This document shows positions 1-41,360 of a stretch of 41,360 nt of DNA, piece after piece. Every line of letters begins with the position of its first letter. The first letter of the stretch is position 1. The translations under genes were made by a program, and so were the position numbers. The notes under the pieces were generated by a model, which did not search any database, was not told the origin of the DNA, and saw only the letters and a program-made list of their open reading frames with translations. This DNA comes from a bacterium (GTDB taxonomy: Bacteria > 4484-113): NCBI GenBank assembly GCA_029932365.1, contig JAOZQG010000008.1:1-41360 (forward strand). Direction: 5' to 3'.

Positions 1-2
1 TA

Positions 3-824
3 GGCAACCTTATCGGATACCGCGGTGCGGACACTGACATCACCAAGCGCAAACGAGCGGAGGACGCGCTCGCTGAATCCGAGGAAAAATACCGCGCTCT
101 CGTAAACAACATCCAGGATGGCGTGTTCATCATTCAGGACGAAAAGCTTGTCTTCGTAAACGAAGCGTTTGCCCGGATGGCAGGTTTCAGCGTAGAGGAA
201 CTCACAGGCACCAAGTTCCAGGCTCTAATCGCTCCCGAAGACCTTGAAATGGTAGTTGACCGCTACCGGAGAAGACAGGCAGGAGAAGACATGCCCCGCG
301 AATACGAGTTCAAAGTCTTACATAAGGATGGCACAAGCAGAATAGTCGTTAATATGCAGGTGGGGCTCGTCCCGTATCGGGGCGCCGTGGCCAGTATGGG
401 AACCCTTAAAGATATAACCGAGCGTAAAAAGGCCGAGCTGGCTTTGCGCGAAAGCGAGGACCGTTACCGCTCGCTAGTTGAGCTAACACAGGTCCCCATC
501 TCGGTAATCCAGGGCTTTGTACACGTTTACGTGAATCCTGCGTACTGCCGCATGCTAGGATACGACGACCCGGAAGAGCTGCTGGGCAAGCCCCTGGAAG
601 CCACCATCGCTCCAGCCGACCGGGATATGGTGCGAGAACGCTACCGGAAGCGCCTTGCGGGCTTAGACGTACCGTCCGTGTACGAGCTGCGCCACCTGCG
701 CAAGGACGGCAGCATTGTCTGCGTCGAAGCGTCGGTTCAGCTACGCGAGTTTGAGGGCCGCCCCGCGGTGCAGGCTGCGAGCCGCAAGATAACCAAACGC
801 GAACCGAACGGAGGGAAACAGTAA
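3..824 (+). CDS. PAS-domain sensory protein, 5' truncated by window edge; at least two tandem PAS/PAC repeats and no kinase domain before the stop
   Basis: Open frame continues upstream of the listed start (GNLIGYRGADTDITKRKRAEDALAESEEKYRALVNNIQDG...). Repeated PAS/PAC signatures 'DITERKKAELALRESEDRYRSLVE'; ends ...RKITKREPNGGKQ*. Confidence 0.85.
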   Translation, partial: GNLIGYRGADTDITKRKRAEDALAESEEKYRALVNNIQDGVFIIQDEKLVFVNEAFARMAGFSVEELTGTKFQALIAPEDLEMVVDRYRRRQAGEDMPREYEFKVLHKDGTSRIVVNMQVGLVPYRGAVASMGTLKDITERKKAELALRESEDRYRSLVELTQVPISVIQGFVHVYVNPAYCRMLGYDDPEELLGKPLEATIAPADRDMVRERYRKRLAGLDVPSVYELRHLRKDGSIVCVEASVQLREFEGRPAVQAASRKITKREPNGGKQ

Positions 825-873
825 TCTGGCGTGTGCGACGGCTCGCTCATCCGTGGCAAACCTCCTTGCGGCG

Positions 874-892
874 TGCCGGTCAAGCACCGGCA
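874..892. terminator. Small hairpin between convergent PAS (+) and mop (-) genes; possible shared terminator
   Basis: TGCCGGT-CAAGC-ACCGGCA perfect 7-bp stem, 5-nt loop; no clear T-tract on either side. Confidence 0.3.
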
Positions 893-898
893 TCACCT

Positions 899-1111
899 TC
901 AGCTTTCCTTAACCAGCAGCACGTTTACCGCTTTCACGACCGCCTTTGCCGTGTCGCCTTCACTAATGCCCAGTTCATCCAGCGATTCCAGCGTCATTAC
1001 AGAACTCACGGACTCGCCGCCTGGAAGGCGAAGCTTGACCTGGCACATCACCGTGCCTTTCTTAATTTCTACCACCTTGCCCACAAGTTCGTTTCTCGCT
1101 CCGTGTTTCAT
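899..1111 (-). CDS. Molybdopterin/molybdate-binding Mop (TOBE-like) protein, molbindin
   Basis: 70 aa: MKHGARNELVGKVVEIKKGTVMCQVKLRL...MTLESLDELGISEGDTAKAVVKAVNVLLVKE, typical of single-domain Mop proteins. Confidence 0.88.
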   Translation of the reverse strand: MKHGARNELVGKVVEIKKGTVMCQVKLRLPGGESVSSVMTLESLDELGISEGDTAKAVVKAVNVLLVKES

Positions 1112-1221
1112 AGTAGAGTTCCTCCTTCAGCGAATATGTTTAGCTTTCCGCAACGTATGCGAGGATTATGCGCAGTACGTCGCACTGGCGCTATAAACCT
1201 AACGCGAGATGCGACTGATGC

Positions 1222-1227
1222 TATAAT
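1222..1227 (+). promoter_or_regulatory. Extended -10 (TGCTATAAT) of tRNA-Val
   Basis: TATAAT ending 9 nt before the mature tRNA, preceded by TGC. Confidence 0.7.
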
Positions 1228-1236
1228 TTCTCCTGT

Positions 1237-1309
1237 GGGCGCTTGGCTCAGTGGTTAGAGCGCATGCTTCACACGCATGAGGTCACAGGTTCGAATCCTG
1301 TAGCGCCCA
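1237..1309 (+). tRNA. tRNA-Val(CAC)
   Basis: Cloverleaf read by eye: GGGCGCT/AGCGCCC acceptor, D arm GCTC..GAGC, anticodon stem CATGC-TTCACAC-GCATG (anticodon CAC), T arm ACAGG-TTCGAAT-CCTGT; CCA not encoded. Confidence 0.95.
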
Positions 1310-1370
1310 TGAGCTTTTGCATCCGGGATTCTGTGCCGGACAGCTTACAGGCGCGATTTCTTATACGGCG

Positions 1371-3803
1371 CTACTCGCAGTAATAGAGCAGACGTCCCGT
1401 CGGAACCGCGACCGAGATTATGGAAGAAACTTCAGCCGAGAGCTGCTCGACATAGAACAATTGGCCTTCGGCGGCGGCGAGTTCCCTGCCGGAAGGAACC
1501 GAAATCTCCGTCAATCCCCCATCCTCCCATCTCCAGATGGAGCCGAAAAAGGTTCCGGATGTGACGCCGAATTCGGGCTCGGTTACGAAGAAAGCGCTGC
1601 CGCGGCCCCGAGTAAAAGCGATCTCTTCAGGAGTAGCAAAAGCGGGGAAAGTCCCCCAATCAATGACCAGCTCTCCGGAACCGATATCGACGATTTCCGT
1701 GGAACCAGCGAAAACAGCCTGAGCACCCGTTATCCCGTAGGCATCCGGGCCCAAGTCTACCAGCCCCCGGACTACGTCAACACCCACAATCATTGTGTAA
1801 CCAAGGACTTCTTCAGTACGCGCCTGGCTGAAAGCAAGCACAGCATCCCCGTTTGCATCTTCCGTTACAGCCAAAAGCACCGGATTTTCCGTGCCCGGCA
1901 GCAAATCTGGGATGCTAATATCGTGCAGCTCCCAAACTCCCCCCGAACTGTAAAGCCGGGCGGCAGTAAGCCGCGTATCAAGCTGCATATCGTTGGGCGA
2001 TACGGTTCCGTGAGTGTAAAGCGCTATAAGCCCCTCGCCAATACCGGAAATTGTAGGAGCTACCACATCAAGCATCCATTCGTCTTCCGCAACAGGCTCG
2101 TAACGATGCCATATCCCACCAGATAGCAACCGCCAGGCCGCATTGAAGGAATGCACGCCTGCGCCGTTGATGGTGTACGCAACAAACAGAATTGGTTCAG
2201 AAACGCTGGCCAGGCGCTGGACCCCCACGTGGGTGCGCAGTACTTCGCCAGCAACATCGGCGACCACGTCACGTTGCCACACTTCGCCGGTTACGTCTCC
2301 GGTGTACAGGTCCAGAGTCTGCTCGTCCAGGTTGGCTGCAACAATGTAGGGAATGTCCGCATACAACATAAACGACGGGCGCAAACACCGTTGGCTTGCG
2401 TTTACGTCTGTAGCGACCCATCGGCTACCATCGTAATAGCAGTACGTGACCACATCCGTTTTCGCACCCGTTGAACTTATCCAGACCGTGGCCGGCGCGC
2501 CGTCCTCGTAAAGAGCGTTATTCTGCCCGCTGCCAGGGGAGGGATGCGTTCTCATGCGCGACGAAGTTCCTTCACCCCCGGGCATCTCATAAAGCCCCGG
2601 CGGGGGCATCCGGTAAACTGCAACGGGATTGGGGGTTGCAGCTATCGGGCCCACTGGCTCCGCGATGTTGGGAGGAATCGCTGAATCCTGCACCCGCAGC
2701 ATAAACCAGTATTCATCGGCGTTTCCCAAGTCGGCAATAGTCGCGGATGTAGCCTCGCCAACGTTTATGTAGTCGTCAGCCTCCACAAGCTCGGAGAACT
2801 GATGGTCCGCCCAGAACACCAAGTACTCCACAGGCGGCGTTTGCATGTCATGCCATTCGCTCCAGGACAAATTAACCTGGCCGTCAGCCGGGAGAGCCTC
2901 AAGCTCAGGTGGCTCGGCAATCGGAATCGGCGGATCGCGGTCAGCTGTCGTGTTTACTGCAAACGGTTCCTCGGTCACGTACTCCGCACCATTACTGCTT
3001 CCATCGGTTGCGACAATGCGGAAATAAAGGTCACCGCGAAAATCTTCGGGAGCCGGCAGGCTAAAAGAGTAGCGCTGAAACTCACCCGTTTCCAATGATG
3101 GATTGAACGCGACACTTAAGCTCGCACCAGGCGTGCCCGAAGGTGTGAGCCACGAGGTCGACCACTGCACCTCCGCCGAGCCCTCCGGTCGGGTACCCAT
3201 ATATACACGATAGCCTGCCAGCCTAGACTGATAATGCATAGCTATAGGCGTGACGTCACTCATGCCAATTGTCCCATTCGCGTCCCCGTCAATGTAAGCA
3301 AGATACTCGTTGTTTGCTTCGGGAATGGGAACACCAAACTCGTCAATGCGAACGTGAGCACCGAAATAAACCGCTAGCGGAGTGATATCGGAAACGTTGA
3401 CTGCCCCGTCGTTGTTGTAATCGCCGGCGTTGCGTCCTCGCCAGGAGATAACAACCCCGCCCGACTGTCCCTCAGTAACCTCGACATACCTGGGAACGTT
3501 GGCGCTTCCTACCGGCATGCTGCAGACGCTCTTATCACCCGCACAGGAGAATATTGCTGCGGTCAGATGGGCCTTCAGGCTCTCATAAAGCTGCGGATCA
3601 ACGTAGTCAGGGCGGCTTAACCCGTTCATTTCCTCGATAGCTCTGGTAACCCATTCAATACCAGCGGCCCTGGCCTCAGCTTGCTGCTCGTTGGCATACC
3701 GCCAAGATAGCCCGGAGCCTTTGGCGACATCGCCTCCGGATTTGCCGCATGATACGAGGAGAACCGTTGCACACAATAGAATCGCAATGTACGCCCGTCT
3801 CAC
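1371..3803 (-). CDS. Secreted lipoprotein with paired dockerin-like (EF-hand) repeats, FN3-like module and repetitive C-terminal region
   Basis: Lipobox LLVSCG; DYNNDGAVNVSDITPLAVYFG and DGDANGTIGMSDVTPIAMHY dockerin-like loops; FN3-like segment around PPELEALPADGQVNLSWSEWHD. Confidence 0.75.
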   Translation of the reverse strand: MRRAYIAILLCATVLLVSCGKSGGDVAKGSGLSWRYANEQQAEARAAGIEWVTRAIEEMNGLSRPDYVDPQLYESLKAHLTAAIFSCAGDKSVCSMPVGSANVPRYVEVTEGQSGGVVISWRGRNAGDYNNDGAVNVSDITPLAVYFGAHVRIDEFGVPIPEANNEYLAYIDGDANGTIGMSDVTPIAMHYQSRLAGYRVYMGTRPEGSAEVQWSTSWLTPSGTPGASLSVAFNPSLETGEFQRYSFSLPAPEDFRGDLYFRIVATDGSSNGAEYVTEEPFAVNTTADRDPPIPIAEPPELEALPADGQVNLSWSEWHDMQTPPVEYLVFWADHQFSELVEADDYINVGEATSATIADLGNADEYWFMLRVQDSAIPPNIAEPVGPIAATPNPVAVYRMPPPGLYEMPGGEGTSSRMRTHPSPGSGQNNALYEDGAPATVWISSTGAKTDVVTYCYYDGSRWVATDVNASQRCLRPSFMLYADIPYIVAANLDEQTLDLYTGDVTGEVWQRDVVADVAGEVLRTHVGVQRLASVSEPILFVAYTINGAGVHSFNAAWRLLSGGIWHRYEPVAEDEWMLDVVAPTISGIGEGLIALYTHGTVSPNDMQLDTRLTAARLYSSGGVWELHDISIPDLLPGTENPVLLAVTEDANGDAVLAFSQARTEEVLGYTMIVGVDVVRGLVDLGPDAYGITGAQAVFAGSTEIVDIGSGELVIDWGTFPAFATPEEIAFTRGRGSAFFVTEPEFGVTSGTFFGSIWRWEDGGLTEISVPSGRELAAAEGQLFYVEQLSAEVSSIISVAVPTGRLLYYCE

Positions 3804-3929
3804 TTTATTCCCCCATAATGATGCTGTGACGGCAATTATTATACTACGTTACACTTATTAATGGCAAGCATCGGCCTCCCCAGATAAGTAGTCATCTGTA
3901 AACGCCGGAGAACTACTACCCCCTTTCTT

Positions 3930-5348
3930 TTACGGTTTCTCTTCTTCTAAGATGAATTTGCCAACCTTCATCTGCTCTGAAATCGGTATCGGGCGCTCGT
4001 TGTTGAAGCACGCCAGGCAAAACTCATCAAAAGGAAACCCGGTGGCCTTGACCACGCCTTCCAGCGACAGGTACTCCAGCGTATCCGCGCCGATAACTTC
4101 GTTTATCTCCTCTACGCTGCGTCCCGCGGCGATGAGCTCCTCGTATGTGCCGAAATCAATACCGTAATAGCAGGGGAACTTAATGGGCGGCGACGACAGA
4201 CGCATATGCACTTCGCGGGCGCCTGCCTTTCGCAGCATCTTCACCATCTGGCGGCTGGTGTTGCCCCGGACTATGCTGTCGTCCACCAGCACCAGACGCT
4301 TGCCCTGGATTACCTCGTGAAGCGGATTGAGCTTCATCCGGACGCCGATTACCCGCTGGGCCTGAAGCGGCTCAATGAATGTGCGACCGACGTAACGGTT
4401 CTTAATCAACGCCTCGTGATAGGGCAGCCCGCTTTCGTCGGCATACCCGATACCGGCCGGCAGCCCGGAATCGGGGACCGGGATGACGATATCCGCTTCG
4501 ACGCCGCTTTCCCGCGCCAGCTGCCGCCCCATTTCAACCCGCATGGAGTACACTTCCTTCCCGCGCAGCAGAGCGTCGGGACGGCAGAAGTAGAAGAACT
4601 CGAACATACAGGTATGAATGCGGCTTTCCGCGAAACGCTCCGAATGGAGCCCAGAGCGGTCTATCCGTATAATTTCCCCCGGCTCAACGTCTCGTACAAG
4701 CTCGCCGCCAACCAGGGGAAAGGCCGCGCTTTCCGAGGCAACTACATAGCCTCCCTCAAACGAGCCCAGCGCAAGCGGCCGGATCCCATCGGGGTCCCTT
4801 ACCGCATACAAAGCGTCCGTAGTAAGTATGACCAGTGAGTACGCGCCCCGCGCACGCTTCACGGTTTCCCGCAGCGCATCGTCAAAGGACATCTCGCTAA
4901 TAAAGCTCTGCACAAGCAGGCCGAAAGTCTCGGTATCCGAAGTGGTTTCCTGGGATGCCCCCAGGTTGGCCAAGTCACCGGCCAGCTCCCACGTGTTAAC
5001 GAGGTTGCCATTGTGCGCGATGGCAAACGACCGCGCGGGATTTTCGGTATCTTGAATAACCACTGGCTGTGCATTGACCCTGGTGCTGCGTCCGGTGGTG
5101 CTGTACCGGTTATGGCCGATGGCGGCGTCGCCCCGCATCATCGCAAGGAGGTCTTCACTAAATACTTGCTGCACCAGCCCCATGTCCTTATACAACATCA
5201 CGTGGCGGTCGGTGGAAACGGCTATGCCGCTGCTCTCCTGTCCTCTGTGCTGCAGGGCGAAAAGAGCGTAGTATGTGATGCGGGATACGTCTCTTCCGGG
5301 GGCGAAGACGCCGAATACCGCGCACTTGTCCCTGGCCCCAAGACCCAT
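3930..5348 (-). CDS. purF: Amidophosphoribosyltransferase
   Basis: Class II glutaminase start CAVFGVFAPG...ALQHRGQESSGIAV, PRPP motif LVLVDDSIVRGNTSRQMV. Confidence 0.97.
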   Translation of the reverse strand: MGLGARDKCAVFGVFAPGRDVSRITYYALFALQHRGQESSGIAVSTDRHVMLYKDMGLVQQVFSEDLLAMMRGDAAIGHNRYSTTGRSTRVNAQPVVIQDTENPARSFAIAHNGNLVNTWELAGDLANLGASQETTSDTETFGLLVQSFISEMSFDDALRETVKRARGAYSLVILTTDALYAVRDPDGIRPLALGSFEGGYVVASESAAFPLVGGELVRDVEPGEIIRIDRSGLHSERFAESRIHTCMFEFFYFCRPDALLRGKEVYSMRVEMGRQLARESGVEADIVIPVPDSGLPAGIGYADESGLPYHEALIKNRYVGRTFIEPLQAQRVIGVRMKLNPLHEVIQGKRLVLVDDSIVRGNTSRQMVKMLRKAGAREVHMRLSSPPIKFPCYYGIDFGTYEELIAAGRSVEEINEVIGADTLEYLSLEGVVKATGFPFDEFCLACFNNERPIPISEQMKVGKFILEEEKP

Positions 5349-5361
5349 CGCTAGCTAACTG

Positions 5362-5367
5362 ATTATA
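5362..5367 (-). promoter_or_regulatory. -10 box of purF
   Basis: Minus-strand TATAAT 13 nt upstream of the purF ATG; TTGTGT 16 bp further upstream. Confidence 0.6.
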
Positions 5368-5391
5368 CACGCTTAGCGCGGCTACACAAGG

Positions 5392-5397
5392 TATAAT
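5392..5397 (+). promoter_or_regulatory. -10 box immediately upstream of the 270-aa membrane protein
   Basis: TATAAT followed by TTCTA-GTG-ATG. Confidence 0.6.
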
Positions 5398-5404
5398 TCT
5401 AGTG

Positions 5405-6214
5405 ATGGAGTATTTGGACCTCCAGTTCTGGATTAACAACCCGTTTATCCCCTGGGCCCGCATATGGGCGGGGCTGACACTGGCGGTCTACCTGTATCTC
5501 ATTTACTGGACCTATCGCGACGCGGAAAAGCGCTTCTATCTGGGCGTCTGGTTCGGGCTGCTTGCGGCGATACTCCCCGTGGGAGGCTGGGTCTTCTACC
5601 TCCTTTACCGCCAGAGCAGCCTAACAACCTACGACATAATTGAGCAGCGGGAAAGGTTGTTCGAAAGGCATCCCGCAATTGAATACGAGCTTTATCTGGC
5701 ATACAAGCGCCAGGAAGCGCTTGACGAGACGATTCGGCGAATGAAGGCTTTCTTTCTTGGAGAGGGCCTGCCCGAAACGGAACCCGCCGTCGCCGATTAT
5801 CCTGAGCATATCATGCGTTCCCGCGAAAAGGAGCTAGCCCGGCAGCGGGAGAGGAAGCTCCGTGAAGCTTACGAGCGGGCGCGCAGCCACGTACGCTCCC
5901 GCCTGTCAATCATCGGGCAGTCGGTGCAGCGTGGCGTCAGCCCCCGGCGCACTCGCGTAGCTGACCAGCTCGCATTGATGGAAAAGCTCACCGAAATCCC
6001 CCTGCCCGACCGCCAGATGGAAGAACTAATCTACGAAGGCAAGCTCAAAATCGCAAAGGAGTACTGTGAAGACCAGCTGCAAATCGCCAAGGAGCAAAAC
6101 GACGAGCGCCGGATAAACAGCTACAAACACTATCTTCGACGCGTTGAGGAGCTTATCCAGAGAGAGAAGCAAGAAAACCACGGCTCGACGAGCGGCAGGA
6201 TTGACCTTTCATAG
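5405..6214 (+). CDS. Membrane protein: two N-terminal TM helices (PLDc_N-like appearance) plus long charged helical cytosolic tail
   Basis: FWINNPFIPWARIWAGLTLAVYLYLIYWTYRDAEKRFYLGVWFGLLAAILPVGGWVFYLLYRQSS followed by a charged helical region. ORF track starts at GTG 5402; in-frame ATG at 5405. Confidence 0.7.
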   Translation: MEYLDLQFWINNPFIPWARIWAGLTLAVYLYLIYWTYRDAEKRFYLGVWFGLLAAILPVGGWVFYLLYRQSSLTTYDIIEQRERLFERHPAIEYELYLAYKRQEALDETIRRMKAFFLGEGLPETEPAVADYPEHIMRSREKELARQRERKLREAYERARSHVRSRLSIIGQSVQRGVSPRRTRVADQLALMEKLTEIPLPDRQMEELIYEGKLKIAKEYCEDQLQIAKEQNDERRINSYKHYLRRVEELIQREKQENHGSTSGRIDLS

Positions 6215-6261
6215 CCGTTTCGCATTTGACGGCTCCCGCGCTTCCCAGCCCTGAACACTGT

Positions 6262-6267
6262 TATAAT
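6262..6267 (+). promoter_or_regulatory. Extended -10 (TGTTATAAT) of the RidA-family gene
   Basis: TATAAT ends 6 nt before ATG 6274. Confidence 0.55.
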
Positions 6268-6273
6268 CAAAGC

Positions 6274-6741
6274 ATGCTCGCCGGTCACATAAAAAAAAGG
6301 CTTGCGGAGTTAGGCGCCGAGCTTCCGGTACCCACACCACCGGTTGGCTCTTATGTTCCCTGGAAGCGCTCGGGCAATGCCATCTGGGTGTCAGGCATGG
6401 TTCCCATGGACGAAGGTAAGCTATACCGCACCGGACTGGTCGATTCCGAGGTCAGCCTGACAGACGCTCAGGAATGCGCGAGGCTCTGCACCGTCAACGC
6501 GCTGGCCTGGTTGAGCGCTGCCACGAACGGTTTTGAAGGAGTAAAGGGCGCGCTGCGGCTCAACGGCTTTGTTGCCTCCAGCCCGGGATTCACCGGCCAG
6601 CCCAACGTGCTAAACGGTGCAAGCGACTTCCTGGTGGGCGTTTTCGGTGACGCCGGCAAACACACTCGCAACGCTGTCGGCGCGGCGGTCTTGCCGCTGA
6701 ACGCTCCGGTCATCATCGATTTCATCTTTGAGGTGGAATAG
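6274..6741 (+). CDS. RidA/YjgF/YER057c/UK114 family protein
   Basis: MLAGHIKKRLAELGAELP...YVPWKRSGNAIWVSGMVPMDEGK...NALAWLSAA...RLNGFVASSPGF. ATG at 6274 fits better than the TTG 6226 of the ORF track. Confidence 0.85.
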   Translation: MLAGHIKKRLAELGAELPVPTPPVGSYVPWKRSGNAIWVSGMVPMDEGKLYRTGLVDSEVSLTDAQECARLCTVNALAWLSAATNGFEGVKGALRLNGFVASSPGFTGQPNVLNGASDFLVGVFGDAGKHTRNAVGAAVLPLNAPVIIDFIFEVE

Positions 6742-6744
6742 CCC

Positions 6745-8301
6745 TTGTCTCACCAAGATGGAGCACTAACGCGCATCATCTTCTGGGGGATCGCAGTTGT
6801 TGCGGTGGTCGCTGGCGCTTATTTCTGGTTCACCGCCAGTGAGCCATTTGCCGGCAAGGAGCGCTTTGCACCTTCGCAGGAAATGCGTCCCCTGAGCTTA
6901 ACCGAGCTACTGGATAATCCGGAAATTATGAAGCCCGAGAGCGCGCCGGATTTCTACCGCCAAGGCGATTTCTCCATTCTGCTCTCATACGACACGCATA
7001 ATAGAATCCAAACTTGCGGGTGCAGCCCGCTCCAGCTTGGTGGAATCGCGCCCCGTGTCGCGCTAATTAAGGTCTTCCGCTCGAAGGATGGCGTCCTTGT
7101 ATTCGACGCTGGCAGCATAAGCGACGGCGCAGGCTCATTCCAGCGGCTGAAATTCCAGACGATACTCCACGCTATGCGGGAAGCCGGCTACGACGGGGCT
7201 AACCTGGGCGTGACCGATATGGCTTACGCGCCCGACGAACTGGTGGAGCTGTTTCGCGAGGCCACGGTGCCGCTGTACTCGGCGAATGTCCTGGCTAACA
7301 GAATTAAAACTCCGCTAACAGGCAGCGAAAAAGCATACGACGACCCACCGCATATCATTAGAACGCTTCCCGTGCCGGGCATTTCTGAGGACACCGGCGC
7401 CAAGCCTATCGCACCCCCAGGCGCAGTTGCGCTGATTAACGGCAAGAAAGCGGGCGTGGTCTTTTTACAGTTCACCCAGCAGACTAAGGACTTCCAGCGA
7501 CATCCGGACTATGTAATTATCGAGCCGGATACCGCCTTTGAGCAGGTGAAACAGGCGACGCAGCCGCCGCCGGAGTTCTGGGTGCTGGTTGCGGAAGGCT
7601 ACGGTCACGACATCGAGAAATTCGCGCAGGCGCATCCTGAAATCCTCATTGTGTTGAGCGGCAACAAGCACATTGAAGAGGAGAAAAACGTCGCCAGAAC
7701 ACTTGATAACGGCGGTATCTGGTTTAACACATTTTTATACGGGAAGTACCTGGGACTGGTCAGCATTGACGGCGAGCCGGGCAACGAACGCAGACCCGCC
7801 AGATTTGAGGGCGTCAATATGCCCATACTCTCAACCTACTACCCCGACCCTACCGTTTACGACCTGATAAAAAAAGACCTGCACGCCCGATTCGAAGAGG
7901 TATTCCGCGAACAGAGCTTCGAGTATAAGTCCGCGAACATCATCCCGCCCGAAGAATGCAAGGATTGCCATGCCCGCCAATACGAGGTTTTCATCCGTAG
8001 CGCGCATCCGAATTCGCTAAAGACCCTCAAAGATGCGAACCAGCAGTACAACGTAGACTGCCTTTCATGCCATGTGGTCTACGATTACACTAACGACGTG
8101 ATGTATCCACTGCAATGTATCTCCTGCCACCGGGAGATTACGGTGCTTCACGGCTTCAAGCATCAGGCGGGCGAACCAAAAAAGGTTGAACGCATGGCAA
8201 AGGCTACATATGAATTCTGCGGCCGCTGTCACGATCCCGAAAATTCCACGAGATTCAGGACTCAACAGCAGGAGTACTTCGAAGCGATTAAACACTGGTA
8301 G
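6745..8301 (+). CDS. Membrane-anchored UshA/5'-nucleotidase-like domain fused to a multiheme cytochrome c domain
   Basis: N-terminal TM; YDTHNRIQTCGCSPLQLGGIAPRVALI and GGIWFNTFLYGKYLGLVSID metallophosphoesterase-like segments; C-terminal CKDCH, CLSCH, CISCH, CGRCH heme motifs. TTG start 3 nt after the ridA stop. Confidence 0.85.
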   Translation: MSHQDGALTRIIFWGIAVVAVVAGAYFWFTASEPFAGKERFAPSQEMRPLSLTELLDNPEIMKPESAPDFYRQGDFSILLSYDTHNRIQTCGCSPLQLGGIAPRVALIKVFRSKDGVLVFDAGSISDGAGSFQRLKFQTILHAMREAGYDGANLGVTDMAYAPDELVELFREATVPLYSANVLANRIKTPLTGSEKAYDDPPHIIRTLPVPGISEDTGAKPIAPPGAVALINGKKAGVVFLQFTQQTKDFQRHPDYVIIEPDTAFEQVKQATQPPPEFWVLVAEGYGHDIEKFAQAHPEILIVLSGNKHIEEEKNVARTLDNGGIWFNTFLYGKYLGLVSIDGEPGNERRPARFEGVNMPILSTYYPDPTVYDLIKKDLHARFEEVFREQSFEYKSANIIPPEECKDCHARQYEVFIRSAHPNSLKTLKDANQQYNVDCLSCHVVYDYTNDVMYPLQCISCHREITVLHGFKHQAGEPKKVERMAKATYEFCGRCHDPENSTRFRTQQQEYFEAIKHW

Positions 8302-8320
8302 CAAGTAATATGCCCCCTGC

Positions 8321-8326
8321 TATAAT
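8321..8326 (+). promoter_or_regulatory. Extended -10 (TGCTATAAT) of dgt-like gene
   Basis: TATAAT 11 nt before ATG 8338. Confidence 0.55.
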
Positions 8327-8337
8327 CACTGGCGGGA

Positions 8338-9513
8338 ATGGGCTACTTGCTGGATACGAAGGAGCTGATGGAGCGGGAATCCGCAACGCTGGCTCCCTAC
8401 GCCGTCCATTCCATTAACTGCTCCGGACGCGAGCATGATGAGCCGGAAGCGTCGGCCCGCACGCCTTTCCAGCGCGATTGGCACCGCATCACCCATTCAC
8501 AGGGTTTCCGCAAACTGGAATTCAAGACCCAGGTTTTTGTCTACGGCGAAGGAGGGGAGCACGAAGATGTCATCCGCAACCGGCTTACTCACACGCTGGA
8601 AGTCTCCCAGATAGCCACGAGCATCGCACGCTCACTGGCCCTTAATGAAGACCTGACAAGCGCCATCGCCCTCGCGCACGATCTGGGCCACACGCCATTC
8701 GGCCACTCGGGCGAGGCGGAGCTGAAGCGCCTGGTACCCAGCTTCAATCACAACGTGCACTCGCTGCAAATTGTGCGAAAGCTGGAACGGCGCTACCCCG
8801 AATTCGCCGGGCTAAACCTCACTCTCGACACGCTTGAAGGCATTGAGAAGCACGAAACCGAATACGATAAGGTTGGCAGCTATGAGTTCAGGCCGAACCT
8901 AATGCCACCCCTTGAGGCGCAGGTGGTCAGCGCTTCGGATATCACCGCCTTCAGAGCGCACGACGTAGAAGACGCGCTGATATCCGGCATTCTCACGACC
9001 CATGATTTCAGCAAAGCGAAACTTAAGCTGTGGGACGAAGCGTTCAAGCCGCTAAGAGATTTAACCAACCGGCGTGTCCTGCTGGCGCAGCTTTCCCGCA
9101 GGCTTATTGACCTGATGGTCGCCGACATTCGCGAGGAGACCGGGCGCCGTCTGACAGAAGCGGGAGTAGAATCACTAGAACAGGTAAGGGAGTTTGAGGG
9201 CAACCTGGTTGGTTTCTCCAGCAAGCTGGAAAAACACCTTAGCGCACTGGGCGAATTTTTGATGCAAAGCTTCTATAAGGACTGGCGCATAGTGAGAATG
9301 ACTAATAAGGGTAAAATGATTGTGCGCAGGCTCTTTGAGGAATACCTCCGGCATCCGGAGATACTCCCGCCAGAAGTCGCTGAAAGCTACAATAATCAAG
9401 GGCCGGACGAAGAAGGCCGCAAGCGTGTTCTGGCGGACTACGTAGCGGGGATGACTGACCGGTACGCCACGGCGGAGTACCTGCGCCTGTTTGAAGTGGG
9501 CCATCCCGTGTGA
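8338..9513 (+). CDS. dgt: Deoxyguanosinetriphosphate triphosphohydrolase-like HD-domain protein
   Basis: RDWHRITHSQGFRKLEFKTQVF...RNRLTHTLEVSQIATSIA...ALAHDLGHTPFGHSGE. Confidence 0.92.
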   Translation: MGYLLDTKELMERESATLAPYAVHSINCSGREHDEPEASARTPFQRDWHRITHSQGFRKLEFKTQVFVYGEGGEHEDVIRNRLTHTLEVSQIATSIARSLALNEDLTSAIALAHDLGHTPFGHSGEAELKRLVPSFNHNVHSLQIVRKLERRYPEFAGLNLTLDTLEGIEKHETEYDKVGSYEFRPNLMPPLEAQVVSASDITAFRAHDVEDALISGILTTHDFSKAKLKLWDEAFKPLRDLTNRRVLLAQLSRRLIDLMVADIREETGRRLTEAGVESLEQVREFEGNLVGFSSKLEKHLSALGEFLMQSFYKDWRIVRMTNKGKMIVRRLFEEYLRHPEILPPEVAESYNNQGPDEEGRKRVLADYVAGMTDRYATAEYLRLFEVGHPV

Positions 9514-9532
9514 TCGCGCCAAGAGGAAGAAT

Positions 9533-10468
9533 ATGAAACGCGACCTAATCACCGTCACCGACCTCACAGACGACGAGCTGCAAAACGTCTTCCAGCGCGC
9601 TCAGGGTTTTGAGAGAATGAGCGCCCAAGAGCGTCTGTCACTGCGCGGGAAGCTTGTAGGAAAGCACTGCTTGCTGCTGTTCTACGAGCCGTCGACCCGC
9701 ACCCGGCTGTCGTTTGAGGTCGCCGCCAAAACCTTCGGGATGGAAGCCTGCGTCGTTACGGGGGAAAGCTCGTCCGTGGTCAAAGGGGAATCCATCGAAG
9801 ACACCGCTCAAACCTGCGGCGCCATGGGCTTTGACCTGGCGGTGATGCGGCACCCCAATGACACCGCGGTAGCCGAGTTCGCGCCGCACTTCCCAGCATC
9901 CGTGATAAACGGCGGAAGCGGCAAATTCGCCCATCCGACACAGGCTCTGTTGGATGCTTACGCTTTGTGGAAACGCGACCTTCTCATAGAAGGCTTGCGC
10001 ATCGCGATTTGCGGCGATATTCTGCACTCGCGAGTGGCGCGCAGCAACGTGCGCCTGTTGAACCGCTTCGGCATTACGCCGATACTGGTTGGACCCCGCC
10101 AGCTAATGCCCGAGGAGCTACAGAAAAGCGGAGAAAGTCCCGAAGGTGAAGAGCTTCGCGCCGAAATCAGCCACAGCCTTGACGAACTGCTGGAAAGGCT
10201 GGACGTTCTCATGATGCTGCGGACGCAACTGGAGCGGCACGAAGGCGTCGTGCGTATCAGGCCGGGAGAGTTCATCGCTGGATACCAGCTCAATGCCGAG
10301 CGCCTAAGAGCCCTGAGCCCGAACGCCTTAGTCATGCATCCGGGGCCGGTCGTGCGCGGCTCGGAGCTCACAGACGAGGTTATGAAAAACGAACGCACCA
10401 TTATCGTGGAACAGGTTGCAGGAGGCGTCTTCGTAAGAATGGCGCTTATCGACCTTCTTACGCAGTAA
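9533..10468 (+). CDS. pyrB: Aspartate carbamoyltransferase catalytic subunit
   Basis: FYEPSTRTRLSFE, HPTQALLDAY, MLRTQLERHEG, VMHPGPVVRGSEL; AGAGGAAG upstream of ATG 9533. Confidence 0.93.
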   Translation: MKRDLITVTDLTDDELQNVFQRAQGFERMSAQERLSLRGKLVGKHCLLLFYEPSTRTRLSFEVAAKTFGMEACVVTGESSSVVKGESIEDTAQTCGAMGFDLAVMRHPNDTAVAEFAPHFPASVINGGSGKFAHPTQALLDAYALWKRDLLIEGLRIAICGDILHSRVARSNVRLLNRFGITPILVGPRQLMPEELQKSGESPEGEELRAEISHSLDELLERLDVLMMLRTQLERHEGVVRIRPGEFIAGYQLNAERLRALSPNALVMHPGPVVRGSELTDEVMKNERTIIVEQVAGGVFVRMALIDLLTQ

Positions 10469-10474
10469 ACGCGA

Positions 10475-11119
10475 ATGGCGCCGTCTTCCGAACAAAAGGA
10501 ATACCGCTACCGGCTGTGGTACCTCAAGGACGAAGTACTGCGCTTCGTAGGCCACCTCGATACGGTCAAGCTGGTTGAGCGGGCATTGCGGGGAGCCGAG
10601 CTTCCACTGATACATACAAAGGGATTCTCCAAAAAGCCAAAGTTCATTACCAGCCCGCCGCTACCTTTGGGCTATACCAGCCGGATGGAGCTTCTGGATT
10701 TCGCGCTCACTGAGCCTCGCAACCCGGGAGATGTGCTTAAAGCTACAAGTAAGTTCTCGCAGCCGCGCGAGTTGTTTCACAAGCTAAGGCCTCTAGGCGA
10801 CGACGAACCCAGGCTAAACAGCGTGCTTCATTCCATGCTGGTGGAGCTTGTTTTCGTGAACGAGGCGAACGAGGAATTTTTAAACGAAGAACTTTTTGAA
10901 GAGTTTTTGCAGGCTTTGGGAAAAGAAAAAAGCAGTTTCACTCACGGACTATTGGGATGGGGAATTACGGACAGCCGGCTAAAACTCAATGCCAGTGTGC
11001 GAAAAGACGCGATGCCGCTTTCGAAATTTTCCAAGGTGATGACCGCGTACTTCCAGGCGCGATTCGTCGGTGGCGAACGAGTGATGCTGCTAAAAGAAGA
11101 CGGAGGGCTGGCGTTTTAA
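10475..11119 (+). CDS. TIGR03936/DUF2344 family (radical SAM-associated) protein, stand-alone
   Basis: YRYRLWYLKDEVLRFVGHLDTVKLVERALRGAELPLIHTKGFSKKPKFITSPPLPLGYTSRMELLDF. Confidence 0.85.
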   Translation: MAPSSEQKEYRYRLWYLKDEVLRFVGHLDTVKLVERALRGAELPLIHTKGFSKKPKFITSPPLPLGYTSRMELLDFALTEPRNPGDVLKATSKFSQPRELFHKLRPLGDDEPRLNSVLHSMLVELVFVNEANEEFLNEELFEEFLQALGKEKSSFTHGLLGWGITDSRLKLNASVRKDAMPLSKFSKVMTAYFQARFVGGERVMLLKEDGGLAF

Positions 11120-11133
11120 CGAAACAACGCCAG
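11108..11133. terminator. Hairpin overlapping the 3' end of the DUF2344 gene, between convergent genes
   Basis: CTGGCGTT...AACGCCAG perfect 8-bp arms, 10-nt loop; spans the plus-strand stop and abuts the truB stop. Confidence 0.45.
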
Positions 11134-11134
11134 T

Positions 11135-12142
11135 CTACATCAATAACTTCCGTGGATGTAGCGGCAGGTTATCACCGACAGGCTCCCCGGCCTCAACGAT
11201 GGCAGCGAGTTCACCGTCAGGGCCGGTGGCGAACAATCTCATCCCCCGCCTGCGTGCCTTCTCCCCAAGGAAATGAGCTTTTACCACAACGGGCATTCCC
11301 CGGGCGAGCCGGGTGACGCTGGGGGCGTCGAGGGAGACAGTAAGCTCTGGCTCAGCGATAATACGCATCGGACGAAGCGTTTCCTGCATTCTGTCCTCCG
11401 CAGCGAACTCCTCGACTTCCTCCAGCGTATGCGTGTCCTCCACGCGGAAAGGCCCGACCTGTTCGCGCACAAGAGAGAAGACGCAGCCCTGGGTCTTCAG
11501 CAGCTCGCCCAGGTCTCGCGCCAGGCTGCGCACGTAAAAGCCGCCGCGACACGATATGCGTATCGTGAACAGCTTTAGCGAAGGCAGTTTGACCGGTTCT
11601 TCGGAAAGCTCCGGACGGGATTCGAGCAGCTCTTCCGCCGAGGGGCCATCAGCGTAGGAGATAAACTCAATGTCCTCCACCGTGACGCGTTTGAGCTTGT
11701 GCGGAACTTCCTCGCCCGCAAGCGCTATTCGGTAGAACTCCTTGCCGCCCACCTTGGTCGTGGAGTACTTCGGCGGACGCTGGCTAAACTCGCCGACAAA
11801 CTGCTTAAGAGCCAGACGCACTTCTTTCTCCGACACCCCGTCGGTTTCCCCTGCGGAGATAATCTCACTGGTTATGTCGTCGGTGACGGTGCTAAAGCCC
11901 AGCAGAAGCGTCGTAAGATACACCTTGCGGAATTCCGCAAAGTAGCTGAAAAGCTTGGTCGCGCGGTTCACCCCGATAGGCAATACTCCCGTTGCAGGCT
12001 TATCCAGTACGCCGGAATGTCCCAGCTTGCGGATGCCCAGAATACGGCGGAGCCGCCTGATGACCTGAAACGAGGTGAGCCCCGGTGGTTTGTTGATGTT
12101 GATGAAGCCGCTCGGCTTCCCGCCTGGATTTTCACCGGACAT
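11135..12142 (-). CDS. truB: tRNA pseudouridine(55) synthase
   Basis: GFININKPPGLTSFQVIRRLRRILGIRKLGHSGVLDKPATGVLPIGVNRATKL; GGFYVRSLARDLGELL. Confidence 0.93.
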   Translation of the reverse strand: MSGENPGGKPSGFININKPPGLTSFQVIRRLRRILGIRKLGHSGVLDKPATGVLPIGVNRATKLFSYFAEFRKVYLTTLLLGFSTVTDDITSEIISAGETDGVSEKEVRLALKQFVGEFSQRPPKYSTTKVGGKEFYRIALAGEEVPHKLKRVTVEDIEFISYADGPSAEELLESRPELSEEPVKLPSLKLFTIRISCRGGFYVRSLARDLGELLKTQGCVFSLVREQVGPFRVEDTHTLEEVEEFAAEDRMQETLRPMRIIAEPELTVSLDAPSVTRLARGMPVVVKAHFLGEKARRRGMRLFATGPDGELAAIVEAGEPVGDNLPLHPRKLLM

Positions 12143-12208
12143 AATGGGGGCAGTGGATTTTAGCCTGTCCCTATCAGGATAGCAAGCTGGCCTGTGCTAG
12201 AAGCTGGC

Positions 12209-12985
12209 TTATTCAGCGGACTCGCTCTCCTTTGTGGGAGGCTGGCGGCGACCGACGATGGCAGCGATGATAACGATCAGGATGCCCAGCGTGAGCAGTA
12301 TGCTGAAGGCGTGGCCGCTCGGCTCGGCGTCCTGCACTAAAAAGCGCGCCCGGCCCACGAAGAGCGAAACACGCGCCATCACCGTCGAGCCGAAACTGGC
12401 GCCGAAAGCAACCATTAGCACCCAGATACCAATCTTCGCGCCGCCGCCGATGACACCCTTGTGCTCGTAGCTGAAGAAGAAATATATGAGAACCGTGACC
12501 ACGCAGATGAAGAGGATGATGGCGTTAACCAGCGCGGGAACATACTCGCCCGGAGGAGCGCCAATATAGGGCTGCATATTCACCCAGGGGAAGCTGGCAT
12601 AAACCTGCGCTAGTAGGTAGCTGTTGAGCACCGGCCCGATCATGAAACCGGCTCCCCATCCCACCACAAACGCCAGCGCCCACCGGCTCATCCACTCGAT
12701 AGCCGGAATCATCCGCGTTAGCATTATCAGACCCAGAATGCCGGGCACCAAGAACCAAAAGTCCGGACTCCAGGTCACGTCCGGATCTGGGGCGATGTTT
12801 ATAAAAACGCGACCAATAAAGTCGGGCAGAACAATCGTCGCCCATACCAGCCAGACCACAAACGCGTTGGCGATACCCACATAAAGGTGCTCTGCGAAGC
12901 GGAAGAAGGGATTATCCTTGTAGAGGAACGATAGTATCATCAGGGTTAACCCTGCCGCAATCCACGTACCTATGAAAGTAGCCAT
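12209..12985 (-). CDS. Polytopic membrane protein of unknown function (operon gene 4)
   Basis: 258 aa, many hydrophobic segments (MATFIGTWIAAGLTLMILSFLYKDNPFFRFAEHLYVGIANAFVVWLVWA...). Confidence 0.75.
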   Translation of the reverse strand: MATFIGTWIAAGLTLMILSFLYKDNPFFRFAEHLYVGIANAFVVWLVWATIVLPDFIGRVFINIAPDPDVTWSPDFWFLVPGILGLIMLTRMIPAIEWMSRWALAFVVGWGAGFMIGPVLNSYLLAQVYASFPWVNMQPYIGAPPGEYVPALVNAIILFICVVTVLIYFFFSYEHKGVIGGGAKIGIWVLMVAFGASFGSTVMARVSLFVGRARFLVQDAEPSGHAFSILLTLGILIVIIAAIVGRRQPPTKESESAE

Positions 12986-13821
12986 CAGGCACGCTCCCTC
13001 GCTTCCGCGCGCTTCGCCATCACCGCGCGGAAAAAGGCTATGTTGCCGACAATGATGAATATCACGAGCAGAGCGTGCACAATCGACTGGCTGTTCATTC
13101 CGGCCGAGGCGGCGCCTTTCCTCTCTATGAGCTCTTCGTATTCGGCGGCAGCTTTAAGGCCGCCCATAAGGCCGTTTATTTGCCCCGATTGGTAAAACGA
13201 GAAGTAATCGGCGAAGGATACCGCGGTACATCCCGCGCCCATAGGATAGCCTCCAGGGGCTGACCCGTACGCTATCCAGGGCCTAACGGTCTCACCCGCT
13301 GCGAGGTCCACCAGGTACTTGATGTTTCCCTGAAATTTGGGTGTCCGCTCCAGTATGGGCATATCCGCTGTGGACTTGCCGTTGGCGTCGCTGCGGTACA
13401 TTTCCTTTATATCGCTGTTGAGCTGGGAAATTACCGCAGGCAGATTGGGCTTGAAGCCCAGCATAACGTAGTCCTCGCCGTCCACCTTGCCCATATCCCC
13501 GCCCACGTCGTTCAGCGCCATCACGCCCAATCCGGTTCCGGCCGGCCCGAACAAGTTGATGGCGATGACGTAGAGGTCTTTGCTGAAAGCGTGGCGCAAA
13601 ACTGCCAGGAGCATCGGGTACAGCTCTGGCTCGCTTGACGGATCGAAGTCCACTGCCACCACAATGGTGTCGCCCGGCTGCAGGTTTTCTATCGTGTTGT
13701 AAACACCCAGGACTTCTCTCGTCGGGAGGTTCTCCCAGACATCAAAGGGGAAAATCAGCGGCAGGAATACCGCGAAGGCGATCAGCCCGTAGAGAAGGTA
13801 GCGTTCCCAGGAGCGCAGCAC
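12985..13821 (-). CDS. Membrane protein with TM - ~215 aa soluble domain - TM topology (operon gene 3)
   Basis: N-terminal LLYGLIAFAVFLPLIFPF and C-terminal IVHALLVIFIIVGNIAFFRAVM helices; domain NTIENLQPGDTIVVAVDFDPSSEPELYPMLLAVLRHA. TGATG stop/start overlap with the next gene. Confidence 0.75.
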   Translation of the reverse strand: MLRSWERYLLYGLIAFAVFLPLIFPFDVWENLPTREVLGVYNTIENLQPGDTIVVAVDFDPSSEPELYPMLLAVLRHAFSKDLYVIAINLFGPAGTGLGVMALNDVGGDMGKVDGEDYVMLGFKPNLPAVISQLNSDIKEMYRSDANGKSTADMPILERTPKFQGNIKYLVDLAAGETVRPWIAYGSAPGGYPMGAGCTAVSFADYFSFYQSGQINGLMGGLKAAAEYEELIERKGAASAGMNSQSIVHALLVIFIIVGNIAFFRAVMAKRAEARERA

Positions 13822-14534
13822 TAGTCGCCACCTCCCATGTAGGTCTTCTCCACGCCAAAGATTATGCGCACGCTCGTCGCGATAATGCCCAGAGCCACGC
13901 CCAGCACGATGCCGCGAAATCCCGCCGCGTTAGGGACATTCAGCAGCCAGCTCGTCATCTCTTCCATGCGCAAGCTAGACCAAAAGCCTGTTTCCGGCAG
14001 CCACGCAGTTAGTGACGTGCCCAGCGGGACGCGCCCCAGCATCACTATTACCGCAGCAACCAGCAATACCGATGCCTCGAGTGTCTTGGCGCGGAAGCTG
14101 CGATAGGCCGCGCTGGCGATATAGAACGCGAGGATGGAAAACATCGTGGCCTGCATCGGCACCATCATCCAGAAGAACATCCAGTAAAACGCGCCCTTGC
14201 TGTTCTCCAGCCCCCCCCAAGGGTAATAGGCCGCGGAATCCGCCGGCGGCGCTGACCACCAGGGAATCCAGGCAATCATCATCGTGACGAATCCAAGAAT
14301 TAGCACCCAGGAATATCCGTAACCCGGACGCCTTTTACGTATTTTCGTTATATGCTGGCCGAGGATCGAGTTGATGCCGAGAAGCATCGCAAAAGCGCCG
14401 ATTATGGTAACAAATACCTTGAGCCGGTCGCCTATATCCTGCATCGGCGCTGCGGGGATGTAGAAGATGATGAGGACAAACATCCCAAGCACAAACGCGA
14501 TAACAACCGGCAGTTGTCTACGCAAAAACGTCAT
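13821..14534 (-). CDS. Polytopic membrane protein of unknown function (operon gene 2)
   Basis: 237 aa, about 6 predicted TM segments; TAGTG stop/start overlap with gene 3. Confidence 0.75.
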   Translation of the reverse strand: MTFLRRQLPVVIAFVLGMFVLIIFYIPAAPMQDIGDRLKVFVTIIGAFAMLLGINSILGQHITKIRKRRPGYGYSWVLILGFVTMMIAWIPWWSAPPADSAAYYPWGGLENSKGAFYWMFFWMMVPMQATMFSILAFYIASAAYRSFRAKTLEASVLLVAAVIVMLGRVPLGTSLTAWLPETGFWSSLRMEEMTSWLLNVPNAAGFRGIVLGVALGIIATSVRIIFGVEKTYMGGGD

Positions 14535-14536
14535 TG

Positions 14537-15985
14537 TCAGATGTGCTCGTTAAATAGCTGCATGAAATATTCCATTTTCTCGCCCAGCGCACCAAGCGGA
14601 TTGACCGGATCGTACAGAACACCGACGAGTAACGCGATGGAGAATAGGAAACCAAGCAGTAACGCGATGATTATGACCGCCTTGGCCATATCGCTCGCTT
14701 TAATGCTCCCCAGGAGCTTGGGCTCCCGCGAGATATAGGCGCTGGCGGCGTACAGCTCCTCGCCAATCAGCACATAGTCGCAGGTCGTGATAAAAAACGG
14801 GATTTGCACGTTGGAGTCGGTACCGGCAATCTGGATGGCACCGGTGGACTGGCCCACCTCGCCCAGCAGCAGGCTCTCAGCATAGTAGAAGCCGAAAAAG
14901 AAGTTGGCCGCCGGGCGTTCACGTACCATCATCCCATTAACCGCCGCAACGTAGCTGAACTGGTCGTTGGTGATGAAGAATATATTGTCGGAATTGTAAG
15001 CGTCAGGCCGGCCCTCCTCGTAATAAGCCTCGCGCACAGTTTCCTGGCACACGCTCATTACGATAGGGTCAAAGCACGGCACCTTTATCTGGCTCTCATA
15101 GTTGGCCACGTGCCGGGCAACGTGCCCCAGCAGGTTGGTGGCGGCGATGGTGGAGACCGTTGTCATCGGGTCAAGGCCGCACAGGTAGAATATGGGGCGT
15201 CCCATCTCAGTGGCGCGTCCGATGGCTTCGTCCACCGCATCAAGACCGGCGATACGACGAATATAGAAGTCCCGTCGCCGCGCCGTCTCGATAAAGAAGA
15301 GAATCACCACGAGGAATATCGCGGCCATGGCCATGTTGTTGAACTTCGACCAATCGAACCATTGGGTAACCGGCTTCGCATGCAGCACGGGATCGAAAAG
15401 CCGGACAGCCCCGTCGGTGGTAACACCCAGCTTGAAGTACAGCTCATCCCAGTCATACTCGTGCATCACCGGCTCAGGCCCTGCCGCCTTCCCCTCATCC
15501 AGCAGCTTGTTATAGCTTTTAAGCTCCTGCTTATAGGCCCCTTCGGCCGCAGCATCGAACGCGGTAAGATCAATGATGATGAACTGATAGTTTCTAAGCG
15601 ACCGGCTGTAAGGAAAATACTGGAGCCGGTCGCTTATAAAATTCTCGTCCAGACCGATGGACCTGAAGTCGAACGGCAACGGCTCGTAAGGTGCCGACGC
15701 CCCCTCTGAGAAGTGAACCGTGTAGCGTACGTCCTCCGGCGCGCTCGGCGAGCACCGCCACGTAATCACTATGGAGGTGCCATCGTCGTTGGGGAGGTCC
15801 CGCGCTTCTATCTCCGCCGGCGGCTCGAATTCCAGCAGAACGGGCGGTGTAATCGGCGGAGGCTCCCTGTCCGCCGGGGATGCCACTGCAACGTCAGGCT
15901 GTGCGGCAAAAACCGGGGAAGTCAGCGCGTAAGCGGCAAAGAAAACCGCTGCATAAAAGTGTTTTCTCAGTCTCTCCCCGACCAA
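14537..15985 (-). CDS. Signal peptide/FN3-like region/TM/large DUF6754-like domain/TM protein (operon gene 1)
   Basis: 482 aa from TTG start; FN3-like SIVITWRCSPSAPEDVRYTVHFSEG; conserved-looking EAIGRATEMGRPIFYLCG...ANFFFGFYYAESLLLGEVGQSTGAIQIAGT...CDYVLIGEELYAASAYISREPKLLGSIKASDMAK; family name is recalled, not searched. Confidence 0.75.
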   Translation of the reverse strand: MVGERLRKHFYAAVFFAAYALTSPVFAAQPDVAVASPADREPPPITPPVLLEFEPPAEIEARDLPNDDGTSIVITWRCSPSAPEDVRYTVHFSEGASAPYEPLPFDFRSIGLDENFISDRLQYFPYSRSLRNYQFIIIDLTAFDAAAEGAYKQELKSYNKLLDEGKAAGPEPVMHEYDWDELYFKLGVTTDGAVRLFDPVLHAKPVTQWFDWSKFNNMAMAAIFLVVILFFIETARRRDFYIRRIAGLDAVDEAIGRATEMGRPIFYLCGLDPMTTVSTIAATNLLGHVARHVANYESQIKVPCFDPIVMSVCQETVREAYYEEGRPDAYNSDNIFFITNDQFSYVAAVNGMMVRERPAANFFFGFYYAESLLLGEVGQSTGAIQIAGTDSNVQIPFFITTCDYVLIGEELYAASAYISREPKLLGSIKASDMAKAVIIIALLLGFLFSIALLVGVLYDPVNPLGALGEKMEYFMQLFNEHI

Positions 15986-16011
15986 AATACCTCCCGGCGT
16001 GAGGTTGGCTG

Positions 16012-16040
16012 ATTATACGCCCCATACTCTAACGCGTCAA
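16012..16040 (-). promoter_or_regulatory. Sigma70-type promoter of the four-gene membrane operon
   Basis: Minus strand TTGACG-N17-TATAAT, then a short leader with GGGAGG before the TTG start. Confidence 0.8.
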
Positions 16041-16065
16041 TGAGATACGGCTGCGTTTAGCCGAA

Positions 16066-16635
16066 TCAAACCTCTGGCGTAACCACAACCGCCACCTTTA
16101 GCGCGCCTTCGCCCAGCGCTTCTTCGTCATCGCTCACGTTGAGCTTCAGCACCGCATCATAGTGGCAGTAAGTGCACCAGCCTTCGTCCGTGCTGCAATA
16201 ATAGACGTCCACCGAAACAGGGATCGCCAGCTCGCCGAGAGTGCAATCACTGCCGAGCTTCATTTTGATTCTCGCCGCGACCGTCGTCTGGTCATGACCG
16301 CTTTTGGCCTCCTCGGCGACCAATTCTTTCCGCGTCCAGGAGTATTCCAGCGGCTTTATCGTAACAGGCAGTTTCGCGACCTTCTTTTTATCGAAGCTGA
16401 CCGCAGCCAGCGGATCTTCCCCAAGGTGGAAACCGGGAGGCGCTACAAAGAAAAACTCGAAAGTAACTTCGGCCCCCGGCTTGAAACAGACTTTTCCCTT
16501 TTTAACTGGCTCCGCATTTCGATCGGCAAGGTCAGCAAGCACAGCCGTTCCCAGCAGCGGAATAATCCATATTAGCGCGAGAGCTGCTCCGGCAAGGTGC
16601 AGCAAACGGTTGTTGCATTTCCGGATATCGGTCAT
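16066..16635 (-). CDS. Secreted protein, possibly DsbD alpha-domain-like
   Basis: 189 aa with N-terminal hydrophobic segment; EFFFVAPPGFHLGEDPLAAVSFD and VDVYYCSTDEGWCTYCHYDAVLKLNVS. Confidence 0.6.
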   Translation of the reverse strand: MTDIRKCNNRLLHLAGAALALIWIIPLLGTAVLADLADRNAEPVKKGKVCFKPGAEVTFEFFFVAPPGFHLGEDPLAAVSFDKKKVAKLPVTIKPLEYSWTRKELVAEEAKSGHDQTTVAARIKMKLGSDCTLGELAIPVSVDVYYCSTDEGWCTYCHYDAVLKLNVSDDEEALGEGALKVAVVVTPEV

Positions 16636-16725
16636 TACGTCTCCTGATTAATACAAACGGCACATGCAAAGCGTGACCGGTCGTCGACGGATCGCGCAAC
16701 AGGGCCGGCATAAGCACAATTACCC

Positions 16726-19700
16726 TTATTCGATTGATGGGCCAGTTTTGACGCGGAGATCACGGTAAATCGACGCGTCGCCGAAATACGCGAACACAGC
16801 TTGATCGGCAGAGAACGGGTCGCACGAGTGCCGGACCGGCACGGCCTGGTCATCGTAGAAGGAGTATACATATAAATCCGTACCCCAACCCTCAACAAAC
16901 GCCACACTATCCGTTGTCCACATACCGCCAGAGTCGTATTCTGTAAGGTAACTGATGAACACCCCGTACTCGGTTCGCCACTGCGACATCGTCAGCGAGG
17001 CATTAGCGTTAGGCGTAAAATCTTCCATGATATAGTCGTCAATCGGGCCGTACCAGCGAAGTATATAGCCCGTACCTGTGCCTTCCAGATCCGCCAGGGT
17101 TACGCAGTAGTGCATATTCTCGTCTAACGTCAAGGTTACTCCCGCGTTCATTCCGCTAGTTGCGGAAAAGCCCTTACTCAGCCCGCTCCTTTCCTCCCAT
17201 ACCGTAAGCTCATTGTCCGGGCTGTCCAGATACGCTGCCACAACAACTTCTCCGTCGTGCCTTACAGCCATATCGTACTGGGTGATAACCGAGGCGCATG
17301 ACATCACCATGGATTGGTCACGCGAGGCCATACCATCCTCTGATTTGATTAGCCAGAGCTGCCAGGGGTTATCGGCCCGCGCAGCGACTATGTTTATGTC
17401 AAGAGCGGAGTTAAGCCCAAGCGCTATCCTGGGTGCAGTCGTAACGCCTCCGCCAACAAACACCGACTGAGGTGCGTCGAACTCACCAAAAGAGCCGCTC
17501 ACGTACATCACGGCATCGCCTTTAAGGTATGCGATATGGAAATCGTCATAGGCGTCAACCGCTATCGTCGCGTGCCCCATAGTCCCGGATGTGGCAGAGT
17601 CGATAAGCTCGTATTCCCACCCAAAGAACTCGAGCGGAGCGAATGGTCCAGGGCCAGATGACGTCGGTCGGCCCATCCACAAAGTCCGCTCGCCGGTTAC
17701 CGGATTAATATCTCCGAAAACTACGTGCGGAACACCGTTTGAGTCGAACACAACGGCGCGGTTAGACAAATCGTATCCCGGTGTAGCGAAACCGTCCGCC
17801 AAGTCATACCACATAACCTCTTCAGCCAAACCGATTAGAGCTACGTCTCTCATATCAGGATCGTATACCGACAGCGCCACAATCTCATAAAGGCTTGTGC
17901 ACGCACCGCCGCGACCAACATGCTCAACCCTGTGGCCGTCCGGGATCGGTTCGGTATCTAAGTCCCATTCGCCAAGCTCGTAGTTAAAGTAGGCCCCGAA
18001 GATGCTGTCCTGTCCCTCGTTGCCAATGGCATACTGCTCGCCCGTGCTTTCGTCAATACACAAATCCAAGACCGCGCCATAATGATCACCCTCGGCGGTA
18101 ATCTCCATCGTGGACCAGCCATCGCCGTAATACGACCAGTATACGCCGCTATCGGTTGACCAGAGAATATAAGGCTCAGCGGATGAATGGCGCCAGCGGA
18201 AGACCGTTTCGGTAACAGGCTCTTCCAAATACTCAATTGTATCACACGCCCAGAGGTCAAGGTCGTTGCTCCCGCAGGCGCGAACCTCCCAGTGTACGCT
18301 TTCGAATTCGCTGTACACGCCAAACGACACGCCAACGTAGTATTCGGTATCCCCGACAGCGCTTGGAGCCCGTATCGGGGGCGGGCCGGGCGGCAGCTGT
18401 TCGGGCTCCTGGCAAACATCGAGCGAGCAGTAATAGCCTACAAGTTCGTTATAGGCACCGTCAGCCGTGTGTACAACATCAGTTGTCCAGCCGCTTGCGC
18501 CATCAAGCATGTAGCCGCACATAACTTCGTCAAGCTCATTGCTCCAGACGAGAATGCGGTCAATCCCGCCAGCGCCGTCGTCGAGCACTACCATATCAAG
18601 ATAGGCGCCGGGATTGTCCGTGGAGCCTTCGCTGTAAACAAGCTCGTCCGTTACGCTGCCGTCATCCCAGGTTCCATAGCGCACTTCACCTTTCCAGCCG
18701 TATGTCTGATATGCGAAGTGAACCACCCCGCTGGAGTCAACAGCCACGCGCGGGAAACGAATCTCATTGTAGCTCGATACAAGCTCATCTATCGCCAGAT
18801 CTCCGTCGTTATTATAAGCCAGGTATAGATACGAGGATCCTCCGGTTGCGTTGGATTGAGTGAAAACTACGTAGAAGTTGCTATATATGCCCAAAGCCAC
18901 ATCGGAGTACTCGCCCATCACGCGGCCCGCGATGATTCCTTCTTCAAAGTCTGCCACCGATGCTGGCAATGTATGATATAAGTAGTGGTTGCTCTCATAG
19001 ATAGTGCCACCGTCGTCAACCACAACATAAACCTCGCCAATACGTGAAGCTCCAGCCGGGATCGTTAGACTCAAAACCTCCCTAGAGAAATACTGCAAGT
19101 CTGTGCCTGCAACCTGAACCCCGTTGAACCACACAACTACATCGTCCTGGCTATCTCCAAAGTTGAAGCCAACAATCTCCACATTTGTCCCTTCGTCGGG
19201 GATGCCCGGCACACCATACCCCGGATATATCTGCTGAATAAACGGCGCACTGGTCGGCAATATTTCGCAGTAATAAGGATTCGTAATTTCGCTCTTTATG
19301 AGGAGCTCAAGCTTGACCAGGCCTTCCGGCACATCAACAGGCAAAGTGGCTATTACGTGATCATCGGACCAGTAGCTGAATATGCCACCATAAGGTATGT
19401 CATCTAGCATTAGCCTGTTCATTCCGTCAGGCGCTCCAAAGTTTGCGCCGAAGATTTCTATCTCGCCGCCAGCTACAGCAGGATCCGGCGTGACTGAGAG
19501 TATATAAGGCGACGTGCAGGTAAAATCGCTAGCGGTTTCCTGCGGCGTGTTGTCGGACACAACCGTAATAGGCCCCACTGTGGCTCCGAGCGGGACATAG
19601 GCCTCTATTTGGGAACTATTCCATGACAGTATGTTTGCCTGAACATTATCTTCGTAGAGCGCGCTGGGGCCTTTGTCATTCTTTACGCCTGTAAAGTATA

Positions 19701-20289
19701 CTGCGTCCGTCTGGTCATTAAACTGGCCGAATTGCTTGCCCGTTATCCTGACGATGGTCCCCACGGGTCCCTGCAAAGGCGAGAATCCGTCTATCGTGAA
19801 GGACGATATCGTTATGCTCTTTTGGCTGGAAAGCCGACTCTCATCCTCACCCAAGTCGACGGCTGTGACACGATAGTAGTATGTCACCCCCACCCGTGCC
19901 GCGAAAAGGTCTTCAAACAGAATTGTCGATACACTTTCATCCGGCTGGGGAATGAGAGCCCCACCATTGACGCGAAGCGCTGGATCGGCCTCTGTTATCG
20001 GTTCAGTGTTACGATAGAGGTAATAACCCGCCACATCCGGCTCGTTAACCCGCCGCCAGTACGCTTTCACTCCCGCAGGAGCGCCCGAGGCGTCCTTCAG
20101 CATAACAAGGTCGAGTCCGTCCGCGAGCGCGTCTGATCCTTCCGTGCTTTGGGTAACTTCAGGCAAGATTACCCCCGATGTACGATGCCCGCTCCCACCA
20201 CATGAAAGAGAGACAATGAGCAGAGCCATCGCGATCAGAACTGCCGCGGTTCTCCGCAAACCGAGATTGCATCCATAACGTCCTTTCAT
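16726..20289 (-). CDS. Very large lipoprotein with FN3-like, about three IPT/TIG domains and a repetitive propeller-like region
   Basis: Lipobox LLIVSLSCGG; SFTIDGFSPLQGPVGTIVRITGKQFG, PYILSVTPDPAVAGGEIEIFGANFG, PFIQQIYPGYGVPG..VEIVGFNFG; repeats such as ATIAVDAYDDFHIAY. Start at ATG 20289 (GGGGTGA SD), not 20319. Confidence 0.8.
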   Translation of the reverse strand: MKGRYGCNLGLRRTAAVLIAMALLIVSLSCGGSGHRTSGVILPEVTQSTEGSDALADGLDLVMLKDASGAPAGVKAYWRRVNEPDVAGYYLYRNTEPITEADPALRVNGGALIPQPDESVSTILFEDLFAARVGVTYYYRVTAVDLGEDESRLSSQKSITISSFTIDGFSPLQGPVGTIVRITGKQFGQFNDQTDAVYFTGVKNDKGPSALYEDNVQANILSWNSSQIEAYVPLGATVGPITVVSDNTPQETASDFTCTSPYILSVTPDPAVAGGEIEIFGANFGAPDGMNRLMLDDIPYGGIFSYWSDDHVIATLPVDVPEGLVKLELLIKSEITNPYYCEILPTSAPFIQQIYPGYGVPGIPDEGTNVEIVGFNFGDSQDDVVVWFNGVQVAGTDLQYFSREVLSLTIPAGASRIGEVYVVVDDGGTIYESNHYLYHTLPASVADFEEGIIAGRVMGEYSDVALGIYSNFYVVFTQSNATGGSSYLYLAYNNDGDLAIDELVSSYNEIRFPRVAVDSSGVVHFAYQTYGWKGEVRYGTWDDGSVTDELVYSEGSTDNPGAYLDMVVLDDGAGGIDRILVWSNELDEVMCGYMLDGASGWTTDVVHTADGAYNELVGYYCSLDVCQEPEQLPPGPPPIRAPSAVGDTEYYVGVSFGVYSEFESVHWEVRACGSNDLDLWACDTIEYLEEPVTETVFRWRHSSAEPYILWSTDSGVYWSYYGDGWSTMEITAEGDHYGAVLDLCIDESTGEQYAIGNEGQDSIFGAYFNYELGEWDLDTEPIPDGHRVEHVGRGGACTSLYEIVALSVYDPDMRDVALIGLAEEVMWYDLADGFATPGYDLSNRAVVFDSNGVPHVVFGDINPVTGERTLWMGRPTSSGPGPFAPLEFFGWEYELIDSATSGTMGHATIAVDAYDDFHIAYLKGDAVMYVSGSFGEFDAPQSVFVGGGVTTAPRIALGLNSALDINIVAARADNPWQLWLIKSEDGMASRDQSMVMSCASVITQYDMAVRHDGEVVVAAYLDSPDNELTVWEERSGLSKGFSATSGMNAGVTLTLDENMHYCVTLADLEGTGTGYILRWYGPIDDYIMEDFTPNANASLTMSQWRTEYGVFISYLTEYDSGGMWTTDSVAFVEGWGTDLYVYSFYDDQAVPVRHSCDPFSADQAVFAYFGDASIYRDLRVKTGPSIE

Positions 20290-20441
20290 GTTTACTTCAC
20301 CCCTACCGGCTTGCCACACAACTTCGTAACGCGGAACCCAGAGGCTAACGAATGACCGTGGAGCCCCTTACGGATCCTGTATTCGAACTCTTTATACACG
20401 TTGAAACGCGACCCTATCCCAGGGCCCTCCAGACATTTTCA

Positions 20442-22559
20442 TTACAGCTGTTCCAGACCATAAAGATCAGGAGTGCTCGGGAATACGACGAATGGCACTC
20501 CGTTGCTTAGCGATCCGTGGTGGAATACCCGTATGGCACCATCGTTTCCTTGCGCTGGTACGGTCGCTGTAATCTGGTTGTCCGTCCAGCTGGTTACTCC
20601 CATGGGAATCGCGCCCAAAAATATTACTGACCCCGGCACATATGCACCGAAGTTCTCACCGCTTATCCGGACCATTTGCCCCCGAGATCCTGATGCAGGC
20701 TCAACGCTTGTTATCACCGGAGGGTCATCTACAAGGAAATAGCCTACATCAAAATGCCATCCGTTGCTCGTCATTCCATCATGTATCACCACTATGTCGC
20801 CCGAAGTGGCATAATGCGGGATCTCGGCTTCGATTGTGTCATCCTGCCACGAGTGGATTATTAAATGCTGGTATCCAAGTGACACTCTATCCCCGGCAAG
20901 CTGCGTCGCGCCGAAATTAAGCCCTAGTATTGTAACAACCGTCCCAACCGGACCCCTGCTCGGGGAAAGCAGAAGAATCATCGGAGGCTGCTTCTCCTGG
21001 CCTGGTTCAATTATGTTGAAGAACATTCCGTCACTGGTATAAGACCTTCCTTGATCTAAGCGTGTGACAAACACATCGCCATCTACTGCAGTATCAGGTA
21101 CAACAACGTCTATGTACGTGTCATGCCAGTCAAGAACCTCGGCCTTAACGTCCGGCGAGAACGTCACGACTTCGCCTTCACTTTGTACGAATCCGAAGTC
21201 AACGCCAAAGACCGTGACCGTCTCACCAACCTCCGCCTGCGGCGGGTATATTGAATAAATCACAGGGATCGGCGCTTCCACTACCACAATATTCATTACC
21301 AACGAATACGCATAGCGCCGAATGCCTTCAAACAACTCAAAAGCTTCCACCCTCGCCGGATATGTGCCCGCTTCATCATAGTGATGTATAAGAACCGGCT
21401 CATCAGCTAGGTTCATGTTTATTCTGGTACCGTCGCCGCAGTCCAGAATAACCGTCGCATTAGGGCCGAGACCGTCTGCTGCTACTTCAAAGGAGACCGT
21501 CATCGGGGCGTAGCCGAAGCTTGGCAGCGCGCTCAGATGAACGCGCCTTAGGTCAACCACGAAGTCGTCGGAAACCTGATCCATCACGGCGTCAGTCAAC
21601 GTTAACGAGCCCGAATAGATTCCCGCTTCCGCGAACTCGTGAATAGGGTCGCGCTCGTCAGTCTCGTAGCCATCAGAAAAATCCCAGTCCCAGACGAATG
21701 GAGGGACGCCTCCATGCACCGTCGGAAGGAAGTGCCGCACCAATGGAGCACCGGCTTCCGTCGGAAACACGTGCACTTCCACTGACTCAAGGGGTAAGTA
21801 CTCACTAGTTGCCTTAATAATCGTAGAGAAGCCTGGAGATACTGAGCCTGCGGCGTCTTCTCCGTGCACGGATACTTCGTATTCCCCAACTTCGTAAAAG
21901 GTGTGGGTTACATCAGATCCGGTGAATTCGCCGGTACCGTCATCGAAATCCCATATATATTCTATCGGCTGTACTCCGCCGAAAGAATATACGTGGAAGT
22001 TCACCGTTAGCGGTATCGGTCCGTCCCCAACATCGGCGAAGCCATAGCATAAAAATGCGTCAGACGGCCGCGCAATCAGTGTATTCTCCGCGACGATGAA
22101 AAATCCAAAGACATTGGTGTCAAAAGAAACGCTCCCGTCATCTTGGACATATCCATCATCGATAGGAATGCAGCGCCGCGAGGCGCCCACACGGAACAGG
22201 AATAAACGCGTTCCCGACGGCAGGTCCTCTTCCGGAACGAGACGGATACGGGCGGGAAGGTCAAATGTGGCGTCTTCCGGCCGTATTACAAACGCCTCGA
22301 TTGCTCGGAAAGAATCAGGCAAATCACTGGGCGCGCGCCCACCAGCCAGCGCCTCCTCAAGGGTTAGTCTCTCAAAGGACACATCGGCCGGACTGATATC
22401 GGCTCCCGGCGGCAACGTAATGCTGAATTCAATCTCTGGAAGAGGAACGCGCTGCACTTCTGCAGGGGTAATCTGCTTCCCTCCCCCGCAGCTGGCAAGC
22501 AGAACGATAACTGTAAGAGCAATCAAGCTCGCAATAATTCTTGGGAAAATCCCTCTCAT
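20442..22559 (-). CDS. Lipoprotein with PKD and IPT/TIG domains
   Basis: MRGIFPRIIASLIALTVIVLLASCGGG; IEYIWDFDDGTGEFTGSDVTHTFYEVGEYEVSV (PKD); PVIYSIYPPQAEVGETVTVFGVDFG, PMILLLSPSRGPVGTVVTILGLNFG, PVITSVEPASGSRGQMVRISGENFG (IPT/TIG). GAGGGGA SD supports start at 22559. Confidence 0.85.
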   Translation of the reverse strand: MRGIFPRIIASLIALTVIVLLASCGGGKQITPAEVQRVPLPEIEFSITLPPGADISPADVSFERLTLEEALAGGRAPSDLPDSFRAIEAFVIRPEDATFDLPARIRLVPEEDLPSGTRLFLFRVGASRRCIPIDDGYVQDDGSVSFDTNVFGFFIVAENTLIARPSDAFLCYGFADVGDGPIPLTVNFHVYSFGGVQPIEYIWDFDDGTGEFTGSDVTHTFYEVGEYEVSVHGEDAAGSVSPGFSTIIKATSEYLPLESVEVHVFPTEAGAPLVRHFLPTVHGGVPPFVWDWDFSDGYETDERDPIHEFAEAGIYSGSLTLTDAVMDQVSDDFVVDLRRVHLSALPSFGYAPMTVSFEVAADGLGPNATVILDCGDGTRINMNLADEPVLIHHYDEAGTYPARVEAFELFEGIRRYAYSLVMNIVVVEAPIPVIYSIYPPQAEVGETVTVFGVDFGFVQSEGEVVTFSPDVKAEVLDWHDTYIDVVVPDTAVDGDVFVTRLDQGRSYTSDGMFFNIIEPGQEKQPPMILLLSPSRGPVGTVVTILGLNFGATQLAGDRVSLGYQHLIIHSWQDDTIEAEIPHYATSGDIVVIHDGMTSNGWHFDVGYFLVDDPPVITSVEPASGSRGQMVRISGENFGAYVPGSVIFLGAIPMGVTSWTDNQITATVPAQGNDGAIRVFHHGSLSNGVPFVVFPSTPDLYGLEQL

Positions 22560-22741
22560 AATTTCCGTCCCCTCGCACGGTTTACGCGAATAAATCTGGA
22601 CACGCCGTACCGGCACCTATATTATACCTTATATAGGCGCACACTACGCAAGCGACATCCCTATTTCTGCGCTAATATCCATCGCAGCTTGGCTCATGTA
22701 AGCCGGTACTTTTGAGAGGAATGCCTACAACTTAGCTCGGG

Positions 22742-23554
22742 TCATTTGAAAAACGCGAGATACCAGTCCATGATCCGCTGTGCGAAAAAGACCGATACTA
22801 TCGCGCCGAGCGCCAGATATGGGCCGAAGGGGATCTGAATCCGCGTCCTATACTTCCGGCGAAAAAGCAGATATACGGCGTAAATCGCGGCCACTATACC
22901 GCCTGCGACAAACGAGAGCATTGCCACAACGATTAGCTGCTGCCAGCCATACACCGCTCCCATACCAACGGCGAGCTTCACATCCCCGATGCCGAATCCG
23001 CCGATTGCCATGGCGAAAATGAGGAAGAATATCGATAGCGCAAACATGCCGATAAGGCTGCTCAGCCACCCCGGGCTGAAACCAGGACGCAGGAATAAGA
23101 CGCCCAGCCAGCCTATGGCGAATAACGCGACGCTAAGCTGGTCGGGGATAATCTGATGCTCAAAGTCTATTACCAAAACCAGGAAGAAAATGCTCACGAC
23201 GGCGATGGCAAACGCGTCGTGAATCGGGTTTACCCGACCGACCGGAACGTTAGTATCTCCCCACAAGCTGCCCAGAAACGGTATCCCCGCGAGTATAAGT
23301 CCTCCGACTAGTTCCACCAGGGGATACCTGATGCTAATAGGGGCGCCGCAGTACCTGCATTTAGCGCGTAGAATTACGTAAGATAACAGCGGGATGTTAT
23401 CGTACCAGCGGATGTGCTTTTTGCAGTGCGGGCAATAACTGCCAGGCGAGACAACGGACAGGTCGCGTGGCAGACGGTAGATGAGAACGTTGAAAAAGCT
23501 GCCGAACGCCAGCCCGAAAACGAAGAGCACGACATACTTGAGGGCCTCCATCAA
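22742..23554 (-). CDS. Prepilin peptidase (A24) / N-methyltransferase
   Basis: GSFFNVLIYRLPRDLSVVSPGSYCPHCKKHIRWYDNIPLLSYVILRAKCRYCGAPIS (two CXXC), VIDFEHQIIPDQLS, GFGIGDVKL. Confidence 0.95.
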   Translation of the reverse strand: MMEALKYVVLFVFGLAFGSFFNVLIYRLPRDLSVVSPGSYCPHCKKHIRWYDNIPLLSYVILRAKCRYCGAPISIRYPLVELVGGLILAGIPFLGSLWGDTNVPVGRVNPIHDAFAIAVVSIFFLVLVIDFEHQIIPDQLSVALFAIGWLGVLFLRPGFSPGWLSSLIGMFALSIFFLIFAMAIGGFGIGDVKLAVGMGAVYGWQQLIVVAMLSFVAGGIVAAIYAVYLLFRRKYRTRIQIPFGPYLALGAIVSVFFAQRIMDWYLAFFK

Positions 23555-23604
23555 GCCTATTTTAGCAGAGCAGCTCGTTTCAGCACCGTCTCCCGAACTC
23601 AGTC

Positions 23605-23633
23605 TTTACAGTAAACATACACGCCCATATAAT
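23605..23633 (+). promoter_or_regulatory. Sigma70-type promoter of tRNA-Leu
   Basis: TTTACA-N17-TATAAT, 10 nt before the tRNA 5' end. Confidence 0.8.
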
Positions 23634-23643
23634 GCTTTTACGG

Positions 23644-23726
23644 GCCGAAGTGGCGGAATGGCAGACGCAGCAGACTCAAAATCTGCCGGGGGCAACCCCG
23701 TGGGGGTTCGAATCCCCCCTTCGGCA
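23644..23726 (+). tRNA. tRNA-Leu(CAA)
   Basis: GCCGAAG/CTTCGGC acceptor, anticodon stem GCAGA-CTCAAAA-TCTGC (anticodon CAA), long variable arm CGGGGGCAACCCCGT, T arm GGGGG-TTCGAAT-CCCCC. Confidence 0.95.
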
Positions 23727-23812
23727 GAGTCTTTTTTCCCAGAAAGCTAATTCAAAACGCTTCAGCGTAATGCACCATTCACTGCACCAATGCAGGTATT
23801 ACACAGTAGGTA

Positions 23813-23827
23813 AACACTCTGAGTGTT
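23813..23827. promoter_or_regulatory. Palindrome (possible operator) abutting the -10 of the thiC-family gene (TATAAT 23827-23832)
   Basis: AACACTC-T-GAGTGTT 7-bp arms directly followed by/overlapping TATAAT. Confidence 0.45.
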
Positions 23828-23847
23828 ATAATGACCCCGGTGATGAA

Positions 23848-25185
23848 ATGAACGTATCCGGAAACGGAAAGCGCTATCAAATAGAACACTCCATCTCCGA
23901 CCGGGAGATGCGGGAACTCGCGGCGCGAGAACGGGTATCAGTGGAATTCCTACAGGAATCACTTGCGCACGGAGCGTTAATAATCCCACGCAACGTAAAC
24001 CACTCGCATGTGCGTCCGACTGCAATCGGCCCGGGCGTGACGACCAAGGTTAACGCCAATCTCGGCAACTCGAAGCTGGCATCTGGCTGGGAAGAGGAAA
24101 TCCACAAGCTGGATGTCGCCGTGCGGGCCGGCGCCGACACTGCAATGGACCTATCCACCGGGGGCGACCTCAAGCGGATTCGGCAGGAAATACTCAAGGA
24201 AAGCCCGGTGCCCATCGGCACCGTTCCCGTCTACGAAGTTGCATGCCGCGCCGAGGAAATGGGGCTGCCAAACGGCTTCCTCGACACTCCCCGTGAGCTG
24301 TTCTTCGAGGTAGTCGAAGAGCAGGCCGAACAGGGGGTAGATTACTTCACGCTTCATGCGGGAGTCACGCGCAAAGCGCTGGAAGTATTGGATGGCGGCC
24401 ACCGTCTGGCCGGCATTGTATCGCGCGGCGGCGCCCTCATAGCCAACTGGATGCGCCACAACCACCGGGAGAATCCCTATTTTGAGGATTTCGACCGCCT
24501 CTGCGAAATTTTAAAGAACTACACGGGAACGTTTAGTCTGGGCGACGGCCTGCGACCCGGTTGCATAGCCGACGCGAGCGACGACACACAGTTTTCAGAG
24601 CTTTTCGTGCTGGGCGACCTGACCCTTAAAGCCTGGAAGCACGGCGTACAAGTTATGATTGAAGGTCCGGGCCACATCCCGCTGGATCAGATAGAGATGA
24701 ACGTGCGCCTGCAGAAACGCGTGTGCCACAATGCGCCTTTTTACGTGCTGGGGCCGCTGGTAACCGATGTTGCGCCCGGCTATGACCACATCACAGGAGC
24801 TATCGGTGCAGCCGTAGCCGCCGCCGCAGGAGCGGACCTGTTGTGCTACGTAACTCCTTCAGAGCATCTGGCGCTTCCCGACGCCCGCGACGTTCACGAA
24901 GGCGTAATCGCATTCCGCATAGCCGCGCATTCGGCGGACCTGGCCAAAGGTGTACCTGGTGCAAGAGAATGGGACGATACAATCTCGCAAGCGCGCAGAG
25001 ATTTCAGATGGACGGACCAGATTCGCCTGGCAATGGACCCCGTACGCGCTCGGGAATACCGGGAACGCGATGCAATACCCCTGAACTACGAAGGCTGCAC
25101 GATGTGCGGTGAGCTGTGCTCGATGCGCAAACGGAAAGCCGGCCAAACGGCCGACCAAACCCGCAAAGGAGATGAAATACTGTAG
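23848..25185 (+). CDS. thiC: ThiC-family radical SAM enzyme (HMP-P synthase; 5-hydroxybenzimidazole synthase paralogue not excluded)
   Basis: MNVSGNGKRYQIEHSISDREMRELA...GPGVTTKVNANLGNS...DTAMDLSTGGDL...DYFTLHAGV...EGPGHIPLDQIEMNV...GPLVTDVAPGYDHITGAIGAA...CTMCGELCSMR. The listed ORF start lies before the tRNA-Leu and is not genuine. Confidence 0.88.
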   Translation: MNVSGNGKRYQIEHSISDREMRELAARERVSVEFLQESLAHGALIIPRNVNHSHVRPTAIGPGVTTKVNANLGNSKLASGWEEEIHKLDVAVRAGADTAMDLSTGGDLKRIRQEILKESPVPIGTVPVYEVACRAEEMGLPNGFLDTPRELFFEVVEEQAEQGVDYFTLHAGVTRKALEVLDGGHRLAGIVSRGGALIANWMRHNHRENPYFEDFDRLCEILKNYTGTFSLGDGLRPGCIADASDDTQFSELFVLGDLTLKAWKHGVQVMIEGPGHIPLDQIEMNVRLQKRVCHNAPFYVLGPLVTDVAPGYDHITGAIGAAVAAAAGADLLCYVTPSEHLALPDARDVHEGVIAFRIAAHSADLAKGVPGAREWDDTISQARRDFRWTDQIRLAMDPVRAREYRERDAIPLNYEGCTMCGELCSMRKRKAGQTADQTRKGDEIL

Positions 25186-25224
25186 CGCCGATCAGGCGCC
25201 GCAACGCTACCGGGAGCCCGAGGA

Positions 25225-25503
25225 GTGCCATTAGTTAACGAAGTTGTAGCATTAGTTGTGGTAATCGTCTGCGCCCTGTATCTCGGGCGCAAGAGAGGAT
25301 TCGCCACGCGAAACCGTGAATACCTCCCCATGGTCTTTTCCTTCGTCTTTGTTTGCGTCGCGCTAGTCGCGGCGAATCTGAAGCCGCATTTGTGCGAAGA
25401 TGTCTTTGAAGTCATCAAACACTGGGCGCTCGCTTTTGCCGGATTAGCTTTGGCCTGGCAAGCGCTAAGTCTTCAGGGAATCGGCAAAGAGGAACAGCAA
25501 TGA
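25225..25503 (+). CDS. Small membrane protein translationally coupled to the histidine kinase
   Basis: 92 aa with about 3 hydrophobic segments; GTG start; ATGA overlap with the next ORF. Confidence 0.65.
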   Translation: MPLVNEVVALVVVIVCALYLGRKRGFATRNREYLPMVFSFVFVCVALVAANLKPHLCEDVFEVIKHWALAFAGLALAWQALSLQGIGKEEQQ

Positions 25504-27008
25504 CCGCCTTTGCAGTTCCCGCTGACGGAATCGCCACTGTGGCTGCTATCGCAGCGGTATTCGCGCTCATCGCCTATCGCGGCGGCATTGTGAAAAATGC
25601 GCAGACCGTCCTGATTCTCGTCCTGGCGGTTATCTACTTATTCATAGGTCTATCCAACTTGCTAGAAAATTCAGGATTCCTGAGGAGAATGGACGTTTAT
25701 GAGAGCAGCTTTATGCTGCTCGGCGCAGCAGTGTTTCTGCTCTTTTTCTATGCCGTTGATGTTGAGAGGGAATCTGCTGCTCATCAGGAACGCGTTGAAC
25801 ACGAGAGACGTTCGTCCCGCGCAATGGCGCTGGCCAGGGACCGAATGGTTCGGTTTCTTGATTCAATACCCGATCCAATTTTAGTAATAACACCAGAGAA
25901 AACCGTGGCTTTCGCTAATCGCGCGTTTAAAACTACTCTCCTTCCAGAGCCCGACTGCGAGCGTTCCCTGAAAAACCTTCCTTTGAGCGAACTACCGACA
26001 GTAGCTCGCAGCATCGTTGCCCGATGCCCGTTGCAGGAGCTGTCCGCCAGAGGAGAGCCGGTCACCAGGTCGCTAAGGCTCCCCGATAAAGGCATAGGTG
26101 GAATCGTGTACCAGGTAAACGCCATGCCGCTGAAATCCCCTGACGGGAGCCTTACCGAGGTCTTCTACCAAGTCTGCGACATAACACCGGAAAGCCGGAT
26201 GCTTGATGCCACTTTTCTAGAACGAAGGTCTCGTTCAGTGCTAACTGTGGTATCGCGCGTCACCCACGAGATTAACAATATTCTCGGAGGAATAGGCGGA
26301 GTTGCCCAGCTGCTTAGAACCGGAGACTTCCCACCTGACGAAGTTGCCGATTACATGGGCAAAGTCTCCGAACTTGTGGGCCGCGGCACTAAATTGATAA
26401 GCGACCTGTCAGGCATTCCCGATGGAAAAACCAGTCATGCTACAACTCCTCTCGCAGAACTTATACCGAGAGTAGAAAAGACACTAACCGAAGTCCTGCC
26501 GCCCGGCATCCGGCTGCGGGTGGCCGTCGCAGAGAACTTGCATCCGGTAGAAGTTGATCCAGACGAAATGAAGGTCGCGGTGTGTAATCTTGCGATGAAC
26601 GCCGCCGAGGCGAGCCTTCCGGGCGGAACCGTTGTCATTGAAGCAGAAAACGTGCAGCTCGGTCCGGACAACCTGCCAGCACATTGCGCGACGGACGAAC
26701 GCGACTTCGTTCGCATCGCTGTCGTGGATAGCGGCAGGGGTATCCATAGCGACGAGCAGCAACGCGTTTTCGAGCCGTTCTTTACCACCAAAGGAATGCA
26801 CAAGGGCATGGGATTGCCGGTCGCTTCTCTTATCGCAGAGCGCCACCAGGGCTTTTTACGCCTGGAAAAAAGCGATGAACTGGGCTCAGTTTTTGCTGTT
26901 TATCTCCCAGCCTTAGCTAAGGCAGATTCGGTAGCCACTATCGAGGACACGGCACCTGAAGAGGACGCGCCAGATCTGAATGTGCCTAGTGAGCCATTCG
27001 GGCAGTAG
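25500..27008 (+). CDS. Membrane PAS sensor histidine kinase
   Basis: TM segments, PAS (SIPDPILVITPEKTVAFANRAF), H box SRVTHEINNILGGIGGVAQLL, N box NLAMNAAEAS, VVDSGRGI, FEPFFTTK, GMGLPVASLIAERH. Confidence 0.92.
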   Translation: MTAFAVPADGIATVAAIAAVFALIAYRGGIVKNAQTVLILVLAVIYLFIGLSNLLENSGFLRRMDVYESSFMLLGAAVFLLFFYAVDVERESAAHQERVEHERRSSRAMALARDRMVRFLDSIPDPILVITPEKTVAFANRAFKTTLLPEPDCERSLKNLPLSELPTVARSIVARCPLQELSARGEPVTRSLRLPDKGIGGIVYQVNAMPLKSPDGSLTEVFYQVCDITPESRMLDATFLERRSRSVLTVVSRVTHEINNILGGIGGVAQLLRTGDFPPDEVADYMGKVSELVGRGTKLISDLSGIPDGKTSHATTPLAELIPRVEKTLTEVLPPGIRLRVAVAENLHPVEVDPDEMKVAVCNLAMNAAEASLPGGTVVIEAENVQLGPDNLPAHCATDERDFVRIAVVDSGRGIHSDEQQRVFEPFFTTKGMHKGMGLPVASLIAERHQGFLRLEKSDELGSVFAVYLPALAKADSVATIEDTAPEEDAPDLNVPSEPFGQ

Positions 27009-27203
27009 CCTTCATCAGTTGCTGCGTCCTTATTGGCCGTTTGTCTTCCACACTCCCTGAAGGAAATCAGCGGTTCCCCAAGCGCTTACGGACATAACTG
27101 AATATGCTGAATATTATCCCACAGGTGAAAACGGGTATGTAGTTGCGTTCGCCCTTTTATCGCGTATAATATCGGTGTCCACACCAAGGATACCGGACCG
27201 AGA

Positions 27204-28376
27204 TTATTGCCCTTCGCCGATAAAGCTGTACCGCTCTACGGCGTTTGTGTCAGCGGGCAAAACGAAAAAGCTCCTGCCCGATGGCGACATTTGAACTGCT
27301 AGGACTTCTTTGCGGACAAGCTCCTTGGCTCTTGTTAACGTGCTTATGAGCCACAGGCTGCGCCTGACACCATCGGAAGTCGTCAGCACTATCACCCATT
27401 CGCCGCCAGACGAAAGCCCTAACCACTCGGGATTACTGTAGAGAGGGATGGAATGACCTATAGTATCCAAAGATTCTCCCATCTCCAAAATCTCCAGGCG
27501 GCAAGTCGGCGCAGGCTCATCGCCCATTGCAACATGGCTTACTGCCCGCCTGACCAGAGCTAAACGATTCCCCGCAGCCGCCGCTATTATCGTTCGACCA
27601 CTTCCTGGAATAACTGACACTTTGCCTGTATCCAGGTCTAGCCAGGCAAGCTCATATGTAGAGAGCTGAGCCTGCGGCCTGAAGAAGCCGCACACGAGCA
27701 GTCTCTTTTCCTCCGCAGTCGGAAGCACTGCACGAATAATGGCGAATTTGCGATCAGGCACAAGTTCGGAAAGCTCCTGCTGCTTCGGGTTGAATACGAT
27801 CAAAGGCGTTATACCGCCTGCGCCACTAACAATATGCGAATAAAAATAGGCGCTTCCTTGGTGAAAAGCAACACCGTCGGCCAAAAAGTCTTCCGGAATG
27901 CCCAGCTTGTAGCGGGTAAGATACGGCGCAGCGGACACATTCAGCGCTACCGGGGTGACATTTCGCGAATCCGACAGAAGTATGAGCAGACCGGAGGCGG
28001 GGTCCAGATTCAGCGAGAAGCTGGAAGCATTCGCGTCTTCCCCTGTTAGTCGTGAGAGGTATGTGTGCGAAACCAGCTTGGTAACAGCCCCCCCAGCGAA
28101 ATCGAGGCTAAACACGCTAAACCCGTCCGGCATCGCGCCGAGGACTAAAACCTCGTCCTCTCCCGCCGGCACAAAATCTACGATCGCGCCCCCGCCAAAC
28201 TCAATGGAGCGTGTAAAGGTGACGGATTCAGCGGCCGTCGTTACCCGGACGGGGATTATTAAAACGATGAGAGCTAGCAGGATCGCGCACGTTAGTTTTA
28301 GCAGAGCAGGGGTCCTAGCCGAACAGCGAGGGCAACCGCCAATAACGCACCGTTCACGAATCAGCGATACCCCCAC
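27204..28376 (-). CDS. Exported/membrane-anchored protein of unknown function, possibly beta-propeller-like
   Basis: 390 aa; N-terminal LLKLTCAILLALIVLIIPVRVTTA; repetitive sequence; 28 nt downstream of acpP. Confidence 0.65.
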   Translation of the reverse strand: MGVSLIRERCVIGGCPRCSARTPALLKLTCAILLALIVLIIPVRVTTAAESVTFTRSIEFGGGAIVDFVPAGEDEVLVLGAMPDGFSVFSLDFAGGAVTKLVSHTYLSRLTGEDANASSFSLNLDPASGLLILLSDSRNVTPVALNVSAAPYLTRYKLGIPEDFLADGVAFHQGSAYFYSHIVSGAGGITPLIVFNPKQQELSELVPDRKFAIIRAVLPTAEEKRLLVCGFFRPQAQLSTYELAWLDLDTGKVSVIPGSGRTIIAAAAGNRLALVRRAVSHVAMGDEPAPTCRLEILEMGESLDTIGHSIPLYSNPEWLGLSSGGEWVIVLTTSDGVRRSLWLISTLTRAKELVRKEVLAVQMSPSGRSFFVLPADTNAVERYSFIGEGQ

Positions 28377-28404
28377 CTGACCCCCTTATATCCTGAGAAG
28401 ACGT

Positions 28405-28644
28405 CTAGGCCTTCTTTTGCTCGATAACCTTGACCACGTCTCCAACCGTCTTAAACTGCTCGGTGTCGGTATCCTCAAAAGTAACCGAGAAAGTATCCTC
28501 GATACTCATCACGAGGTCGGCCAGGTCGAGCGAATCAGCATTAAGGTCTTCAACGAACCTCGACTCCATCGTTACCGACGAAGCGTCTATGCTGAGCTTG
28601 TTTGCGATGATATCTTTTAGTTGTTCGGCAACGGATGCATCCAT
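28405..28644 (-). CDS. acpP: Acyl carrier protein
   Basis: VAEQLKDIIANKLSIDASSVTMESRFVEDLNADSLDLADLVMSIEDTFSVTF; DSL phosphopantetheine site. Confidence 0.97.
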   Translation of the reverse strand: MDASVAEQLKDIIANKLSIDASSVTMESRFVEDLNADSLDLADLVMSIEDTFSVTFEDTDTEQFKTVGDVVKVIEQKKA

Positions 28645-28671
28645 CAGTAAACCCCCAGGTGTGTTCTGCGA

Positions 28672-28887
28672 TTATTCTTCTTCCTCTTCGCCCTTGGACT
28701 TGGCCTTCACAACATAGGCCTGTTTACCGGCGTAATACCCGCATGAGGGGCAGGCGTAGTGGGAAGGTTTAAGCGCGTGACAGCGAGGGCACCGCGCCAG
28801 CGAGACCCGCTCCGCCCGAGCGAAGAATGTCGCCGCCTTCCTGCTTCTGGTACGACTGCGTCTTGTTTTGTATTTCGGTTGTGGCAT
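28672..28887 (-). CDS. rpmF: 50S ribosomal protein L32, zinc-ribbon type
   Basis: MPQPKYKTRRSRTRSRKAATF...LARCPRCHALKPSHYACPSCGYYAGKQAY; two CXXC. Confidence 0.95.
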   Translation of the reverse strand: MPQPKYKTRRSRTRSRKAATFFARAERVSLARCPRCHALKPSHYACPSCGYYAGKQAYVVKAKSKGEEEEE

Positions 28888-28911
28888 CCAAGCTCCAAGT
28901 GCGAGGCATCT

Positions 28912-28940
28912 ATTTTATGGACTTCCCAACGGCAAGTCAA
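28912..28940 (-). promoter_or_regulatory. Sigma70-type promoter of rpmF-acpP
   Basis: Minus strand TTGACT-N17-TAAAAT. Confidence 0.75.
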
Positions 28941-29028
28941 TACGCTTAGCAGGGATGCCTTTGACTGTGCTAGAATTCGGGCAGCACATGAGCCAAATAA
29001 CATCGGCCCATCTTACAGGTGATTTTAA

Positions 29029-30867
29029 ATGCGCATGATGGAACGCATCCGGACGAAGATGAGGGTGTTTTTCCTCACGTTCGCCATCATCTTCGTCGCC
29101 TCAGTATTCGCCGGTCTCGGCGTGGGCTTCTTCGGCAGTCCGATAAGGCGCCCTGGCACGACCGCGACGAACGTCAGCTACCGCACCCTAGTGCCGGGCG
29201 TTACTGCGGTAGCCAGCATTAACGAAGAAGACATAGATATTGCGACTTTCAATAAGCGTTTGCAAATGCACCGTCAGCAGATGCGCGAGGCGACTAGCGT
29301 TAGCAACGACCCATTCCAGCAATACAAACTGTGGTCGGAGACCGTGGAAGCCCTCTTCACCGAGTACACTCTAATCAGATACGCGCGGGAGAAGGGGCTG
29401 GGCGTTGCCGAATCCGAAATCCGCGAGGAGATAGATCGCCGGCTGGAGATGATGTATCCCTCGCAGGCTTCTGAAGAACAGAGCGGCTCGGTGCTGGGAG
29501 AGATTAGCCGGCGTTTCCGCAGCAGCGCTGAGCATGAAAAAGCCCTTAACGAATACCTGCAGACCCTGGGAGTAACGCTCCCGATGCTCAAGCAGGAAAT
29601 GCGCCAGGAATTGCTCAGAACCAAGGCTGTAGAGCATATCTCGGAATTGGAAAAGGCCAAAAAGGAGGCCGACGCCCAAGACCGACTCGAAAAAATCCAG
29701 GCAGCCCTGGAGGCTGGCGAGGACTTTGGCGACCTGGCGGAAAAATACTCCGACGACACCGGTTCGCGAGATAAGGGCGGAATTCTCGACCAGATGATCC
29801 CCCGCGGCTTCTTCGACAAGGCATTCGATGCGGTTGTATATGATATGAACGTTGGCGACATTTCAGACCCCATCGAGACTGAATTCGGCTATCAGATTGT
29901 GAAAGTCCTGGACAAAAAGGCCGCCGAAGGCCCCGCCTGGGAAGCCGCCAAACCCGGGCTTATAAAGAGGGTTCAGCAGCAGAAAGGCGAGGATTACGAG
30001 CCAACCGAGGAGGAACTCAAGGCGCTATACGAGGAGGTCAAGATCCAGCACATCACCCTCCAGACTATCGCTCAACGAGAGACCTACGGGCGAATTTACT
30101 GGATGACATTTGCGGCAGATCGTAAAATATACGATCCCATGATACTCGCCTGGCGGGCGGTTAACACCGAGCCGCTATGCTTCCCTGAACTCAAGGACAC
30201 CACGATGGAGCAGATTGCGCGCGACAGCCTGCTCGAAGACGGCGCCGACCTCTCCGACCTGCAAGATAAAGCGCGCGAATTCCAGCGGGTTAAGCTTCTG
30301 CGATACCAGCGGGCCTACGGCGACCCCCCGGAGGAGTTCCGACCGCAATTCGCCGAGTATGAACTTGAATATGGCGTCGAATACGCGCAGAACGAAGCAC
30401 CTGAATACCCGGAACTTGACCCACTCTATCCTCTCGCCGCCGGACTGGCGAAGCAGGCGATAAAGCTCAACAAGGACATGGCCAACAACCATTACGCTCT
30501 CGCTGCCATCTACGACGAATGGCTGGACAGCAGCAAGGCACGCGAGATGTTCCCCATAGACGTCGAAAAGGCGAGAACGGAGATAGAAAGCGAATTGAAT
30601 ACGTGCCTGGATCTCTACGAATTCGACGGCTACTACTATGCACTGGCGGGCAAAAACTACGCCGAATGGGTGAAACCCGACAGCGCGCGCGAGATGCTGG
30701 CAAAAGCCGAAAAGTACGCTCCCGGCGATATCGACCTGCTGAAGATGCTGACCGGTGCGTATCGGCTAAATGGCGACGACGAAAAGGCTGACGAATTCCA
30801 AAAAGCCCTTTTAGAAGAGCAGCGTAGGCGCCGTGGACAGCAGGGGGGCTGGGCGAAAATAGACTAG
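29029..30867 (+). CDS. SurA/PpiD-like peptidyl-prolyl isomerase with parvulin domain and C-terminal TPR-like region
   Basis: N-terminal TM; EAGEDFGDLAEKYSDDTGSRDKGGILDQMIPRGFFDKAFDAVVYDMNVGDISDPIETEFGYQIVKVLDK; helical repeats at C-terminus; AGGTGAT SD. Confidence 0.88.
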   Translation: MRMMERIRTKMRVFFLTFAIIFVASVFAGLGVGFFGSPIRRPGTTATNVSYRTLVPGVTAVASINEEDIDIATFNKRLQMHRQQMREATSVSNDPFQQYKLWSETVEALFTEYTLIRYAREKGLGVAESEIREEIDRRLEMMYPSQASEEQSGSVLGEISRRFRSSAEHEKALNEYLQTLGVTLPMLKQEMRQELLRTKAVEHISELEKAKKEADAQDRLEKIQAALEAGEDFGDLAEKYSDDTGSRDKGGILDQMIPRGFFDKAFDAVVYDMNVGDISDPIETEFGYQIVKVLDKKAAEGPAWEAAKPGLIKRVQQQKGEDYEPTEEELKALYEEVKIQHITLQTIAQRETYGRIYWMTFAADRKIYDPMILAWRAVNTEPLCFPELKDTTMEQIARDSLLEDGADLSDLQDKAREFQRVKLLRYQRAYGDPPEEFRPQFAEYELEYGVEYAQNEAPEYPELDPLYPLAAGLAKQAIKLNKDMANNHYALAAIYDEWLDSSKAREMFPIDVEKARTEIESELNTCLDLYEFDGYYYALAGKNYAEWVKPDSAREMLAKAEKYAPGDIDLLKMLTGAYRLNGDDEKADEFQKALLEEQRRRRGQQGGWAKID

Positions 30868-30883
30868 CCGCCCGCGCTCGCCG

Positions 30884-31747
30884 ATGGCCCTTCCACAGGA
30901 ATTCGATAGGCTCCACTTCGGAACCGCCGGAGTACCCCACGCGGAGAACGAAGGCGTTGACTATCCCGCCGGCCTGGCGCAACTTGCGGACGCCGGATTA
31001 TCCGCCTTGGAACTGGAGTTTGTGCGCCAGGTGCACCTTGACCTCGAAGACGCCGCCGAAGTGGGTAAGTTAGCCGCCCGAAACGGCATTCATCTGAGTG
31101 CCCATGCGCCGTATTACGTAAACATGGCAAGCCTGGACCGTCCCAAAGTCCACGCCAGCATCAGCCGTATCGCCAAGGCCGCAAAAGTGCTGCATGCAGC
31201 AGGCGGGCACTCAGTGGTATTTCATGCGGCCTTCTATCAGGGAAGGCCGGCGGATGAAGTCTACACTCTGGTAGCGAGAGCATTTGAGGAACTGGAAGGT
31301 ACCCTTGCAAAAGCTGAGGTCGCGGTCTGGATACGCCCGGAGCTAACGGGCAAGCCTACACAGTTCGGCGACATCAACGAGCTGATTCGGCTGTCACAGG
31401 AGTTCGAGACGGTCTTGCCGTGCATCGACTTCTCGCATCTGCACGCCAGAACGAACGGTGCATACAACTCGGTTGAGGAATGGAAGGAGCTTCTCGACTT
31501 GATTGAAAGCGGTGTTCCAAAGGAGAAACGAGTGATGCGTCGGATGCATATGCATCTTTCGGGAATCGAGTACGGCCCCAAAGGCGAGCTCCGGCATCTA
31601 CCGTTCGCGGAAAGCGATATCTATTATGCTGAGCTTCTGCATTTACTGAAGAAGCGCGGTGTCTGCGGCACGCTGATATGTGAAAGCCCGCAAGATGTGC
31701 TCGCAAGCGATGCACGTCTACTGAAAAAAACGTACGACAGCGCTTGA
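30884..31747 (+). CDS. Endonuclease IV-family (AP endonuclease 2) TIM-barrel protein
   Basis: LHFGTAGVPH, HLSAHAPYYVNMAS, SVVFHAAFYQGR, PCIDFSHLHARTNG, MHMHLSGIEYGPKGELRHLPF, GTLICESP. Confidence 0.82.
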   Translation: MALPQEFDRLHFGTAGVPHAENEGVDYPAGLAQLADAGLSALELEFVRQVHLDLEDAAEVGKLAARNGIHLSAHAPYYVNMASLDRPKVHASISRIAKAAKVLHAAGGHSVVFHAAFYQGRPADEVYTLVARAFEELEGTLAKAEVAVWIRPELTGKPTQFGDINELIRLSQEFETVLPCIDFSHLHARTNGAYNSVEEWKELLDLIESGVPKEKRVMRRMHMHLSGIEYGPKGELRHLPFAESDIYYAELLHLLKKRGVCGTLICESPQDVLASDARLLKKTYDSA

Positions 31748-31763
31748 ACGGTCTGCCGCACGC

Positions 31764-32327
31764 TTAGTCCTCCATAATCTCCTTTTCCTTGCTGCCCAGC
31801 AATTCCTCCAGCTCGCCGATTTTCTCGTCAAGCACCTTGCTGACTTCATCCATGAAGTAGTGGTACTCGTCCTTGCCAAGCTCCTTGTCCTTCTCCAATT
31901 TTTTCAAGGAGTCGTTGGCGTCCCGGCGGATGTTCCGCAGGGCAACGCGCCCTTCCTCGGCGACTTTTTGCACAACTTTGAGGACATCCCGCCGCCGTTC
32001 TTCAGTCAGCGCGGGAATATTTATGCGGACGACGTTACCGTCGCTTGCCGGATTCAGACCCAGCTCCTGACTGCTAAGCGCCTTCTCGATGTTTTTAACA
32101 GTGCCTTTGTCGTAAGGAACAATGAGAATCGTCGCTGCATCCGGCGTCGTGATGTTTGCGATATTACGCAACGGCATCCGGTCTTCATACACTTCGATTA
32201 ACACGTGGTCTACCAGGCCGACCGAGGCGCGGCCGGCGCGTATGTGCGACAGCTCCTCAACGAACCTGCGCACTGTGACTCCCATCCTCTCTTTTGCGTC
32301 GTCCAGAATCTCTTGTCCTTTCTCCAT
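31764..32327 (-). CDS. frr: Ribosome recycling factor
   Basis: ELSHIRAGRASVGLVDHVLIEVYEDRMPLRNIANITTPDAATILIVPYDK...INIPALTEERRRDVLKVV. Confidence 0.97.
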   Translation of the reverse strand: MEKGQEILDDAKERMGVTVRRFVEELSHIRAGRASVGLVDHVLIEVYEDRMPLRNIANITTPDAATILIVPYDKGTVKNIEKALSSQELGLNPASDGNVVRINIPALTEERRRDVLKVVQKVAEEGRVALRNIRRDANDSLKKLEKDKELGKDEYHYFMDEVSKVLDEKIGELEELLGSKEKEIMED

Positions 32328-32362
32328 GATCCCCTCCTTGCGGTAAACATATCAGGGCCCCG

Positions 32363-32368
32363 ATTATA
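32363..32368 (-). promoter_or_regulatory. Extended -10 (TGGTATAAT) of frr
   Basis: Minus-strand TATAAT preceded by TGG. Confidence 0.6.
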
Positions 32369-32425
32369 CCACTTGAACCAGTGCAGTGTTTCACACAAGG
32401 ACATCACCTGGGACCACGACAGCAT

Positions 32426-32453
32426 GGAAAACAGGCACCTGTCTTAGTTTTCC
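32426..32453. promoter_or_regulatory. Imperfect nested palindrome (possible operator) just upstream of the pgi -10
   Basis: GGAAAAC...GTTTTCC enclosing ACAGG-CA-CCTGT, 6 nt upstream of TATAAT 32460. Confidence 0.4.
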
Positions 32454-32459
32454 GAATGG

Positions 32460-32465
32460 TATAAT
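32460..32465 (+). promoter_or_regulatory. Extended -10 (TGGTATAAT) of pgi
   Basis: TATAAT preceded by TGG; leader of roughly 60 nt to ATG 32534. Confidence 0.6.
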
Positions 32466-32533
32466 CTTCTAAGTGCTGTCCTCTAAACTTCGTATTCCAT
32501 CTCGACCAGGCAATGGGCGCTTAGGGCACTAGC

Positions 32534-33835
32534 ATGGAGCTTGCATTTGACTTTGCCAATTTAGGTTCTGAGGCGGTTGGCGCGAGCGGAGTGACCCCCG
32601 ACGCGCGGGACACACTGCTGCCGAAAGCGCAAAGCGCACTTCAGATATTGCAGGAAAATCCTCACGGGTGGCCGCTCGGATGGCTCAACCTTGCGGACCG
32701 CCGCAGTGAGCTGGACGGAGTACTGGACGTTCTATCTCAAGTAGCGGACGCCGACGCAATGATTGCCATCGGTATGGGCGGCAGCATTGTCGGCACCCGG
32801 GCGCTGGCCGCGCTGTTTGCCGATGAGAGCGCGCCTGGGGAGTTTGTGAGCGCAAGCGGCAAGCGCCTGATTACACTGGACAACCTTGACGAGGAGCGCT
32901 TATCACTGGCAGCCTCGCGTCTCGCAACCAGTTCCGTTGTGCTCAACCCGGTGAGCAAGTCGGGAACCACACTGGAAACCATCGTGAACCTCTCGGCTCT
33001 CCTATCACGCTTGGACAATGTGCGAGTGGTCGTGACCACCGGCGAACCCGAAAGCCCACTGGGGCAGTTCGCCACCCATGCGGGCAATCCCATTCTGCCG
33101 GTGCCGAAGGATGTCGGCGGGCGGTTTTCGGTGCTGAGTCCGGTAGGGTTTTTCCCGCTCGCATTTCTGGGAGTCGACGTCGCAGCCGTTATTGAGGGGG
33201 CGCTGGGCGCACGCGAGACCTTCCTGCAACCGGAGTATTATGAAAACCCCGCCCTGCTGCTGGCGCTCAACCTGTACGCTCTGGGGGTGTCTCAGTGGGT
33301 CCTTATGCCCTACTGCGAGCGGCTCCACAATCTGGGCCCGTGGTGGCAGTTGCTGGTTGCTGAATCTCTGGGCAAGCGGCATAAGCTCTCCGGTGAAGTA
33401 TCACCCGCTGGTCTAACGCCCATTATCGCGCTCGGGCCACAAGCCCAGCACAGCTTGCTTCAATTGCTGCTTGAAGGCCCTGCGGACAAAGCGATCGCAC
33501 TAATCCACGTCGCCCAATCAGTAAGCCGGGAATATGCACTCAAAGCACCTCCCGAGGGCTTTCAGGAGTTCGCTTATCTGAAGGGCAAGAGGATTAGCGA
33601 AGTTACAGCGGCGGAACTCGCGGCGACCCGAGACTCCCTTGCTAAGAGCGGTCAACCCAATTACACGATCACGCTTCCCCAGATTTCACCGCAAGCAGCA
33701 GGCGAATTCCTGCTATTCCACGAAGTTGCTATAAGCCTTCTTGGGCTGATGCTCCAGGTTAATCCCTTCGACCAGCCTGCGGTGGACGAGAGCAAGAAAC
33801 TCACACGAGAGATGCTACAAAAGCCACGGAACTGA
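32534..33835 (+). CDS. pgi: Glucose-6-phosphate isomerase
   Basis: IAIGMGGSIVGTRAL, VSKSGTTLETIVN, GGRFSVLSPVGFFPLAFLGVD, MPYCERLHNLGPWWQLLVAESLGK. Confidence 0.95.
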   Translation: MELAFDFANLGSEAVGASGVTPDARDTLLPKAQSALQILQENPHGWPLGWLNLADRRSELDGVLDVLSQVADADAMIAIGMGGSIVGTRALAALFADESAPGEFVSASGKRLITLDNLDEERLSLAASRLATSSVVLNPVSKSGTTLETIVNLSALLSRLDNVRVVVTTGEPESPLGQFATHAGNPILPVPKDVGGRFSVLSPVGFFPLAFLGVDVAAVIEGALGARETFLQPEYYENPALLLALNLYALGVSQWVLMPYCERLHNLGPWWQLLVAESLGKRHKLSGEVSPAGLTPIIALGPQAQHSLLQLLLEGPADKAIALIHVAQSVSREYALKAPPEGFQEFAYLKGKRISEVTAAELAATRDSLAKSGQPNYTITLPQISPQAAGEFLLFHEVAISLLGLMLQVNPFDQPAVDESKKLTREMLQKPRN

Positions 33836-33882
33836 GCCGCGCGACGCGTAGCTGGCTCACACGCCGGCCTGCGGCTCAGTTC
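33829..33882. terminator. Perfect 12-bp inverted repeat overlapping the pgi stop, between convergent pgi and hbd; candidate bidirectional terminator
   Basis: GAACTGAGCCGC (33829-33840) and GCGGCTCAGTTC (33871-33882), 30-nt spacer. Confidence 0.55.
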
Positions 33883-33904
33883 AGAAATGCACAGGTCCTG
33901 CCCG

Positions 33905-34828
33905 CTACTTAATCCGGTAGCGCTCGACGGCGGGATTGACCACCGGGTCCTTGCCCTTCTCGTAGATGTAGAATCCCTTGCCGGTCTTCATCCCGAGATA
34001 GCCCGCTTCAACCAGGCGCTTGAGCAGCGCGGTGGCTTTGTAAGGCGAACCGAACTCCGCCTCCAGGACATCGCAGACATTCACAATGATGTCCAGCCCC
34101 ACGAAGTCCATCGTGGAGATGGGGCCCATCCGGTGGCCCAGGCACAACGTCGTTTTGTCAGCATCCTCCACGCTCATAATGCCTTCTTCGACGACGCGCG
34201 CGGCTTCATTCACAAACGGGATGAACATCCGGTTGATGCCGAAGCCCGCCTTGTCCTCCGCCGGGATGGGCGTCTTGCCCATATCGCCGCAGAGCGCGAC
34301 AATCGTGTTGTACATCTCGTCGCCGGTGAGCAGGCCGCGGATAATCTCCACCCCCGGCTGGATGGGCACCGGATTCATAAAATGCATGCCCATAAAGCGT
34401 GCGGGCTCGTGGTAGTTGCTCGCCAGGCGGGTGATGGAGATGGAGCTGGTATTGGTGGCGAGCATGCCGTCGAATCCCTTGGCATCCAGTTCTTTGATAA
34501 GGTTCGCCTTGACGTCGTAATCCTCAAAAACCGCCTCGATGATGATGTCGCGGTCCAGCAGGTCGTCTACTTTGGTGGTCGACTTCAGGCACCGCGCGGC
34601 TTCATCACGATGCTCCTTCGTGATGCCGCGCTTGCCCTCGGTCTTTTCGTAGGACGCGACGAGCTTATCCAGGCTCTTGTGGATGCGCGCCATTCCTTTT
34701 TCCAGGACCTCCTCGTTGAGGTCCATCACAATCGTCTCGAAACCGGACTGGGCCGAAACCTGGGTGATACCCGAGCCCATCGTGCCGATGCCGAGCACGC
34801 CAACAGTTGAGATACCGGAAGCTGACAT
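33905..34828 (-). CDS. 3-hydroxybutyryl-CoA (3-hydroxyacyl-CoA) dehydrogenase
   Basis: VGVLGIGTMGSGITQVSAQSG, LATNTSSISITRLA, RFMGMHFMNPVP, GFGINRMFIPFVNEAARVVEEGI, GLDIIVNVCDVLE. Confidence 0.95.
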   Translation of the reverse strand: MSASGISTVGVLGIGTMGSGITQVSAQSGFETIVMDLNEEVLEKGMARIHKSLDKLVASYEKTEGKRGITKEHRDEAARCLKSTTKVDDLLDRDIIIEAVFEDYDVKANLIKELDAKGFDGMLATNTSSISITRLASNYHEPARFMGMHFMNPVPIQPGVEIIRGLLTGDEMYNTIVALCGDMGKTPIPAEDKAGFGINRMFIPFVNEAARVVEEGIMSVEDADKTTLCLGHRMGPISTMDFVGLDIIVNVCDVLEAEFGSPYKATALLKRLVEAGYLGMKTGKGFYIYEKGKDPVVNPAVERYRIK

Positions 34829-34864
34829 ATACCCCTCCTTACCTGTAGTATAAGGCTTCGCCCG

Positions 34865-34870
34865 ATTATA
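34865..34870 (-). promoter_or_regulatory. Extended -10 (TGCTATAAT) of the 3-hydroxyacyl-CoA dehydrogenase gene
   Basis: Minus-strand TATAAT in the divergent intergenic region. Confidence 0.6.
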
Positions 34871-34888
34871 GCACGGCTCTAGCGGCGG

Positions 34889-34894
34889 TATAAT
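34889..34894 (+). promoter_or_regulatory. -10 of the beta-helix gene
   Basis: TATAAT, with GGGGGGAAG SD before ATG 34918. Confidence 0.6.
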
Positions 34895-34917
34895 GGCCGT
34901 ATCCTTGGGGGGAAGTT

Positions 34918-36264
34918 ATGCGAATAATTGTGAGCGCGTCCTCTTTACTCTTCGCCTTGCTGGCCCTGGCGATGCCCGCTCAGGCGAAGCATATCTACGT
35001 TGACGACCTGAGCGATGCTATCTTAGGAACCGGCACGCGCGAGAATCCGCATCGGGATTTGCAGATTGCGATTGACGCAGCGGTGGATGGAGCAACCATA
35101 ATCGTCCTGCCCGGCCGGCACGAAGCCCAGCCGAGAGATTTCGTTGAACCCATCGCGGGAAATGCCCAACAGCCGGCAACGCCTGTTCCCTTCCGCGCGG
35201 GTTTTGTCGTGGAAGGCAAGTCGCTGGAGATTATTGGCGCAAGTCCCGGCGAAACAATCCTGGTAACGAACGCCGGCTACGGCGTTTACATCGTGGACTG
35301 CCCGCGAGTGCGCGTCAGCAACCTGACCATCACCGGCGGCATCCGTGACGAGAGCGGCGACGCTTGCGACGCAGCGGTGGTCGTGCGCAGAAGCTCCGCC
35401 GAGATTGACCACTGCCAGCTCCGCGACAACACGCACTACATAGAAGAAAACATCGTTGGCGTCGGCGGAGTGTTCGTGCGCGACGGTGGTTTCGCCCATA
35501 TCCACCACAACGCCATCATCAACAACACCTGGGACGGCATTGCGCTTTACCGTGGCGCAAGCGCCGTCATCCACGACAACTTCATCTACGGCGGGCGGGG
35601 CGCGGGAATCGGCATCACCTGGGACGCCACTGCGCAGCTCTACCGCAACATTATCGCCGGATACTGGAAGGGAATCGGCAGCTTCGGCGAGAGCATGGTG
35701 AGCGTGGAAAACTGCATCGTCACCGACTGCCTGGGCTGGGGCATCATCGCCACCGGTGAATCGCGCATGGACGCAGTGAACAACACGGTTGCGCGTATGG
35801 GCAACGTCGGCTTCGCCGGCTGGTCGCCCAACGCCCAGATGAAGCTCGTCAACAATATCTCGTTCGGCAACGGCTGGCGCAAGCAATGGGTGGCGCCGCG
35901 CGTGGGAGTGTGGATGAACTGCAAGGCGGGCAACTACCGCCTGCTCCACAACTGCGTGTGGGGAAACGAGGAGGCCAACTACCTGGGAGTGACGGACCCT
36001 ACTGGCACGTTCGGCAACATCGGCGAGGATCCGCTGTTTGTAACCGGCAAGCTGAACCTGCCGGAAGGGGCAGCGCCGGAAAACACGCGCTTTGAGCGAA
36101 TCCCCGACGACCTGTTTGAGCGCATCGGCGGCGGATACCGGCTGCAACCGGATTCGCCGTGCATCGGGGCTGGCTTTGAAGGCTATCTGAATGCTGACGC
36201 AACACCGTCAGACCTCGGAGCTTTCGGCGGCTGGTTCGCGCCGATGTCGTCCGGCTCTGAATGA
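34918..36264 (+). CDS. Secreted right-handed parallel beta-helix protein (DUF1565/NosD-like)
   Basis: Signal peptide MRIIVSASSLLFALLALAMPAQA; IYVDDLSDAILGTGTRENPHRDLQIAIDAAVDGATIIVLPGRH; repeated VSNLTITGG/HHNAIINNTWDGIALY/VSVENCIVTDC repeats. Confidence 0.88.
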   Translation: MRIIVSASSLLFALLALAMPAQAKHIYVDDLSDAILGTGTRENPHRDLQIAIDAAVDGATIIVLPGRHEAQPRDFVEPIAGNAQQPATPVPFRAGFVVEGKSLEIIGASPGETILVTNAGYGVYIVDCPRVRVSNLTITGGIRDESGDACDAAVVVRRSSAEIDHCQLRDNTHYIEENIVGVGGVFVRDGGFAHIHHNAIINNTWDGIALYRGASAVIHDNFIYGGRGAGIGITWDATAQLYRNIIAGYWKGIGSFGESMVSVENCIVTDCLGWGIIATGESRMDAVNNTVARMGNVGFAGWSPNAQMKLVNNISFGNGWRKQWVAPRVGVWMNCKAGNYRLLHNCVWGNEEANYLGVTDPTGTFGNIGEDPLFVTGKLNLPEGAAPENTRFERIPDDLFERIGGGYRLQPDSPCIGAGFEGYLNADATPSDLGAFGGWFAPMSSGSE

Positions 36265-36321
36265 ACACAGTCGTATTACGTGGTAGTCTAATAAGCATCC
36301 GGGCCGCGAAAGGGGAGTTGA

Positions 36322-37377
36322 ATGGACAAACACAAAGAAAAACCGGAACTTAGCCCCGAAGAGGTCAGGCGAAGAACCGCTGTTACTACGCGGCGGGTAA
36401 TCTTCTGGCTGGTAGTAGCAGTAGCGGCAGTGATTCTTCTAGCCATATCCGTGCCCAGCTTTAAGATGGTGAGCCCGAAACGCTCTATGGTTCTAATGGC
36501 GGGAGCGGACAAGGCAAGCACGGGCTACGAAGGCTCTTATGAAATGGACGAGGTTCGTGCCGAAACCGCCAGGGCGCCCGCGCCCAGTGCGCTGGAGACG
36601 GCGCAGACGAGCGGCGTCTGGGGGCAGCCGGCACACGCTCAAGAGCTTTCCGTGACCGGCCAAAAGCCGATGATTGTCTACAACGGAAGCCTTGAAGTGA
36701 AAGTCTCCAGGCTCAAAGAGGCTGCGGACAAGGCACTGAAGCTCATCGAGCAGTACCAGGGCTATATGAGCAATATGCAGGAGTACCACTATGAGACCTC
36801 GCAGAGCGTGAGCATCACGGCGCGCGTGCCGGCTGTCAAGGTCATCCAGTTCGCCGAGGAAGTGAAGAAGCTGGGCGAAGTGATTTCGTCACGCCTGACC
36901 GGAGACGAAGTGACCGAGGAGTACTTCGACCTCAAAGCGCGGCTGGAGGCGCTGCGCATTTCGGAAGCGCGGCTCAAGGAAATGCTTTCGCGCAGCGGCA
37001 AGCTCTCGGACCTGCTGGAGATTGAGCGTGAGCTTTCCAACAAGCAATCCCAGGTAAACCAGGTAATAGGACGGATGAAGTATCTGGAAGACCGCAGCGC
37101 AATGGCGACGATGGACATCTCTCTGGTCACCGAAGCTCCGCCGCCGCCACCGAGCATCCAGTTTTCCTGGGATATCAGCGAGACGTTTTCTGCCGCGTGG
37201 ACGCGCCTGAAATACAGCCTGCGCAGCCTGGTGCAGATGCTCATCTGGATTGTCGTCTATATCCCCATCTGGGGAGTGATTGCGATAATTTTGTGGCTCA
37301 TCTGGCGCTGGGCGCATCGGAGCGGAACGTTCTCGATGGAAGATGAAAAGGAAGGCGAGACTGACCGCGGCCCCTGA
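36322..37377 (+). CDS. DUF4349 domain membrane protein
   Basis: N- and C-terminal TM segments; MIVYNGSLEVKVSRLKEAADKALKLIEQYQGYMSNMQEYHY...EVTEEYFDLKARLEALRISEARLKEMLSRSGKLSDLLEIERELSNKQSQVNQVIGRMKYLEDRSAMATMDISL. Confidence 0.9.
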   Translation: MDKHKEKPELSPEEVRRRTAVTTRRVIFWLVVAVAAVILLAISVPSFKMVSPKRSMVLMAGADKASTGYEGSYEMDEVRAETARAPAPSALETAQTSGVWGQPAHAQELSVTGQKPMIVYNGSLEVKVSRLKEAADKALKLIEQYQGYMSNMQEYHYETSQSVSITARVPAVKVIQFAEEVKKLGEVISSRLTGDEVTEEYFDLKARLEALRISEARLKEMLSRSGKLSDLLEIERELSNKQSQVNQVIGRMKYLEDRSAMATMDISLVTEAPPPPPSIQFSWDISETFSAAWTRLKYSLRSLVQMLIWIVVYIPIWGVIAIILWLIWRWAHRSGTFSMEDEKEGETDRGP

Positions 37378-37462
37378 TCCGGATGAAGCACAGACAGCCG
37401 CTAATAGCCGTAAGCTCTCATGCGCTAGCATTGCCGGTTATAAGGGCGTAGAATAGCCACCG

Positions 37463-37969
37463 GTGTCCGATCCGCAGAAAAAAAGCACCGGAGACATCCC
37501 CGAACGCTCCGGAGAGCCGCCGGAACCGAGCAAGGAACAGGCCAAATTCATCCACGGCTGGTCGCTGTGGAATTTCACCCGCCCCCGTTCAATCAGGATG
37601 CGCTTCATCCCGCCAAGGGCGGTCTACTCCGCCCAGGTCACGCTCTATACGCTGGCGGCGCTTGCGCTTTTTTCCTGGAACACCATCGTCTGGGACTTTC
37701 GGCGATACGCAACGGAAGCCCCACGGGGATTCACCAAGCCGCCCGAGGAAGTGCTGCTTTATCTTTCGTTTACGCTGCTGTTTATGTTTCTGGTTGGTCA
37801 CTGGATACTGACGGGGCGTAAGGCGCGCGCTGATAGATGGAAACGCTGGCGGTGGCCGAGCTACGAGTACTTCCGCGACGAAGAAGACCGGCTGCAGGTG
37901 CTGGGCTTCCTCCGGCTGATAATCGGCGTGCTGTTTATCTCCATAGGCATTGCAAACCTGTTGTCTTAG
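37463..37969 (+). CDS. Small membrane protein of unknown function
   Basis: 168 aa, GTG start, about 3 hydrophobic segments; TAGAAT 8 nt upstream. Confidence 0.65.
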   Translation: MSDPQKKSTGDIPERSGEPPEPSKEQAKFIHGWSLWNFTRPRSIRMRFIPPRAVYSAQVTLYTLAALALFSWNTIVWDFRRYATEAPRGFTKPPEEVLLYLSFTLLFMFLVGHWILTGRKARADRWKRWRWPSYEYFRDEEDRLQVLGFLRLIIGVLFISIGIANLLS

Positions 37970-38022
37970 GAAATGGCGGTCGTAAGCAGGCATGAAAGAC
38001 CGACAAATATCTAACGACGAAG

Positions 38023-39378
38023 CTACCTCGCGATATTCCTCTTTGGATAGCGCACAAACAGCGCAATCGCCACAATCGCGGCGATTATCGATCCCGCAAG
38101 CAGCGCCTTGTCCACCCCGAAGCTCCTCGCCGCCCAGCCCATCGTGAGCGTCCCCAGGGGGAACATGCCGATGAAGACAACTGAATATGTGCCCATCACA
38201 CGGCCGCGCAGCTCGTCCGGCACGGTTAGCTGGACAATCGTGTTGGAGTTGGCAAACGTCCAGTTCATCCCAAAACCGCAAACCGCCAGCACGAAGCACG
38301 CCACGGTAATCGAGGTGGTCTGAGTAAGCGCGATAATCCCTCCAAGCAGCAGCGCATAACCGATGCGCAAAGTTAGATGCTGCAGGCCGCGCGCGCTGAT
38401 GGATGCAAGTGTGACCGCAGCCGTGACCGCGCCGATGCCGACGCAGGTGGCTAGGAACCCGAACTGCGCCGGGCCGGCGTCCAGCCTATAACGGGCAATC
38501 GCAGGTAAAAGAGGCATGTAAGGCGCGGCCAGAAAGCCCAGCACTCCAACCATGACCACGATGCGACGGACGCCCCGGGTGCGCAGAAGAAAGGAAATGC
38601 CGGCGGACATCCGCTGTAAATACGGCTCTCTCCTGCCGTCTCGACCGGCGCGGGCGGTGAAATCGCCGCGCATAAGCAAAAGCGCCCCGATAACCGCGAG
38701 GAAGGAAATCGCGTTGACTAAAAACGCGTCGGCCACGCTGAAGTGCAGCGCCAGAATGATGCCGGTTACAGAAGGCCCCACAATCCTTGCAGTATTAAAC
38801 ACTCCCGAATTCAGCGCTATTGCATTGGGCAAGTCCTTCCGTCCCACCAGCTCTATCGCCATCCCCTGTCGCGCCGGTATGTCAAACGCCCAGACGATAC
38901 CCAGCATAAGAGCCAGGGCGATCAGCCAGCCGATATTTATGAGCCCTGTATAGGCGAATATCGCCAGAGCGAAGGCCTGCACGGCCATCAAGCTTTGCGT
39001 TGCTATGAGCACGCGCCGCTTGTCGAAATAATCTGCGAGAACGCCGGAAAACGGCCCGATAAGTAGCACCGGAAGCGTGCCCATTGCTGAAACCACGGCA
39101 ACGTACCAGTTGGTGAGCGAAGCGACCTGCGATCTGGCGACGATCTCCAGCACCAGGTCCGTGACCAGCCAGCCCTGAGCGGTTCGCTGCATCCACGTCC
39201 CCACCAGGCTGACAATCTGGCCCAGCCAGTAGAGCCGGTAGTTGCGATGCCTGAGCGCGGCGAAGGCCGCCGGCATCCATGGCCAGTAGCCGCGTTCAAC
39301 GGTCACTTGCGTGGCGGGATTAGATGTTGCGTCGTTGGAATCCTGCACAGAGCGTCCGATCTCGCAAAATCCGGGCAA
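38023..39378 (-). CDS. MFS transporter (EntS/MFS_3-like)
   Basis: RNYRLYWLGQIVSLVGTWMQRTAQGWLVTDLV...PVLLIGPFSGVLADYFDKRRVLIATQ...FANSNTIVQLTVPDELRGRVMGTYSVVFIGMFPLGTLTMG. Confidence 0.92.
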   Translation of the reverse strand: MPGFCEIGRSVQDSNDATSNPATQVTVERGYWPWMPAAFAALRHRNYRLYWLGQIVSLVGTWMQRTAQGWLVTDLVLEIVARSQVASLTNWYVAVVSAMGTLPVLLIGPFSGVLADYFDKRRVLIATQSLMAVQAFALAIFAYTGLINIGWLIALALMLGIVWAFDIPARQGMAIELVGRKDLPNAIALNSGVFNTARIVGPSVTGIILALHFSVADAFLVNAISFLAVIGALLLMRGDFTARAGRDGRREPYLQRMSAGISFLLRTRGVRRIVVMVGVLGFLAAPYMPLLPAIARYRLDAGPAQFGFLATCVGIGAVTAAVTLASISARGLQHLTLRIGYALLLGGIIALTQTTSITVACFVLAVCGFGMNWTFANSNTIVQLTVPDELRGRVMGTYSVVFIGMFPLGTLTMGWAARSFGVDKALLAGSIIAAIVAIALFVRYPKRNIAR

Positions 39379-39408
39379 CAGTCTACCCGAATCCCGCGCC
39401 TATGCCAA

Positions 39409-39439
39409 AGCGGGGACACCGGTCTATGGCGTCCCCGCT
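39409..39439 (-). terminator. Intrinsic-terminator-like hairpin downstream of groEL
   Basis: Minus strand AGCGGGGAC...GTCCCCGCT followed by TTTGG, 24 nt after the groEL stop. Confidence 0.6.
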
Positions 39440-39462
39440 CAAGAGTCGTCCGGAAGTTGGGC

Positions 39463-41142
<1,680 letters not shown>

Positions 41143-41360
41143 TTAGCTCTGCCAGGCCATGATGTCGTCTTCGCGGAGAATCAGGTACTCCACGCCGCCG
41201 TACTTGAATTCACTGCCCGAGTACTTGCCGTAAAGCACCTTCATCCCCGGCTTGACGAACACCTCCGCCCGCTGGCCGTTGTCGAGCAGGCGTCCCTCCC
41301 CCGCAGCCACGACCTGGCCCAGGCTCGGACGCTCTTTGGCGCTGTCCGGGATGACAATGC
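41143..41360 (-). CDS. groES: Co-chaperonin GroES, truncated at window edge
   Basis: Reverse complement reads ...[71 protein letters not shown]. Confidence 0.93.

Follow-up and report, generated by a model that had tools for sequence, protein, structure and literature searches.

A conserved membrane module built around a DUF6754 protein and its genomic association with a MutL-family, probably cytosolic partner across diverse bacterial phyla

Four tightly packed genes, here called A, B, C and D, in a 41,360-nucleotide stretch of bacterial DNA (contig JAOZQG010000008.1 of assembly GCA_029932365.1, positions 1 to 41,360, hereafter the window) would encode the membrane part of a system of seven proteins, G-E-F-A-B-C-D, whose gene order recurs in distant bacterial lineages. 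The initial annotation had singled out these four genes as a candidate undescribed envelope system, and this is supported by their co-occurrence, their constant order, their duplication as a unit and the fact that no characterised complex is assigned to them. The four-gene unit is indeed a real conserved module, but the system is larger than had been thought, since the partners G, E and F had been overlooked. No description of the seven-gene system, of the co-occurrence of its members or of the B, C and D families was found in Pfam, NCBIfam, PADLOC, the PDB or the open-access papers searched. What could be found as already known within this scope is the names DUF6754 and MutL, as families only; the seven-gene system itself is, to this extent, undescribed.

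The four genes lie on the minus strand of the window, at 14537-15985 (A, 482 aa, TTG start), 13821-14534 (B, 237 aa), 12985-13821 (C, 278 aa, GTG start) and 12209-12985 (D, 258 aa). They are joined exactly where the first reading of the sequence had placed the junctions: TGA-CA-ATG (+2) between A and B, and one-nucleotide overlaps at TAGTG between B and C and at TGATG between C and D. In the gap separating A from an upstream 189-aa ORF that ends at 16066 lie a sigma-70-type promoter, TTGACG-N17-TATAAT (16012-16040, minus strand), and a Shine-Dalgarno sequence, GGGAGG (15990-15995, minus strand), four nucleotides before the TTG start of A; both had been noticed at the outset and both stand. The promoter string has a single exact match in the window and none in 100 shuffles. 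A looser scan of the region returned seven promoter-like sites against 6.0 expected, the A-B-C-D site scoring 11/12, and because there is no excess of such sites, conservation is the stronger argument. A congener (genome G001, locus L115) retains the two hexamers at their 17-nt distance, together with GGGAGG and the TTG start, and its spacer agrees at only about 8 of 17 positions. This conservation of the hexamers beside a diverged spacer speaks for a genuine promoter.

The 189-aa ORF immediately upstream of A (16066-16635, minus strand) encodes an exported Cys-containing protein (YYCSTDEGWCTYC) that is syntenic in the congener and gave no match in a Pfam search; it may resemble the N-terminal domains of DsbD. 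At higher coordinates lie genes for two large proteins that look like lipoproteins and contain TIG and PKD domains (16726-20319 and 20442-22616, minus strand), and next a prepilin peptidase gene (22742-23554); the congener shows synteny for all of these.

The cytosolic domain of A is a full member of DUF6754 (PF20539; E=5.5e-113, 376.8 bits against a gathering cut-off of 27), as had been suggested from the sequence alone. Pfam assigns this family no function, and a search by its name found no paper in the open-access literature covered. The protein consists of a signal peptide, an FN3-like extracytoplasmic domain, a transmembrane (TM) helix at residues 217-235, the alpha/beta DUF6754 domain and a second TM helix at 436-454, so that the originally proposed layout of an exported FN3-like domain and a soluble domain each followed by a TM helix is borne out by profile, fold and hydropathy. 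The FN3-like N-terminus matches 2uve by profile (E=2.3e-5) and the FN3 domains of DCC by fold (Foldseek probability 1.00). Hydropathy and the positive-inside rule place it outside the cell and assign the DUF6754 domain, flanked by the two helices, to the cytosol. The AlphaFold2 (AF2) model of A has a mean pLDDT of 84.7, and of about 97 over the DUF6754 domain. Alignments of relatives reveal 30-40 invariant residues in this domain, and A keeps R243, G256, R257, E260, Q342, E370, E376, Q385, C402, D403 and E410, among others. The FN3 ectodomains differ in length, and A proteins reach about 940-1010 aa in some genomes. A plasmid search with A returned no match.

Concerning the other three proteins, B (about six TM helices) and D (six to seven) are polytopic, and C is made of a TM helix, an extracytoplasmic alpha/beta domain (residues ~30-235) and a second TM helix, according to hydropathy and the positive-inside rule; these topologies agree with those first deduced. 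Profile searches of each ORF, one of the checks first proposed, give a family for A but no convincing Pfam family for B, C or D in any of 43, 47 and 40 relatives, respectively. Alignments locate conserved polar residues within the TM helices of C and D, and His249 and Asn260 in the last TM helix of C are invariant.

The model of C has a pLDDT of 94.5, and in the AF2 models the domains of A and C are both Rossmann-like alpha/beta folds with an identical order of elements. Neither soluble domain has a clear relative in the PDB: Foldseek gave no match at E<=0.001 for A and a single weak one for C, to an eIF2B subunit (E=7e-4, TMq 0.32), and sequence searches of the PDB with A, C and the partner F (see below) matched only the FN3 part of A and, weakly, a KOW motif. 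The eIF2B/ribose-1,5-bisphosphate isomerase type of fold is a repeated weak neighbour of both domains, but with TM-scores of about 0.16-0.35 and no motif in common. In the lack of any close structural relative, no substrate or energy-coupling role can be drawn from structure. The identical order of secondary-structure elements and the overlapping Foldseek neighbours had raised the idea that the two domains are homologous; profile comparison with hhalign gives this a probability of 0.5%, and the likeness stays a structural resemblance.

Scanning named genomes yielded 595 relatives; we retained 80 of them and annotated their loci with profiles. The order A-B-C-D recurs in these loci across about ten phyla, including Nitrospirota, Planctomycetota (anammox bacteria; Brocadiaceae, Scalindua), Latescibacterota, Elusimicrobiota and Gemmatimonadota, as well as Zixibacteriota, Stahlbacteria, Edwardsbacteria, Methylomirabilota (Methylomirabilis) and Poribacteria, either by itself or as G-E-F-A-B-C-D. 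All four homologues therefore co-occur in conserved order far beyond the window, and no library searched places them in a characterised complex, two outcomes on which the initial annotation had made its proposal depend. Tandem double or triple A-B-C-D modules are present at loci L074, L096, L106, L107, L108, L116 and L117. The window genome itself harbours a second full A-B-C-D module on another contig (C52; L003 10997-14884), and in genomes G007 and G009 it is the orthologues of this second module that adjoin G-E-F. Trees built separately for A, B, C and D recover the same clade each time (support 0.995-0.998), grouping the window copy with the same three loci in G001, G007 and G009. This congruence indicates that the four genes were duplicated jointly before the families split and have stayed together since.

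Directly upstream of A, many genomes encode G (~120 aa), E (~610 aa) and F (~375 aa). Two genomes of the window's class have an intact G-E-x-F-A-B-C-D arrangement, x being an extra membrane ORF between E and F, and in the window genome G-E-x-F lies on a separate contig (C138). This intervening ORF (224 aa at L113 1430-2104, minus strand; 210 aa in L133 and 202 aa in L134) has a weak GPDPase_memb match and is seen in the window's class only. Nitrospirota loci often have an added MEMO-family gene (MEMO1/AmmeMemoSam_B-like) downstream of D, as at L060 11544-12791 and in other Nitrospira loci.

Co-occurrence was assessed in 293 genomes, sampled among relatives of the window and mostly one or two per family, of which 83 possess A. 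Nearly all of these also have C (82/83), E (79/83) and F (77/83, p=3e-62), with Fisher p-values of 1e-55 to 2e-69 that ignore phylogeny. Full-length F is present as one copy in each of 77 genomes, which together contain 150 copies of A, up to seven per genome; one GEF set would therefore serve several membrane modules. Five genomes (loci L156, L157, L158, L159 and L160) encode, in addition to stand-alone E and F, E-F fusion ORFs of 949-1034 aa that are devoid of the C-terminal KOW of F, and these fusions are independent evidence for E and F acting together. A-B-C-D occurs in some genomes that have neither E nor F, among them G066 (one contig, 96% complete) and G085, and in G016 F is present and a MutL match absent; these cases speak against E and F being required everywhere. 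None of A-D, E, F or G has a match in the PADLOC defence library. The best reading of these patterns is that E, F and G are cytosolic-side partners forming a shared module that would serve ABCD.

E matches the MutL/GlmL family (PF13941, NF040745, TIGR01319) across the whole model, with ~415-416 bits against a cut-off of 27 for PF13941 MutL (E=3.7e-124 for the L113 protein), and is related to GlmL and to the ornithine-degradation protein Or-4. E also has a weak MreB-like C-terminal match. It differs from this family in about 150 additional C-terminal residues, in falling under all GlmL equivalog and subfamily cut-offs (NF040745, 241 bits against 475 for the L060 homologue), and in being linked to F-A-B-C-D instead of a B12 mutase. 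None of the conserved neighbours (G, F, A-D and H) was recognisable as a B12-dependent mutase, and the open-access literature searched holds nothing relevant on GlmL in Nitrospira or on the GlmL family. The phosphate motifs of ASKHA proteins, DCGSTTTK and DIGGATTD, are preserved in the E consensus, for which reason ATP-dependent cycling would be the likeliest energy source. In one divergent lineage (G068) these motifs are degenerate, so that ATP hydrolysis by E cannot be universal.

The same lineage bears on which membrane is involved. G068, likely a member of the Chloroflexota judging from its PDWLRG repeats, has no detectable Omp85 yet encodes the system, with divergent G-A-B and C-D-E at the ends of two contigs, which favours a function in the cytoplasmic membrane over one in the outer membrane. 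In a lineage without detectable Omp85, the C homologue at L154 9079-11199 (minus strand) bears a long stretch of PDWLRG repeats added at its N-terminus. Simple co-occurrence with Omp85 or PilM is uninformative, both being present in about 95% of the sampled genomes.

E could also be an actin-like platform of the kind formed by PilM and GspL in pili and type II secretion, where a cytosolic actin-like ASKHA protein likewise stands beside membrane proteins; it would then organise ABCD into an envelope-assembly scaffold whose FN3 ectodomains would construct a surface structure or hold it in place. The superfamily of E and its MreB-like match, the variable length of the FN3 ectodomains and the service of many ABCD modules by one GEF would all fit such a role. 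We nevertheless consider it rather unlikely, since E belongs to a different family and has no Pfam match to PilM, genuine PilM homologues are located separately in these genomes (G000:C117), neither pilin, secretin and motor ATPase nor other pilus or secretion genes accompany the system, and the system is present in a lineage without Omp85.

A slightly poorer prospect is that E is a GlmL-like reactivase or maturation chaperone that repairs a membrane-bound client enzyme, ABCD, or loads its cofactor. The strong MutL score and the kinship with GlmL and Or-4 point this way, and the 30-40 invariant residues of the A domain are what an active site would lead one to expect; against it speak the distance of E from the GlmL equivalog cut-off, the lack of a conserved B12-dependent mutase subunit beside E, and the fact that we recognise a cofactor-binding motif in neither A nor C.

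The barrel-sandwich region of F is weakly like RnfC_N and NqrA_N (best E=3.4e-6, most matches below the gathering cut-off; the L113 protein under both cut-offs and a relative, L052, just above that of RnfC_N), and F also matches a KOW motif weakly. Together with the conserved intramembrane polar residues of C and D, this might suggest a redox- or ion-coupled pump of the Rnf/Nqr kind with F standing in for RnfC/NqrA. Such a pump is improbable: the F consensus lacks a conserved cysteine and with it the Fe-S sites of RnfC, neither a flavin nor a quinone subunit nor any other Rnf/Nqr partner is encoded nearby, B and D have no Pfam match to RnfA/D/E or NqrB/D/E, and a middle domain of ~130 residues in F belongs to no family. 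Lipoylation or biotinylation of F was also considered and is doubted, the expected lysine not being invariant and being a proline in the F of the window genome. Finally, that A, B, C and D are just a local operon of unrelated membrane proteins, close spacing being by itself common in operons, is refuted by their order across many phyla, tandem duplications, near-perfect co-occurrence and congruent trees, and has next to no likelihood.

As a whole, the data are best explained by an ABCD membrane core served by the GEF cytosolic module at the cytoplasmic membrane, a model to which we give an even chance. Its direct support consists of the genes, their order, their duplication as a unit, their co-occurrence, the E-F fusions and the occurrence of one GEF for many ABCD. 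E (ASKHA), F (barrel-sandwich/KOW) and the small G would make up a cytosolic module acting on a single ABCD membrane complex or on several. A, B, C and D probably form a physical complex, an assembly that, like its stoichiometry, we infer, with one alpha/beta domain in the cytosol (A), another outside (C) and a variable FN3 ectodomain on A; this placement of the A and C domains relative to the membrane is predicted from sequence and AF2 models. The two domains may be joined via conserved intramembrane polar residues, such as the His and Asn of the last C helix. ATP-dependent cycling of E would then shift ABCD into another state and thereby move a ligand, or relay a state, between the cytosol and the outside. 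It is plausible, if short of an even chance, that E energises ABCD, and we propose only tentatively that the output is transport or transduction.

A DUF6754 gene is present in 83 of the 293 sampled genomes (~28% of a sample of window relatives, not of all bacteria), in most cases together with the whole system and frequently in multiple copies. Among the carriers are nitrite-oxidising nitrifiers and anammox bacteria, which are of global importance, as well as many little-studied phyla. In the resources searched, none of the parts has been given a function that goes further than a family name, yet a system of such conservation and constant gene order probably matters to the cell. GEFABCD might, as a tentative proposal, be a membrane machine of a new class. 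In it, a MutL-family ASKHA protein would act via a barrel-sandwich/KOW adaptor to drive interchangeable membrane modules, which bear alpha/beta domains on both faces and FN3 ectodomains particular to each lineage, so that a single cytosolic module would serve many units with different ligands. The defined list of seven genes makes the system directly testable, and it offers MutL-family proteins a role beyond B12 mutases.
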